DNA from: Myxococcota bacterium
GTDB lineage: Bacteria; Myxococcota_A; UBA796; UBA9615; JAKLKC01
Direction of reading: 5' to 3'
Length of the DNA stretch: 58,850 nucleotides
Assembly: GCA_023150875.1 (NCBI GenBank)
Contig: JAKLKC010000012.1
Coordinates: 69,565 to 128,414 of the forward strand
Both the position numbers and the translations under genes were made by a program. How positions within the stretch are numbered: the stretch's first letter is position 1; each line of letters begins with the position of its first letter. Shown piece after piece: positions 1 through 58,850 of the stretch. The notes under the pieces are model-generated. The model saw only the letters and a list, made by a program, of their open reading frames with translations. It ran no database searches and was not told where the DNA came from.

Positions 1-232
1 TCTCGTTGGTGTTGATCGAGGTGATCGACGACGGCGTCGGGTTGAAGTTCTGGGTGTCCGCCTCCAGCGTCCACATGATCTCCGGACCCGAGCCGGGGTG
101 CCACACCCAGCTCTTGCCGATCAAGACGTTCCCGCTCGTCCAGGTCTTGGGCTCCAGCGAGAGCTGCGAGCCGTCGGTGGCGTTGGCGAACCACAGCCGG
201 TTGAAGTCGAAGGTGGTTGGGATCGAGGACAT
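1..232 (-). CDS. Unknown protein, 5' part only (runs off the left edge)
   Basis: The minus strand is open from an ATG at 232-230 to the window edge, giving 77 codons with no stop. A GGAG lies 10 bases before the ATG, which supports this start. The visible N-terminus begins MSSIPTTFDFNRLWF and is rich in Ser, Thr, Asn and Trp. It has no signal peptide and no motif I recognise. The gene is divergent from the kinase gene and shares a 234-base spacer with it. The function is unknown and cannot be judged from this fragment. Confidence 0.6.
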   Translation of the reverse strand, partial: MSSIPTTFDFNRLWFANATDGSQLSLEPKTWTSGNVLIGKSWVWHPGSGPEIMWTLEADTQNFNPTPSSITSINTNE

Positions 233-466
233 GGTCGTTCAGCTCCATTCCGCTGGGCGCGCGTCCCCTCGTTCAAACGGGACGCGACCCCGATGAGGAT
301 AAGGCCTGGCCATCCCGGCCGGGCTCGCGACGCGGGTCGGTCCAGGGGCCCGCCGCCCCCCCTTCCATGGACCCACGCGAGGTCGCCGGGGCTCGCCGCG
401 TCGCACCTTCGCCGGCTTGCCCCCGCGCGCCCGACCGGAGCATGATAACCGCGCTGCCGGCCCACC
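233..466. promoter_or_regulatory. Divergent spacer with a possible -10 element for the kinase gene
   Basis: This spacer separates two divergent genes and must hold both promoters. On the plus strand a TGATAACC at 443-450, the most AT-rich short stretch nearby, lies 17 bases before the kinase ATG and could be a -10 element. No convincing -35 hexamer was found. The call rests on position and base composition only. Confidence 0.25.
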
Positions 467-3400
467 ATGTCGGAAATCGTCGAGATCGAGCCCGGCACCG
501 TCCTCGGGGACCGGTTCCGGGTGGTGCACCCCCTGGGGCGAGGCGCCTTCGGCGCGGTGTACACCTGCGACGATCTGCTCCGGGGGGACCGGGCCGCCGT
601 CAAGCTGCTCCACCGGCCGGCGGGGAGGCCGCTGGGCCGCTTCTACTTGGAGTACCGGGCCCTCAGGCGGCTGAACCACCCGAACATCGTCTCCGCCCGC
701 ACCTTCTCCCGCCACGGGGGGCATCCCTTCATCGCCATGGACCTGGTGGACGGGGTGCCCCTGACCCGGGCCCTCGGTCCCCTGCCGGCGAGCCCCGAGG
801 TCGCGGTCGCCGTGCTGCGCCAGGCCCTCGACGCCCTCGCCACGGTGCACGAGCGTGGCCTGGTCCACCGGGACCTGAAGCCCGCCAACGCGCTCCTCAC
901 CCGGGGAAGGCACCTGTGGCTGCTGGACTTCGGCGCCGTGCTGCTGGACGAACCCGACGAGATCGGCCTGGTCACCGAGGGCGGCGCGGTGGGGACCGTC
1001 GCCTACATGGCTCCCGAGATCCTGAAGGGGAAGGGGTTCGACGCCCGGGTGGACCTCTACTCCCTGGGGGTGATCGCCCACGAGTTGCTGGCGGGGCGGA
1101 TGCCCTACCGGATCACCGGCTCCACGGCGGTGGCCATCGCCCAGGTCCTGCGGAGCCCCCCGGCGCGTCTCTCCGCCGCCCGCCCGGACCTGCCCCCCGC
1201 CCTGACGGGGATCGTCGACCGGCTGATGGAGCGGGACCCCGAGGCCCGGTTCCCCGACGCGGTGTCGGTGATCGCGGCGCTCCACGGGGCGGGCCTGGTG
1301 CCGGACGGGCCTCGGGTGAGGCCGGCCCGGGGCGACGACGGCGCGAGCGGCGAGGACCTGCCGCTCCTGGGCAGGGCGGAGGCGCTGGCGGCGGTGGCCC
1401 GGGCCGCCGGCCGGGCTGCCCGCCGGCGGGGGGAGGTGGTGCGGATCGGCGGCGAGCCCGGATGCGGGATCTCGCGCTTCCTGCGGGAGGCGCGGGCCCG
1501 CCTCGACGGCCTGGGCTGGTGGGTCGTCCCCGGCCAGCCCGGGGACCAGATCCTCCCGGGAGGGCCGGGGTGGAACGCCACCACCCTGGCCCTCCTGGAG
1601 GTCCTCGGCCAGCCCGCCGAGCGGTTCGGCCCGCTGGTAGCCGCGCTCGCCGGATCCGGCGCGGGCGGCGCGGCGCCGGGGCTCCCGCCGGAGGAGGGGC
1701 GCCCCCGGTTGGAGCAGGGGCTCCACGGATGGTGTCGCCTGCTGGCGGCGACCGCGGCGCGGCGCCCGGTGGCGGTGCTCGTCGAGGACGTCACCCGCCT
1801 GTCCCGGATGGGGCGGGCCCTGGCCGACGCGCTCGTGGACGCGGTCCCCGAGATGGGCGCGCCGGTCCTCGCGGTGGTCGGCGGTTCGCGGGACCCCGAC
1901 GTCGAGCTGGGGCGCCTCTCGCCCGCGGACCTGGAGGCCCTGTTCCCCGAGAGGGGGGAGCTCGGGGTGGACGACGTCCGGGCCGCCCGGGTGCTCTACG
2001 AGAGCAGCCGCGGCACGCCGGCCCTCGTCACCGCGACCCTCGCCCGGTGGGCGCGGGACGACCTTATCCATGCCGTCCCCGGTGGCTTCACAGTCACCCG
2101 CAAGGGGCGGGAGACGTTCGCGCGGCCGGAGGGAGAGGGGGTCATCCTGCCCGGGCGGGGCGAGGACCGCTACCGCGCCCTGCTGGACGGTGTGGGCCTG
2201 CGCGCCCAGCGGCTCCTGGCGGTGGCCTGCGCCCTGGAGCCCCCCATCACGCTGGGGCTCCTCGCCCGCGCCGCGGGGTGGGACGAGTGGGAGCTGCTGG
2301 CGCCCCTGGAGGAGCTCGTGGACGCGGGGCTGCTGCACGAGGAGGCCGGCGACCAGCGCTTGCGCCCCCTCCATCCCGCCCTGGGGGCGGCGGTGGGGGA
2401 GCTGCTGACGGAGGCGGAGATCCGGGCGGTGCACGCTCGGGTCGCCGACGCCCTGAGGGGGGACGGGGCCCCCGACGGCCTCGTCGCCAGCCACCTGCTG
2501 CGGGCGGGATGCCCCGCCGAGGCCGCCGAGGCCTGGTATCGCGCCTCGGAGGCGGCCTTCCTGGCCCACGACGTCGCCGGCGCCTTCGAGGGATCCTCCC
2601 GCGCCGCCGTGCACGGTGCCGATCCCTCGCTGAAGTGGCGGGCCCAGGTTCTGCTCTGCCGCTCCGCGCGCCTGCTGGGGGAACTCGAGGCCGCGGCACG
2701 GGCTTCGGCCGACCTCCTCCAGCCGCCCCCGGGGATCCCCGACGCCGACCGGGTCCACGCGGCCCTCCTCGCCGCTTCGTGGGCCACCGAGACCGGGGAC
2801 GCCGAGGTCGCCGACTCCGCCCTGGAGGCCGCGGCCCGGGTGGCGGCCCCGGATCCCTCGCTGCGGGCCGAGGTCCACCTCCGGGCGGCCCAGGCCCTCC
2901 AGCGGCGCAACCGGATCGACGAGGCGGACCGGGAGGCGCAGGCGGCCCTCCTCCGCTACCGGGAGGCGGGGTGTCCCCGGGGGATCGCCCGGGCCCTCCA
3001 CACCCTCGCCGCCGTGGTCTCCGCCCGGGGGGACGCCCACCGCGCCGCCGTCATCGCCCGGGAGGCCATCGACGCCCGGCGGGACGGCGAGGACCGCCTC
3101 CTGGGCGCCAACGCACGCCAGATCATCGCCATCAGCCACATCCAGCTCGGGGAATGGGACGAGGCGGAGCAGGTCCTGGAGGAGGCGCGGGAGCGGTTCG
3201 CCGAGTCCGGGGACCTGCGGAACCTCGCCCTGATCCGGGCCATGGCGCTGGAGGTGCAGGTCCGGCGCGAGCGCGAGCCACCCCAGGACCTGGTGCGGGA
3301 GGTGCTCCGCTACGCCACCCGGTTGAAGGTGCCGGTGGTGGAGGCGTACGTCCACGGGATCCTCGCCGGGGCGGGAGGGCTGGACGGGAGCCCATCGTCG

Positions 3401-3838
3401 GCGGTGCGCTCGGGCCGGCGGGCCAGCGAGCTCTACCTGAAGCGGGGCAACCGCGCCCTGGCGGCCTTGGCGGAGGCCAAGATCGCCCTGGCCGAGCGGG
3501 CGAGGGACCGGATGGCCGCGGCGGACGAGGCGTCGGCTCGGGCGGTGGATCTGGCGGGGGAGGACATCCCCGAGGACCTTCGGTGGCAGGTGCTGGTGGT
3601 GCGCGCCTGGAGCGCCCGGGACGCCACGGAACGCGCCGTCGCCAGCGCCATGGCCCGGGACGCCGCCCGCCGGGTGCTGGATGCCTGGACGGGAGGCGAT
3701 GCGGGGCGCCGGGATCGCCTGCTTCACGTCCGCCAGGACCTCGCCTGCACCTTCGCCGACGCGCTGGATCTGCTGGTGGACGAGGACGAGCTGCCCACCG
3801 TGGACGCCCCCCTGCCCACCGGCGGCGGTGATCCCTAG
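467..3838 (+). CDS. Soluble Ser/Thr protein kinase fused to an ATPase domain and TPR-like repeats
   Basis: The 1123-aa protein has an N-terminal Hanks-type kinase domain (about residues 15-265) with a complete catalytic set: Gly-rich loop GRGAFGAV at 24-31, Lys46, HRDLKPAN at 134-141, DFG at 154-156 and APE at 182-184. An AAA_16-like ATPase module follows (about 288-600). Its P-loop reads GEPGCGIS (319-326), so Ile replaces the usual Lys, and nucleotide binding there is doubtful. The C-terminal 500 residues are Ala/Glu/Arg-rich helical repeats of TPR type. No transmembrane segment is visible, unlike PknB receptors. Kinase-ATPase-TPR fusions are well known in myxobacteria as signalling regulators, but this protein's substrate is not indicated by its neighbours. 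Confidence 0.9.
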   Translation: MSEIVEIEPGTVLGDRFRVVHPLGRGAFGAVYTCDDLLRGDRAAVKLLHRPAGRPLGRFYLEYRALRRLNHPNIVSARTFSRHGGHPFIAMDLVDGVPLTRALGPLPASPEVAVAVLRQALDALATVHERGLVHRDLKPANALLTRGRHLWLLDFGAVLLDEPDEIGLVTEGGAVGTVAYMAPEILKGKGFDARVDLYSLGVIAHELLAGRMPYRITGSTAVAIAQVLRSPPARLSAARPDLPPALTGIVDRLMERDPEARFPDAVSVIAALHGAGLVPDGPRVRPARGDDGASGEDLPLLGRAEALAAVARAAGRAARRRGEVVRIGGEPGCGISRFLREARARLDGLGWWVVPGQPGDQILPGGPGWNATTLALLEVLGQPAERFGPLVAALAGSGAGGAAPGLPPEEGRPRLEQGLHGWCRLLAATAARRPVAVLVEDVTRLSRMGRALADALVDAVPEMGAPVLAVVGGSRDPDVELGRLSPADLEALFPERGELGVDDVRAARVLYESSRGTPALVTATLARWARDDLIHAVPGGFTVTRKGRETFARPEGEGVILPGRGEDRYRALLDGVGLRAQRLLAVACALEPPITLGLLARAAGWDEWELLAPLEELVDAGLLHEEAGDQRLRPLHPALGAAVGELLTEAEIRAVHARVADALRGDGAPDGLVASHLLRAGCPAEAAEAWYRASEAAFLAHDVAGAFEGSSRAAVHGADPSLKWRAQVLLCRSARLLGELEAAARASADLLQPPPGIPDADRVHAALLAASWATETGDAEVADSALEAAARVAAPDPSLRAEVHLRAAQALQRRNRIDEADREAQAALLRYREAGCPRGIARALHTLAAVVSARGDAHRAAVIAREAIDARRDGEDRLLGANARQIIAISHIQLGEWDEAEQVLEEARERFAESGDLRNLALIRAMALEVQVRREREPPQDLVREVLRYATRLKVPVVEAYVHGILAGAGGLDGSPSSAVRSGRRASELYLKRGNRALAALAEAKIALAERARDRMAAADEASARAVDLAGEDIPEDLRWQVLVVRAWSARDATERAVASAMARDAARRVLDAWTGGDAGRRDRLLHVRQDLACTFADALDLLVDEDELPTVDAPLPTGGGDP

Positions 3839-3860
3839 AGCGAGAGCTGTGGCGGAGCGG

Positions 3861-4334
3861 TCAGTCCTTCCGGCGGAAGAGCCGGAGCAGCCCTCCGGTG
3901 AGGCCGGAGGACGACGGGGCGCCGGCCTGCCCCCCTGCTCCCGCGGGGTCGGACGGGGAGCCGGGCGCCGGGAGCGGCCCGGGGGCGCCGGGAGCCGGCC
4001 CCTCCGGCTCCGCCCCAGGCGACGCCGGCGGGGCGGAGACCGCCTCGAAGCGAGGATCGGAGTCGCCCTCCCCCTCCTCGCGGCGCCATCCCGAGAAGCG
4101 GCTCCGGGCGGCCGGGCCCGCCCGCAGGGCGGGGCGGTCGGCCTGGACCAGGCGGATCACCCGGGCGAATTCCGGGCGCGCGTGCAGCGGGCGCCACTCG
4201 CCCTCGGGCTCGCGGAACTGGAGGGTGGGCGGCAGCCTTCCCTCGTAGAGCTGCTGACGGACCGTCACCGGGTCCGCCCAACCCAGGGGGAGGCCCGTGG
4301 GTTCCCGAAGTTCGACGTCGAAGGGTCCGGGCAT
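3861..4334 (-). CDS. Hypothetical 157-aa protein, GYF-like N-terminal fold possible
   Basis: The ATG at 4334-4332 is preceded by AGGAGG five bases upstream, which makes this start firm; longer in-frame extensions lack such a site. Residues 1-70 (MPGPFDVELREPTG...) contain a pattern of hydrophobic residues and Trp (GEWRPLHARPEFARV) that loosely resembles GYF_2-type domains of myxobacterial proteins. Residues 85-145 are a Pro/Gly/Ala-rich disordered linker, and the protein ends in a basic LFRRKD tail. It converges with the kinase gene and is divergent from selB. Function unknown. Confidence 0.7.
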   Translation of the reverse strand: MPGPFDVELREPTGLPLGWADPVTVRQQLYEGRLPPTLQFREPEGEWRPLHARPEFARVIRLVQADRPALRAGPAARSRFSGWRREEGEGDSDPRFEAVSAPPASPGAEPEGPAPGAPGPLPAPGSPSDPAGAGGQAGAPSSSGLTGGLLRLFRRKD

Positions 4335-4379
4335 CAACCCTCCTGGGCCCTCCCGTCGCGGGGGGGCGCCGGAGATCCC

Positions 4380-4385
4380 TATACT
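4380..4385 (+). promoter_or_regulatory. Candidate -10 element of selB
   Basis: TATACT matches the bacterial -10 consensus at five of six positions and lies 34 bases before the selB ATG in an otherwise GC-rich spacer. No clear -35 box is present 16-18 bases upstream. The reverse strand of the same site reads AGTATA, so it could also serve the divergent gene at 3861-4334. Confidence 0.4.
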
Positions 4386-4419
4386 CCCCCCCACACCCGG
4401 CCGGCGCAACCGGAGTTCC

Positions 4420-6351
4420 ATGGCCTCCTTCGTCATCGGCACCGCCGGACACATCGACCACGGCAAGACCCGCCTCGTGCGCGCCCTGACCGGCGTGGAC
4501 ACCGACCGCCTCGCCGAGGAGCAGCGCCGGGGGATCACCATCGAGCTGGGTTTCGCCCCGATCCGCCTGCCCTCGGGAGCCCGGGGGGGCGTCGTGGACG
4601 TGCCCGGCCACGAGCGCCTGGTGCGGACGATGGTCGCCGGCGCCACCGGCATCGACCTCGCCCTCCTCGTCGTCGCCGCCGACGAGGGCGTGATGCCCCA
4701 GACCCGGGAGCACCTGGACATCCTGAGGCTCCTCGAGGTCTCGCGGATGGTCGTCGCCCTCAGCAAGACCGACGTGGTCGACGCCGACCTGGCGGAGCTC
4801 GCCGCCGAGGAGGTGTCGTCCCACCTCCAGGGCACCCCCTTCGCGGGGAGCCCCGTGGTGCCCGTCTCCAGCGCCACCGGGGACGGGATCGAAGCCCTGC
4901 GGGCGCTGCTGGACGCGGTGGTCACCCGCTTGCCCCGGCGCCCCCACGAGGGCCCCTTCCGGGTGCCGGTGGACCGGGCCTTCAGCATGAGGGGATTCGG
5001 CACGGTGGTCACCGGCACCTGCGTCTCCGGGCGGGTCTCGGTCGCCGACGAGGTGGAGGTCCTGCCCGCCCGGGTGCGGACCCGGGTGCGGGGCGTCCAG
5101 GTCCACGGACAGACGGTCCCCGAGGCCGGCCCCTCCCACCGCGTCGCCCTGAACCTGCAAGGCATCTCCACCGAGGACATCCCCCGGGGCTCCGTGGTCT
5201 GCGCTCCGGACTCGGTCCCGGTGACGTCGATGGCGGACGTGCGGCTCCACTACCTCGCCAGCGCGGGGGAACCGCTGCCCACCCGCACCCGGGTCCGCTT
5301 CCTGACCGGAACCGCCGAGGCGCTGGGGGTGGTGCAGGTGGTGGGGCGCGGGGACGAGGCCGATCTCCGCGAAGTGGAGCCGGGGTGGACGGGCTGGGCC
5401 CAGGTCCGCCTGGACGCGCCCCTGGCGCTGAGCCGGGGGGATCGCTTCGTGCTCCGCCGGACCTCCCCCATGGTCACCCTCGGAGGAGGGGTGGTGCTGG
5501 ATCCCCAGCCGCAACGCCACCGCCCCCGGGAGTCCCGGGGCCGCCGGGCCCTCCTCGGGGCCCTGGACGGCCAGCCCTCCCCCGCGACGGCGCTGGACGC
5601 CGTGCTGGAGGCCGGGATCCCCCGCCCCTTCGAGGCCCGGGAGCTGGCGCTGCGCCTGGGCCTCCCCCGGGAGGCGGTGAAGGAGGGTCTCGTGACCCTC
5701 GCCGGGCAGGGCAGGGCCCTGGTCCTGGAGGGGGGGCGCCACGTCCACGCCGGTGTCGTCGCGCGCCTCCGCCCCGCGGTGCTCCAGGAGCTGGCGGCCT
5801 TCCACGCCGCCGAGCCCCTGCTGCCGGGCATGCCCCGCAACCACCTCCGCACCCGCCTGCCCGGCCACCTGGAAGCCCGCCTCTTCGCCGCCGTCCTCGA
5901 CGCCCTCGTCGCCGACGGGAGCGCCCAGGCCGACGAGCAGTCCGTCCGCCTCCCCGGCCACGTGCCCCGGACCAGCGAAGAGCAGGCCGCGGCGATCCTC
6001 CAGCTCGACCGCGTGTACCGGGAGGCGGGCTGGGAGCCCCCGGACCTGGCGGAGGCGGCGGAGGCGCTGGGAGGGCGGAGCGACGTGCCCGCCCTGGTGG
6101 CGCACCTCCAGCGTGCGGGCAGGATCGTGAGGGTGCGGGAGGACGTGCTCCTGCACTGCGAGGCGTGGGAGCGACTGGTCGAGACGGTGCGGGCCCGCCT
6201 GGAGGGGGGTGGCGAGATGGACCCCGTCGCGTTCAAGGACCTCACGGGCCTGTCGCGCCGGCTGGCGATCCCGATGCTCGAGCACCTCGACCGCCAGAAG
6301 GTGACCGTGCGCGTAGGGAACGTGCGCCGCTGGCGGGGAGAGCACTCCTGA
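4420..6351 (+). CDS. selB: Selenocysteine-specific translation elongation factor SelB
   Basis: This 643-aa GTPase delivers selenocysteinyl-tRNA to the ribosome at UGA codons followed by a SECIS element. The G-domain is complete: GTAGHIDHGKT at 7-17, the switch region RGITIELGF, DVPGH at 60-64 and SKTD at 115-118 (a Ser variant of NKxD). Beta-barrel domains and C-terminal winged-helix repeats of the mRNA-binding type follow. The length is close to the E. coli protein (614 aa). The start at 4420 is chosen because SelB proteins begin directly with this strand; upstream in-frame codons would add unrelated sequence. No selA, selD or tRNA-Sec lies nearby, but the genome is predicted to make selenoproteins. 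Confidence 0.95.
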   Translation: MASFVIGTAGHIDHGKTRLVRALTGVDTDRLAEEQRRGITIELGFAPIRLPSGARGGVVDVPGHERLVRTMVAGATGIDLALLVVAADEGVMPQTREHLDILRLLEVSRMVVALSKTDVVDADLAELAAEEVSSHLQGTPFAGSPVVPVSSATGDGIEALRALLDAVVTRLPRRPHEGPFRVPVDRAFSMRGFGTVVTGTCVSGRVSVADEVEVLPARVRTRVRGVQVHGQTVPEAGPSHRVALNLQGISTEDIPRGSVVCAPDSVPVTSMADVRLHYLASAGEPLPTRTRVRFLTGTAEALGVVQVVGRGDEADLREVEPGWTGWAQVRLDAPLALSRGDRFVLRRTSPMVTLGGGVVLDPQPQRHRPRESRGRRALLGALDGQPSPATALDAVLEAGIPRPFEARELALRLGLPREAVKEGLVTLAGQGRALVLEGGRHVHAGVVARLRPAVLQELAAFHAAEPLLPGMPRNHLRTRLPGHLEARLFAAVLDALVADGSAQADEQSVRLPGHVPRTSEEQAAAILQLDRVYREAGWEPPDLAEAAEALGGRSDVPALVAHLQRAGRIVRVREDVLLHCEAWERLVETVRARLEGGGEMDPVAFKDLTGLSRRLAIPMLEHLDRQKVTVRVGNVRRWRGEHS

Positions 6352-6369
6352 CGCCCCCGACCGGGGGCG
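6352..6369 (+). terminator. Hairpin directly after the selB stop codon
   Basis: A perfect 7-base-pair GC stem (CGCCCCC / GGGGGCG) with a four-base loop begins at the base after the selB TGA. There is no T-run, so it is at most an imperfect intrinsic terminator or an mRNA-stabilising stem. Confidence 0.45.
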
Positions 6370-6437
6370 GGGCGCCCCCCCCACCGCCTCGCGGGAACCG
6401 GGGCCGGGGCGCCTTGCGCCACCGCGCACAGGTGTGT

Positions 6438-6456
6438 TAGCGTCGCCGCTAGCGAC
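6438..6456. promoter_or_regulatory. Two overlapping inverted repeats upstream of the PEGA gene
   Basis: TAGCG-N4-CGCTA (6438-6451) and GTCGC-N5-GCGAC (6442-6456) overlap, about 125 bases before the PEGA-protein ATG. They may be an operator or alternative stems of a leader RNA. No known regulator motif is recognised. Confidence 0.3.
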
Positions 6457-6580
6457 TTCTCCAGTCTTTACATGCGCTTGCTGGAGCCGACCCGGGATGC
6501 CGGACTGGGGGCGCCCGAGGGTGGTCGAAGCGGGTCGTCCGCCGATCCCCCATGGTACCGTCCCGGAGGTGACCTGACCG

Positions 6581-7729
6581 ATGATCCGTCCTTCCCCCGC
6601 AGTCGCCGCCGTCCTGCTGCTCGCCTTCACGCTGTTCCAGCTCGTACCCTTCGCGGTACCGTCCGCCCGGGCCGCGGAGGGGGGCGAGGGCATCCTCTCG
6701 GTCACCGCCAACGTCGAGGGGGCGAAGGTGAGCGTCGACGGCGAGCCGGCGGGCGTCACCCCCCTGACCGCCCTGTTCCCCCCGGGGCTCCACCGCGTCC
6801 GCGTCGAGGCCCCGGGCCACGACGCCGCCTCGCGGGAGGTTCGGGTGGAGCCGGGCAAGAAGGTGGTGTTCGAGGCCACCCTGGTCCGCGTCGCCAGCGT
6901 GCTGGACGTGCGGGTGAACGTCGAGGGGGCCGCGGCCTTCCTGGACGATCGCCCCATCGGTACCGGAGGGCGGATCGTGGTCGATCCCATCGACCCCGGC
7001 ACCTACGTGCTGCGGGTCGAGAAGCCCGGTTTCGAGACCTGGCAGGGGAAGGTGACGGTCTTCCGCAGCCAGGTCGTGGCCCTCCCCGTGGAGCTGGCGA
7101 GCGCATTCGGGACCCTCACCGTCCAGAGCGTGCCTCCGGGGGCGAAGGTGTGGGTGGACGGCCAGCCGCGGGGTGCCACCCCCCTGGCACTGGATGGGCT
7201 CTCCCACGGGCTCCACGGCGTCCGACTGGCGCATCCGGGCCACGCCGACGTCTTCCAGTCGGTCCGCGTCGACCGCCGGCACCGCGCCACCCTGGAAGTG
7301 GCGATGCCCACCGCCGCGGGGCGGCTGGTGGTGAGGGCCTCGCCGGGCAAGCCCCGCCTCTCCATCGACGGGTACGAGCTCGGAGAGCACGGCGAGCTGA
7401 CCCTGGACAACGTCTCCGCGGGGATCCACCAGGTCCGGGCCTCCCTGCCCGGCCACGCCGACGCGATGTCGCCGGTCCAGGTGCTCGAGGGTCAGGAGGC
7501 CGTGCTGGGGCTCCGCCTGGTGCCGGCGGGCACGGGGAGCGACCTCGCGGGGGCCGCCGTGGTGCGTCCCCCCGCGCGCCGCGCCCTGCCGTGGGTGATC
7601 CTCGGGGTGGCGGTGGCCGCGGGCGCGGGGATCGGCATCGGCCTGGCGGCGGAGGCCCGCGCCGCCGCCGTCCCCGGCGAGACCCCGGTGACGCCCCCGG
7701 CCGCGACGGTGGGAGTGGCCCTGCCGTGA
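6581..7729 (+). CDS. Secreted PEGA-repeat protein with a C-terminal membrane segment
   Basis: The 382-aa product has an N-terminal signal peptide (hydrophobic 8-28, ending SARAA) followed by four PEGA domains at about 37-104, 107-172, 176-242 and 247-313. They show the family hallmarks VxVDGxPxGxTPL and GxHxVRVExPGH. A Gly/Ala-rich hydrophobic helix at 336-356 near the C-terminus could anchor it in a membrane. PEGA domains are beta-sandwich surface domains common in deltaproteobacteria, with no enzymatic role. A strong ribosome site (GGAGGTGA at 6566) precedes the ATG. The downstream repeat lipoprotein follows after 29 bases, so the two are probably co-transcribed as envelope structural proteins. 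Confidence 0.85.
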   Translation: MIRPSPAVAAVLLLAFTLFQLVPFAVPSARAAEGGEGILSVTANVEGAKVSVDGEPAGVTPLTALFPPGLHRVRVEAPGHDAASREVRVEPGKKVVFEATLVRVASVLDVRVNVEGAAAFLDDRPIGTGGRIVVDPIDPGTYVLRVEKPGFETWQGKVTVFRSQVVALPVELASAFGTLTVQSVPPGAKVWVDGQPRGATPLALDGLSHGLHGVRLAHPGHADVFQSVRVDRRHRATLEVAMPTAAGRLVVRASPGKPRLSIDGYELGEHGELTLDNVSAGIHQVRASLPGHADAMSPVQVLEGQEAVLGLRLVPAGTGSDLAGAAVVRPPARRALPWVILGVAVAAGAGIGIGLAAEARAAAVPGETPVTPPAATVGVALP

Positions 7730-7758
7730 CGCCCGTCCCTTCCTCCCTCCCCCCCGGG

Positions 7759-10700
7759 ATGCCGAACATGATCCTGACCCGCCGACTCGCCGCCGCCCTC
7801 GGGGTCGCCGCCCTCGGGGCGGGGTGTCCGGCGCCCGAGCCGGTGGACACCACCACGGGGTACCTGCTCGTCAGCCTCGTCGAGCCCGACGTGGACCTGT
7901 CGGTGGTGCGCTCCCTCCAGCTCGTGTTCGAGTCGGCGGAGACGGGGAGGCCGTTCACCGACGCCTCGGGGAACGCCTTCGCGGACGGCGTGCAGCTCGA
8001 GGGGGGAGGGGTGTTCGCCGAGCGAAACCCCAACGCCCCCGGGCCCGAGCTGGTGGTGACCATCTCGTTGTCGACGTGGACCGACGAGGCCTCGCTGCCG
8101 ACCGTCAGCCTCGCCTTCGGCGAGCGAAACGTGGGCCTGCCCGTCGCGGTCACCGTCAGCGGACTCGACTCCGCCAGCGTGGAGCGGGCGTCGGCGCCCA
8201 AGAGCGCCCCGGCGGTCGTGCGCATGAACGAGGTCGTCGACGTGACGATCCCGGGCTTCGAGATGGAGGAGGTCATCGATCCCCCCGATCCCGACTGCTC
8301 CGACGGCCAGGACAACGACGCCGACGGGTGGATCGACGCCGCCGAGGATCCCGGGTGTGGCGGGGATCCCCAGGCCGACGGCGAGGGGGGCTTCGACTTC
8401 TCCTTCGAGTGCAACGACGGCCTCGACAACGACGCCGACGGCCTGGTGGACCGGGAGGATCCGGAGTGCACCTCGGCGACCGTCGACGACGAGGGCGAGG
8501 AGATCGTGGACCCCCCCGGGGACTGCGACGACGGCCTCGACAACGATGGCGACGGTTGGCTCGACTGGGCGGAGGACTCGAGCTGCGCTTCGGATCCCGA
8601 CGGCCACGAGGAGGGTCTCACCGCGTCGGTGTGCAACGACGGCATCGACAACGACGGGGACGGCGCCGTGGACGCCGACGATCCCGACTGCGTCGACGGC
8701 TACGACGGCAGCGAGGCCACCTACGTGTCCGCGTGCAGCGACGGCCTGGACAACGACTTCGACGGGTGGATCGATCTCGACGATCCCGGCTGTGACCTCG
8801 ATCCCGACGGCGGCTCCGAGGGGGGGCTCGGATCGGCCGCGTGCAACGACGGCTTCGACAACGACGGAGACGGGGACGCCGACGCGGCGGATCCCCACTG
8901 TGGCGACGGCTTCGACGAGAACGAGGAGACCCCCGACTGCCAGGACGGGGTGGACAACGACGGCGACGGGTGGGTCGACGTCGCGGACCCCGGCTGCGCC
9001 GATACCCTCGACGAGGACGAGTCCGGCGGCGGTGGCGCGGCGTGCGGCAACGGGCTGGACGACGACGGCGACGGCCTGGTGGACGGGCACGATCCCCACT
9101 GCGGCGACGCGCTGGAGGACGACGAGCGCGCCGCCTGCGTGAACGGGATCGACGACGACCTGGACGGCTGGACCGACGGGGAGGACCCCGGCTGCAGCCC
9201 GGCGGACACCCCGGCGGGATACATCCCCCCCGACGGGGATCCCCTCGCCTACGACGATGCCGAGGGCAGGGCCTGCTCCGATGGGGCGGACAACGACGGG
9301 GACGGCCTCGTGGACCTGGACGATCCCGAGTGCGCGTCGGCGGCGGACTCCGACGAGGCCGAAGCGGGCGAGCAGGCCCCTCCCGAGTGCGCCAACGGGC
9401 TGGACGACGACGGGGACGGGGCGATGGACGCGGACGATCCCGACTGCCTGGACGGCCTGGACGACAGGGAGGCGACGCCGGAGTGCGCCAACGGGCTGGA
9501 CGACGACGGGGACGGGTGGGTCGACCTCGCCGATCCCGGGTGCGAGGACGCGCTCGACGAGGACGAGACCGACGCCGCCGGCGAGAGCGAGTGCCACGAC
9601 GGCCTCGACAACGACGGGGACGGCGCCATCGACGGCTCCGATCCCCTGTGTGCCTCGCCAGAGGACGACTCCGAGGCGTCGCTGTGCTCCAACGGCCGGG
9701 ACGACGACGGGGACGGGTGGACGGACCTGGCCGATCCCGGCTGCGGCGATCCCGAGGGCGACGACGAGGCCGACGCCGGCTCAGCGGCCTGCAACAACGG
9801 GCTGGACGACGACGGCGACGGGAGCATCGACCACCTGGACTCCGGCTGCCGCGACGGGGGCGACGCGCGGGAGGAGACCCCGGAGTGCCAGGACGGCCTC
9901 GACAACGATGGGGACGGGTGGACCGACGTCGAGGATCCCGGCTGCCCGGCGAGCCCCTCCGATCCCGCCTGGGACTTCGAGACCGGCCTCCTCGGGACGC
10001 AGTGCGGCGACGGGGTCGACAACGACGGCGACGGTGCCGTCGACGGGTACGACCCCGACTGCACCGATCCCACCGACGACCTCGAGGCGTTGGTGGAGTG
10101 CGGCGACGGGGTCGACAACGACGGGGACGGCTGGATCGACGCCGACGAGGACCCCGGCTGCGCCGGCGACGCCAACGGGCTGACGGAAGCGGACGCCGGG
10201 CTGACCGAGTGCACCGACGGCGTGGACAACGACTCCGACTTCTACGTCGACGCGATCGACCCCGACTGCGTGTCCGGTTACGACGACAACGAGGGAGTCG
10301 CCGCATGCGGGAACGGGGTCGACGACGACGCGGACGGCTGGATCGACCTCGCCGACCCTGGCTGCGGCGGCGATCCCCAGGTGGAGAGCGAGGGGGGGCT
10401 GGGGGTCACCGCGTGCAACGACGGCGTGGACAACGACGTCGACGGTGCCGCGGACGCCGACGACCCGCGGTGCGCCGACGCCCTGGGGGCGAGCGAGGCC
10501 GGGGAGTTCTGCGCCGACGGCCTGGACAACGACGGGGACGGGTGGACCGACGGTGGCGACCCCGACTGCGTCGCCGGGCTCGGGCGCGAGCAGGGGTTCA
10601 TCGCGGGGATCGCCTGCAACGACGGGATCGACAACGACGGGGACGGTGCCGTGGACGCGGCCGATCCCGAGTGCGCGATCCCCGTGACGCCCGACGAGGC

Positions 10701-11505
10701 GACGGGGGGTACGGACGACTGCGCCGACGGGATCGACAACGACGGCGATCTCTGGACCGACCTGGGCGATCCCGACTGCCGGACCGCCCCGTTCGACGAG
10801 ACGGGCTTCGCCGGGGGAGAGTGCAACGACGCCGCCGACAACGACGGGGACGGGCTGATCGACGGCGTCGATCCCGACTGCACCAGCGCCGAGGTGCAGC
10901 AGGAGAGGCGCGCCACGTGCGCCAACAGCTCGGACGACGACGGGGACGGCTGGGTGGACCTCGACGACCCCGAGTGCATCGCGGGCATCGCCGAGCGTGG
11001 GCTGGACGTCACGGAGTGCGCCGACGGCGTGGACAACGACGGGGACGGGGCCGTGGACGCGGACGATCCGGAGTGCGACCACGGCGTTTCCCGGGAGGAC
11101 GATCCCGGGCCGGCCTCCTGTGCCGACGGCGAGGACGACGACGGGGATGGCTGGGTGGACCTGCAGGACCCGGAGTGCGCGGTCCTCTTCGAGGAGAGGG
11201 GGGGGAGCGGGGATTCGGAGTGCTCCGACGGCATCGACAACGACCTCGACGGCCTGGAGGACGGGTTCGACCCCGATTGCGCAGGAGCCTCCGACGACGC
11301 CGAGCAGGCCGCCTGCGGGGACGGGGTCGACAACGACGGCGACGGCTGGACCGACCTCGACGACCCTGGCTGCGGAGGGATCGAGGAAAGGGACAACGAG
11401 GGCGGGTTCGGCTACGGCACCTGCCTCGACGGCATCGACAACGATGGCGACGGATCCCGCGACGCCGACGATCCCGACTGCGGGGACGCCTTCGCCGAGG
11501 AGTAA
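7759..11505 (+). CDS. Surface protein with 31 Cys-bracketed calcium-loop repeats
   Basis: The 1248-aa product begins with a secretion signal ending in LGAGC (Cys23), a lipobox-like site. A beta-rich domain of about 150 residues follows, and then 31 tandem units fill the rest. Each unit starts with CxDGxDNDGDG and ends with DPxC, so it holds two cysteines and one loop spelling the EF-hand pattern DxDxDGxxDxxD. This resembles thrombospondin type 3 and MopE-type metal-binding repeats, so a rigid, calcium-loaded, disulfide-bonded rod on the cell surface is likely (inference). The ATG at 7768 would also work and costs three residues. Very high Asp and Cys content; no enzymatic domain. Probably in an operon with the PEGA protein. 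Confidence 0.85.
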   Translation: MPNMILTRRLAAALGVAALGAGCPAPEPVDTTTGYLLVSLVEPDVDLSVVRSLQLVFESAETGRPFTDASGNAFADGVQLEGGGVFAERNPNAPGPELVVTISLSTWTDEASLPTVSLAFGERNVGLPVAVTVSGLDSASVERASAPKSAPAVVRMNEVVDVTIPGFEMEEVIDPPDPDCSDGQDNDADGWIDAAEDPGCGGDPQADGEGGFDFSFECNDGLDNDADGLVDREDPECTSATVDDEGEEIVDPPGDCDDGLDNDGDGWLDWAEDSSCASDPDGHEEGLTASVCNDGIDNDGDGAVDADDPDCVDGYDGSEATYVSACSDGLDNDFDGWIDLDDPGCDLDPDGGSEGGLGSAACNDGFDNDGDGDADAADPHCGDGFDENEETPDCQDGVDNDGDGWVDVADPGCADTLDEDESGGGGAACGNGLDDDGDGLVDGHDPHCGDALEDDERAACVNGIDDDLDGWTDGEDPGCSPADTPAGYIPPDGDPLAYDDAEGRACSDGADNDGDGLVDLDDPECASAADSDEAEAGEQAPPECANGLDDDGDGAMDADDPDCLDGLDDREATPECANGLDDDGDGWVDLADPGCEDALDEDETDAAGESECHDGLDNDGDGAIDGSDPLCASPEDDSEASLCSNGRDDDGDGWTDLADPGCGDPEGDDEADAGSAACNNGLDDDGDGSIDHLDSGCRDGGDAREETPECQDGLDNDGDGWTDVEDPGCPASPSDPAWDFETGLLGTQCGDGVDNDGDGAVDGYDPDCTDPTDDLEALVECGDGVDNDGDGWIDADEDPGCAGDANGLTEADAGLTECTDGVDNDSDFYVDAIDPDCVSGYDDNEGVAACGNGVDDDADGWIDLADPGCGGDPQVESEGGLGVTACNDGVDNDVDGAADADDPRCADALGASEAGEFCADGLDNDGDGWTDGGDPDCVAGLGREQGFIAGIACNDGIDNDGDGAVDAADPECAIPVTPDEATGGTDDCADGIDNDGDLWTDLGDPDCRTAPFDETGFAGGECNDAADNDGDGLIDGVDPDCTSAEVQQERRATCANSSDDDGDGWVDLDDPECIAGIAERGLDVTECADGVDNDGDGAVDADDPECDHGVSREDDPGPASCADGEDDDGDGWVDLQDPECAVLFEERGGSGDSECSDGIDNDLDGLEDGFDPDCAGASDDAEQAACGDGVDNDGDGWTDLDDPGCGGIEERDNEGGFGYGTCLDGIDNDGDGSRDADDPDCGDAFAEE
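8296..11502 (+). repeat. Coding tandem repeat, 31 units with two-unit periodicity
   Basis: Units of about 31-46 codons each encode one Cys-to-Cys calcium-loop module. Units alternate between a type with Trp after the loop (DGW, followed by xDP) and a type with a small or aliphatic residue at that position (DGA, DGL, DGS). The alternation is unbroken in units 1-9 (Trp in odd units) and 12-31 (Trp in even units), with one slip at units 10-11. Linkers between modules vary in length and sequence. Confidence 0.9.
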
Positions 11506-11583
11506 GGCCCGGGAGGCTCCCGAGCCCCCGGCCCGGCCCTCGCCACCCTTGCCCCCGGTCCACCCGATCCCCAGCCTTTCCCC

Positions 11584-11799
11584 GTGACCCCCCGCTGTCC
11601 CATCTGCAAGGCCCCCCTCGCCCCCCGGGCGGAGAACCGCGCCTGGCCTTTCTGCTCGGCCAGGTGCCGCATGGTGGACCTCGGCCGCTGGTTGGGCGAG
11701 GACTACCGCTTCGCCGGCCCCGTGGAACCCGAAGCGGCCCACGACACGGCGCGCGGCTGGGCGCCCCAGCGCGTCGAACCTCCCGACGACGAGGCCTGA
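11584..11799 (+). CDS. yacG: DNA gyrase inhibitor YacG
   Basis: The short zinc protein (71 aa) carries the family's four cysteines in CPxC (residues 5-8) and CxxxC (about 24-28), followed by the signature DLGRWLGEDYRFAG. YacG binds a zinc ion and the C-terminal part of GyrB, inhibiting DNA gyrase. Translation starts at GTG 11584; no ATG exists in the right place. It lies 78 bases after the repeat protein and upstream of the recA control region. Length is typical of the family (about 65 aa in E. coli). Confidence 0.92.
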   Translation: MTPRCPICKAPLAPRAENRAWPFCSARCRMVDLGRWLGEDYRFAGPVEPEAAHDTARGWAPQRVEPPDDEA

Positions 11800-11874
11800 T
11801 CGCCGCGCCGGGGACGGGGCCGTACCTTGGAGCGGCCGAGCCTGCGCCCCCGGGGCTCCCCCCACCGAACACCT

Positions 11875-11919
11875 GTCCGATGGGCGTCCGATCTTCGGAC
11901 GATCGTCCGACATTCGGAC
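11875..11919. promoter_or_regulatory. Tandem palindromic operators upstream of recA (LexA-like candidate)
   Basis: Two perfect 15-base palindromes of the form GTCCGA-N3-TCGGAC lie at 11886-11900 and 11905-11919, with centres 19 bases apart. A further half-site GTCCGA sits at 11875-11880. They lie about 150 bases before the recA ATG. In most bacteria recA is controlled by LexA, and LexA operators differ strongly between deltaproteobacterial lineages, so these are good candidates for the local SOS box. The sequence differs from the LexA motifs I know for Geobacter, Myxococcus and Bdellovibrio. Confidence 0.65.
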
Positions 11920-11953
11920 GGCGGGTGGGGCCGCGCGCACGCCCCGCAGCGGA

Positions 11954-11971
11954 CAAAAAGCCTGTAATTAC
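11954..11971. promoter_or_regulatory. AT-rich patch with GTAATTAC palindrome, possible recA promoter core
   Basis: An A5 run followed by the perfect 8-base palindrome GTAATTAC (11964-11971) is the only AT-rich stretch between the tandem operators and recA. It could contain the -10 region, but no matching -35 box was found. Confidence 0.3.
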
Positions 11972-12069
11972 GCCGCAGTGCGCGCTTCGAGGGGACTGGC
12001 CCGGGGGTTGCCTATGAGGGACCCACGCGGCGGGCTCCACCCCGGGGCCCCGCGAGGAGCTTCGGGCCC

Positions 12070-13167
<1,098 letters not shown>

Positions 13168-13288
13168 CCAAGATCGCTCGGGCCGTGACGGCTCCCTCCC
13201 CGGACGGGTGGGGGTCGCCACGGGGGCCTCGCCCCCCGGGAGGCCCGCCGCCGCGTGCACCCCACGCTTCCGGCCCGCGGCGGCGCCG

Positions 13289-13362
13289 GGAGCGCCCTCC
13301 CCCTTCCCCGGCCGGACCGGCGTGTGCCGCGTGCCGGGCCTGGGGCCGGGGGAGGGCGCTCC
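13289..13362. terminator. 15-bp perfect inverted repeat with structured loop
   Basis: GGAGCGCCCTCCCCC (13289-13303) is exactly complementary to 13348-13362, enclosing a 44-base GC-rich loop that can itself fold. Its position between convergent genes suggests a bidirectional terminator or 3' barrier, but there is no T-run. Confidence 0.45.
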
Positions 13363-13451
13363 ACGGGGGACTCAACTCCGTGACGGGACTGCCCCCATGA
13401 TTCATTGCCTATCCGCTTGCCGCCCAAAGCTCCGGGCCTCCCCGCTCCCTC

Positions 13452-13498
13452 CTCTGCGTGCTCTGCGGGCCCCGGACGGGCCACTCTGCGCCTCTGCG
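13452..13498. repeat. Cluster of four CTCTGCG direct repeats
   Basis: CTCTGCG occurs at 13452, 13461, 13484 and 13492, as two closely spaced doublets. This resembles the short dispersed intergenic repeats with a CTCTGCG core seen in many environmental bacterial genomes. Only one cluster was noticed in this window. Confidence 0.45.
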
Positions 13499-13671
13499 GG
13501 CGAGCCAAGGCCGGCGAGCCACTTACGACCGCTGGCAGTCATCACGAACCGCCCTGGGTGGCATCCGGAGAGGCAATCATGGTTCGATCACCGCACCCCC
13601 CTTCGGTCCCCGGCCCGGCCGTCCCTCCCTCCTTCCCCGGCGGTGAGCAACCCACGGGACGAGGGAGGGGA

Positions 13672-14919
13672 TCAGACCGACTCGTCTCCACTACCCTCCC
13701 GGCGCGGGGAGCCACCGCTGGCGTCGGTCCGGCGGGAGCGCGGCTCCGCCCCGTGGGCGTCGATGGGCGCTCGCGGCTCCTGCCCGGCGTGATCCCCCCC
13801 CCGGGGGCCACGTTGGCCGCCACCGCGGCGCCGGCGACCACCCCCGCCGGGGGAGGGGGGCCGCCCGCCCTCGCTGGCCGCCGGACGCCCTCCGCCCTCG
13901 GGACGGGGGCGCGGATCGTCCCCAGGGCGGGGGCGGGAGCGGCCGTGGCCGCGGCGGTCGGTGCGGGCATCGCTGCCTTCGGGACCCCCGGGGTCGGCGT
14001 GACGCCGGGGCTCGGCGGGGCGTGTGACCTCGGCCGGCGGGCGGCGATCCGGACCCTCGCCTCCCCCCCGTGGCCGGTCCGGCCGGCCGCGCCTTCGGGA
14101 GCCGTCGCCGTCGGGTGGGCCCGGAGATCTCCCGTCCCGCGCCTCGGGCCGGTGGTCGTCCGGCCGTCCCCCCTCGGCCCGGGCCGCCCCCGGCCCGCGG
14201 CCGTCCCGGTACCCTCCGCGGCCCCCGTGGCCCCGGCCCCGGACGCCGCCTCCCTCCGCCTGCGTGGCCCGGCCCTCCCGCGGAGCCGGGGCGCCCCTCC
14301 CGCCGGCCCGACCATCGGGGCCGGGAGCGCGGGCGGGACCGTCCTCGTCCCGCAGCCCGCGGAAGAGGGCCCGGTAGTCCCGATCCGAGTCGTGGCTGCC
14401 CAGGAGGCGATCGCCGGTGAAGGGCTCCTCTTCGGAGTCCAGGCGGAAGCGGTCGGCGAAGCTCCCCCGCCCCGTCCGTCCCGGCGTGGCCGTCGGTCTC
14501 GCCCGGCGGGCGTCGATCTCGGCCTCGGCCTGGGGGCCCCGGGAAGGGGGAGCCTCGGGGCCGGTCCCGGCCGCGGCCGCCTCGCGCTTCCGGAGCACCG
14601 AGAGGGGGATGTAGCGCTTCTTCACCTTCTCCCGCGGCTCGGGCACCTCCACCACCAGGTCGTCCAGGACCTGGAGCTGGCAGGAGAGACGCTCCTTGGT
14701 GATGAAGAACACGTTGCCGAGGTGGGACTTCTCGTTGTCCCTCATGGGGGAGATCCCGCGCTCCCCCTCGACGACCCGGACCTTGCACAGGGCGCAGGCG
14801 CACATCCCTCCGCACTGGGAGGGAATGATCACGTCGGCCGCGCGGGCGGCCTCGAATACGGTCGTCCCCGCGGGCACCTCGATGACGAGGCCCGCGGGCA
14901 GGAAGGTCAGCTTGGGCAT
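13672..14919 (-). CDS. [2Fe-2S] ferredoxin with a long Arg/Gly-rich tail
   Basis: Residues 1-95 form an adrenodoxin/plant-type ferredoxin domain with cluster ligands Cys36, Cys42, Cys45 (Cx5Cx2C) and Cys80; an extra Cys40 lies in the loop. From about residue 115 the protein becomes charged, and from about 190 to its end at 415 it is a Gly/Arg/Pro/Asp-rich disordered tail with runs such as GGGGRRRRGGGQRG, of the kind found in RNA-binding proteins. Typical ferredoxins of this family are only 80-120 aa. A GAGG five bases before the ATG supports the start. The gene is single, divergent from the biotin carboxylase operon and convergent with recA. Redox partner unknown; electron transfer is inferred from the domain. 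Confidence 0.75.
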   Translation of the reverse strand: MPKLTFLPAGLVIEVPAGTTVFEAARAADVIIPSQCGGMCACALCKVRVVEGERGISPMRDNEKSHLGNVFFITKERLSCQLQVLDDLVVEVPEPREKVKKRYIPLSVLRKREAAAAGTGPEAPPSRGPQAEAEIDARRARPTATPGRTGRGSFADRFRLDSEEEPFTGDRLLGSHDSDRDYRALFRGLRDEDGPARAPGPDGRAGGRGAPAPREGRATQAEGGGVRGRGHGGRGGYRDGRGPGAARAEGGRPDDHRPEARDGRSPGPPDGDGSRRRGRPDRPRGGGEGPDRRPPAEVTRPAEPRRHADPGGPEGSDARTDRRGHGRSRPRPGDDPRPRPEGGGRPAASEGGRPPSPGGGGRRRRGGGQRGPRGGDHAGQEPRAPIDAHGAEPRSRRTDASGGSPRREGSGDESV

Positions 14920-15238
14920 CCGGCCTCGCCGCCACCGGGTCGTGGCGAGCCGTCGCCCCGGAGAAAACCCAACGAAACGGGCATGTTGGGACACCTGGTG
15001 GGGCGTTGCGCCCCCGCGCGCGCCATGTTACACGTTGGCGGTGGGGCGCACCACGCGAAGCGCGCCCCGCGGCCCGGGGCACGCCGGGCGAGGAGGCCCC
15101 CCGGGCACGCGCCCTCGGGTCTTCGGTCCTGGTCCCGACGATCCCCCGAGGGGAGGGGGGCCGGCTCCGGGGGCCGGCGAGATCGCCCCCCAGGGCCACG
15201 GAGGGTCTCGCCCCTCCGACCGCTTCGCGGGGAGACCG
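14920..15238. promoter_or_regulatory. Divergent promoter region, ferredoxin / acyl-CoA operon
   Basis: This 319-base spacer has no gene. AT-richer islands are the A4/A3-containing stretch at about 14963-14978 and GTTACACG at about 15027-15034 (reverse strand CGTGTAAC), either of which could be a -10 region. A strong ribosome site (GGGGAGA) ends the spacer before the biotin carboxylase ATG. No operator is recognised. Confidence 0.3.
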
Positions 15239-16579
15239 ATGCTCCGCTCCATCCTCATCGCCAACCGGGGGGAGATCGCCTGCCGGATCGCGCGTACCTG
15301 CCGTCGACTCGGGATCCGGACCGTCGCCGTCTGCTCCGAGGCCGACGCGGCCTCGCCCCACGCCCGCGCGGCCGACGCCGCGGTGGTCATCGGGGCGCCG
15401 CCGGTCGGGGAGTCCTACCTGCGCACCGACCGGATCCTCGCGGCGGCGCGGGAGCACCGGGTGGACGCCGTGCACCCGGGCTACGGGCTGCTCTCGGAGA
15501 GTCCCGGCTTCGCCCGGGCCGTGGAAGGGGCCGGGATCCGGTGGATCGGGCCGCCCCCCGAGGCGATGGAGGCCATGGCCCTGAAGGTGGCGAGCCGGGC
15601 CCTGGCGATCCGGTGCGGGGTACCCGTCGTCCCCGGCTCGGAGCCCGTGGGATCCGAGGACGAGGCGGTGTCCGCGGCCCGCGACATCGGCTACCCGGTG
15701 ATGCTCAAGGCTTCCGCCGGAGGGGGCGGGATCGGCATGCTGCGCTGCGACGACGAGGCGGCCCTGCGCCGGGGCTTCCCCCAGACCCGGCGGCGCTCCC
15801 TGGCGGCCTTCGGCGACGACGCGGTCTACATCGAGAGGGCGGTGGTCCGGCCCCGGCACGTCGAGGTGCAGGTCCTGTTCGACGACCACGGGGCGGGGGT
15901 GGTCCTGCACGAGAGGGAGTGCTCGGTGCAGCGCCGCCACCAGAAGGTGATCGAGGAGGCCCCCTCTCCCCTGCAGGACGAGGCCCTGCGCCTCCGCCTC
16001 GCCGTCGCCGCGGCGAGCGTGGCGCGGGCGGTGGGCTACGTGAACGCCGGCACCGTCGAGTTCATCGTGGACGGCGAGGGGGGGTACTGGTTCCTGGAGA
16101 TGAACACCCGCCTCCAGGTCGAGCACCCCGTCACCGAGATGATCACCGGGCTGGACCTGGTGGAACAGCAGATCCGCGTCGCCTCGGGCGAGGCGCTGGC
16201 CTTCGGCCAGGCGCAGGTGCCCCGGCGGGGCCACGCCGTCGAGTGCCGGATCTACGCCGAGGATCCCGAGCGGTTCCTGCCCTCCCCGGGCACCCTCACC
16301 GTCTTCGAGCCCCCCGAGGGAGAGGGGGTGCGGGTCGACCACGCCGCCGAGCCCGGGATGGCGGTGACCCCCCACTACGATCCCCTCCTGGCGAAGGTGG
16401 TGACCTGGGGCGAGGATCGGGCCCAGGCCATCGACCGGATGAGGGAGGCCATCGACCGCTTCCGCATCGAGGGGGTCCGCCACAACCTGCCGCTGCACCG
16501 CCGGATCCTGGCAAGCGACGCCTTCGCCCGAGGCGCGCTCCACACCGGGCTCCTGGCCGAACTCGGCTACCGGATCTAG
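15239..16579 (+). CDS. Biotin carboxylase subunit of an acyl-CoA carboxylase
   Basis: The 446-aa ATP-grasp enzyme carboxylates biotin using ATP and bicarbonate. It begins with the family hallmark SILIANRGEIACRI and has the Gly-rich loop KASAGGGGIGM, ERECSVQRRHQKV, and the catalytic EMNTRLQVEHPVTE segment. It stops where the biotin carboxylase domain stops, so it lacks the biotinyl (BCCP) domain present in methylcrotonyl- and propionyl-CoA carboxylase alpha subunits. The next genes encode HMG-CoA lyase and an enoyl-CoA hydratase, pointing to leucine degradation (methylcrotonyl-CoA carboxylase) rather than fatty acid synthesis; the carboxyltransferase and BCCP must lie elsewhere. A GGGGAG site precedes the ATG. 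Confidence 0.9.
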   Translation: MLRSILIANRGEIACRIARTCRRLGIRTVAVCSEADAASPHARAADAAVVIGAPPVGESYLRTDRILAAAREHRVDAVHPGYGLLSESPGFARAVEGAGIRWIGPPPEAMEAMALKVASRALAIRCGVPVVPGSEPVGSEDEAVSAARDIGYPVMLKASAGGGGIGMLRCDDEAALRRGFPQTRRRSLAAFGDDAVYIERAVVRPRHVEVQVLFDDHGAGVVLHERECSVQRRHQKVIEEAPSPLQDEALRLRLAVAAASVARAVGYVNAGTVEFIVDGEGGYWFLEMNTRLQVEHPVTEMITGLDLVEQQIRVASGEALAFGQAQVPRRGHAVECRIYAEDPERFLPSPGTLTVFEPPEGEGVRVDHAAEPGMAVTPHYDPLLAKVVTWGEDRAQAIDRMREAIDRFRIEGVRHNLPLHRRILASDAFARGALHTGLLAELGYRI

Positions 16580-16598
16580 GATCCCCGAGAGACACGTC

Positions 16599-17531
<933 letters not shown>

Positions 17532-17593
17532 TCCCGGGCCGCGGCGCTGGTCCGACGAACCCCCACTCCCCACCCCGAGCCTCCGAGGACCCC

Positions 17594-18370
17594 ATGACCG
17601 ACCTGCTGATCCATCGCCAGGGGGACATCGTCGTCCTGACCCTGAACCGCGAGGCCCACCTCAACGCCTTCGACACCGGCCTCCTCTCGGCCCTCCAGGA
17701 GGCTCTGGCGGGGATCCGCGGGGATCGGAGCGTCCGGGCGGTGGTCTTCACCGGCGCGGGGTCCAGGGCGTTCTCGGCCGGGGCGGACCTGAAGGAGCGC
17801 CGCACCATGAGCGAGGAGCAGGTGCGGGCCTTCGTGCCCCGGATCCGCGACGCCTTCACCCGGGTCGCCGAGCTGCCCCAGCCGACCATCGCCGCCGTCA
17901 ACGGCGTCGCCTTCGGCGGCGGGACCGAGCTGGCCCTGGCCTGCGACCTGAGGGTGCTCGCCTCCCACGCCGTCATGGGACTCACCGAAGTCACCCTGGC
18001 CATCATCCCCGGCGCCGGGGGCACCCAGCGCCTCCCGCGGCTGATCGGCGTCTCCCGGGCCAAGGAGCTGATCCTGACCGGCCGTCGCGTCGACGCCGAG
18101 GAGGCGCTCCGGATCGGCCTCGCCCACCGGATCGCCGGCCCCGAGGGGGCCCTCGCCGCGGCGCTGGAGATCGCCGGCCGCATCGCCGCCAACGGCCCCG
18201 TGGCGGTGCGCGCCGCCAAGAGGGCCATCGACCGGGGCGTGGAGCTCCCCATGGCCCAGGCGCTGGACCACGAGCTCGCCTGCTACCAGGACGTCATCCC
18301 CACCGCCGACCGCGCCGAGGCCCTGCGGGCCTTCGCCGAGAAGAGACCCCCCGTCTACCGCGGAGAGTAG
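17594..18370 (+). CDS. Enoyl-CoA hydratase, probably methylglutaconyl-CoA hydratase
   Basis: The 258-aa crotonase-family enzyme adds water to an enoyl-CoA. Residues about 58-70 (SRAFSAGADLKER) and NGVAFGGGTELALACDLRV form the CoA and oxyanion-hole region, and LTEVTLAIIPGAGGTQRLPR carries the catalytic Glu and is close to the AUH-type methylglutaconyl-CoA hydratases. Together with the preceding HMG-CoA lyase and biotin carboxylase it would convert methylcrotonyl-CoA to acetoacetate. GAGGA four bases before the ATG supports the start; longer frames upstream overlap the lyase gene and are spurious. Substrate assignment comes from context. Confidence 0.88.
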   Translation: MTDLLIHRQGDIVVLTLNREAHLNAFDTGLLSALQEALAGIRGDRSVRAVVFTGAGSRAFSAGADLKERRTMSEEQVRAFVPRIRDAFTRVAELPQPTIAAVNGVAFGGGTELALACDLRVLASHAVMGLTEVTLAIIPGAGGTQRLPRLIGVSRAKELILTGRRVDAEEALRIGLAHRIAGPEGALAAALEIAGRIAANGPVAVRAAKRAIDRGVELPMAQALDHELACYQDVIPTADRAEALRAFAEKRPPVYRGE

Positions 18371-18414
18371 GGGGGGGGCGGGCCCGGCCCCGTCCCTCGC
18401 GGGGGGGGGGGACC

Positions 18415-20103
18415 TCAGGTGCGTCCCGGGTGCTCCACCAGGAAGGGGCCCAGGGCGAGGTGGTCCAGCGCGCCGTCGATGAAGGCCCGCACGGCGTCCG
18501 ACGGCGTCCGCACGATGGGCTCCTCGTGCATGTTGAAGCTGGTGTTGATCACCGCGGGGATCCCCGTGCGGGCGTGGAACTCCTCCACGATCCGGTGGTA
18601 CTCGGGGTTGTCCTCGCGCCTCAGGAGCTGGGGGCGGGCGGTCCCGTCGATGTGCACCACCCCCGGGGCGAGGCGCTTCATCTCGTCGGTGCAGTCGAAG
18701 CAGACCGTCATGAAGCGGGCCGCGTCCTCTCCCCCGGCGAGGTCCCGGTAGCAGGCCCCCCGGTGCTCCCAGAGGGTCACCGGCGCGAAGGGCATGAACT
18801 CGGTGCGCCGGAGGCGCTTGTTCAGCCAGTCGTTGATGCTGGGATCGTCCGGCCGGTAGAGGATGGTGCGGTTCCCCAGGGCGCGGGGGCCCCACTCCAT
18901 CCGGCCGGCGTGGCGGGCGACCACCCGCCTTCCCACCAGCAGCTCGGCGATCCGGGCGGGGAGGTCCCCGGGCCTCTCGAAGGCCAGGCCGGCGGCGCGG
19001 AGCGCCTCCTCGCACTCCCTCTCGGTGTGATCGGCGCCCAGGTACACGTCCCCCAGGCGCTCGGGACCGACGTCGCTCACCGCCAGGGCGGCCCCGGCGG
19101 CGAGGCCGCCGTCCCCCATGTTCGGGTAGACGAACAGGTCGCCCACCCCCGGAAGGGCCAGGATCCGCTGGTTGAGCTTCACGTTGGCGAAGGTGCCCCC
19201 CGCCAGGGCCAGGTGGGGCCGTCCCGTCTCGTGGACCCACCAGGCCACCAGGGCGCAGACCTGCTCCTCGAGGTTGCGCTGGAGCGCCGCGGCGACCTGC
19301 TCGCGGGAGTAGCGCCCCAGGACGGAGAAGAAGCGGTCCTGCCTCGACTGGCGCCGCAGGTAGTTCGTGCGGTTGAACCCCGGCCCGACGAAGCGCATCT
19401 GCTCGCGGAAGTGGGCCAGGAGCTCCTCAGGGGGCTCGGCGTAGGCGGCGAGGCCGGTGATCTTCCCCTCGTGGCGGACGGCCTTGAAGCCCAGGTACTC
19501 CGTCACCCGCGAGTAGTAGGTGTTGATCGACGAGAAGCCGCTCTGGCGGTACCGGAGCCGGAGATCGCCCCCCTCGCCGGCGGACACCGTCACGCTGGTG
19601 CCGTCCCCCATGGCGTCCACGGTGATGGCGAGGGCGTCGTCGTGGGGCTGGGAGCGGTAGGCGGAGTAGGCGTGGCACTCGTGGTGCTCCACCATCCGCA
19701 CCTCGCCCCGGAAACCCCGCTCCCGCAGGCTCGCCGCCAGCAGCTCCCGGGAGAGGTCCGACTCCACGACGTAGAGCCCCGTCTCCCGCAGCGCCACCTG
19801 GTAGGCGATGTAGGCGTTGAGGGCGTAGGAGAACTGTCCGGCTCCCTCCTTGGCGCGCTGGTGGAGGCCCCGGAACCGCCTCAGCGCCGTCGCCGGGGTG
19901 AAGTGGGAGGCACAGGCGATCCGGTCCACCTCCTCGGGGCGGATCCCGGCGATCCGCAACACCTCGTCGATGGCGCCCCACGGGAAGGCGGAGGAGTTCT
20001 TCCTGCGGTCGATCCGCTCCTGCCCGACGGCGGCCACCATGCGGCCGTCGCGGATCAGCGCCGCGCCGGAGTCGTGGTTGTCGGCGATGCCGAGGATGAT
20101 CAT
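18415..20103 (-). CDS. Carbamoyltransferase of the NodU/CmcH/TobZ family
   Basis: The 562-aa protein transfers a carbamoyl group from carbamoyl phosphate, by way of carbamoyl-AMP, to a hydroxyl of a small molecule or glycan. The N-terminal Kae1-like domain shows DNHDSGAALI (8-17) and the metal-binding HHECHAYSAY (140-149); DAMGDGTS and HEGKITGLAAYAEP follow. The C-terminal domain has LALAGGTFANVKLN and WGPRALGNRTI, as in TobZ. Length is typical. It is not embedded in a recognisable antibiotic or Nod-factor cluster: its neighbour on the same strand is a CRTAC1 lipoprotein 49 bases upstream. The acceptor is therefore unknown; a surface glycan or secondary metabolite is possible. Confidence 0.9.
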   Translation of the reverse strand: MIILGIADNHDSGAALIRDGRMVAAVGQERIDRRKNSSAFPWGAIDEVLRIAGIRPEEVDRIACASHFTPATALRRFRGLHQRAKEGAGQFSYALNAYIAYQVALRETGLYVVESDLSRELLAASLRERGFRGEVRMVEHHECHAYSAYRSQPHDDALAITVDAMGDGTSVTVSAGEGGDLRLRYRQSGFSSINTYYSRVTEYLGFKAVRHEGKITGLAAYAEPPEELLAHFREQMRFVGPGFNRTNYLRRQSRQDRFFSVLGRYSREQVAAALQRNLEEQVCALVAWWVHETGRPHLALAGGTFANVKLNQRILALPGVGDLFVYPNMGDGGLAAGAALAVSDVGPERLGDVYLGADHTERECEEALRAAGLAFERPGDLPARIAELLVGRRVVARHAGRMEWGPRALGNRTILYRPDDPSINDWLNKRLRRTEFMPFAPVTLWEHRGACYRDLAGGEDAARFMTVCFDCTDEMKRLAPGVVHIDGTARPQLLRREDNPEYHRIVEEFHARTGIPAVINTSFNMHEEPIVRTPSDAVRAFIDGALDHLALGPFLVEHPGRT

Positions 20104-20152
20104 GGGGGATGGTCCGTGGGCTGGGGTTCCCCCCGCCGCCCGCGCCGGGGGC

Positions 20153-22123
20153 TCAGGGTCTCGGGGCGTACTCGGCGTCGCCCCCCTGGGTGATGGTCAC
20201 CAGCTCGTTCGCCGCGACACCGCAGTGCGCCTCGGTGGTCAGGTCCGCGTCGGGCCAGCGGACCGTCACCCGCTCGGCGGCACAGGCGTCCCCCAGGCCG
20301 AAGTGGAGCACGACGTCGTTGTGCTGCCCCATGTGCCCGTAGCCGCCGCTCACCTCCTGGGTCTGGACCACGCCCCCCGCCTCCACCGTCACCCGGGCGC
20401 CGATCCCCGCGGCGTTGGCCCGGGTGCCCCGCAGGCGCACCCGGAGGCTGTTGCCGTCCTGGCCGACCTCGTTCCGGTACATGTGGACCTCGTTGGTCTC
20501 CCAGTACCCCGTGTTCCGGAAGGTGGAGGACCCCACCACGACGTCGAGGTCTCCGTCCCGGTCGAAGTCGGCGATGGCGATCCCGCTGGTCTCCCAGTGG
20601 GCGATCCCCGCCTTCTCGGCGACCTCGGCGAAGGTGCCGTCGGCCTTCTGGCGGAACAGGAAGGCCCGCAGATCGGGGTAGTCCGAGCTCCCCAGGAACA
20701 CGTCCTTGCGCCCGTCGTTGTCGAAGTCCATGAAGGCGGCCATCAGGTCCCCCTCGTTCCAGTCGACGTTGTCCCACTCCCGGTCGAGGCCCATCGCCTC
20801 GTTCCCCGGGCGGGAGTAAGCGGGGGGGCTCCCGCCGTCGTTGAGCAGGAGCTCGGAGGCGTCGGACGAGTCGCCGATGTGCCAGTGGCGGATCTCGGCG
20901 CTGTAGAGGTCCATGTCCCCGTCGTTGTCGATGTCGCCGCACACGGTGGTGAAGGTGTTGCCGTTGTTCCGGAACGGCTGGTCGTCGTAGCCCACCCCCC
21001 ACCAGCTCCCGGCGTTGCCGCTGCACGAGATCATCACGCCGGCGCAGGGGGGGTGGGTGGCGCACGTGCCGTAGTCGGGGTCGAGCTGGCAGGCGCACGC
21101 GTAGTACTGGTTGTCACAGTAGTCGACGTTCTCGTCGCCGGCGAAGCCGGTGTCCCGGCCCACCTCGGTGAACGCCCCCCCATCCTGGAGCCAGAGCTCG
21201 TTCCACGCCCGCCCGTAGCTGGAGCCCAGGAGGTCGGGATCGCCGTCGTCGTCCACGTCGCACACGGTCACGCCGTAGGACGGCTTCGCCGATGTCCCCG
21301 CCCTCAGGTCGTCGGGATCCGAGCCGTCGGGCACCGCCATCCCCACGGCGTCGGTCACGTCCTGGAAGTCCAGCTCGCCCCGGTTCCGGTAGAGGCGGTT
21401 TCCGTAGGCGGCGTAGGACGAGCCGTAGTCCCGGTACCAGTAGCCGGTGTACAGGTCCACCCGGCCGTCCCGGTCGTAGTCGGTGAAGGCCGCGCCCGCG
21501 AGGGTGCCCCCGTTGGGGCGGTACAGGTCGGACTGGGGCCCGAGGGTGAAGTGGCCGGTCCCGTCGTTCACCAGGATCTCGCCGCGGTCACCGTGGTCCT
21601 CGAAGTTCGAGTCCTCGAGGTCGGCGTAGACGCCGGAGTACACGTCGAGGTCGCCGTCGTTGTCCACGTCGGCGAAGACCTTCGCCTGGGCCGCCCTCCC
21701 GGTGCCCCCGTCCCGCGTGGCGTAGTAGCCGCTCTCCTCCGTGGCGTCCTCGAAGATCCGCCCCCCGTCCGGACCGGGGCGGTTCATCAGGACGTACCGC
21801 CGGATCCCCGCCTCCTCGTCGGAACGCGCCGTCGAGATCGGCTCGACGATCAGGTCGGGGTAGAGGTCGCCATCGAGGTCCGCGGTGGCGATCCGGTTCC
21901 CGTCGATGCCGGTGAGGCCGACCTCGGCGGTGACGTCGGTGAACCACCCGGACTCGGGCAGGTCCACGGCGTCGTTGCAGATCGCCTCGGCCGGCGGAGC
22001 CGGCTCGGGGCAAGAGGGTGCGCCGGAGTCGTCGTCGGCCTCGCCCTCGGCGCAGGCGAGGGGGAGCGCGAGCAGGGCCCCGAAGGGCAGGAGGCGGAGG
22101 AGGGGCGGGGGTCGTCGGAGCAT
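20153..22123 (-). CDS. CRTAC1/ASPIC-UnbV-family FG-GAP repeat lipoprotein
   Basis: The 656-aa secreted protein starts with a signal peptide ending LPLAC (Cys24, a lipobox with Pro at -3), followed by an acidic EADDDS linker. Multiple FG-GAP/VCBS repeats follow, each with a calcium loop such as DLDGDLYPDL, DVDNDGDLDV and DFDRDGDLDV, forming a beta-propeller. The C-terminus (about 555-645) is an ASPIC/UnbV domain (NAAGIGARVTV, VTVRWPDAD). Such proteins are surface binding or adhesion modules with no known catalysis. A GAGGA five bases before the ATG fixes the start. It shares its family and its DDDS linker with the gene at 53059. Confidence 0.88.
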   Translation of the reverse strand: MLRRPPPLLRLLPFGALLALPLACAEGEADDDSGAPSCPEPAPPAEAICNDAVDLPESGWFTDVTAEVGLTGIDGNRIATADLDGDLYPDLIVEPISTARSDEEAGIRRYVLMNRPGPDGGRIFEDATEESGYYATRDGGTGRAAQAKVFADVDNDGDLDVYSGVYADLEDSNFEDHGDRGEILVNDGTGHFTLGPQSDLYRPNGGTLAGAAFTDYDRDGRVDLYTGYWYRDYGSSYAAYGNRLYRNRGELDFQDVTDAVGMAVPDGSDPDDLRAGTSAKPSYGVTVCDVDDDGDPDLLGSSYGRAWNELWLQDGGAFTEVGRDTGFAGDENVDYCDNQYYACACQLDPDYGTCATHPPCAGVMISCSGNAGSWWGVGYDDQPFRNNGNTFTTVCGDIDNDGDMDLYSAEIRHWHIGDSSDASELLLNDGGSPPAYSRPGNEAMGLDREWDNVDWNEGDLMAAFMDFDNDGRKDVFLGSSDYPDLRAFLFRQKADGTFAEVAEKAGIAHWETSGIAIADFDRDGDLDVVVGSSTFRNTGYWETNEVHMYRNEVGQDGNSLRVRLRGTRANAAGIGARVTVEAGGVVQTQEVSGGYGHMGQHNDVVLHFGLGDACAAERVTVRWPDADLTTEAHCGVAANELVTITQGGDAEYAPRP

Positions 22124-22191
22124 CGGATCCTCGAGCGCGCCCCCCACGTTTACCACGAAGCCGGCCCCCGTGGACCCGTCCCGGGCGGGGC

Positions 22192-23007
22192 CTACCCCGC
22201 GGCGCCGGCCCGCGCCGACTCCTCGCCCCGATCCGCGCCGTCCTCTTCCTCACGCCGCCGGGTGACGGCCAGCCCGACCAGCCACGCCACTCCCCCCGCC
22301 ATCGCCGCCAGGCTGATGAACTGGGCCTGGCTGAGGCCGAAGGCGTAGCGGGGGTTGGTGCGGATGAACTCCACCAGGAATCGGCCCAGGCCGTAGGCGA
22401 CGAGGAACGCCGCGAACATCCCCCCCGGCCTCCCCCGACCGCCCCTCCGGGCGTCGTAGGCCACCAGGCCCAGGGTCAGGGCGCCATACCACAGGGTCTC
22501 GTAGAGGGGCGTGGGGTGCACCGGCACGAAGGTCCGGACGACGCCGTTCGGGAAGGTCATGCCCCAGGGCAGGTCGGTGGGGACCCCATAGCAGCCGTCC
22601 CCGGCCAGCAGGCAGCCGATCCGCCCCACGGCGGCCCCCACGGCGAGGGCGGGCGCGGCGGCGTCTAGGCCCTTCAGCGGGGCGCAGCCGCGCCATCGCA
22701 GGTAGAGCAGCACCGCGGGCGCGGCGAGGACCGGTCCCCCGAGGAAGGTGAGGCCCGTGCCGCTGAACACGGTGCCCAGCACGTCCCCCCGCACCTCCTC
22801 CCAGTGGTCGATCACGAAGAAGAGCTTGGAGCCGAGGACCCCGAAGACCGCGGCGATGGCCACGAAGTCGTAGGCGACGGTGTCCGCCCATCCCCGCCGC
22901 CTCATCCCCTTCCTGAGGACCCACCAGGCCACCAGGAAGGCGACGCTGAGCATCAGCCCGTAGGAGCGGACCTGGAAGAAGCCGAAGTCGACGAGGACGG
23001 GGATCAT
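22192..23007 (-). CDS. lgt: Prolipoprotein diacylglyceryl transferase Lgt
   Basis: Lgt is an inner-membrane enzyme that moves a diacylglyceryl group from phosphatidylglycerol to the lipobox cysteine of prolipoproteins. The 271-aa product has about seven hydrophobic segments and the family signatures RSYGLMLSVAFL near the N-terminus, the GRIGCLLAGDGCYG active-site loop, VHPTPLYE, and GRFLVEFIRTNP. The tail is charged and disordered. The gene lies among several predicted lipoproteins, which are its likely substrates. Confidence 0.95.
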   Translation of the reverse strand: MIPVLVDFGFFQVRSYGLMLSVAFLVAWWVLRKGMRRRGWADTVAYDFVAIAAVFGVLGSKLFFVIDHWEEVRGDVLGTVFSGTGLTFLGGPVLAAPAVLLYLRWRGCAPLKGLDAAAPALAVGAAVGRIGCLLAGDGCYGVPTDLPWGMTFPNGVVRTFVPVHPTPLYETLWYGALTLGLVAYDARRGGRGRPGGMFAAFLVAYGLGRFLVEFIRTNPRYAFGLSQAQFISLAAMAGGVAWLVGLAVTRRREEEDGADRGEESARAGAAG

Positions 23008-23102
23008 CGGGCCCTGGCCCCCCGGGAGGTGGATCGGCGCGGGGGGAGATCCCTATCACAACCGGGGGCCGCGCGCGGGAGGGGGTGGCGACCCTCACCG
23101 TG

Positions 23103-23507
23103 TCAGCGCCTCCGCCTCCCCAGGGCCAGTGCGGGGCCCGCCAGGGCGAGGGCGGCCAGGGCCAGGGCTCCCGGCGGACCGCCCCCTCCCGCCACCCCGC
23201 ACCACGGGGAGTCGTCCCCCGAGAGGTCGAAGGCCCCACCCCGGGGCCCGGCCTCGTCCGCGGCGGAGTCGTCGTCGCCCGGAGAGTCGTCCACCGTTGC
23301 GGAGTCGTCGTCGCCGGGACCACCGGCCGCCGAGTCGTCGTCGGCGGGCTCGTCCCCGGCGGAGTCGTCGTCCCCGGGCGCCGCGCCGCCGGCGGAGGCC
23401 GGCGCGTTGGCGGCGGTCACCGCCGCGAGGATGGCGGCGGCGGCGAGCCAGGGGAGGAGGGGAGCGGGGGGACGGAGGTGGGAACGGGCGCCGTCTTGAG
23501 CGCGCAT
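23103..23507 (-). CDS. Small secreted protein: DDDSA linker plus WCG-TM-Arg sorting tail
   Basis: The 134-aa product has an N-terminal signal peptide (hydrophobic 15-35), then a mature region consisting mostly of acidic repeats (GDDDSAG, ADDDSA, GDDDSAT, GDDDSAA), and ends with PWCGVAGGGG, a hydrophobic helix and RRRR. The tail has the layout of the myxobacterial Cys-transmembrane-Arg sorting signals (MYXO-CTERM / GC-trans-RRR type) that are cut and lipid-anchored at the cysteine. Nothing resembling a folded domain lies between. A GGAGG nine bases before the ATG supports the start. It sits 95 bases upstream of lgt on the same strand. Function unknown; it may act as a surface spacer. Confidence 0.75.
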   Translation of the reverse strand: MRAQDGARSHLRPPAPLLPWLAAAAILAAVTAANAPASAGGAAPGDDDSAGDEPADDDSAAGGPGDDDSATVDDSPGDDDSAADEAGPRGGAFDLSGDDSPWCGVAGGGGPPGALALAALALAGPALALGRRRR

Positions 23508-23595
23508 GGTGGTGGCCCTCCTTGGCCTCCGCCACGTCTAGCATGCCGCCGGCGCGCCCGCAAGCGCTCCCTCGCGGCGGCCCCGCCCCACCTCC

Positions 23596-23961
23596 TCAGG
23601 CGACGGGCCCCCGATGGCCGCGGCGTTCCCCCGCCGTGCCTTCCCGCTCGGCGGAGTGGCCGAGCTGCCGCTCCAGGACCTCGACCCGCTCGTCGAGGGG
23701 GTGGGCGCGCTGCTTGCGCTCGTCGATCTTGATCTGGGTGAGGACGCGCTCGCACCCCTGGGCCAGGGCGGCGCGGTGCATCCTCCCCAGCCAGTCCAGG
23801 ACCTCGTCCAGGTCCCCCTCCACGACCGTGCCGAAGGGGGTGATGCGGTACCGGGCCCCGACGTCGTCCAGGACCTTCACGGCGTGGGCGATCACCTGGC
23901 TGAAGTGGTCCGCGTCCTGTCCGGGATGGATGGGGGTGATGTCGATCTCGGCGACGATCAT
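23596..23961 (-). CDS. MTH1187-family thiamine-binding protein
   Basis: The 121-aa cytoplasmic protein has the ferredoxin-like fold of the MTH1187/YkoF group: MIVAEIDITPIHPGQD at the start, YRITPFGTVVEG in the middle, and CERVLTQIKIDER. Members bind thiamine or a precursor and may act in vitamin sensing or salvage. Length is slightly above the usual 95-105 aa because of a charged tail. GGAGG five bases before the ATG supports the start. No thiamine transporter or riboswitch was seen nearby. Confidence 0.85.
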   Translation of the reverse strand: MIVAEIDITPIHPGQDADHFSQVIAHAVKVLDDVGARYRITPFGTVVEGDLDEVLDWLGRMHRAALAQGCERVLTQIKIDERKQRAHPLDERVEVLERQLGHSAEREGTAGERRGHRGPVA

Positions 23962-24077
23962 GGCGACTCCCTCCGGTCGGCGGCCCCTCCCGGCACGGCT
24001 GCAACCCCCACGCCGCGCCGCCGCCCTCCCCCCCGCCGCCGCGCCGGTGCTACGCTGCCGGCCCGGAGGACCCCCCC

Positions 24078-24872
24078 TTGCCCCGCGTCGCCGTGATCCC
24101 GCTCCTCCTCGTCGCCGCCCTCCTGGACCGCCCGGCCCAGGCCGCCGAGGGCCCGCCCCCCGGGGGCCCCGCCCTCGCCGCCCCCGAGGTCCCCGTCCCG
24201 GGCGCCCGCCGCCCCAAGCCGCGCCGCCAGCGCGCCCGCGTCGAGCGCGGCGCCTTCGTGGGGGAGCTGATCGTCTCCGGTGGCCCCGCCCTCCCCCTGG
24301 TCGAGCCCGTGCTGGACCGCCTGGACCCCGGGGGAGGGGTCTCGACGGTCTACGGCTTCGCCCTGCGGGTCGAGGGCCACGCCGTCCTGTCCGACCGGAT
24401 CTCCGTGTGGACCTCCCTGGGATACTCCCAGAGGCATCGCGTCTGGGATGCCCCCCAGGACGACCGCGGCGTGCCCGACCTGAAGGTGACCGCCCATCGC
24501 CCCCAGGTCTTCCACGTCGGGGTGCGGCTCCGCCCCTTCCTCCGGCGCTTCACCCCCTACCTCGTCCTCGGGGGCGGGCTCGACCTGGGGACCCAGGACG
24601 TCGCCTACGGCGGCTCCCACTTCACCCACACCCTGCCGGGCCTGGGGCTGGAGATCGGCGTGGGGCTGGACGTGTTCATCAACCGCAAGGTCGCCTTCCA
24701 CGTCGACGTCCGGGACTGCCTGACGGTACACGGCCGGGCGGAGCAGGTGCTGATGCACCAGGAGCCCCTGGGGGGCGATCGCTACGAGACCACCACCGCC
24801 TACGACGTGGGGATCGGGATCGTGGAGGACACCCTCGACGTCACCGCCGGGGTCCTGCTCCGCTTCGACTGA
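24078..24872 (+). CDS. Outer-membrane beta-barrel-like protein
   Basis: The 264-aa product has a signal peptide (1-22, ending AQA), a Pro/Arg-rich linker (24-56), and a series of amphipathic beta strands with alternating hydrophobic residues and many Gly and Tyr, ending in LLRFD with an aromatic near the C-terminus. This is typical of small porin-like or OmpA-type barrels. Translation begins at TTG 24078, because GGAGGA lies seven bases upstream and no ATG is available. A possible -10 box TACGCT is at 24051-24056. It converges with the tamB-like gene six bases downstream. Ligand or role unknown. Confidence 0.7.
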   Translation: MPRVAVIPLLLVAALLDRPAQAAEGPPPGGPALAAPEVPVPGARRPKPRRQRARVERGAFVGELIVSGGPALPLVEPVLDRLDPGGGVSTVYGFALRVEGHAVLSDRISVWTSLGYSQRHRVWDAPQDDRGVPDLKVTAHRPQVFHVGVRLRPFLRRFTPYLVLGGGLDLGTQDVAYGGSHFTHTLPGLGLEIGVGLDVFINRKVAFHVDVRDCLTVHGRAEQVLMHQEPLGGDRYETTTAYDVGIGIVEDTLDVTAGVLLRFD

Positions 24873-24878
24873 GCCCAT

Positions 24879-27800
24879 TCAGAAGCGCCGCAGGTACCTC
24901 AGCAGCAGCTCTCCGTGGCCCTTGTCGCCGATCACCCCCTCCACCAGCAGCCGCGGGGTGAGCTGGACCTCCACCTGGCCCTCGATGACGTTCTCGCCGT
25001 CCTGCTCCCCCTCTCCGGCGATGCGGTAGCGGGTGATGACGAACACCCTCCGGCCGAAGGAGCGGCCCAGCTCGATCTGGGTCGAGGAGCCCTCGGCCGT
25101 GTTCCGCTGTTCGACCTGCACCAGGTCCAGGACGTCCCGGGACAGGGCCTTGCCGAAGAGGCTGGTGGCGATCCCCGCGAAGAACGAGGCCGCCTGGGAC
25201 TCGATGTCCTCCCCCTGGCCCGTGGTCAGCTCCTGGAGGGGCCGCCCCGCCACCAGGACGGCGACGATGTCGGCCTCGTCCTCCAGCCTCCCCCCCTCCG
25301 AGGAGAACGAGACCTTCGGCGACGACGAGGGCCCCTCCACCTGCACAGAGACCTTCCCGTAGAGGGAGTCCCGGGACGCCACGATGTCCACCCGGGGATC
25401 CGGCGGCCATGACCCGGTGAACAGCACCTCCCCGCGGTCGATGACGAATCGCCTGCCCAGGACCGACAGGTCGCCGCGGATCACCTGGAGATCCCCCTCG
25501 ATCGCCGCGTGCCCCAGGCTGTTCCGCAGGGCCAGGTCTCCGGTGACCTGGAGGTCCGGCGTCACCCGGGCCAGGAGGTTCACCGTCCCCCCGAGGGCGG
25601 TGTCCCTCTCGGCGAGGCCAGCGCTGAGGCGCACGAACACGTCCCGGGCCAGGGACACGTCGATGGCGACGCGCCCCTCCCGCAGCAGCGCCGCGAGCCA
25701 GGCGGCGGCCCGCCCCTGACCCTCGGCCCCCGCCTCCGCCCGCCTCCGCCCGCCGTCCACCAGCACGAAGTCCGGGGGCAGCTCCACCGGCGCCAGGCCG
25801 CGGCGGACCTCGTCGCCGAGCCAGATCCGGGCGTGCTGCACCTCGACGCGCCCCAGGACGTCCATCCCCGGCGGCGGGCCCCGGCCGGAGAGGGCCCCCG
25901 ACACGCGGGTGGCGACCTCGTCCGTGTGGGCGGCCCAGAACCCGTCGGCGACCACGTCCAGGTCGACGTCCGAAGGCGACAGCCCGTCCAGCAGGACCCG
26001 TCCCGAGGCGCGCAGCGTCCCCGGCGAGCCCTCCAGGACGGGACGCCCTCCCCGGGCGTCGGGGCGGGCCACCACCCTCAGCTCATCGATGCCCAGCTCA
26101 CCGGGAGCGAGGCGGGCGGCGGCGGCGACCTCCGTCCAGCAGGTCCCCAGCCCCGCGAGGCAGAGGGAGATCCCGTCGGTGGACAGGCGGAGATCCGGGA
26201 GGGGCTCCGCCACCGTCCCCCCCACGTCGCCCCGCACCGAGACGGTGCCCTGGGCTCCCTCCAGCTCCGGGACGAAGGCCGCCGCCAGGGCCACCGGCAG
26301 GGCCCGGGCGTCGATCCGAGCCTCCAGCGCCGCGCCCCGGAGCGCCGCGCCCACATCGGTCCCCGGCGGCGGAGGGAGGCCCAAGGGCACCCGGGCTCGG
26401 GCGGACAGCGAGCCCCCCGGCAGCGTGGCCAGGTCCGCGGCGCCCGAGAGCCCATCCGCCCCGGCCTCGGCCCAGAACCTGGCCTCTCCGAAGGAGATCC
26501 CGGCGATCCGCCCCCCCTCGACCCGGAGGTCGGCCCGGCCCCGGGGCAGCCTCCCGTCCCAGGCGACGTCGATCTCGCCCCCCAGCCACCCCGAAGCCTC
26601 CGCTCCCCCGAGGGCCAGTCCCGCCAGCGCCGCCAGCGGGATCCGCTCCACCGTCGCCCGCGCCTCCAGGGCGTCCACCGGCACCGCGCCCGGGGGCCTC
26701 CCCCCCAGCGCCGCCACCAGCCACTCCCCCGGCCGCCCCGTCAGCGAGCCGGCCAGGCCGAACCGCCTCTCTCCGTCGAAGGCGAGGTCGCCGGAGAGCG
26801 CCGCGCCGCCGTCCCGGGGTTCGGCGGCGAGGCGGGCCTCGACGGTGGACACCTCCGCCCCCAGGCCCAGTCCCTCCGGCACCCCGTACAGCACGTCCAG
26901 CTCCAGCTCCGGCCGGGCCGGCGTCCCCCCGAGGGTCGCCCGTCCCCCGATCTCCCCCAGGGGCTCTCCCGGGGGTGGGCCGCCGGCGAGGCGCACCAGC
27001 CCATCCAGGGCCTGCCGAGGCAGGTCCAGGCGCACCCGGATCGCCCCGCCGGGGTCCAGATCCGGCCCCCCGTCCAGGCGCACCGCCACGGGGAGGTCCG
27101 CCTCCAGGCGGACGGGATCCCGCCCCGGGGCCGCCAGGTCGGCGTCGATCCGCGTCCGGCCCTCAGCGGCGTCCGCCCGGACCCCGAGGTCCGCCGGGGG
27201 AGCGCCGACGGCGTGGACCCCCGACAGGCGCAGCTCGACGGACAGCCGGGGCGCCCCGAGGGGCCCCCGGGCGGTGACCGCGAGCCCGACGGTCCCCTCC
27301 GGGGCCAGGGGGAGGTCCCCGGGCAGCGCGGGGGCGAGCCACGAGACCGGCAGGGACGCCACCTCCACCCGGGCGTCCACCGACTCCCCGGCCGTGAACC
27401 GCCCCTCCACCCGGGCGGAGAGGTCCGGGCGGAGGGGGCTGTGCAGCGCCAGCCTCCCCACGGTGACGGCGCGGGACCGGAAGGCGTAGGAGGCCTCCAC
27501 CTTCCCCCGGGAGGCCAGGGCGACCTCCCGCCAGCGCAGGGCCAGCCTCGACAGGGCGAGGTCCAGCCGGGCGGCGCTCCACGACAGCCGCCCCGCCACG
27601 TCCACGTCGTTCCCCTCGCCGTCCCTGCCCGCCAGGTCGAAGTCCACCCGCCGCCCCGAGGCCCTGACCCGCCCCTCCACCACCGGGAAGTCCCTCCCGC
27701 CAGGGCGCAGGTACAGGTCGCCACCCCCCGACGCCTCGCCCCGGGCGAGGCGCACGTCGAAGGAGCCCCCGAGGTCCAGCGGTACCTGGCCCGACACCGA

Positions 27801-29060
27801 GAGCCCGTCGGAGTCCAGGCGCCCCTCCGCCCGGAGGTCCACCGCCTCCAGCCCCTCGCCCTCGCCTCCCCATCCCCCCTCGGCGTCGAAGCGGGCCCGG
27901 ACCGCCCCCCGCACCCCTCGGACCGCTCCGGCGACGGGTTCCCAGCGGGCGATCTCCGGGACCGAGATCCTCCCCCGGGCGCGGAAGCGCGAGGCGCCGG
28001 GGTCGACCGAGCCCGAGAGGTCGGCGTCCCCGAGGCGGGAACGCAGGACCAGCCGGTGGGCCCGGACCTCGCTGCCCAGCAGGGCGAGGTCCGCCTCGGC
28101 GGTGGCGTCCTGTTCGGGGACCTCCGCCGCCAGAGATACGTCCAGGGCCTGGAGGGGACCCCGCGCCCGCCCCCGGGCGTCCACGGTCAGGTCCGGCGCG
28201 TCCCAGCCGAAGGCGGCGAGGCGCCGCAGCGGCAGCCCCCGGACGCCGGCTTTCAGGTCCACCGCCAGGGGCGACGTTGCCCCTCCGCCGCCGGGCCGGG
28301 GGAGCAGGTCCACGCCGTCCAGGGCGCCCCAGGCGACCCAGCGGCTCCCCTCCCAGTCCAGGTCCACGGCGTCCAGGGCCACCCGCCCCGGCGCCGCCCT
28401 TCCCGTCGCCCCCAGGGCCAGGCGCCCGAGGGCCGGCTCCACCGCCCGTGCCGACGCCACCACGGAGAGCCGGAGGTCGTCCAGGGCCCGGGACAGGACC
28501 GCGCCCCCGTGGACTTCCAGGTCCGCCGCCCGCACGGGGGCCCCCAGCCCCTCCACCTCCACCGTCCCGTCCTGGATGGAGAGGGACTCCAGCGCGACGT
28601 CGAAGGGGAGGTCCCCCGCGCCTCCGTCGTCCGCCTCCCCGGGCGGGGACACCGCGCGCACGACGTTCCAGCCGCCCGGACCGAGGGCCAGGGACAGGAC
28701 CGGGGACCGGAGGTGCAGCCGCTCCACCACCAGCCCGCCCGCGAGCAGGGGGCGGGGCCGGATCCGGAGGTCCACCTCGGCCACCCGCAGCACCTCCCCC
28801 CCTTCGGGGTCCCGCAGGACCACGTCCCGTAGGGTGAGGCGGCCCGCCAGCGGCGCCCCCCAGGCGCCGCCGATCCCGACGGAGCCCGGGATCGCCTCGT
28901 CCACCCGGGGCACCAGGCGCCGAACGACGAAGTCCAGGTCCCGGTCGGTGGACAGCAGCGCCACCGCCACCCCGAGGGCGAGGGCGGTGAGAGCGAGAAG
29001 GGCGCAGGCCGCCCGTCCCACCGCCCTCCCGAGGCGCCGCGCCCGGGTCCCCCCCGGCAT
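24879..29060 (-). CDS. TamB-like translocation and assembly protein
   Basis: The 1393-aa AsmA/TamB-family protein has one N-terminal membrane helix (about 15-36, LLALTALALGVAVALL), a very long beta-helical body of repeating amphipathic strands, and the conserved C-terminal DUF490 domain ending in the family-typical LLRYLRRF. TamB bridges the inner and outer membranes and works with TamA-type barrels in envelope biogenesis and probably lipid transport. Its ATG overlaps the stop codon of the upstream TamA-like gene (TGATG), so the two are translationally coupled. Length is near E. coli TamB (1259 aa). Much of the body is low complexity and Arg/Gly/Pro-rich because of the GC content. Confidence 0.9.
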   Translation of the reverse strand: MPGGTRARRLGRAVGRAACALLALTALALGVAVALLSTDRDLDFVVRRLVPRVDEAIPGSVGIGGAWGAPLAGRLTLRDVVLRDPEGGEVLRVAEVDLRIRPRPLLAGGLVVERLHLRSPVLSLALGPGGWNVVRAVSPPGEADDGGAGDLPFDVALESLSIQDGTVEVEGLGAPVRAADLEVHGGAVLSRALDDLRLSVVASARAVEPALGRLALGATGRAAPGRVALDAVDLDWEGSRWVAWGALDGVDLLPRPGGGGATSPLAVDLKAGVRGLPLRRLAAFGWDAPDLTVDARGRARGPLQALDVSLAAEVPEQDATAEADLALLGSEVRAHRLVLRSRLGDADLSGSVDPGASRFRARGRISVPEIARWEPVAGAVRGVRGAVRARFDAEGGWGGEGEGLEAVDLRAEGRLDSDGLSVSGQVPLDLGGSFDVRLARGEASGGGDLYLRPGGRDFPVVEGRVRASGRRVDFDLAGRDGEGNDVDVAGRLSWSAARLDLALSRLALRWREVALASRGKVEASYAFRSRAVTVGRLALHSPLRPDLSARVEGRFTAGESVDARVEVASLPVSWLAPALPGDLPLAPEGTVGLAVTARGPLGAPRLSVELRLSGVHAVGAPPADLGVRADAAEGRTRIDADLAAPGRDPVRLEADLPVAVRLDGGPDLDPGGAIRVRLDLPRQALDGLVRLAGGPPPGEPLGEIGGRATLGGTPARPELELDVLYGVPEGLGLGAEVSTVEARLAAEPRDGGAALSGDLAFDGERRFGLAGSLTGRPGEWLVAALGGRPPGAVPVDALEARATVERIPLAALAGLALGGAEASGWLGGEIDVAWDGRLPRGRADLRVEGGRIAGISFGEARFWAEAGADGLSGAADLATLPGGSLSARARVPLGLPPPPGTDVGAALRGAALEARIDARALPVALAAAFVPELEGAQGTVSVRGDVGGTVAEPLPDLRLSTDGISLCLAGLGTCWTEVAAAARLAPGELGIDELRVVARPDARGGRPVLEGSPGTLRASGRVLLDGLSPSDVDLDVVADGFWAAHTDEVATRVSGALSGRGPPPGMDVLGRVEVQHARIWLGDEVRRGLAPVELPPDFVLVDGGRRRAEAGAEGQGRAAAWLAALLREGRVAIDVSLARDVFVRLSAGLAERDTALGGTVNLLARVTPDLQVTGDLALRNSLGHAAIEGDLQVIRGDLSVLGRRFVIDRGEVLFTGSWPPDPRVDIVASRDSLYGKVSVQVEGPSSSPKVSFSSEGGRLEDEADIVAVLVAGRPLQELTTGQGEDIESQAASFFAGIATSLFGKALSRDVLDLVQVEQRNTAEGSSTQIELGRSFGRRVFVITRYRIAGEGEQDGENVIEGQVEVQLTPRLLVEGVIGDKGHGELLLRYLRRF

Positions 29061-31147
29061 CAGAAGGCCTCCCCGATCCCGAAGTGGATCCCGAAGCCCG
29101 GCTGCCCGGCGGCCAACGTCGGGTCCCGGACCACCGGCACCCCCGCGTCCAGGCGGACCACGCCGATGGGTGTGCGGTAGCGCACACCCCCTCCGACGCT
29201 GACCTGGAGGTCCGCCGGCCCGCCGAAGGCGGACTCCCACACCCTCCCGGCGTCGACGAAGCCCGCGAAGCCGAGGCCGACGCGGGAGTACACCCGCAGT
29301 TCGAGGTTGGCCAGCACCATGGCGTTGCCGCCGACGGGGGTGTCCGGACACCCGTCGTCCGCGCCGCAGTCCTCGCCCGGGACCCGGGGGCTGAGCTGCT
29401 CGTACCCCCAGCCCCGCACCGTGGCCGCCCCGCCCAGGCGGAACCGCTGGAGGTAGGGGGCGCCCAGGTCGTCGAAGGGCCGGATGGCGCCGGCACCGAT
29501 CCGCGCCGCCAGGCTGAGGGTCCGGGGCACCAGGGGCAGGTAGCCCGAGACCTCGCCCCGCACCCGGAGGTAGGTGAACTCGCCGCCCAGGAAGGAGGCG
29601 CCGCCCGCCACCGTGAGTTCCGCGGCCACGCCGGACATGGGCGAGAGGGGATCGTCCCGCCCGTCCCCCCGCAGGCGGAGCTCCAGGTAGCCCAGCCGGT
29701 ACGGGTCCATGAAGGTCGTGCCAGCGCCCGTGACCGTGGGATCGTCCACCGGCCCCGCGCTGAGGTCCAGGAGCTCCTCGTCCACGGAGAAGAAGTCGTA
29801 GGAGCGCAGGTTGTAGCCCAGGGACACCAGCAGGCGCCGGCCGGGGGCGTACTGGACCGCGGCCTCGAACTGCGGACCCCAGTACTGGTAGCCCTGCCCG
29901 ATCTCCAGGACGACCGCCCCCCGCAGGGAGGTCTGGAACTGGCTCCAGGGGACGTGGGGGAAGGTCGCCTTCAGCTCCTCCGACGCCAGGGGGCCGTGGT
30001 ACTCCGGATCCCCCAGGGCGGGGAGCACCGAGTAGCCCGCCTCGGTGCGGGAGGAGAGCCGGACGGCGCGGCGGAAGGCGTTGCGGTCCTGGAGGAGCAC
30101 GGAGGCCCGGGCGTCGAAGCGGGAGGACTCCACCCGCACGCCGCCCCCCACCTCCAGCAGCCGGGGATCCCCCTCCCTCACCAGGACGTCCACCGGGATC
30201 GGGCTGCCCTCCGGCACGGACAGGTCGGGGGCGACGGTGACCGTCGAGAAGATCCCCAGGTCGTACAGGTCGGACTGGAGGCGCTCCAGGTCCCGGGGCC
30301 GGTACACCTGCCCGGGGACCAGGCGGATCTGCTTGCGGATCAACGACTCGGGGACGGTGAACCGCCCCGACAGCCGCACCTCTCCCAGGAGCCCGACCTC
30401 CCCGGGGTCGACGTCGATCCCGACGTCCACGGCCCCCGCGTCCGCGTCCGCCCGCACCTGCCCCAGGACCCGGGCCCAGGCGTAACCCCGCTCGCTCAGG
30501 AAGGACCGGAGCGCCGCGAGGGAGCGGGAGTAGGCGTCGTAATCGAAGGCGCGGCCCTCCCGGAGCGAGACGGCGGAGCGGGCCCGCGACTCCTCTCCCT
30601 CGGGCAGGTCCTCCAGGCCCCGGACCTCCACGTCCCGCAGCGCGGCACGGGGGCCCTCCTCGACGCGGAACACCACGTCCACCCACCGGGGGCCGCCCCG
30701 CCCGCGCCGGCCCGCGAAGGCCTCCCGCACCTCCACGCCCGCGACCCGGGCCCGCAGGAACCCCTCGAGGCGATAGAGGTTCTCGATCCTCCGGACGTCG
30801 TCGTCGAGGTCGCGCCGGTCGAGCCAGCGGTAGGCGCGCTTCACCCGCAGGGCCCGGGTCAGCTCGGCGGCCGGTGTGCCCCGGGTGGCGATCTTCTGCC
30901 GGATCGCGTACGCCGGCACCCTCCGGGCGCCCTCCACCCGGACCCGCGCCACCACCGCCTCACCCCGCGTCGCCTCGGGCACCGCCCCGGTGGGGCCGGG
31001 GCGCCGGGCGCACGCGGCGAGGGCGCACGCCACCGACGCCAGGCAGGCGAGGCGGAGCACCCGCCCCCCGCTCCGGCTTCCCGTCCAAAGGGGCACCCGC
31101 CTCCGCCCCGGCGGATCCTCCGCTCCCCCGCTCCCGGCTCCTGGCAT
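29060..31147 (-). CDS. TamA/BamA-family outer-membrane assembly barrel, lipoprotein-like
   Basis: The protein (695 aa from the ATG at 31147) has POTRA-like domains (about 70-330) and a C-terminal 16-strand barrel with the Omp85 signature VRGWGYEQLSP and a final aromatic. A GTG at 31096 would give a better signal peptide. The hydrophobic N-terminus ends in ALAAC, a good lipobox, so the mature protein is probably lipid-modified, unlike E. coli TamA or BamA. Bacteroidetes TamL is a known lipidated TamA relative that also pairs with TamB. The tamB-like gene follows with an overlapping stop/start, supporting a Tam complex rather than the main BamA. Confidence 0.88.
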   Translation of the reverse strand: MPGAGSGGAEDPPGRRRVPLWTGSRSGGRVLRLACLASVACALAACARRPGPTGAVPEATRGEAVVARVRVEGARRVPAYAIRQKIATRGTPAAELTRALRVKRAYRWLDRRDLDDDVRRIENLYRLEGFLRARVAGVEVREAFAGRRGRGGPRWVDVVFRVEEGPRAALRDVEVRGLEDLPEGEESRARSAVSLREGRAFDYDAYSRSLAALRSFLSERGYAWARVLGQVRADADAGAVDVGIDVDPGEVGLLGEVRLSGRFTVPESLIRKQIRLVPGQVYRPRDLERLQSDLYDLGIFSTVTVAPDLSVPEGSPIPVDVLVREGDPRLLEVGGGVRVESSRFDARASVLLQDRNAFRRAVRLSSRTEAGYSVLPALGDPEYHGPLASEELKATFPHVPWSQFQTSLRGAVVLEIGQGYQYWGPQFEAAVQYAPGRRLLVSLGYNLRSYDFFSVDEELLDLSAGPVDDPTVTGAGTTFMDPYRLGYLELRLRGDGRDDPLSPMSGVAAELTVAGGASFLGGEFTYLRVRGEVSGYLPLVPRTLSLAARIGAGAIRPFDDLGAPYLQRFRLGGAATVRGWGYEQLSPRVPGEDCGADDGCPDTPVGGNAMVLANLELRVYSRVGLGFAGFVDAGRVWESAFGGPADLQVSVGGGVRYRTPIGVVRLDAGVPVVRDPTLAAGQPGFGIHFGIGEAF

Positions 31148-31246
31148 GGCCAGGAGACTAGCTACGGCGGGCCCCGCAGGCAAACGGGCTCGGGGGCTCC
31201 CCCGGCGCCGGGCCCGACCGGTCCTGGCCCGGACCCCGCCCCGCGT

Positions 31247-31252
31247 TAGTAT
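31247..31252 (+). promoter_or_regulatory. Candidate -10 element of the ferritin gene
   Basis: TAGTAT lies 20 bases before the encapsulated-ferritin ATG in the divergent spacer with the TamA-like gene. A GGGAG ribosome site follows. No -35 hexamer is evident. Confidence 0.35.
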
Positions 31253-31272
31253 GGGGCAACGGGAGAAGCGGC

Positions 31273-31677
31273 ATGCCCAGCGAGACCTACCACGAGTCGG
31301 AGCTCAGCGAGGGGACGAGGGACATCCACCGCGCCCTCGCCTCCCTGCGGGAGGAGCTCGACGCCATCGACTGGTACCAGCAGCGCATCGACGCCACTTC
31401 GGACCGCGAGCTGGCCGCGGTCCTCGCCCACAACCGCGACGAGGAGATCGAGCACGCCGCGATGGTCCTGGAGTGGATCCGCCGGAGGGCGCCGGTCTTC
31501 GACCGGGTCCTGAAGACCTACCTCTTCACCGAGGCCCCCATCGTCCAGATCGAGGAGGGCGCCGAGGCGGACGAGGTCCCCGCCCGCCCCGCCGTCAACG
31601 GGCGGAGCGAGCGCACTCCGCCGTCGGTCGGCTCCCTGATCGACGACTCCCACCTCCCCCCCGGCACTGCGCGCTGA
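31273..31677 (+). CDS. Encapsulated ferritin (EncFtn) cargo protein
   Basis: This short ferritin-like protein (134 aa) belongs to the encapsulin-associated type, which oxidises Fe(II) inside a protein nanocompartment. The two-helix core shows REELDAIDWYQQRID (26-40) and HNRDEEIEHAAMVLEW (53-68). Ferroxidase residues equivalent to those of Rhodospirillum rubrum EncFtn are present: Glu28, Tyr35, Glu58 and His61. TYLFTEAPI is also conserved. The C-terminus carries SVGSLI, resembling encapsulin targeting peptides, though more residues follow than usual. No encapsulin shell gene lies in the window, so the shell must be encoded elsewhere. The gene is divergent from the TamA-like gene. Confidence 0.9.
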   Translation: MPSETYHESELSEGTRDIHRALASLREELDAIDWYQQRIDATSDRELAAVLAHNRDEEIEHAAMVLEWIRRRAPVFDRVLKTYLFTEAPIVQIEEGAEADEVPARPAVNGRSERTPPSVGSLIDDSHLPPGTAR

Positions 31678-31748
31678 GCCCAGGAGTCGCTCGTGATCCG
31701 GGGGCCCGGCGCCCCGCTCCCGCCGGGAGTGTGTAGGATCTTCTCGGT

Positions 31749-31772
31749 CGAGGCGGTTGCGCTCCCGCCTCG
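31749..31772. other. 8-bp perfect hairpin between ferritin and pseudo-kinase genes
   Basis: CGAGGCGG pairs with CCGCCTCG around an eight-base loop. It lies 71 bases after the ferritin stop and 94 bases before the next ATG. It could attenuate transcription between the genes or be an operator. A TAGGAT just upstream (about 31734-31739) may be a -10 box. Confidence 0.35.
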
Positions 31773-31866
31773 CCGGGCTAAGAACGGGTCGCGCCCCGAA
31801 GGTGTGCACGCCATGCCCACTCCGGTCCCAGGCCGTGCCACCGCGCGACGCGACGGACGGATCCCC

Positions 31867-32577
31867 ATGAGCACTCCCGATGCCCCGCCCATCCAGGAGC
31901 GGTTCGTGACCGGCGGCTCCCTCGAGACCGATCGGATCGATGGGCTGATCGAGGACTACCGGCAGATGGTCCACCGGCTGCGCGGCTGCCTCAATGGAGT
32001 CGTCCTGAACGCGGCGCTGCTCAAGAGACTCCCCCCCGGGGCCCCCCGCGCCGACGAGTGCGAGCGGGTGGTCAAGGAGCAGCTCGCCCGCGCCGCCAGC
32101 GTCCTCGACGACTTCGAGCGGTACCTCCAGGTGGGGATCTCCGCCCCCGAGCGGCTGCCCGCCGGCGCCATCCACACCCGGGTCCGCAGGGCGATCGCCC
32201 ACCCCGAGAGGGTGGCGGTGGAGTCGGACGAGGACCTCCCCGCCATCGACGTCGACTACCAGGCCGTCACGGAGGCCCTCAGGACGGTGATCGAGAAGGC
32301 GCTGGCCTGGACGGGCCCCGACGCCCCGGCGAACCTCCGGGTGTCCGCGGACGGAGAGGGGGTGAGCTGGACCGTGACCACCCCCGGCGCCCACCCGCCC
32401 CATCCCGGGGAGAACCCCTTCCAGCTCTACCAGGGCCGCGACGAGGAGGACCGCTTCGACTCCCGCCTCGGCCGGGCACGCCGCATCGTCCGCCTGCACG
32501 GGGGACGGCTCGAGGTCCAGGGGACGGTGCCCCTCCGCTTCATGATGTGGCTGCCGTCGGCGGAGGAGACGCCGTGA
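31867..32577 (+). CDS. Degenerate histidine-kinase-like protein
   Basis: The 236-aa protein reads like a shortened sensor kinase without sensor or membrane domain. MVHRLRGCLNGVVLN (34-48) resembles the dimerisation/H-box helix with His36. The ATP-binding half keeps a G2-like end (RLGRARRIVRLHGGRLEV, 200-217), but the N-box position (VTEALRTVIEKALAW) lacks the essential Asn. ATP binding is therefore doubtful, and it may act as an adaptor or phosphotransfer partner. It precedes the response regulator by 43 bases, which supports a pair. The start could also be ATG 31813; neither has a strong ribosome site. Confidence 0.65.
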   Translation: MSTPDAPPIQERFVTGGSLETDRIDGLIEDYRQMVHRLRGCLNGVVLNAALLKRLPPGAPRADECERVVKEQLARAASVLDDFERYLQVGISAPERLPAGAIHTRVRRAIAHPERVAVESDEDLPAIDVDYQAVTEALRTVIEKALAWTGPDAPANLRVSADGEGVSWTVTTPGAHPPHPGENPFQLYQGRDEEDRFDSRLGRARRIVRLHGGRLEVQGTVPLRFMMWLPSAEETP

Positions 32578-32620
32578 TGCCTCCTCCAGGGCCCCGCCAC
32601 CGCGGACGAGGAGGCGGCGA

Positions 32621-33979
<1,359 letters not shown>

Positions 33980-34043
33980 GGGGCCGGCTCCCCCCGGGAG
34001 CACCCGCCTCCACGGATCCCGCGGGTGGGACGGCGGTGGACGG

Positions 34044-34071
34044 TTGCACCGCCCGCGGTCGGCCCTAACTT
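34044..34071 (+). promoter_or_regulatory. Sigma-70-type promoter giving a leaderless transcript
   Basis: TTGCAC (34044-34049), a 16-base spacer and TAACTT (34066-34071) form a good promoter for this GC content. The expected start of transcription, about seven bases after the -10 box, coincides with the A of the ATG at 34078. No ribosome site is present before that ATG. Confidence 0.55.
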
Positions 34072-34077
34072 CTCCGC

Positions 34078-35313
34078 ATGGTGCGTCTCACGCCCGGCCG
34101 CCGTCTCGGGGGAGTGCCGATGGCCCTCGTCGCCTCCCTGTGGATCGCGCTGGCGTCGTCCCTGGCGCGGGCCACCCCCGTCGCCGTCCCTCCGGACGCG
34201 CCGGCGGCCGCGCCCGCCGCGCCGGGGATCCCCGACGGCTGGGACGTGGTGCGGGAGGGCCCCTTCCGCTTCGTCCACCCCCCAGGGCAGGCCCGGGCGG
34301 CGCGGACCCTCGCCGAGCGCTCGGGGGGGGATCTCCGCACCCTCGTCGAGTACGTCGGGATGGATCCCGGGGCTCCCATCTCCGTCTGGCTGGCGGACAC
34401 CCCCGAACGGTTCCGGGACTTGCAGCCCGGCCGCACCCCCGGTTGGGCCGCGGGGACCGCCTGGCCGGAGCAGGGGTGGATCTTCCTCGACGCCGGCTCC
34501 GCCCGGTCCTCCGGGGAGCTCCAGAAGGTCTTCGTGCACGAGCTCGCCCACGTGGTGCTGGGGAGGGCGACCGGGGACCGCCCGGTGCCCCGCTGGTTGA
34601 GGGAGGGCCTCGCCCAGTTCGTGGCCCGGGAGTATGGCCCCTCCACCTGGGCGACCCTCGCCGACGCGGCGCTGGGGGGGGACGTCGTGCCCCTGTCCCG
34701 GCTGGACGTGGGCTTCCCCGCGGAGCCCGCCCTGGCCCGGATCGCCTACGCCCAGAGCGTGGACTTCGTCGCGTGGCTGCTGGACCGCTTCGGCCCCGAC
34801 GCCGTGCGGGCGGTGGTCCGGGACCTCGCCGCGGGGAGCTCCGCCGCCGACGCCCTGCGCTCCGCGACGGGGTCCTCCCTGGGCGATCTGGAGGCCCGCT
34901 GGCGCGACCATCTCCAGCTCACCCACGGGTGGGTCACGGTGCTGGGCGGCAGCGGCGCCGTGTGGGGGTTCGCCACGGTGCTGTTCCTGCTCGCGGGCGT
35001 GCGCCGCACGCGGGAGAAGCGCCGGGCCCTGAAGGAGATGGAGGCGCGGGAGGCCCGGGAGGCCGAGGCCCGGAGGCTCCCGGTCCCGGAGTCCCTGGCG
35101 GCCGCCGCGGCTTCCGGGCCGCTCTCCGACGCGCCGCCGGTGGGAGGGCTCGACGGAGGCGGCGACCCCGCTCTCGACGCGGAAGACGCCGACGCTCCGG
35201 GGGAGGAGAGGCCGCCCCTCTTCCGGGGCGCGGCATACCGCGACGACCTCGGGCAGACCCAGGGCCGCCGCTTCCTGCGGAGGGATCCCGGGGCGGACGA
35301 GGTCGTCCACTGA
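34078..35313 (+). CDS. Membrane-anchored peptidase-MA-like metalloprotease
   Basis: The 411-aa protein has an N-terminal signal or anchor (about 13-32), an extracytoplasmic gluzincin-type domain with HELAH (154-158) and a downstream Glu in WLREGLAQF (Glu176), which together form the zinc site of peptidase MA-like proteins, a transmembrane helix at about 283-306, and a cytoplasmic charged tail with coiled-coil (REKRRALKEMEAREAREAE). Active-site residues are intact, so proteolysis outside the cytoplasmic membrane is likely; the substrate is unknown. The transcript is probably leaderless. Confidence 0.85.
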   Translation: MVRLTPGRRLGGVPMALVASLWIALASSLARATPVAVPPDAPAAAPAAPGIPDGWDVVREGPFRFVHPPGQARAARTLAERSGGDLRTLVEYVGMDPGAPISVWLADTPERFRDLQPGRTPGWAAGTAWPEQGWIFLDAGSARSSGELQKVFVHELAHVVLGRATGDRPVPRWLREGLAQFVAREYGPSTWATLADAALGGDVVPLSRLDVGFPAEPALARIAYAQSVDFVAWLLDRFGPDAVRAVVRDLAAGSSAADALRSATGSSLGDLEARWRDHLQLTHGWVTVLGGSGAVWGFATVLFLLAGVRRTREKRRALKEMEAREAREAEARRLPVPESLAAAAASGPLSDAPPVGGLDGGGDPALDAEDADAPGEERPPLFRGAAYRDDLGQTQGRRFLRRDPGADEVVH

Positions 35314-35346
35314 CAGCGGCAAGGCGGGGTGCCGGCCGTGTCGCGT

Positions 35347-36195
35347 TCAGTCGAAGGTCACCAGTCCCCGCGCTCCCGCCTCCCCCAGCCTGCGGTAGAG
35401 ACCCAGGCGGTCCACGGAGGGCAGGAGGGTCTCCAGGTCCTCGCAGGTGGTCATGCCGTCCACGTAGCAGAGGATCAGGCCCAGCTCGGGGTCGATCTCC
35501 GGGGACAGGATCTGCTCCCGCCCGCAGCACAGCAGCGGGATCCGCTGCGGGCCGGCCCCGGGGCAGAGCTCGCGGATCCTCATCCCCTCGGCCAGCTCCA
35601 CCCACGTCGCCGCCGAGGGATCCCCCGCCCGGAACGAGAGCGCGGCCCGGAACGCGGTGAGCGCCTCCTCGGTACGGCGCTCCGCCAGGAGGCGCTGTCC
35701 GGCCGCCATGAACTCCTCGTAGGTGCGGGGGAGCGCCTCCTCGCCGCCCCCCGGCTCGGCGGGCGGCGGTGGCGGCGCGGGTGCCCCGCCGCTTCCCGGG
35801 CCCCGCGCCTCGGTCGGCGACTCCGGGGACTCCTCGACCACCTGGGGCATCATCTCCCACTCGTCCTCGAAGGCGGCCCCGTCGTCGGTCTCGGCGCCCA
35901 GCACCACGAAGGGGTACTCGCCGAGGGTGAACGACGCGAGGTCCTCCTCCGGCCCCGGCTCCCCGGCGTGGAACGCCGCGATCTCGCCGTCTCCGAAGTC
36001 CTCCGGCCCGTGCAGGGACACGGGATCGTCCCCGACCTCCCCGCCGAAGTGCTCCCACCCCTCGAACGCGGCTTCGCCCTGCCCCCCGTGGGCGTCCAGG
36101 GGATCCTCCTCGATCCAGCCGGCAGCCGCGTCGGTCTCGGGGCCCCCGCCGTCGCGCCGGGGCGCCGCCGTTCTACTGCCCGCACGCCTCGCCAT
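35347..36195 (-). CDS. Hypothetical acidic protein with TPR-like repeat and C-terminal helical domain
   Basis: The 282-aa product begins with a basic MARRAGSRTAAPRR, continues with an acidic disordered region (25-160) and a Pro-rich linker, and ends with two small folded parts: a TPR-like pair of helices (EEFMAAGQRLLAERRTEEALTAFRAALSF) and a C-terminal unit with the pattern ILCYVDGMTTCEDLETLLP...LYRRLGEAGARGLVTF. That last unit recalls winged-helix-like tails of myxobacterial signalling proteins. A CC pair and further Cys residues precede it. No catalytic motif is present. Function unknown. It is convergent with the metallopeptidase gene. Confidence 0.6.
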   Translation of the reverse strand: MARRAGSRTAAPRRDGGGPETDAAAGWIEEDPLDAHGGQGEAAFEGWEHFGGEVGDDPVSLHGPEDFGDGEIAAFHAGEPGPEEDLASFTLGEYPFVVLGAETDDGAAFEDEWEMMPQVVEESPESPTEARGPGSGGAPAPPPPPAEPGGGEEALPRTYEEFMAAGQRLLAERRTEEALTAFRAALSFRAGDPSAATWVELAEGMRIRELCPGAGPQRIPLLCCGREQILSPEIDPELGLILCYVDGMTTCEDLETLLPSVDRLGLYRRLGEAGARGLVTFD

Positions 36196-36403
36196 GATCC
36201 CGTCCCTCGGGTCGGGCCCCGCGGCGGCCGAACGGCCGTCCCCTCCACCTGCCCGGCTGTCCCAGGGTAGCGCGATCCGCCCGAAGGCGCTACGGCGCGC
36301 CCCCGCGGCCTGCCCCCACCGGGGCGGCGGGGGCGGCGTTTCGGTTAGACTCTCCGGGCCCCTCGCCGGCCCCCATGCCGCCGGCCGGTCCGGAGAGCTC
36401 GCC

Positions 36404-37300
36404 ATGCCGCACCGCTCCCTGCCCCTGCTCGCCGGCCTCCTGGGCCTGGCCGTCGCCGCGCCCGCCTGCGAGTCGCCTCCTCCGCCGGAGGCGAAGCCCA
36501 AGCCCACCGCCGAGCCGGGGATGGCCACCGGCGAGGACGCGGCCCGGGTCAGGCCCGCGCCCCGCGTCGCCCCCGGACCCGTCCCGGACGGCCCGCGGAT
36601 CGCCGACGTGGTCGTGGAGCCCGATCCCCCCCTCGCGGTCGAAGACGTCCGGGCGAGGGTGGTGCTGGAGGGTGGGGGCGACGCCTCCGCCCTCGACGTG
36701 GACTTCGAGTGGTCGGTCAACGGCCGGCAGGTCTACGGGCGCACCCGGGACACGCTCCCCGCGGGCAACTACAGGAGGGGGGACGTCATCGCGGTGAAGG
36801 TCCAGGTCGCCGACGCCGACGGCCGCACCGCCGCGGTGGAGCGGGGGGGACTGGTGGTCGCCAACGCCAGCCCCCGGATCCTCACGGACTTCGCCTCGCC
36901 GCGCTTCCGGAGCTTCGATGGCCTGCGCATCGAGGCCGAGGACCCCGACGGCGACCCGCTGACCTACGCCATGGAGTCTCCGCCCCCCGGCTTCTCCATC
37001 GAGAGGGAGAGCGGGCGGATCCGGGTCCGGAAGGGCAAGTACCCGGGCGGGGTGTACGAGACGCGGATCGTGGTGCGCGACCCCCACGGGGGCGAGGCGG
37101 CGGTCTCGGTGCCCATCAGCATGACCATCGGCGAGGAGGCGAAGGTCGAGGAGAAGACGACGAGCGCGGAGCGCCGGGTCTCCGACATGGACGACGCCGA
37201 GCACGAGAAGCGCTACGCCGACACCGCCGAGCGGATCGAGAAGATGACCGACGAGGAGCTGGATCGCTTCGTGAAGGAGAGGGAGGCCGCCGACCGCTGA
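36404..37300 (+). CDS. Putative lipoprotein with Ig/cadherin-like domains
   Basis: The 298-aa product has a signal peptide ending APAC (Cys22; weak lipobox), a Pro-rich linker (23-65), and two beta-sandwich domains. The second has the YxMESPPPGFSIERESGRIRV pattern of putative Ig/cadherin-like (He_PIG-type) modules. A charged helical C-terminus (KVEEKTTSAERRVSDMDDAE..., about 245-298) looks like coiled coil. A possible -10 box TAGACT is at 36346-36351. Probably an envelope structural or binding protein; no closer assignment. Confidence 0.7.
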   Translation: MPHRSLPLLAGLLGLAVAAPACESPPPPEAKPKPTAEPGMATGEDAARVRPAPRVAPGPVPDGPRIADVVVEPDPPLAVEDVRARVVLEGGGDASALDVDFEWSVNGRQVYGRTRDTLPAGNYRRGDVIAVKVQVADADGRTAAVERGGLVVANASPRILTDFASPRFRSFDGLRIEAEDPDGDPLTYAMESPPPGFSIERESGRIRVRKGKYPGGVYETRIVVRDPHGGEAAVSVPISMTIGEEAKVEEKTTSAERRVSDMDDAEHEKRYADTAERIEKMTDEELDRFVKEREAADR

Positions 37301-37358
37301 TGGGCGGACTCCGCGGAGTCGCGCACGCGCCGGAGAAATAGCGAGGAGGGTCGCGCGT

Positions 37359-38408
37359 ATGAACGGGCCTTGGCGCCGCCACGGCGGGCGGCGGCACGAT
37401 GGGCGCTCCCGCATGGCCGCTTCCTCCCGCATCGAGATGGTCCTCCTGCCCCTGCTCCGGCGGGTGCCGAGCCCCTGGCTCCGGCCGGCCATCGCCGCCC
37501 TGGCGGTGGCCTTCGCCCTGGACCTGGTCGTGTTCGATCCCCTCCCCCTGCTGGACGAGGCGGGCCTGGGGCTCCTGCTCTGGCACGCCCTGCGGGTGCT
37601 GAACGAGGACCGGGCGAGGCCCACCTTCGCCTCGCCGGATCCCCGGCGGGCGGAGGGGGCGTCACCGGGCCGGGAGGGCCCGTCCCGCCCGGCCTTCGGC
37701 GGCAGGGTGGACGTCACCGGGCAGGGGGTGGCGGGACCCCGGGGGGAGGAGGTGAGGCCGGCCTCCGGCGACGCGGCGGGCGCCACCCCCACCGGCGGGA
37801 ACCCACCGCTGGTCCACGAGCCCATCGACCGCCGGGTCTGGAAGGTGGACGCCACCATCCGGGGGGTCCGGGCCGAGCTGCGGCGGCAGGTGGGCCTGCC
37901 GGAGGTGGTGGGCGCACGCCTGGGGCGCCTCCAGGCCGCCGCGGCCGACGAGATCAAGCGCCTCAAGCGGCTGGAGGCCATGCTCGACCGGACGGCGTTC
38001 GACCCCTGGTCGGCGCATCGGGACCTGGAGCGGGCCGCCGAGGCCGCGAGTCGTCCGGCGAGCCCGGCGGCGAGGGCGCGCCTGGACGCGGTGCTCCAGG
38101 CGGCCCGCAGCCGGCGCGATCAGGTCGGCGCCCTGCTGGAGTGCCGGGACCTCGCCGCCGCGCGCCTGATGGAGCTGCACCACCGGGTGATGGACCTCCA
38201 GGTCCGCCTGACCCTGCTGGACCTGGACGATCCCGAGCGGATCGCCGCCGCCCACGCCGACCTCGACGCCGAGCTCGCCTCGCTGGAGCGGGTCCCCGAG
38301 GAGCTGGCGGAGGCCCGCCGCGAGGTCTCCGAGGCCCTGGAGCGCCGCGCCTCCGCTCCCGGCTCCTCGTCCTCCTCCCGCGCGCTGGTGCGGCTGCTCC
38401 GGAACTGA
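37359..38408 (+). CDS. Membrane protein with a PDPLPxxDE-like N-terminus and coiled-coil tail
   Basis: The 349-aa product has a basic N-terminus, a hydrophobic segment at about 42-60 followed by VVFDPLPLLDEAGLGLLLWHALRVL, a pattern seen in small DUF6116/YkvA-type membrane proteins. A Pro/Gly-rich linker follows, and then about 180 residues of heptad-like helices rich in Arg, Ala, Leu and Glu. A GGAGG nine bases before ATG 37359 supports the start; an internal ATG at 37413 is an alternative. It follows the Ig-like lipoprotein by 58 bases. Function unknown. Confidence 0.65.
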   Translation: MNGPWRRHGGRRHDGRSRMAASSRIEMVLLPLLRRVPSPWLRPAIAALAVAFALDLVVFDPLPLLDEAGLGLLLWHALRVLNEDRARPTFASPDPRRAEGASPGREGPSRPAFGGRVDVTGQGVAGPRGEEVRPASGDAAGATPTGGNPPLVHEPIDRRVWKVDATIRGVRAELRRQVGLPEVVGARLGRLQAAAADEIKRLKRLEAMLDRTAFDPWSAHRDLERAAEAASRPASPAARARLDAVLQAARSRRDQVGALLECRDLAAARLMELHHRVMDLQVRLTLLDLDDPERIAAAHADLDAELASLERVPEELAEARREVSEALERRASAPGSSSSSRALVRLLRN

Positions 38409-38507
38409 CGCCCCGCCGGCCCTTCCCCGTGGAATAGACCCGCCGCCGGCGGTGTTGGCTCGCCTTCGTCGGGGGGGAGGGCCGCGGAGCGGCGGCGGGC
38501 CCCGGGC

Positions 38508-38536
38508 TTGCCCCCGGGTGCCCGACCGGATACAAA
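38508..38536 (+). promoter_or_regulatory. Sigma-70-type promoter of the GldF/GldG-like operon
   Basis: TTGCCC (38508-38513), a 17-base spacer and TACAAA (38531-38536) give a plausible promoter, placing the transcription start near 38543, about 90 bases before the permease ATG. The site interrupts an otherwise extremely GC-rich spacer. Confidence 0.5.
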
Positions 38537-38633
38537 CCGGGCGCCGCTCCTCCCGGATCCTTCCCCGGAGCGATCACGAGCTGTCAGGACGCCGCCCCCC
38601 GGCCCGGGGGGCCGCCCGAGACGAGGCGACGCC

Positions 38634-39350
38634 ATGCGGAACATCGCGGCCATCTTCCGGCGGGAGTTCGCCGCCTACTTCAACTCGGTGCTGGGCTACA
38701 TCGTCGTCGTCGTCTGCCTGGTCCTGTTCTGGGTGTTCTTCTTCCAGCTCAACGACCTGTTCGTGGGCAACGTGGCGTCGATGCGGGGCTTCTTCGTCGT
38801 CGCGCCGCTGGTCCTGGTGCCGGTGGCGCCCGCCATCACCATGCGCCTCCTCGCCGAGGAGCGCCGGTCGGGCACCATGGAGGTGCTGATGACCCTGCCC
38901 CTGCGGGAAGGGGACGTGGTCCTCGGCAAGTACCTCGCTGCCCTGGCGCTGGTGGGGGTCGCCCTGGCCCTGTCCTTCACCTACCCCCTCACCGTGGCGA
39001 TGCTGGGCGACCTGGACCTGGGGCCGGTGGTGGGGGGCTACCTGGGGCTGGTGCTGCTCGCCGCCAGCTACCTGGCCGTGGGCCTGCTGACCTCCGCCTG
39101 GACCAGCAACCAGATCGTCGCCTTCCTGGGGGGGCTGGTGGCCTGCTTCTTCTTCTGGGTGATCGACAAGGCGGTCCCCGCCCTGCCCCCGGCGGTGGCG
39201 GGATGGGCCGCCCAGCTCGGGTTCGACTACCACTTCGCCACCATCTCCCGCGGGGTGGTCGACAGCCGCGACCTCGTGTACTACGCGAGCGTCGTCGTCG
39301 TGTGCCTCTACGTCGCCACCCTGAGCCTGAAGGTCCGGCGGGCGAGCTGA
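38634..39350 (+). CDS. ABC-2-type permease, GldF-like
   Basis: The 238-aa integral membrane protein has six hydrophobic segments and begins with the typical IAAIFRREFAAYFNSVLGYIV, followed by EERRSGTMEVLMTLPL, the cytoplasmic motif of ABC-2 permeases. It overlaps in type with GldF of Bacteroidetes and with permeases found beside GldG and DUF4340 proteins in many deltaproteobacteria. The next gene starts 12 bases downstream. The expected ATPase subunit is absent from this cluster. Transported substrate unknown; a role in gliding cannot be assumed. Confidence 0.88.
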   Translation: MRNIAAIFRREFAAYFNSVLGYIVVVVCLVLFWVFFFQLNDLFVGNVASMRGFFVVAPLVLVPVAPAITMRLLAEERRSGTMEVLMTLPLREGDVVLGKYLAALALVGVALALSFTYPLTVAMLGDLDLGPVVGGYLGLVLLAASYLAVGLLTSAWTSNQIVAFLGGLVACFFFWVIDKAVPALPPAVAGWAAQLGFDYHFATISRGVVDSRDLVYYASVVVVCLYVATLSLKVRRAS

Positions 39351-39361
39351 ACGACTGTGGG

Positions 39362-40996
39362 ATGGCCGAGTCCATGAAGAGCCGAAAGAGCCTGTTGTTC
39401 AACGCCTGGACGACCCTGGCGCTCCTGTTCCTCATCGGCGTGGTGGCCAACGTGGCGTCCCAGGACGTGTTCGTCCGCCTGGACCTCACCGGCGACCGGT
39501 CCTTCACCCTGGGTCCCGCCAGCCGGGAGCTGCTGGACAAGCTCCAGGACAAGCTGACGGTGCGGGTCTACTTCGCCGACGCCCTGGCCCCCCCCTACCA
39601 CGAGCACGCCCGCAAGCTCCGGGACAAGCTCGAGGAGTACCAGGCCCACGCCGGGGGCAGGATGGAGATCGTGTGGAAGGACCCCGGGGCGGATCCCGCC
39701 ATCGAGGAGGAGGCGCGGCGCTTCGGGATCCAGTCGAACCAGCTCCAGGTGCGGGACCGCTCGAAGGTGGAGCTGCGCAAGGTCTACATGGGGGCCGCGC
39801 TGGTCTACCGGGACCGCCAGGAGGTCCTGCCCTTCCTCGCCGACCTGTCCACCCTGGAGTTCGACATCAGCCGCTCCGTGAAGGCGCTGATCGAAGGCGG
39901 CGAGAAGAAGACGGTCGGCTTCCTCACCGGCCACGGAGAGCCCGATCTCGCCGCGGGGCAGGGCCAGCTCCAGTCGATCAAGGCCAAGATCGAGGAGACC
40001 TACCGTCTGGTGTCCGTCAAGCTGGGGGAGGGCAAGGGCGTCCCCGAGGAGGTCGACGCCCTGGTGGTGCTGGGGGCCCGCCAGCCCCTCACCGACCGCG
40101 AGAAGTTCGAGATCGACCAGTACGCGATGCGGGGGGGGCCGGTGGCCTTCTTCGTCACCCAGCTCTCCCCTGACATGCGCCAGCTCCGGGTGCAGAAGAG
40201 CAAGTCGGGGGTGGAGGACCTGCTGGCGACCTACGGGGTCACCGTCCAGCCCGAGACCGTCATCGACCGGGAGCAGATGGGGGTGATGCCGATGCCGGTG
40301 CGCCGGGGCCCCTTCACCCTGCAGGCGCGGGTGAGCACCCCCCTCATCCCCCTCGCCACCCGCTTCAGCGAGGACTCCCTGCTCACCAAGGGCATGAAGG
40401 CGCTGCCGCTGCCCTTCGCCTCTCCTCTCCAGGTGCAGGAGGCGGCGCGCAAGGACGGCCGGGAGGCCACCGAGCTGGCGTGGACCTCGGAGAGCTCGGT
40501 GGCGGTGCAGAGGGTGGCCAGCCTCGACCCCGCGACCCTGAAGGACCCCGGCCCCGACGAGGAGCCCGGTCCCTTCACCGTGGGGGTCGCCCTCAAGGGC
40601 GCGTTCCCCAGCGCCTGGGCGGGGAAGGAGCCCCCCGAGGCGGCGACGGCGGCCCCGAAGCCCGGCGAGACCGAGCTGACCGAGCTCCTGGGGGGCAAGG
40701 AGGGCGGGGGGTCCGACGACGCCATCGCCGCCCGCGCTCCCGACGGCTCCCGGATGCTGGTCTTCGGGGCCTCGGACTTCGTGCTGGGGAGCCTCGACTT
40801 CCTCCAGGCCTCCCTGGACTGGCTGGTGCTGGACGACACCCTGCTGGCCATCCGCCCCAAGCAGGCGATGTCGCCCCTGCTGAAGGAGACCACCGAGGGG
40901 CAGAGGGCCGCCATCAAGCTGGGCAACCTGCTCGGACCGTCCGGGCTGCTGATCCTGTACGGGGCGTGGCGGGCCCGCCGCCGCGCTCGGGGCTGA
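39362..40996 (+). CDS. GldG-like auxiliary component of an ABC transport system
   Basis: The 544-aa protein has an N-terminal membrane helix (about 14-34), a large periplasmic domain of the ABC-transporter auxiliary (GldG) family with DLTGDRSFTLGPASRELLDKL near its start and VGFLTGHGEPDL in the middle, and a C-terminal membrane helix (about 517-535). This architecture is standard for GldG, which pairs with GldF permeases. A second ATG at 39374 is possible. It is followed directly by the DUF4340 gene (seven bases), so permease, GldG and DUF4340 form one operon. Confidence 0.88.
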   Translation: MAESMKSRKSLLFNAWTTLALLFLIGVVANVASQDVFVRLDLTGDRSFTLGPASRELLDKLQDKLTVRVYFADALAPPYHEHARKLRDKLEEYQAHAGGRMEIVWKDPGADPAIEEEARRFGIQSNQLQVRDRSKVELRKVYMGAALVYRDRQEVLPFLADLSTLEFDISRSVKALIEGGEKKTVGFLTGHGEPDLAAGQGQLQSIKAKIEETYRLVSVKLGEGKGVPEEVDALVVLGARQPLTDREKFEIDQYAMRGGPVAFFVTQLSPDMRQLRVQKSKSGVEDLLATYGVTVQPETVIDREQMGVMPMPVRRGPFTLQARVSTPLIPLATRFSEDSLLTKGMKALPLPFASPLQVQEAARKDGREATELAWTSESSVAVQRVASLDPATLKDPGPDEEPGPFTVGVALKGAFPSAWAGKEPPEAATAAPKPGETELTELLGGKEGGGSDDAIAARAPDGSRMLVFGASDFVLGSLDFLQASLDWLVLDDTLLAIRPKQAMSPLLKETTEGQRAAIKLGNLLGPSGLLILYGAWRARRRARG

Positions 40997-41003
40997 GGCG
41001 AAG

Positions 41004-42316
41004 ATGGACCGACGCAACCAGATCCTGTTCGCCGTGCTGGCGATCCTGCTCGTCGGGTGGGCGGCCCGCTCCTGGCTGGCCAACCGCCCGCCTCCCCCTC
41101 CCTACACCATCGAGGCCGTCAAGCAGGAGGACGCCAACGCCATCGAGGTCACCTTCAAGGGCCAGACCGTGAAGCTGGCCCGCCGGGACGCCGACCGTTG
41201 GGACCTCGTGGAGCCCAAGCAGGCGCCCGCGGACCCCACCGCGGTGGACGCGGTCTTCACCCTGTTCAAGGACCCCATCGTCGCCGACATGCGGGTCGCC
41301 TCGTCGCCGAGCCAGCCCGAGCTCTTTGGGCTGGTCCCCGACGACACCGTCCGGCTGGTGATCAAGGGGGGGGACAAGACCCTGCTGGACCTGGAGATCG
41401 GCAAGACCCTGACCGGCGGTGCCGCGGTCTATCGCCCCGCCGGCTCCCCGGACCTGTGGCGGGGCAAGATCGGGAGCCGCGTGCGGCTGGAGAAGAAGGC
41501 CGACGACTGGCGGGACAAGCGGATCATGGACTTCAAGAAGGAGGACGTGGCCGCCCTGGAGCTGACCTGGGAGCGCAACCGGTTCTCGTTCACCCGCACC
41601 GACACCGGCCCCGACGACCGGGAGGGCACCTGGGCCGTGGTGGAGCCCGCGGGCCTCAAGCTCGACCCCCGGCAGGCGGACTCCGTCGCCCGGGGCCTGG
41701 GCGCCCTGCGGGCCAACGAGCTGGTGGACGACCCCAAGGAGGCGGAGGGGGCCTTCGATCCCCCCCGGCTCACGGTGAAGGCCCGGCTCGAGGACGGCTC
41801 CGAGCACTCGGTGACCTTCGGGGCGAAGAAGGAGGACAAGAAGGTCTGGATCCGCCGCGACCAGGACGGCGCGGTCTTCGTGGTCACCGAGGCCACCATG
41901 AGCCGGTACCAGAAGACCCCCGCGGACCTGCGGGACAAGACCATCCTGACCTTCAAGCGGGACGACGTGGTCCGGGCCGCCTACGACGACGGCACCACCC
42001 GCATCGTCGCCGAGCCCGACGGCGACTCCTGGAAGGCGGTGGAGCCCCCGGGCTACCCCTTCGAGGGCAAGGAGCTGACCTTCACCCTCAACACCCTCGG
42101 GAACCTGAGGGCGGCGGAGCTGGTGGAGGGCAAGACCCCCGCGCAGGCAACTCCCAGGTCTACGCCCTCAAGGAGTTCACCCTGAACTCGGTCAAGCGCG
42201 GCTTCGGCAAGGCCGACAAGGCCTCCCCCCCGGGCCAGCAGATCCGCCTCGGCGGCGGCGGCCCGGGCTCCATCCAGCTCCCCCCGAACCTCGCCGGCAT
42301 GGCCGGAGCGCGCTGA
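41004..42316 (+). CDS. DUF4340 protein interrupted by a frameshift near its end
   Basis: The N-terminal membrane helix (6-26) and DUF4340 repeats (WDLVEP, WAVVEP, WKAVEP) are read from ATG 41004. This frame runs to a stop at 42185, but from about 42142 it turns into an unnatural Ser/Pro/Thr string. The normal-looking sequence continues one frame earlier as SQVYALKEFTLNSVKRGFGK to a stop at 42316. The switch is at or near a C5 run (42136-42140), consistent with a missing base, an assembly error, or -1 slippage on CCC. I give the span of the joined gene. It works with the upstream GldF/GldG-like pair, probably as a periplasmic partner. Confidence 0.75.
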
Positions 42317-42334
42317 TCCCCCCTCCGGCATCGC

Positions 42335-42376
42335 GCCCGAGCCCGAGCCCGTGCCCGAGCCCGTGCCCGTGCCCGA
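42335..42376. repeat. Hexanucleotide repeat, seven units of GCCCG(A/T)
   Basis: Seven perfect hexamers alternate irregularly between GCCCGA and GCCCGT in the spacer between the DUF4340 gene and sod. The tract is not inside a reading frame that looks coding. Slippage there would not alter a protein. Confidence 0.8.
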
Positions 42377-42396
42377 GGCTCGGAGGGGGAAGCGGC

Positions 42397-43065
42397 TCAG
42401 ACCGTCGGAGGCGGACGGACCGCGCCCCCTCCCGCGGCGGCGCCGGGGCGGCCCTCCGGGATCCCGGCGAGGCGGTCGTCACAGGCGTCCCACCGCACGT
42501 TGTGGAAGAAGGCCTCCAGGTACTTGGAGCGCTCCGTCGGCTTGTGGTCGACGGTGAAGGCGTGCTCCCACACGTCCATCACCAGGATCGGCCGGGTCCC
42601 GGCCAGGTGGCCGTCCTCGTGGAGGGTGATCCAGGTGTTGAGCAGGCGCTGGTCGCGGAGGTCGAGGTAGAGGATGGCCCAGCCCACCCCGCGCATGGCC
42701 CCCACCCCGAGGAAGTCCGCCTTCCAGGCGTCGAAGGAGCCGAACGACGCCTCGATGGCCTGGCGCAGGGGTGAGTCCGAGGGGGGATCGCCGCCGCCGC
42801 CGGGGGTCATGTTCTCGAAGTAGTGCTCGTGGAGCCGCATCCCGTTCCACTCGAAGCCGGCCCGCCGGGTCAGCTCGGCGAACTCGGGGGTGCCGATCTG
42901 GCCCGCGCGGCACATCTCCCCGCGACGGGCGAGCAGCTTGTTCAGGTTGTTGACGTAGCCCTCGTACAGCTTCAGGTGCTGCTCGATCTGCGGATCCGAG
43001 ATCCCCTTCAGGCCCCTGACCTTCGAGTAGTCCCGGGGGCGATAGTCGTGGTACGTCGGGTTCAT
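42397..43065 (-). CDS. Superoxide dismutase, Fe/Mn family
   Basis: The 222-aa enzyme dismutates superoxide to oxygen and hydrogen peroxide. Probable metal ligands are His30 (EQHLKLYEGYVNNLN), His81 (RLHEHYFENM), Asp164 and His168 (MDVWEHAF). Compared with E. coli SodB the first helix is about one residue shorter between the ligand His and the YVNNLN motif, as in a divergent SOD subgroup. No signal peptide is seen, so it acts in the cytoplasm. A C-terminal Gly/Ala/Pro-rich tail is extra. A -10-like TAGGTT (43089-43084) lies 18 bases before the ATG. Fe versus Mn use cannot be read from sequence. Confidence 0.93.
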   Translation of the reverse strand: MNPTYHDYRPRDYSKVRGLKGISDPQIEQHLKLYEGYVNNLNKLLARRGEMCRAGQIGTPEFAELTRRAGFEWNGMRLHEHYFENMTPGGGGDPPSDSPLRQAIEASFGSFDAWKADFLGVGAMRGVGWAILYLDLRDQRLLNTWITLHEDGHLAGTRPILVMDVWEHAFTVDHKPTERSKYLEAFFHNVRWDACDDRLAGIPEGRPGAAAGGGAVRPPPTV

Positions 43066-43173
43066 GGCCCACCTCCGGCCCGAAACCTAGACGCCCGACC
43101 CCCGCTGGCAACCGGGGACGGCCGGAAGTGGGCGGCGCGAACGCCGGGGCGCCCGCGCCGCCGGCCGGGCCGG

Positions 43174-43779
43174 TCAGTCGGTCCAGAAGTCGCCGAAGAG
43201 CAGGCTCACGGTGACCGCCCCGTAGCCGAAGCGAGGCCGGGTGGCCACGTCGATGCCCGCCTCTTCCATCTCCACCTTCAGGGCGAAGGGGATCATGTAG
43301 GACGCCCGCGTCTCCAGGGCGACGGCGCCCATGTTCAGGGCCGCCGAGATCCCCGGCTCCACGTAGATCCCCCCCTGTTCGAGGCCGCGGCCGGTGCCTT
43401 CGAGGCTGGCGCCCCAGGCGCCCACGACGGAGCCGAAGCCGAGGCTGAACCGGCCCCCGACGGGAGCGACCAGCTCGCCCAGGATCCCCCCCCAGACCAG
43501 GTCCCCGGTGCGGGTCCACCCCTTGTAGCCCTCGCCCCCCACCCGGACCATCGGGCTCGGCTGGACCCAGCCGCGCCCGCCGATGGCGAGGCTGAACCCG
43601 GCGGTGTCGATCTGCTGCTTTTCCTCTCCGGAACGCAGGTCGAGGCCGGGCCTCACCGAGATCCCCCCGCCCCCCGCCAGCGCGTGGGCGGGTCCGGCGG
43701 TGGCGGCGACGCCGAGGAGCATCATCCCGGCGGCGAGGGGAACCTTCATCGCGCGCGAGACAGCCTTCATGGGCTTCAT
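43174..43779 (-). CDS. Secreted Gly-rich beta protein, unknown function
   Basis: The 201-aa product has a signal peptide (hydrophobic 14-31, ending AHA) and a mature part of short beta strands rich in Gly, Val and Trp (GLDLRSG, GFSLAIGGRGW, GAVTVSLLFGDFW). The C-terminus ends in aromatic residues, compatible with a small outer-membrane barrel. A GGAGG four to five bases before the first of two close ATGs fixes the start. It is co-oriented with sod and 108 bases upstream of it. No known family recognised. Confidence 0.65.
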   Translation of the reverse strand: MKPMKAVSRAMKVPLAAGMMLLGVAATAGPAHALAGGGGISVRPGLDLRSGEEKQQIDTAGFSLAIGGRGWVQPSPMVRVGGEGYKGWTRTGDLVWGGILGELVAPVGGRFSLGFGSVVGAWGASLEGTGRGLEQGGIYVEPGISAALNMGAVALETRASYMIPFALKVEMEEAGIDVATRPRFGYGAVTVSLLFGDFWTD

Positions 43780-43996
43780 CTTCCCTCCTGGAAAGGGGCG
43801 GCGGGAGCCCCGCCGGCACCCCGATCTGGGTCCGCGCCCCGGGGCCGGTTCCGGCCGCCTCGCGGCCGTGGCCTCCCTCCGGGACCGACGCGGGTCCCGC
43901 CTCCGCTGCGTGCAGCCGACGTGCCGCCCCGCCCGGGGCCGGCGGGTGTCGCCGGGGCGCCGCCTGTGGCCCCCTTCCGCCGACCGACCAGCGTGC

Positions 43997-44002
43997 TAAC
44001 GT
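43997..44002 (+). promoter_or_regulatory. -10-like TAACGT immediately before an ATG (leaderless candidate)
   Basis: TAACGT ends six bases before the aminopeptidase ATG at 44009, so transcription should begin at or next to that codon. GGGGAG abuts the ATG with no spacing, which is too close for normal use as a ribosome site. The -35 match is weak (TTCCGC). Confidence 0.4.
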
Positions 44003-44008
44003 GGGGAG

Positions 44009-45430
44009 ATGCACACGTCCACCCTCTTCCGCGGCCGGCGGGACATCCTGTTCGACCGCCTCCCCGGCCGGGCGATCCTCCTGATGGGCCACCGCCAAGT
44101 GCCCCGCAACTACCCCGCCAACCCCTACCCGTTCCGCCAGGACTCGACCTTCCTGTACTTCACGGGTTGCGCGGTGCCGGGGGCGGCGGCCCTGCTGGAC
44201 GCCGAGGGCCGCCACACCACCCTCTTCCTGCCCTCCCCCGATCCCGGTGACGAGCTGTGGCACGGGTCCGTCCCGGGCGCCGTGGCGATCGGCGCCGCCG
44301 CGGGTGCCGACGAGGTCGCCCCCCGGGACCGCCTGTCGGAGCGCGCGCGGGCGCTCGCCGCGAGGCGGGGGGGCGCGCTCCTCGGCCTGCCGGTCTGCGA
44401 GGCGACCTCCCAGGCGGAGCTGGCCGCCCTCGTCGGGGATGGCGTCGAGTCCGGCGCGGTCACCGGCCCTTCCGCGGACCTCGCCGACGCCGTGATCTCC
44501 CTGCGGAACGTCAAGGACGGGGGGGAGGTGGCGGAGATCGTCGCCACCGCCGAGGTGACCGCGAGGGCGCACCGGGCGGCCATGGCGGCGACCCGTCCGG
44601 GGGTCCGGGAGCGGGAGATCGCCGCGCTCATGGACGCCGTCTTCGCGGCGGCGGGTTGCGCCCCGGCGTACGGCTCCATCGTGACGGTGCGGGGGGAGAT
44701 CCTCCACGGGGTGCCTGGGGCCGCCCGCCTGGAGTCGGACCGCCTCCTGCTGGTGGACGCCGGCGCCGAGTCCGCGTCCGGCTACGCCACCGATGTCACC
44801 CGGACCTGGCCGGTGTCCGGCCGCTTCGGCGACCGGCAGCGGGCGGTCTACGAGGTGGTGCTCCGCGCCCAGGCCGCGGCCATCGCCCGGTGCCGCTCCG
44901 GCACGCGCTACCGGGACGTCCACCTCGCCGCCGCGAGGGTGATCGCCGAGGGCCTCGGGGACCTCGGCCTGCTGAGGGGCGATCCCGACCGCGCGGTGGA
45001 GGAGGGCGCCCACGCGATGTTCTTCCCCCACGGCGTGGGCCACCTGCTGGGGCTGGACGTCCACGACATGGAGGGCTACGGGGACCGCGCCGGGTACCCG
45101 CCGGGTCGCACCCGCTCCCCCCAGTTCGGCCTCTCCTACCTCCGCCTCGACCGCGACCTCGAGCCCGGCACCTGCGTCACCGTCGAGCCCGGGATCTACT
45201 TCGTGCCCGCCCTCCTCCACGACGCCGCGTTCCGCCGGCGGTTCCGGGACCGGGTGGACTTCGCCGCCGCCGAGGGCTGGCTCGGGTTCGGCGGCGTCCG
45301 CATCGAGGACGACGTCATCGTCACCTCGGGGGATCCGAAGGTCCCCACCGCGGCGATCCCCAAGGAGATCGCCGAGATCGAGGCCCTGGTGGGCTCGGGC
45401 CCCGATCCCGGCACCCGGCTCTCGGGCTGA
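44009..45430 (+). CDS. Xaa-Pro aminopeptidase (M24B family)
   Basis: The 473-aa metallopeptidase removes an N-terminal residue preceding proline. The N-terminal creatinase-like domain (FYF-type RQDSTFLYFTG) is followed by the pita-bread catalytic domain with all metal ligands visible: Asp250 (VDAGAE), Asp262 (TDVTRTWPV), His345 (HGVGHLLGLDVHD), Glu393 (TVEPGIYF) and Glu433 (VRIEDDV). Length is close to E. coli PepP (441 aa). No signal peptide, so cytoplasmic. The gene is preceded by a -10-like box so close that the mRNA may be leaderless. Confidence 0.94.
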   Translation: MHTSTLFRGRRDILFDRLPGRAILLMGHRQVPRNYPANPYPFRQDSTFLYFTGCAVPGAAALLDAEGRHTTLFLPSPDPGDELWHGSVPGAVAIGAAAGADEVAPRDRLSERARALAARRGGALLGLPVCEATSQAELAALVGDGVESGAVTGPSADLADAVISLRNVKDGGEVAEIVATAEVTARAHRAAMAATRPGVREREIAALMDAVFAAAGCAPAYGSIVTVRGEILHGVPGAARLESDRLLLVDAGAESASGYATDVTRTWPVSGRFGDRQRAVYEVVLRAQAAAIARCRSGTRYRDVHLAAARVIAEGLGDLGLLRGDPDRAVEEGAHAMFFPHGVGHLLGLDVHDMEGYGDRAGYPPGRTRSPQFGLSYLRLDRDLEPGTCVTVEPGIYFVPALLHDAAFRRRFRDRVDFAAAEGWLGFGGVRIEDDVIVTSGDPKVPTAAIPKEIAEIEALVGSGPDPGTRLSG

Positions 45431-45522
45431 CCGCACCCCCCGCAGATCCTCCCCCCTTCTCCGCGGTGTCTCCCCGGGGACGTGCGCCGTGGTGGACGTG
45501 ACAAAGTGGAGGCAGATCGGCG

Positions 45523-45528
45523 TATGCT
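45523..45528 (+). promoter_or_regulatory. Candidate -10 element of the lipoprotein gene
   Basis: TATGCT lies 55 bases before the ATG at 45584. A GTGACA (45498-45503) upstream could be the -35 box, but the spacing of 19 bases is longer than ideal. Confidence 0.35.
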
Positions 45529-45583
45529 CCGCCGTGGATGGTGACCGCGCCGGGCTGCCGGGGCGGTCGGGAGGACGGAGACC

Positions 45584-46219
45584 ATGCGGATCGAGACGAT
45601 GAGCCTGAGGGGCATGGGCGGCGTGGCGCTGGCGGCGGTCCTGGCGATGGGCGCCTGCGCGGCGGAGGAGCCCCTGAGCGAGGACCAGGTCCGGGAGGTG
45701 CTGGACCGGAAGCACCGCCGGGACATCACCGTGGAGCTGCCCCTGGGCGGCACCCTGGAGCGGGCCAAGACCGACCCGCCGGGGCGGTCGAACTACGACA
45801 AGGCGAAGCTCACCTACGAGTGCCTCCAGCAAAAGGGCTTCGGCACCTACGCGCTGTCGCCGGACGAGGAGCTGGAGGCGGGGATCCGCAACACCTACAC
45901 CTTCACCCCCAGCGACACGCTCCTGGCCGCGAAGGTGGAGGGCGGAGGGGCCGAGAAGCTCTCCCTCAAGGCCTGCACCGCCCAGGTGGCGTCGGTGGAG
46001 AGCATCGTCCCCCTCACCCGGGAGACCCGCAAGGTGAAGGCGACCATGGGCAGCAGCGAGAACCCGGCCTGGCTGGAGTGCCTGTGGATGGAGGGGGGCC
46101 TGAGCCTCGCCTCCCTGGAGGCCAAGCGGGTCTGCGGCGGGCAGGCCGACGACAAGGTCACCTCGGTGGAGGCCACCCTGGTCAAGGGCGAGTCCGGCTG
46201 GGACGTGATGAGGAACTGA
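45584..46219 (+). CDS. Putative lipoprotein, unknown function
   Basis: The 211-aa product has a signal peptide with the Cys at position 25 (AMGAC), so lipid attachment is likely. The mature protein has four cysteines, suggesting two disulfides, and a mixed alpha/beta pattern without a recognised domain. GGAGG and GGAG sites lie just before ATG 45584; ATG 45599 is also possible. It stands alone between the aminopeptidase and the radical SAM gene, 67 bases before the latter. Confidence 0.7.
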   Translation: MRIETMSLRGMGGVALAAVLAMGACAAEEPLSEDQVREVLDRKHRRDITVELPLGGTLERAKTDPPGRSNYDKAKLTYECLQQKGFGTYALSPDEELEAGIRNTYTFTPSDTLLAAKVEGGGAEKLSLKACTAQVASVESIVPLTRETRKVKATMGSSENPAWLECLWMEGGLSLASLEAKRVCGGQADDKVTSVEATLVKGESGWDVMRN

Positions 46220-46286
46220 GCCGTCGGGACGCGGTGGCGACGTCCCGGTCGCCCCGCGGACCGGTCACCCGCGGAGGATCGCCGGG

Positions 46287-47711
46287 ATGCCTCGCCGGCG
46301 CATCGTCCTGTACAACCCGCCCACCGTGTTCTTCACGATGCCGCTGGGGCTGCTCGCGGTGGCGTCGGGGCTCGATCCGGCCCGATGGGACGTGGAGATC
46401 GTCGACGGGCGGCTCCACCGGGAGCCGGTGGGGACCTTGCTGGCCGCCCTGGACGGGGCCGACACCCTGGGGATCGGGGTGCTCACCGGCGACCCCATCC
46501 GGCACGCCCTGGAGGCTTCCCGGGCCGCCCGGTCCCGATACCCTCGCCTCCATGTCGTGTGGGGAGGGTGGCACCCGTCCCTCTTCCCCGAGTCGTGCCT
46601 TCGGGAGGCCCCCATCGACGCCGTGGTGGTGGGCGCGGGCCAGCGGGCCTTCTCCCGGCTGGTGGAGGCGTGGGCCGGCGGCGGCGACCTGGCGGCCCTC
46701 CCCGGGGTGGCGGCCCGGACCCCGGGGGGAGAGATCGTCCACGGTCCCCCCGGCGAACTGCCCGAGCTCGACGCGCTGCCCCCCCTCGACTACGGGCGGA
46801 TCGACGTCGACGCCTACTTCGCCCGCAAGGGCAGGCGGCAGCTCGACTACATCGGCTCCGTCGGATGCCGCTTCCGCTGCGCCTTCTGCGCCGATCCCCA
46901 GGTCTACCAGCGCTCCTGGACCGGCATGACCGCGGACCGCATGGGCGACGAGCTCTCGAGCCTGGTCCGCCGACACCGCGCCCACGAGGTGGCCTTCCAG
47001 GACGAGACCTTCTTCACCAAGCGGTCCCGGATCGACGAGCTCTGCGACGCGCTGCTCCGGGGCGGGGTGGCCTTCCGCTGGACCGCCACCCTCCGGGCCG
47101 ACCAGGGGGCGCGCATGCCGGTGTCCCTGCTGGAGCGGTGCCGGGACCTGGGCTTCGACCACGCCATCATCGGCGTGGAGTCGGCGTACGAGCCCATGCT
47201 CAAGCAGATCCGCAAGGACGTCCGGATGGACCAGGTGTGGGAGACGGCGTCCCGCCTGCGGGACCTGGGGATCGGCGCGACCTGGAACTTCATCGTGGGG
47301 TTCGCGGGGGAGCCCGAGGAGAGCGTCATGGCCTCCCTCGACGCCGCCCGCCGCCTCCGGGCGATGAGCCCCCGTTTTCGGACCCCCATCTTCTTCTACA
47401 AGCCCTACCCGGGCTCCCCCACCGCCGAGGCCGTGGAGCGGGCGGGCTTCCCCCTGCCCCGCACCCTGGAGGGCTGGTCGCGCTTCGACTTCGTCGGCGC
47501 CGACGCCCGGAGTCCGTGGATGGACCCCCGCCTGCGGACCCGGGTGGAGCGGTTCGGCTTCTACCAGGACCACGCCTACGGCGCGCCCACGCCCCCCTGG
47601 AAGTGGCCCCTGCGGGTGGCGGCCCGCCTCCGGGTGGAGACGGGGCGTTTCGGCATGCCGGTGGAGAAGCTCCTGGTGGAGCGGCTCAGGCCCAGCGAAC
47701 GCCTCTCCTGA
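46287..47711 (+). CDS. B12-binding-domain radical SAM protein
   Basis: The 474-aa protein has an N-terminal cobalamin-binding-like Rossmann domain (about 5-130, with VVWGGWHPSLFPE) and a radical SAM TIM-barrel with the 4Fe-4S motif CRFRCAFC (Cys194, Cys198, Cys201). AFQDETFFTK and GVESAYEPMLKQIRK follow, typical of the B12-dependent methylase/cyclase group. These enzymes often modify lipids, antibiotics or hopanoids. No biosynthetic cluster surrounds it: neighbours are two unrelated lipoproteins. The substrate is therefore open. Metal-binding residues are intact. Confidence 0.9.
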   Translation: MPRRRIVLYNPPTVFFTMPLGLLAVASGLDPARWDVEIVDGRLHREPVGTLLAALDGADTLGIGVLTGDPIRHALEASRAARSRYPRLHVVWGGWHPSLFPESCLREAPIDAVVVGAGQRAFSRLVEAWAGGGDLAALPGVAARTPGGEIVHGPPGELPELDALPPLDYGRIDVDAYFARKGRRQLDYIGSVGCRFRCAFCADPQVYQRSWTGMTADRMGDELSSLVRRHRAHEVAFQDETFFTKRSRIDELCDALLRGGVAFRWTATLRADQGARMPVSLLERCRDLGFDHAIIGVESAYEPMLKQIRKDVRMDQVWETASRLRDLGIGATWNFIVGFAGEPEESVMASLDAARRLRAMSPRFRTPIFFYKPYPGSPTAEAVERAGFPLPRTLEGWSRFDFVGADARSPWMDPRLRTRVERFGFYQDHAYGAPTPPWKWPLRVAARLRVETGRFGMPVEKLLVERLRPSERLS

Positions 47712-47776
47712 TCCGCCTCCTCCGCCCTCCTGGTGTAGGCTCTTCCCGTCCCCCCGAGCGCCCCCCGGAGTCCGCC

Positions 47777-48388
47777 ATGCCCGCCCTCGCCCGCCGCCTT
47801 CCTCTGCCCGCCACCGTGGCGCTGGTCCTGGCCTCCGCCTGCGGCGGCGCTTCCACTCCCCCCGCCGTCCCGGAGGACGTCTCCTCCGCCGTGGGGCGGA
47901 AGGTCCAGGTGGAGAAGGCGTGGCGGTGGGGCCACCTGGCCGACGACGGCGTCGTCACCGCCCTGAAGGTCCAAGGGATCTACGAGGTCGCCGACGCTCG
48001 GATCGTCACCGCCGGACCGGCGAGCATCCCCTCCTACGCGGTGCGGATCGTGTCCGAGGGGGGGCAGTGGGTGAGGCTGGGCCCCGACGGCGAAGAGGCG
48101 CTCGAGGAGGCCTTCTCGACCCGCACCGGCCGCACCGTGACCACCAGCGGCCTCGCCCTGGTGGACCTGCTGCCCCGGCGGGGCGACGTCTCCATCCCCC
48201 GGACCGAGCCGGCCCGGGCGGCGATGGTGTCGGACGACCGCTCCCTGGCCTTCACCGGCGAGGGCTTCCTGGTCCGGTGCGCCGGAGGGGACGACGCCAC
48301 CCGCGCCACCGTCGCCACCCCGGCCTGCCAGGGATGCGACCGGATGTCGGCGGAGCCGTCGGAGTACGTGACCTGCAAGGGGAAGTGA
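47777..48388 (+). CDS. Putative lipoprotein, unknown function
   Basis: The 203-aa product has a signal peptide ending LVLASAC (Cys22), a short Pro-rich linker and a compact mature domain. Later cysteines form a CxxC near the end (PACQGCDRM) plus one at the C-terminus (VTCKGK), suggesting a disulfide or metal knuckle. No family recognised. A -10-like TAGGCT (47737-47742) lies 34 bases before the ATG. It converges with the PDZ gene. Confidence 0.68.
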   Translation: MPALARRLPLPATVALVLASACGGASTPPAVPEDVSSAVGRKVQVEKAWRWGHLADDGVVTALKVQGIYEVADARIVTAGPASIPSYAVRIVSEGGQWVRLGPDGEEALEEAFSTRTGRTVTTSGLALVDLLPRRGDVSIPRTEPARAAMVSDDRSLAFTGEGFLVRCAGGDDATRATVATPACQGCDRMSAEPSEYVTCKGK

Positions 48389-48445
48389 ACGAGGAGGCGG
48401 GAGGGCGGGCGGCTCCGCGGGGGAGCCGCCCGGTGCGGCGGGCGG

Positions 48446-49405
48446 CTACTTCTGCTTGGGCCGCTTGCGGAAGACCTTCAGCTTCACCCGGTCGCCGTTG
48501 TCCAGCTCGATGGGGATGGTGTAGGTCGCGGGGTACTGGGCGAGCAGGGCGTCCAGGTGCTTGATCCGGTTCACCGGGAACCCGCCCACCGACTTGATCA
48601 CGTCGCCGCCCCGCAGCTTGGACTTCTCGGCGGCGCTGTCCGGCTCCACCTCGACGATCCGCACCCCGGGTCCGTACTCGGTGCCGTCGGACGTCTCGTG
48701 CTCGATCTCCTCGAGCTTCTTGAGGCCCAGGGCCTCCCGGTCGATGATGAGGAAGTCCGGGAGGGCCAGCCGGCACTCGGGCTTGCTCTCCAGGTTGCGG
48801 CAGGCGTAGAGGTTCACCGGCCCCGGGAGCTTGAGGCTGGCCTGCATCCACATGTCGCCCTGGCGCGCCGCCTGGACGACGTTGGGCTTGGCCCCACCGC
48901 CCCCCTTGCCCAGACCCGGGATGGGGAGGCCGCCGCCGCCCCCCGCCGACGCGCCGGGCGCGGGCTGCGAGCAGCCCTTGTCGCAGTCGTAGTCCGGCCA
49001 CACGCGGTCGATGCCGGCGAGGGGGGGGCGCAGCTCCAGCTCCACCTCGGTGCACCGGGGCTCCCCCTTGGGGTCCTCGCACGCCAGCAGGTAGTCGCCC
49101 ACCACCGGCACGCTGAGCTTCAGCCAGCCCTTCATGCTGGAGTCGGTGACGTGGATGAACTCCAGGGACGTCGCCGGGGTCCACTTCTCGAAGTAGACCT
49201 GCTTGCAGTCCTGCACGGTCTTGACGTCCGCGCACCCCCAGAGCCGATCCCCGAGGGCCGGGATGTGGTTGATCACCCAACCCCCGCCCTTGTCGTCCCC
49301 CGACAGGACCTCGAACGAACCCGACTTCAGCAGGCCCGCGTGCGCCGGCTGGGCGGCGGTGGCCACCAGCAACGCCGCCGCCGCGGCAAAGACCAGCTTC
49401 CTCAT
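48446..49405 (-). CDS. Secreted PDZ-domain protein
   Basis: The 319-aa product has a signal peptide (1-23, ending AHA) and a mature N-terminal region with several cysteine pairs (CADVKTVQDCKQ, CEDPKGEPRC, CDKGC). A Gly-rich linker follows, and then a C-terminal PDZ domain (about 228-312) with GPGVRIVEVEPDSAAEKSKLRGGDVI. No protease domain is attached, so it probably binds exposed peptide C-termini as an adaptor in the periplasm or on the surface. GAGGAG about nine bases before the ATG supports the start; a longer frame to 49516 lacks one. A good sigma-70 promoter lies 75 bases upstream. Confidence 0.8.
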   Translation of the reverse strand: MRKLVFAAAAALLVATAAQPAHAGLLKSGSFEVLSGDDKGGGWVINHIPALGDRLWGCADVKTVQDCKQVYFEKWTPATSLEFIHVTDSSMKGWLKLSVPVVGDYLLACEDPKGEPRCTEVELELRPPLAGIDRVWPDYDCDKGCSQPAPGASAGGGGGLPIPGLGKGGGGAKPNVVQAARQGDMWMQASLKLPGPVNLYACRNLESKPECRLALPDFLIIDREALGLKKLEEIEHETSDGTEYGPGVRIVEVEPDSAAEKSKLRGGDVIKSVGGFPVNRIKHLDALLAQYPATYTIPIELDNGDRVKLKVFRKRPKQK

Positions 49406-49487
49406 GGACCGCACTCCTCGGGGTGGGGCGGCGAAGGGAGGGGGCCACAGCGGACGTCCCGCGCGCTTCGCCGGTGAGCGAGGCGCG

Positions 49488-49516
49488 ACCGTAGCCGCCG
49501 ACTCGGACGGTGTCAA
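49488..49516 (-). promoter_or_regulatory. Sigma-70 promoter of the PDZ gene
   Basis: Read on the minus strand, TTGACA (49516-49511), a 17-base spacer and TACGGT (49493-49488) make the best -35/-10 pair in the window, with a perfect -35 hexamer. The predicted 5' leader is about 75 bases. Confidence 0.7.
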
Positions 49517-49636
49517 CAGGCGCCGGGTGGCGAAGGGAGCCCCTCGGATCTAGGCTAGAAACCCCGTGGGCCTCCCGGGATCCTCAGGGCGCAGCGCGCC
49601 GAGGCCCGCCGGCCCTCCGCCCGCGGGAAGGGGTCG

Positions 49637-51052
49637 ATGCCGGTGCCTGATCTCCCGAACGGTCCCGGTGGGACGTCCCCCGCGCAGGTCTCGGGGCCGA
49701 ACCTGCCCCCTCCGGCGGGGGCGCGCCCCCGGGTGGTGGTGGTGGGCGCCGGCTTCGGGGGCCTGGCGGCGGCCCGGGCCCTCCGCAGCGCCGACGCCCA
49801 GGTGGTGGTGGTGGACCGGCAGAACCACCACCTGTTCCAGCCCCTCCTGTATCAGGTGGCGACGGCGGCCCTCGCCGCCCCCGACATCGCCTCCCCCATC
49901 CGGTCCATCCTTCGACGCCAGGCGAACGCCGTCGTGCTCCTCGCCGAGGTCCGTTCCGTGGACCCCCACCGCCGGGTGCTGGAGCTGGACGAGGGCAGCA
50001 TCGCATACGACCACCTGGTGATCGCCGCGGGGGCGCGGCACTCCTACTTCGGCCACGACGCCTGGGAGGCCCGGGCGCCCGGCCTCAAGACCCTGGAGGA
50101 CGCCCTGGAGATCCGCTCCCGGGTGCTGCTGGCGTTCGAGGAGGCGGAGCGGAGTCCCCACCCCGCCATCCGGGCCGCCCTGCTGACGTTCGTGGTGGTG
50201 GGGGGAGGCCCCACCGGCGTCGAGCTCGCCGGAGCCCTCGCCGAGATCTCCCGGTACACCCTCGCCCGGGACTTCCGGTTCATCGATCCCGCCGAGTCCC
50301 GGGTCCACCTCGTGGAGGCCGGCCCGCGGATCCTCCCCTCCTTCGACGATGACCTGGCCGCCCGGTCGGTGGTCTACCTCCAGGACCTGGGGGTGACGGT
50401 CCACACCGGGACGGCGGTGACCGGCGTGGACGCGGGAGGCGTCGACCTGGGGGAGCGCCGGATCGAGGCCCGCACGGTCCTCTGGGCGGCGGGGGTGGTG
50501 GCGTCCCCCCTGGGACGGGGCCTGGGTGTCCCCCTGGACCGCGCCGGTCGGGTGATCGTGCGCCCCGACCTCACCGTCCCCGGTCATCCCGAGGTCTCGG
50601 TGGTGGGAGATCTCGCCCACTTCGCCGGTGAGGACGGCCGCCCCCTGCCGGGGGTGGCCCCCGTGGCGACGCAGCAGGGCCGCCACGCCGCCCGCAACGT
50701 GCTCCTCGCCCTCGCCGGGCAGCCCCGCGAGCCGTTCCGCTACGTGGACCGCGGCAGCATGGCGACGGTGGGGAGGGCGCGGGCGGTCGCCGAGATCGGG
50801 GGTCTGCGGCTGGCCGGCTACGTGGCCTGGCTCGCCTGGGCGCTGCTGCACATCGCCCTCCTGGCCGGCTTCCGGAACCGGGTGCTGGTGATGATCGAGT
50901 GGATCTGGGCCTACGTGACCTTCCAGCGGGGCGCGCGCCTGATCACCGAGGCGTTCCGACCCTCCCCCGCGGCGCTCCCCCAGGACTCCCCGGCGCCCCT
51001 CCCTCCGGGACCGCCGTCGCTGCCGCCGGCGCCCCCTCCCTCCCCGGGCTGA
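49637..51052 (+). CDS. Type II NADH:quinone oxidoreductase
   Basis: The 471-aa flavoprotein passes electrons from NADH to quinone without pumping protons. Two Rossmann motifs are visible: FAD-binding VVVVGAGFGGLAAAR (about 33-47) and NADH-binding FVVVGGGPTGVELAGAL (about 184-200). QPLLYQVATAAL and the quinone-site stretch PVATQQGRHAARN are typical of NDH-2. A C-terminal hydrophobic/amphipathic region (WLAWALLHIALLAGFRNR) would attach it to the cytoplasmic membrane. The N-terminus has a 30-residue Pro-rich extension and the C-terminus a Pro-rich tail. A -10-like TAGGCT is at 49551-49556. Confidence 0.92.
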   Translation: MPVPDLPNGPGGTSPAQVSGPNLPPPAGARPRVVVVGAGFGGLAAARALRSADAQVVVVDRQNHHLFQPLLYQVATAALAAPDIASPIRSILRRQANAVVLLAEVRSVDPHRRVLELDEGSIAYDHLVIAAGARHSYFGHDAWEARAPGLKTLEDALEIRSRVLLAFEEAERSPHPAIRAALLTFVVVGGGPTGVELAGALAEISRYTLARDFRFIDPAESRVHLVEAGPRILPSFDDDLAARSVVYLQDLGVTVHTGTAVTGVDAGGVDLGERRIEARTVLWAAGVVASPLGRGLGVPLDRAGRVIVRPDLTVPGHPEVSVVGDLAHFAGEDGRPLPGVAPVATQQGRHAARNVLLALAGQPREPFRYVDRGSMATVGRARAVAEIGGLRLAGYVAWLAWALLHIALLAGFRNRVLVMIEWIWAYVTFQRGARLITEAFRPSPAALPQDSPAPLPPGPPSLPPAPPPSPG

Positions 51053-51101
51053 ACCGCCGCCCCATCCCCGACCGGACGGTCTCCGCCCGCGCCCGGGACC
51101 G

Positions 51102-51118
51102 GTGCAGCCGGACTGCAC
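51102..51118. promoter_or_regulatory. Perfect palindrome GTGCAG-N5-CTGCAC upstream of the sigma-54 promoter
   Basis: This 17-base palindrome ends four bases before the -24 element. It is too close for a classical enhancer, so it may be a repressor site or a low-affinity activator site. Its right half CTGCAC is repeated within the -12 region. Confidence 0.4.
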
Positions 51119-51122
51119 GGCG

Positions 51123-51138
51123 TGGCACGCCGTCTGCA
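51123..51138 (+). promoter_or_regulatory. Sigma-54 promoter of the KGG stress-protein genes
   Basis: TGGCACG-N4-CTGCA matches the sigma-54 consensus TGGCACG-N4-TTGCA at every defined position but one, with the correct -24/-12 spacing. Transcription would start near 51150, about 87 bases before the first KGG ATG. A sigma-54 activator gene lies at 32621, but no direct link between them is shown. Confidence 0.65.
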
Positions 51139-51236
51139 CTTGTCCTCGCCCGAAGGGGACGGGCCGGCGGGAGGTGGACCCTGTCGCCGGCGGGGGTCGC
51201 GCCGGGCGGTTCACTCCGACCAAGAGGAGCGGAACC

Positions 51237-51554
51237 ATGGAAAAGACCAGCCAGCGCGGGTTCGCCGCCATGGACGAGGAGCGGCGCCGCGAGATCGCGC
51301 GGAAGGGGGGCAAGGCCGCCCACGAGAAGGGCACGGCCCACGAGTTCAGCCCCGAGGAGGCCCGAGAGGCCGGCAGGAAGGGAGGCGCGGCCGTCAGCCG
51401 CGACCGCCAGCACATGGCGGACATCGGGCGCAAGGGCGGCGCCGCCGTCAGCGAGAACCGCCAGCACATGGCGGAGATCGGACGCAAGGGCGGCCAGCGT
51501 TCCCATCGAGGGAACCGCCGGTCTCCCGGCGAGGCGTCCGGGGCGGGTCGCTAG
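51237..51554 (+). CDS. KGG-repeat stress protein (YciG-like)
   Basis: The 105-aa basic protein consists almost wholly of KGG motifs: RGFAAMDEERRREIARKGG at the N-terminus, then AGRKGGAAVS, IGRKGGAAVS and IGRKGGQRS, with helices ending in Gly-Gly. Proteins of this type (YciG, GsiB) are hydrophilic and stress-induced, probably protective and without enzyme activity. GAGGAG just before the ATG supports the start; upstream in-frame codons are not needed. Behind a near-consensus sigma-54 promoter, and paralogous to the next gene. Confidence 0.85.
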   Translation: MEKTSQRGFAAMDEERRREIARKGGKAAHEKGTAHEFSPEEAREAGRKGGAAVSRDRQHMADIGRKGGAAVSENRQHMAEIGRKGGQRSHRGNRRSPGEASGAGR

Positions 51555-51612
51555 AGTACCGGCGGCGCGGCCAGCGCCTCGCCGCCGGTGGCCAGATCAA
51601 AGGAGGTCGCCG

Positions 51613-52470
51613 ATGGAGGAGAAGGGGGGCCGCGGCTTCGCCGCGATGGACCCGGAAAAGCAGCGAAGGATCTCCAGCAAGGGAGGGACCCACGCCCACG
51701 AGAAGGGCACGGCCCACGAGTTCAGCCCCGACGAGGCGCGGGAGGCGGGCCGCAAGGGGGGCGTCGCGGCCCAGGAGAAGGGGACCGCCCACCGCCTCAC
51801 CGCCGAGGAGCGCCGCCTGGGCGGCAAGAGGGGCGGCCAGAAGGTGAGCGTCGACCGGCGCCACATGGCGGAGATCGGGCGCAAGGGCGGGCTTCGGTCC
51901 CGGGGGGCGCGCCGCGCCGGGGCGGCGGGGGAGGAGAGCGCCACCGCCACGGCCCGGGTGGCCGAGGCCAGGCCAGCCGCCCGGGAGGTGGCTGCGGCGC
52001 CGGAGGGAGGACCCGGGGACCCCGCGGCCCGGGCCCTGGCCCGGGCTCACCGCGAGGTGCTGGACCTCGTCGATGGGTGCGAGCAAGCGGCGCGGGGCGG
52101 AGGAGACGGCGCGGCGCGGGCGGTCCAGCGCCTGGCGGCGCGGGTGAGGCGCGACGTCCGGGTGTCCGAGGAGGTCGTGGGATCGGAGGTGGAGCGGGCC
52201 GTGGTGCCGGAGGGGAGGGAGTGGGTCGCCGAGTCCCGGCGGCACCGCGAGGCCGCGATCCGGATCCTGGACGACGTCGTGTCCCTCGATCCCCGGGGCG
52301 ACACCTTCCGGGCGCGCCTGCGGGACCTGAGGGGAGCCCTGGAGAGATGGTTCCAGCACGACGACGAGCGCCTGATCCCCGCCATCAACGAGCGGATGCC
52401 CGGCGACTCCTCGCGCCTGGCGGACCGGATCGAGAGTCGCAGGCGGGAGCTGGACCGAGGCGCACCCTAG
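51613..52470 (+). CDS. KGG-repeat protein fused to a hemerythrin-like helical domain
   Basis: Residues 1-100 repeat the KGG pattern of the preceding gene (GRGFAAMDPEKQRR, AGRKGGVAAQEKG, IGRKGGLRS). After an Ala/Glu linker, residues about 140-275 form a four-helix pattern like HHE/hemerythrin domains (ARAHREVLDLVDG, RRHREAAIRILDDV, FQHDDERLIPAI). Only some of the expected His/Glu iron ligands are present, so iron binding is uncertain. GGAGG seven bases before the ATG gives a firm start. It follows its shorter paralogue by 58 bases and is probably co-transcribed. A strong hairpin ends the unit. The fusion suggests stress sensing or protection (inference). Confidence 0.75.
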   Translation: MEEKGGRGFAAMDPEKQRRISSKGGTHAHEKGTAHEFSPDEAREAGRKGGVAAQEKGTAHRLTAEERRLGGKRGGQKVSVDRRHMAEIGRKGGLRSRGARRAGAAGEESATATARVAEARPAAREVAAAPEGGPGDPAARALARAHREVLDLVDGCEQAARGGGDGAARAVQRLAARVRRDVRVSEEVVGSEVERAVVPEGREWVAESRRHREAAIRILDDVVSLDPRGDTFRARLRDLRGALERWFQHDDERLIPAINERMPGDSSRLADRIESRRRELDRGAP

Positions 52471-52484
52471 GGCGGCCTCCCGGC

Positions 52485-52511
52485 GCGGGAGGGGGAGTCC
52501 CCCCCTCCCGC
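52485..52511 (+). terminator. Strong hairpin after the KGG operon
   Basis: GCGGGAGGGGG pairs perfectly over 11 bases with 52501-52511 around the loop AGTCC, 14 bases after the stop codon. No T-run follows, as is common at this GC content. Confidence 0.6.
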
Positions 52512-52617
52512 TCTCCCCTCCGCCGAGGCGGGTCCCCGGGCCTCTCCCCGCCGCGCCCCACCGTGACGGTGCAGCCCGTGGGGCGACCGTGTGCTCCTCG
52601 TGCGCGCACCGGCGGGA

Positions 52618-52911
52618 TCAGGTCGTCCCACCCTCGAAGGCCGCCTTGAACCGCTTGGCCAGGGACGCCTCGAGCCTCGCCGGGTCCACCCCCGCCGCCT
52701 TGGCGAGCATGCCCAGCTTCAGCGTCAGGGCGACCTCCCCGGGGCGCACCTCGGCGTCCCCCGACACTCCCATGCCCTTGACCTCGGCGCGCAGGCCGAC
52801 CCAGGAGAGCTTCACGCCGTACTTCGAGATCTCGCCCTCGAAGCGCTCGAAGACCTTCAGGGCCTCCTCGGGGGGCAGGTCGTGCTTCTGGGTGAGGCGG
52901 ATCGTGCTCAC
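52618..52911 (-). CDS. Polyhydroxyalkanoate-system (PHA_gran_rgn) family protein
   Basis: The 97-aa cytoplasmic protein fits the family found near polyhydroxyalkanoate genes: STIRLTQKHDLPPEEALKVFERF at the N-terminus, YGVKLSWVGL, and VRPGEVALTLKLGMLAK, with a C-terminal helix. Translation begins at GTG 52911, preceded by GGAGGG seven bases upstream. No PHA synthase or phasin lies in the window, so involvement in granules is inferred only from the family. Confidence 0.72.
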   Translation of the reverse strand: MSTIRLTQKHDLPPEEALKVFERFEGEISKYGVKLSWVGLRAEVKGMGVSGDAEVRPGEVALTLKLGMLAKAAGVDPARLEASLAKRFKAAFEGGTT

Positions 52912-53058
52912 TGCGGCCCTCCAGGGTGGCGGGACGTGCCCGCGGGGAGGACGCCATGATAACCTCTTCCGACCCCGGGGGGACCGCCCCCGCGCCCGAG
53001 CGGGACGGGGGATGGCGCCGGACTCCGGCGGCCGGACCCCGGGGATCGGGAGGTCCCC

Positions 53059-55296
53059 ATGCGCGCCGCGCTCCGCCTTGCCGCCCCCAGCCTGGCGCTC
53101 CTGCTCGCCGGGTGCCCGGCCGGGGAAGGGTCCGACGACGACTCCGCCGCCGACGACGACACGGGGACCGACGACGACTCCGCCGCCGACGACGACACCG
53201 CCCCGCCCGCATGCACCGACACCGCCTCAGGGGAGTTCCCCGCCGACTCCGTGGAGATCGCCTGGGACGACGGCGATCCCTCCCAGGACATGGGGGCCTA
53301 CGAGGGGTACTACATCCCGGGATACTACGGGAACTACGACCTCTACGAGTCCCCCCAGTGGGAGGCGGTGCGCTTCGACCTTGGCGCGCCCGCGACGGTG
53401 TGGGGTGCCCGGGTGGTGTGGAGCAACCTGGTGGCCGAGGAGGAGACGCCGCTGCCCATCGGGGCCTACCCCGACTTCGGCGGCAACGGCTTCGACTTCG
53501 ACCGCTGGAACCCCCTGTGGGAGGGGACCCGCTGCGTGTCGGCGGGGGATCCCCGGGATTGGGTGGACTACGTCTTCGACGCCCCCATCGAGGTGACCCG
53601 TCCCGGCCTCCTCTACGTCGGGCACTTCAAGGGGGGCTCGGCGGACCCCATGTGGGGCTTCGACGAGGACTACCTCGGGGAGGGGGACTGCGCGTCCTTC
53701 GACGACTGCCACTCCGCCTGGAACTATCCCGACGCCGACGACGAGGTCTACTACCACGGCTCCTCGTTCCCCTTCGCCTACGACTACGGGGTCCGGCTGC
53801 GGGTCACCTTCCACGACACCGTGCCCGCCCAGGACCAGTGGTTCCAGGTGGATCCCGGCCTGGCGGCCAGCTCCCGGGTGGCCTGGGGCGACTACGACAA
53901 CGACGGCGACGACGACCTGATGACCAACGGGCCGACCCTGTACCGCAACGACGGCGGCACCTTCGCCGACGTCAGCTCCTCCGCCTGGCCGGGGGGGCTG
54001 GCGGGGGGAGCCTCGTCGGGAGGGGTGTGGGGCGACTACGACAACGACGGCTGCCTCGACTACTTCGGCTTCAACTCCGGCTACGTGGGCCAGGACGTGC
54101 TCCTCCACGGCGAGTGCGACGGGACGTTCACCGACCGGATCCTGGATTCGGGGATCGACGACACCCAGAGCGCCGTCGACTGCGACGCCGCCGACCCCGA
54201 GCAGGCCCCCACCGAGGCCGCGGCCTGGGTGGACCTGGACGCCGACGGGTTCCTGGACCTGTGGGTGGGCAACCACAACTGCTGGACCACCTACACGTTC
54301 TACGCGGACCGGATCTGGCACAACCGCGGCGACGGCACCTTCGAGGAGTGGGGGAGCGAGCACGGGTTCACCACCGCCCGCCTGCCCACCCGCGGGGTGA
54401 GCCCCGCGGACGCCGACAAGGACGGCGACGTGGACGTGCTGGTGAGCGACTACGTGCTGGAGCGGAACCTCTACTACGAGAACCTCGGGGACGGGGACTT
54501 CGTGGAGATCGGCCGCGACAACGGCCTCGCCGGCTACGGGGACTACGCGGGCGCGTTCACCTACTACTATGGGCACACCATCGGATCGGTGTGGCTGGAC
54601 GTGGAGAACGACGGGGACTGGGACCTCTTCGAGGCCAACCTCGCCCACCCCCGCTTCTACGACTTCTCGGACCGCTCCATGCTGCTGGTGAACGACGGGT
54701 CCGGCATGTTCACCGACGAGGCGGCGGCCCGGGGGATCCTCTACAAGGAGACCCACTCCAGCCCGTCGGCGCTGGACTTCGACCTGGACGGAGACACCGA
54801 CCTGTTCGTCACCTGCGTCTACGACGGGCGGGTCTCGGAGCTCTACCGGAACGACGGCCAGGGCGGCTTCGAGCAGGTGAACTACGAGTCGGGGGCGGTG
54901 GTGGAGAACGGCTGGGGGAGCGCCGTGGCGGACTACGACCGCGACGGCGATCCCGACATCCTCGCCTACAGCCTCTTCCGGAACGACACCGCCGCGGAGG
55001 GCCGTCGCTTCCTCCAGGTCCGTCCGTTTGGAGGGATCACCTCCAACTGGGCCGCCATCGGGGCGAGGGTCGAGGTCGCGGCGGGGGGCAAGACCCTGAT
55101 GGCCCAGGTGGACGGCGGCCACGGGACCGGCTGCCAGGACTCCCAGACCCTGACCTTCGGACTCGGCACCCTCGCCTCCGCCGACGGGATCGTCGTCACC
55201 TACCCGGGCGGCGCCCAGGTGAGCGTGGAGGGCCCCATCGCCGCCGACCAGCGGCTGTGGGTCCACGAGGACGGCACCGTCGAGACCGCTCCCTGA
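53059..55296 (+). CDS. CRTAC1-family FG-GAP lipoprotein with an extra N-terminal domain
   Basis: The 745-aa product has a strong lipobox (LLAGC, Cys19), then an acidic linker with repeated SDDDSAADDDT units. Residues about 60-255 form an additional aromatic-rich beta domain not seen in the shorter family member at 20153. From about 265 to 640 there are FG-GAP repeats with calcium loops (DYDNDGDDD, DYDNDGCLD, DADKDGDVD, DFDLDGDTD, DYDRDGDPD). The C-terminus (about 650-745) is ASPIC/UnbV-like (NWAAIGARVEV, IVVTYPGG). Surface display is likely. GGGAGG four bases before the ATG supports the start. A -10-like GATAACCT lies at about 52957-52964. Confidence 0.88.
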   Translation: MRAALRLAAPSLALLLAGCPAGEGSDDDSAADDDTGTDDDSAADDDTAPPACTDTASGEFPADSVEIAWDDGDPSQDMGAYEGYYIPGYYGNYDLYESPQWEAVRFDLGAPATVWGARVVWSNLVAEEETPLPIGAYPDFGGNGFDFDRWNPLWEGTRCVSAGDPRDWVDYVFDAPIEVTRPGLLYVGHFKGGSADPMWGFDEDYLGEGDCASFDDCHSAWNYPDADDEVYYHGSSFPFAYDYGVRLRVTFHDTVPAQDQWFQVDPGLAASSRVAWGDYDNDGDDDLMTNGPTLYRNDGGTFADVSSSAWPGGLAGGASSGGVWGDYDNDGCLDYFGFNSGYVGQDVLLHGECDGTFTDRILDSGIDDTQSAVDCDAADPEQAPTEAAAWVDLDADGFLDLWVGNHNCWTTYTFYADRIWHNRGDGTFEEWGSEHGFTTARLPTRGVSPADADKDGDVDVLVSDYVLERNLYYENLGDGDFVEIGRDNGLAGYGDYAGAFTYYYGHTIGSVWLDVENDGDWDLFEANLAHPRFYDFSDRSMLLVNDGSGMFTDEAAARGILYKETHSSPSALDFDLDGDTDLFVTCVYDGRVSELYRNDGQGGFEQVNYESGAVVENGWGSAVADYDRDGDPDILAYSLFRNDTAAEGRRFLQVRPFGGITSNWAAIGARVEVAAGGKTLMAQVDGGHGTGCQDSQTLTFGLGTLASADGIVVTYPGGAQVSVEGPIAADQRLWVHEDGTVETAP

Positions 55297-55387
55297 GCCG
55301 CGGCGACCTTGACGGAGCGCGTCGCCGACCCCATTCAGGCCGTGGCCCCGCCCGAGGGTGGCGGGGGCGAAGCCCGGAGCGGTGACC

Positions 55388-56263
55388 ATGGCGGTGGATT
55401 CGCGGTACGTGGTGGACGTCGATGAGGGCACCTTCGAGCGGGAGGTGATCCAGCGATCCCACGAGGCCCCGGTGGTGGTGGACTTCTGGGCGAGCTGGTG
55501 CGGACCCTGCCGGGTGCTGGGTCCGGTGCTGGAGCGCCTGGCCATGGAGGGGCGCGGCGCCTTCGTGCTGGCGAAGGTCGACACGGACCGCAACCAGGGC
55601 CTCGCCCAGGCGTTCGGGATCCAGGGGATCCCCGCGGTCAAGGCCTTCCGGGACGGGCGCCTGGTGGACGAGTTCGTCGGGGCCCAGCCCGAGCCCACCG
55701 TGCGCTCCTGGCTCGCGGGGATCATGCCGACGGAGGCGGACCTGGACGCCGCCGCCGCCGCCCGCGCCGAGGCGTCGGGGGACGTCGTCGGCGCCGAGGG
55801 CCTGTACCGCCGGGTCCTGGAGGGCGAGCCCTCCCACGTCCGCGCCCGCCTGGGCCTGGCTCGGCGGGTGGTGGAAGGGGGTCGCGCCGCGGAGTACGAC
55901 GAGGCCGCCCGCCTGCTCTCGGGGCTGCTGCTGGAGGGCGCCGACGAGGCGGAGGCGAAGCGCCTGCTGGCGGCCATCGAGCTGGGCCGGGCGGCCACGG
56001 GCATGGACGAGGCCAGCGCCCGGGCGCGGCTGGACGCCGATCCCCTGGACCACGAGGCCCGGTATCACCTGGCGATGCGGCTCTCCGCCTCGGGCCGCCA
56101 CGCCGAGGCCCTGGACCACCTCCTGAAGATCGTCGAGCGGGACCGCGCCTTCCGGGACGACGGCGCCCGCAAGGCGATGGTGGAGATCTTCAACCTCGTG
56201 GGGATCCGCAGCCCCCTGGCCGACGCCTACCGCTCCAAGCTCGCCCAGGTGCTCTACCGCTGA
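55388..56263 (+). CDS. Thioredoxin-TPR protein (CnoX/YbbN-like)
   Basis: Residues 1-110 are a thioredoxin domain with an intact redox site in FWASWCGPCRVLGP (Cys-Gly-Pro-Cys) and the cis-Pro loop GIQGIPAVKAF. The C-terminal 180 residues are TPR-like helices (DVVGAEGLYRRVLEGEPSHVRARLGLARR; LDHEARYHLAMRL). This layout matches CnoX, a chaperone-redoxin that protects proteins from oxidation and hands them to GroEL/DnaK. Length matches the family (E. coli 284 aa). The start is ATG 55388, because the domain begins directly there; a GTG at 55358 would add a spurious Gly-rich stretch. No signal peptide, so cytoplasmic. Confidence 0.9.
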   Translation: MAVDSRYVVDVDEGTFEREVIQRSHEAPVVVDFWASWCGPCRVLGPVLERLAMEGRGAFVLAKVDTDRNQGLAQAFGIQGIPAVKAFRDGRLVDEFVGAQPEPTVRSWLAGIMPTEADLDAAAAARAEASGDVVGAEGLYRRVLEGEPSHVRARLGLARRVVEGGRAAEYDEAARLLSGLLLEGADEAEAKRLLAAIELGRAATGMDEASARARLDADPLDHEARYHLAMRLSASGRHAEALDHLLKIVERDRAFRDDGARKAMVEIFNLVGIRSPLADAYRSKLAQVLYR

Positions 56264-56267
56264 ACCC

Positions 56268-57071
56268 TCAGCGCCACACCGCCTCGTACAGGAAGATGGG
56301 GATCTCGATGGCGATGAGGATCACCACGATCCACTCCAGGCGGGTCATGCGCTGGGAGGTCACCGACTCGGCGAGCAGGGCCAGGGTGTCCTGGATCAGC
56401 GCCAGCTCCGCCTCCAGGGCGTGGTAGCGCTCCCGCAGGTCGAAGGCGGCGCAGGTCTGGTCGTACAGGGCCTCCAGGGAGGGATCGTCCCACGTCGACT
56501 CGGGGCGGTCGATGAGGTAGAAGCGGGCGATGAGGTCGTGGCGCCGCACCATCGCGTGGCCGATGAAGCGGTAGATCTCCTTGATGTCCCTGGGAAAGAT
56601 CCCCGTTCGCTCCAGGCCGTCGCACAGGGCCCGGGAGCGGTCCAGGACCTCGTCCACCTCCCGTTCCGTGCGCTCCAGGGCCACCGACTGGGCCAGGACC
56701 AGCGCCAGCACGTCCAGGCGGGGGAGGTCCCCCTCCCGGATCCAGGCGTGGTCCCAGGCGACCCTCTCCCGCAGGGAGGGATCGATGGCGACGGCGAAGG
56801 TGTCCGCCCTCTCCCGGTCGACCAGCTCCGCCAGCTCCCTCGGCAGGGCGTCCAGGGCGGGCTGGACGCTGGCGCCCCGGGGAGAGAGGAGGCACAGGGC
56901 CCCGAAGTCGAAGGCGTACAGCCGCGCGGACGGGGGGAGGTCCGCCGACACCAGGTCCGAGGTGCGGTGGTCCACCGTCCCCGGCATCATCCGGGCCAGC
57001 TCCGCGAGCCGGATCCCCCGGCTCAGCGGCCACGCGGTGAGGGTGTGCTCCTGGGTCAAGGTCGGGAGCAC
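56268..57071 (-). CDS. DUF155 / RMD1-Sif2-family membrane protein
   Basis: The 267-aa product has a cytoplasmic body with FDFGALCLLSPRG, the family's DIKEIYRFIGHAMVRRHDLIARFYLIDRPESTWDDPSLEALYD, seen in pieces over about 165-210, and LEAELALIQDTLALLAE coiled coil. It ends with one transmembrane helix (about 240-262). Members include the yeast RMD1 and human RMND1 proteins; bacterial roles are unclear. No ATG is available; GTG 57071, ten bases after the preceding stop, is the best start. It is probably co-transcribed with the SRPBCC gene upstream. Confidence 0.75.
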   Translation of the reverse strand: MLPTLTQEHTLTAWPLSRGIRLAELARMMPGTVDHRTSDLVSADLPPSARLYAFDFGALCLLSPRGASVQPALDALPRELAELVDRERADTFAVAIDPSLRERVAWDHAWIREGDLPRLDVLALVLAQSVALERTEREVDEVLDRSRALCDGLERTGIFPRDIKEIYRFIGHAMVRRHDLIARFYLIDRPESTWDDPSLEALYDQTCAAFDLRERYHALEAELALIQDTLALLAESVTSQRMTRLEWIVVILIAIEIPIFLYEAVWR

Positions 57072-57081
57072 GGGGGTCCGT

Positions 57082-57615
57082 TCAACCGTCGGCGCGGGCG
57101 TCCAGGAACCGCTCCAGCGCCGCGGTGACCCGTGCCATGTTCGGTGTGACCAGGGCCACCACGAACCGCTCGATCTGGGGGACCACCACCTTCGCCGCCA
57201 GGGAGGGGACCCCCGGGATCCCCGACTCCGGCAGGCGGAGATCGCCGCGGATCCGCACCTCCGTGTGACCCTCCCCGTCGGGCAGGAAGGCATTCCGTCC
57301 CCGGGCGTCCACCTTGCCGGGCAGGAAGCCGGGCTCGAAGACCCAGGTGCAGGACCAATCGTCCTCGTCCCACGTCGCCCGGTCGATCCAGGTCAGCATG
57401 TCGGGGTCGACGATCCCTTGGGCCACCTTGGGGACCTGGCCCCGGGCCCGCCACCGGTTGACGAGGTGGACCCGGGAGCCCTCCTCGCGGCGCTCCAGGA
57501 GCTCGACGCCCGAGACGTTGGGCAGCAGGGCGACGAGATCGGGCAGGCAGTCCCGGTAGGTGCGGAACACCAGGGAGCGGGGGTGCCGGACGCGGGAGTC
57601 GTGGTGGACTTCCAT
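57082..57615 (-). CDS. SRPBCC-fold (polyketide cyclase/START-like) protein
   Basis: The 177-aa protein begins MEVHHDSRVRHPRSLVFRTYRD, the usual first strand and helix of SRPBCC ligand-binding folds, with central strands containing many Trp residues (TWIDRATWDEDDWSCTWVFEP) and a long C-terminal helix. The nearest pattern is the DUF2505 group. These proteins bind hydrophobic ligands; no catalytic residues are identifiable. The gene precedes the DUF155 gene by ten bases on the same strand, so joint action at a membrane is possible. Confidence 0.72.
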   Translation of the reverse strand: MEVHHDSRVRHPRSLVFRTYRDCLPDLVALLPNVSGVELLERREEGSRVHLVNRWRARGQVPKVAQGIVDPDMLTWIDRATWDEDDWSCTWVFEPGFLPGKVDARGRNAFLPDGEGHTEVRIRGDLRLPESGIPGVPSLAAKVVVPQIERFVVALVTPNMARVTAALERFLDARADG

Positions 57616-57638
57616 GGGATGCCGCGGGCGCAGCGCCG

Positions 57639-58850
57639 TCAGCGGACCAGGAAGGGGAACTTGATGGACTGGTCGGGGCCGTCGAAGGGGGGGAACTGGA
57701 GCCGGTTGACCTCGCCCGTCACGCAGCCCTCCAGGTCCGTCCCCGCGTACTGCGCCGACTGGATGCGGCTGTTCTTCACCTGGCCGTCGGGCTGCACCGT
57801 GAACTTCAGCACGATCTTGCCGCTGACGTCGAGGCCCCGGTCCCGGGCATCGTAGAAGCAGCGGCGGATGGAGACGTTGCTGCCGACGATGGCGTTGATC
57901 ACCGTCGCGGTCAGCACCTCCGTCGGGCTCTTCAGCCCCGAGGCGCCGCTGGAGACCTTGTCCTCGCTCTTGGCCGCCGCTGGAGCGGGGCGGGAGGTGG
58001 AGCCGGAGGCGTCGGCGAGGCGGGTGGCCGCGGCGGCCTCCTGCTGGCGGCGCTTCTCGTCCTCCAGGCGCTGCTTCTCCTTGCGCGCGGCCTCCTCCTG
58101 CTCCCTCCTGGCCCGGGCCTCGGCGGCCCGCTTCTCGGCCTCGCGGTCCGCGGCGGCGATCTCCGCGGGGGTCGGACCCGAGGACCGGGGCTCGGTGGAG
58201 GCGGCGGGGGTCGGCGGAGGGGTGGGGCCGGATCCACCGGCCGCGACGGCGGCGACCGGCGCGTCGGAGGCGGTCGCGGGGGCGGCAGGCTCGGGGGGGG
58301 CCGGCTCGGCGGGGACGGGTTCGGGGGCAGGGATCGGCGGATCCACCGCCGGGGGCTCGGCGGCGGCGGGCGCCGGCGCGAGGGACGCGGTGGCCAGGGG
58401 ATCGCCGGCCGGGGCCGTCCCCGCCTGGCTGAGGGCGAAGGTGCCGGCGGCGGCCAGGCCGGCGGCGAGCACCAGGGTGAGGAGGGCCGTGCCCGACTTC
58501 TGGCCCCGGCCGTTCATCAGGGGCAGCAGGAAGGCGCCGAAGCCCCCCACCAGCACCAGGCCCGTGCCCGCCAGGGCCAGGGAGGGGGCGAGGCGCCCCA
58601 GGGCCACCCCCGCGATGACCGCGACGCCCAGCACCTGCACCACGGTGAAGTCCCCGTGGGCCGCGGGGGCGACGGGGCGAGGGGCCGGGCGGGGCGGCGC
58701 CGCCGCCGGAGCAGCCACCGGCGCCGGCCGGGCGGCGGGCGCGGGGGTGGCGGCGGCGGTGGCGGCGGTGGCCGCGACGGGCGGCGTCCCCGCCCCGCCG
58801 TTCTTGGCCAGGCCGTACGGCGCCGGGGTGGCGGCGGGGGAGGGGAGGGG
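57639..58850 (-). CDS. AgmX/PglI-type C-terminal domain protein (5' end outside window)
   Basis: The reading frame is open to the window edge (403 codons visible). From N to C: an Ala/Pro-rich linker with YGLAKNGGAG, two or three hydrophobic helices (about 90-155), a long Pro/Ala/Glu linker, a basic-acidic coiled coil (EAEKRAAEARARREQEEAARK region), and a C-terminal domain with SIRRCFYDARDRGL, VSGKIVLKFTVQPDGQV and CVTGEVNRLQFPPF. This last domain matches AgmX/PglI- and TonB-like energy-coupling or gliding proteins of myxobacteria. The two Cys residues are typical of the domain. The 5' end and any N-terminal zinc or GYF domain are missing. Confidence 0.8.
   Translation of the reverse strand, partial: PLPSPAATPAPYGLAKNGGAGTPPVAATAATAAATPAPAARPAPVAAPAAAPPRPAPRPVAPAAHGDFTVVQVLGVAVIAGVALGRLAPSLALAGTGLVLVGGFGAFLLPLMNGRGQKSGTALLTLVLAAGLAAAGTFALSQAGTAPAGDPLATASLAPAPAAAEPPAVDPPIPAPEPVPAEPAPPEPAAPATASDAPVAAVAAGGSGPTPPPTPAASTEPRSSGPTPAEIAAADREAEKRAAEARARREQEEAARKEKQRLEDEKRRQQEAAAATRLADASGSTSRPAPAAAKSEDKVSSGASGLKSPTEVLTATVINAIVGSNVSIRRCFYDARDRGLDVSGKIVLKFTVQPDGQVKNSRIQSAQYAGTDLEGCVTGEVNRLQFPPFDGPDQSIKFPFLVR

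Follow-up and report, generated by a model that had tools for sequence, protein, structure and literature searches.

Alternating two-cysteine units related to the teneurin C-rich domain in a predicted lipoprotein of Myxococcota

Introduction

Thrombospondin type 3 repeats form arrays of two motif types (N and C), with disulfides along a calcium wire. The coordination of calcium I and II in these repeats is shared by the C-rich domain of human teneurin-4, which holds two calcium ions as in thrombospondin type 3 repeats and a third one as in LDL-A modules (PMC9058538). In the crystal structure of this domain (7plp), C838 and C857, which are 19 positions apart, are disulfide-bonded, C852 is bonded to C863, and calcium is liganded by D840, D843, N844, D845, D847, L849 (through the backbone O), D851, D854 and D856 (PMC9058538). 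The teneurin motif has already been likened to bacterial metal-binding motifs (Tucker, 2012, as cited in PMC6425310). Among bacterial repeats, the closest described family is NCBIfam NF033662 (acid_disulf_rpt), an acidic, Cys-bracketed DxDxDG unit with two disulfides (four Cys).

Here we describe an array of 31 related units encoded in a 58,850-nucleotide stretch (hereafter, the window) of the genome of a Myxococcota bacterium (contig JAKLKC010000012.1) and compare it with these systems. The unit itself is already known, and the architecture of two alternating types appears to be undescribed; no description of alternating single-disulfide arrays was found in the open-access literature by repeat name or motif string.

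Results

The repeat lipoprotein and its array

The gene for the repeat lipoprotein (Table 1) is enclosed in a longer open frame (6472-11505; stop codon at 11503-11505) and has an alternative in-frame ATG at 7759. Its product starts with a signal peptide and a lipobox Cys (LGAGC at aa 16-20, assigned by eye), and a lipobox is found in all orthologs read. The N-terminal domain is modeled by AlphaFold2 as a confident beta-sandwich (pLDDT 88, pTM 0.82), for which the best matches in a fold search against the PDB are pilin and adhesin beta-sandwiches, weak and not significant (E 4e-3). Long antisense frames over the array (e.g., 9781-11940, minus strand) were discounted as probable artefacts of high GC.

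Table 1. Positions in the window of the features of the repeat lipoprotein locus
Feature	Position	Strand	Basis or remark
PEGA-domain protein gene, likely same operon	6581..7729	+	PF08308, E 1.1e-52
Repeat lipoprotein gene	7768..11505	+	1245 aa; open frame, lipobox LGAGC, 31 units
Predicted lipoprotein signal peptide, MILTRRLAAALGVAALGAGC, lipobox Cys = C20	7768..7827	+	
Predicted N-terminal beta-sandwich domain, ~156 residues, common to orthologs	7828..8295	+	AlphaFold2
31 acidic two-Cys units with putative calcium loops, W-type/x-type alternating	8296..11502	+	
Units 10 and 11, sole phase slip (x then x)	9274..9483	+	
Sole tandem repeat detected in the array DNA (units 11/12; 96 bp, 1.8 copies, 81%)	9385..9560	+	Tandem Repeats Finder
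Terminator-like hairpin, 120 bp 3' of the lipoprotein stop	11625..11646	+	Weak: 2 found vs 0.8 expected

The initial annotation had delimited the array at 8296-11502 and assigned two Cys to each of 31 units. Unit parsing bears this out: unit 1 begins at the first of these positions and unit 31 finishes at the last, with exactly two Cys in 31/31 units (62 in total), which are 19 residues apart in 28 units and 20 apart in units 1, 3 and 18. The loop between the two Cys has the consensus DxDxDGxxDxxD. The same annotation attributed a DxDxDG motif to every unit; the D.D.D core is indeed present in all 31, but the full motif only in 29, its G being replaced by F in unit 19 and by L in unit 24. Asp makes up 26% of the array, which contains 354 D+E and 17 K+R in 1069 aa and, before metal, would carry a net charge of about -337.

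Position 7 of the loop (unit index 11) is Trp in units 1, 3, 5, 7, 9, 12, 14 and every second unit thereafter up to 30. These units are denoted W-type, and the remaining ones x-type. The alternation, which had been considered strict over units 1-9 and 12-31, extends over slightly longer stretches, namely units 1-10 and 11-31, so that the pair 10-11 is the single pair of same-type neighbors; of the 300,540,195 arrangements possible under random order, 31 (1.0e-7) have no more than one pair of this kind. The mean unit length is 36.4 aa for the W-type and 33.1 aa for the x-type, that is, about 70 aa or about 209 bp for a dimer. At the DNA level, however, Tandem Repeats Finder detects no 210-bp tandem repeat in the array, the only repeat reported being a 96-bp pair. 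A recent 210-bp tandem duplication is thereby ruled out, and any growth by dimers has to be old.

Relationship to acidic double-disulfide repeats, teneurins and other calcium-binding motifs

The NF033662 model matches 31 stretches of the lipoprotein (E 4.7e-178, 576.5 bits), the best of which covers model positions 6-27 of 32; the whole protein exceeds the curated cut-off of 41 bits, and single units fall below it (best 40.2). A Pfam search of the lipoprotein yields no family at E <= 10. The window units share with NF033662 the acidic, Cys-bracketed DxDxDG core but differ in that they keep only the first Cys pair, lacking both the position-14 Cys and its partner in the linker, and in that two types alternate. 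The unit is thus a predicted single-disulfide variant of NF033662, not a plain member of the family. The loss of both partners of the second disulfide with retention of the first pair supports the pairing of Cys0 with Cys19, and the position-14 equivalent in teneurin is C852.

Searched against PDB sequences, the array has a single match with E < 0.01, which is to 7plp, the C-rich domain of teneurin-4 (E 2e-4). With the NF033662 model, the C-rich fragment of teneurin-4 is recognized at E 1.6e-9, and teneurins are also retrieved when a 4-Cys bacterial paralog serves as the query. When the 7plp ligands are aligned with the unit, no gap is needed; they fall on positions 2, 5, 6, 7, 9, 11 (the backbone ligand), 13, 16 and 18, and the positions matched by D840, D843, N844, D845, D847, D851 and D854 are conserved. 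The array units thus have in common with the teneurin domain the Cys0-Cys19 spacing and nearly all side-chain calcium ligands. In teneurin, however, the domain is a single copy with three disulfides (six Cys) and three calcium ions; the bacterial lipoprotein has 31 copies, and each of them has one Cys pair.

The side chains at positions 2 and 6 are not independent. Two-Cys units combine D-N (226), N-D (65), D-D (16) and N-N (1) at these positions (Fisher p 4e-50), and 4-Cys paralogs show 90 D-N, 185 N-D, 12 D-D and 0 N-N (p 8e-62), although both p-values treat related units as independent and hence overstate the strength of the association. Such a joint swap of D and N is expected if both positions ligate calcium as in teneurin. 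With two thrombospondin-type-3-like sites and one additional site in the teneurin homolog, the probable number of calcium ions per unit is two rather than one. A third ion per unit is doubtful because W-type units often have Gly in place of D856 and because E835 lacks a clear counterpart in the units. The earlier description of one EF-hand-type loop per unit is therefore to be corrected with respect to the ligand set, which fits a two- or three-calcium site. The Trp site contributes only a backbone carbonyl in teneurin, which would leave the Trp side chain free for another role.

AlphaFold2, which does not place ions, was run on units 20-23 with an alignment that included another 122 four-unit segments. 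The resulting model (pLDDT 90, pTM 0.58) contains a single helix of 4 residues. Its best Foldseek match is teneurin-4 (21 columns, 0.4 A, 67% identity) with an E value of 2.0, which is not significant by itself, as expected for a 21-residue motif. In line with what had been anticipated of a structure prediction for consecutive units, the modeled calcium loop fits that of teneurin-4, in which the equivalent Cys pair forms a disulfide. With a pTM of only 0.58, the relative placement of the units, and hence a rod, is uncertain.

The 12-residue pattern D1-D3-D5-G6-x7-D9-D12 is shared in sequence with EF-hands and dockerins, but the window loop is closed by Cys and helices of EF-hand length do not flank it in the model; membership in the EF-hand family is ruled out by the absence of a helix-loop-helix. 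Membership in Pfam TSP_3 is likewise ruled out, with no match in the lipoprotein. In contrast to the two motif types of thrombospondin type 3 arrays, the two types in the window differ by the Trp and the linker, not by the presence of a Cys.

Two unit types beyond the Trp

The two types differ in more than the Trp. When the Trp column was removed, a tree of 30 window units separated 13 W-type and 1 x-type unit from 15 x-type and 1 W-type unit, with 3 label changes compared to a mean of 10.2 in shuffles (0/500 shuffles as low). A tree of 269 units from 8 proteins requires 7 label changes vs 90 in shuffles. The suggestion that odd and even units would form two clades therefore agrees with both trees. 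A Trp-blind classifier in a leave-one-protein-out setting recognizes the type with an AUC of 0.99-1.0, the L067 array being the exception (0.90).

W-type units are followed by a linker of about 15 residues with the pattern E..G.G.. (ExGFGxT-type) and x-type units by one of about 12 residues with the pattern D..E (DxxE-type); a C-N start is found in 70% of x-type vs 18% of W-type units. When units were typed by the linker and the residue after Cys0 alone, W was present in 342/359 W-type units (95%) and Y in 11. The equivalent site of x-type units holds L, D, A, F, Y, R, W, T, S, K, Q, V and others. Because W is kept in one type and the site varies freely in the other, the Trp appears to be under selection in W-type units only.

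Orthologous arrays and the adjacent PEGA gene

Long two-Cys arrays are present in 45/71 genomes of the class (E <= 1e-40) and, outside the class, in only 1 genome among 284 of the phylum (E <= 1e-50). The named genome records with long arrays are mostly uncultured Deltaproteobacteria or Myxococcota MAGs. The orthologous arrays consist of 18-49 units, many of exactly 38, start with a W-type unit and keep the phase, and the Cys count is even in 35/36 arrays. Since the alternation is kept across the whole class, the true building block, at the level of sequence, is the two-unit module. Strict alternation is not required in all lineages, as the L067/L116 lineage has long WW stretches and many WW pairs. 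The slip of the window array at units 9-11 is absent from its best-aligned relative, L063.

Comparison of orthologs unit by unit gives scores of about 90 at even offsets vs about 67 at odd ones. Several pairs of 38-unit arrays show an additional peak at offset 0 (98-111), which indicates positional orthology of the units. In unit-level alignments, length differences between orthologs are even (2, 4, 6, 8 or 12 units) in 106 cases and odd (1, 3 or 11) in 20; among the pairs listed, gaps of 3 or 11 units occur only where L093 is one of the partners. Given these mostly even differences, gain and loss of dimers is evidently the rule, but an old one. Free recent growth of arrays is ruled out by the many orthologs with exactly 38 units and their unit-by-unit orthology; growth is evidently old, and the length of the arrays is now fixed in many cases. 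Thus, the earlier proposal of growth by a dimer of about 70 residues and 210 bases is supported as regards the dimer, by the even length differences, but the missing 210-bp repeat points to an ancient process.

The PEGA-domain gene ends 30-38 bp upstream of the lipoprotein ATG. Its product contains 4 PEGA stretches and, according to hydropathy, an N-terminal hydrophobic segment and a C-terminal transmembrane-like segment. In BLAST searches, a PEGA homolog was found directly upstream of every tested array of at least 18 two-Cys units; around the short arrays that were checked, no such homolog was detected.

A 24-unit array (L174, from 757 onward, minus strand) with perfect W/x alternation, i.e., 12 dimers, occurs in G233, a genome that belongs to the phylum but is placed outside the class. 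This array follows a different N-terminus, of the DTPA-repeat lipoprotein type, and PEGA is not detectable, so that the W-x module is separable from the PEGA gene pair.

Predicted organization and alternative explanations

We consider it reasonably likely that the protein is a lipid-anchored, calcium-stiffened, disulfide-stapled acidic rod of W-x dimers, either exposed at the cell surface or periplasmic, a reading that draws on the sequences, the predicted models and the homology with teneurin. In this scheme, the gene product would be exported and lipidated, and the N-terminal beta-sandwich would be followed by a long acidic, calcium-binding chain. Each unit would adopt the single-disulfide form of the acidic double-disulfide/teneurin C-rich fold, with Cys0 bonded to Cys19 within the unit so that the loop is stapled, and Asp and Asn holding two calcium ions, possibly three. 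The dimer, with its approximately 70 residues, would be the working module, in which a W-type unit with its Trp and ExGFGxT-type linker precedes an x-type unit with Asn after Cys0 and a DxxE-type linker. The W side chain and the linker of its unit might pack on the next unit and fix the angle between the units. The calcium-loaded chain would then form a semi-rigid polyanionic rod that might work together with the PEGA-domain protein encoded just upstream.

We advance more tentatively a stronger version, in which the W-x dimer is a distinct single-disulfide calcium heterodimer where the Trp and the GFG linker replace the lost second disulfide, and the arrays, often of 38 units, serve across a class as rigid, calcium-dependent surface spacers of defined length partnered by the PEGA-domain membrane protein.

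The alternation could also be a mere relic of dimer duplication in an ancestor, with the two types persisting by heredity and having no structural role. The positional orthology of units between distant arrays, with offset-0 scores of 104-110 vs about 90, implies that each unit passes on its old differences; copying of dimers by itself produces indels of even size, and part of the alternation could indeed reflect heredity rather than selection. Heredity alone, however, would let the Trp site drift in both types, whereas it is held in the W-type and drifts over at least 12 residues in the x-type; this retention weakens the explanation, and the perfect 12-dimer alternation in G233, behind a different N-terminus and with no PEGA detectable, also counts against it. 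We therefore regard it as unlikely.

A role primarily as a calcium buffer or a mineral-nucleating polyanion, for which length and charge would matter but a defined shape would not, is compatible with the Asp content and net charge of the array and with the two or more calcium sites per unit predicted by homology. Such a role would not, however, call for exact alternation, conserved GFG linkers, conserved Cys pairs or a fixed length of 38 units in many arrays, and we find it rather improbable. The view that this is an ordinary acidic double-disulfide repeat protein in which the W/x pattern is incidental agrees with the NF033662 matches in all 31 units and with the abundance of related 4-Cys arrays in these genomes, but is very hard to reconcile with the second Cys pair missing from 31/31 units and with the composition of the six 4-Cys arrays examined, in which Cys occupies position 14 in 303/304 units and Trp at position 11 is absent.

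The relationship to teneurin connects an uncharacterized family of bacterial repeats with an animal calcium domain of solved structure, which allows a residue-by-residue assignment of the disulfide and the calcium ligands. The conserved two-part code of W-type and x-type units is amenable to testing with a single short construct. If the rod of W-x dimers, which we favor, is correct, it would represent a simple, calcium-switched spacer of fixed length across a class of uncultured bacteria.

Other genes and domains associated with the arrays

Genes around the arrays are often arranged as selB - PEGA - array - aspS. The window has selB upstream (4297-6351, plus strand) and recA downstream; a homolog of selB, which encodes the selenocysteine-specific elongation factor, is also present in 12 other loci. 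The gene for aspartyl-tRNA synthetase, aspS, follows the array in L081 (12203-14101), L063 (10976-12883) and L066 (3990-5915), and a homolog is found in about 9 loci; its position beside an array so rich in Asp is curious, although the synteny may be due to chance. The window also encodes a Ser/Thr protein kinase (467-3838, plus strand) that contains AAA and TPR-like regions.

There are 57 NF033662 matches over about 14 places in the window's own genome. In related genomes, very long 4-Cys NF033662 arrays, with up to 94 units parsed and no Trp alternation, are found in L073, L074, L075, L076, L078 and L080. Finally, the C-terminus of the array protein is a lamin tail domain (PF00932) in L081 and L065 (E 3e-16 and 4e-18), and the L067 array protein has a different C-terminal domain, which by eye is IPT/TIG-like.
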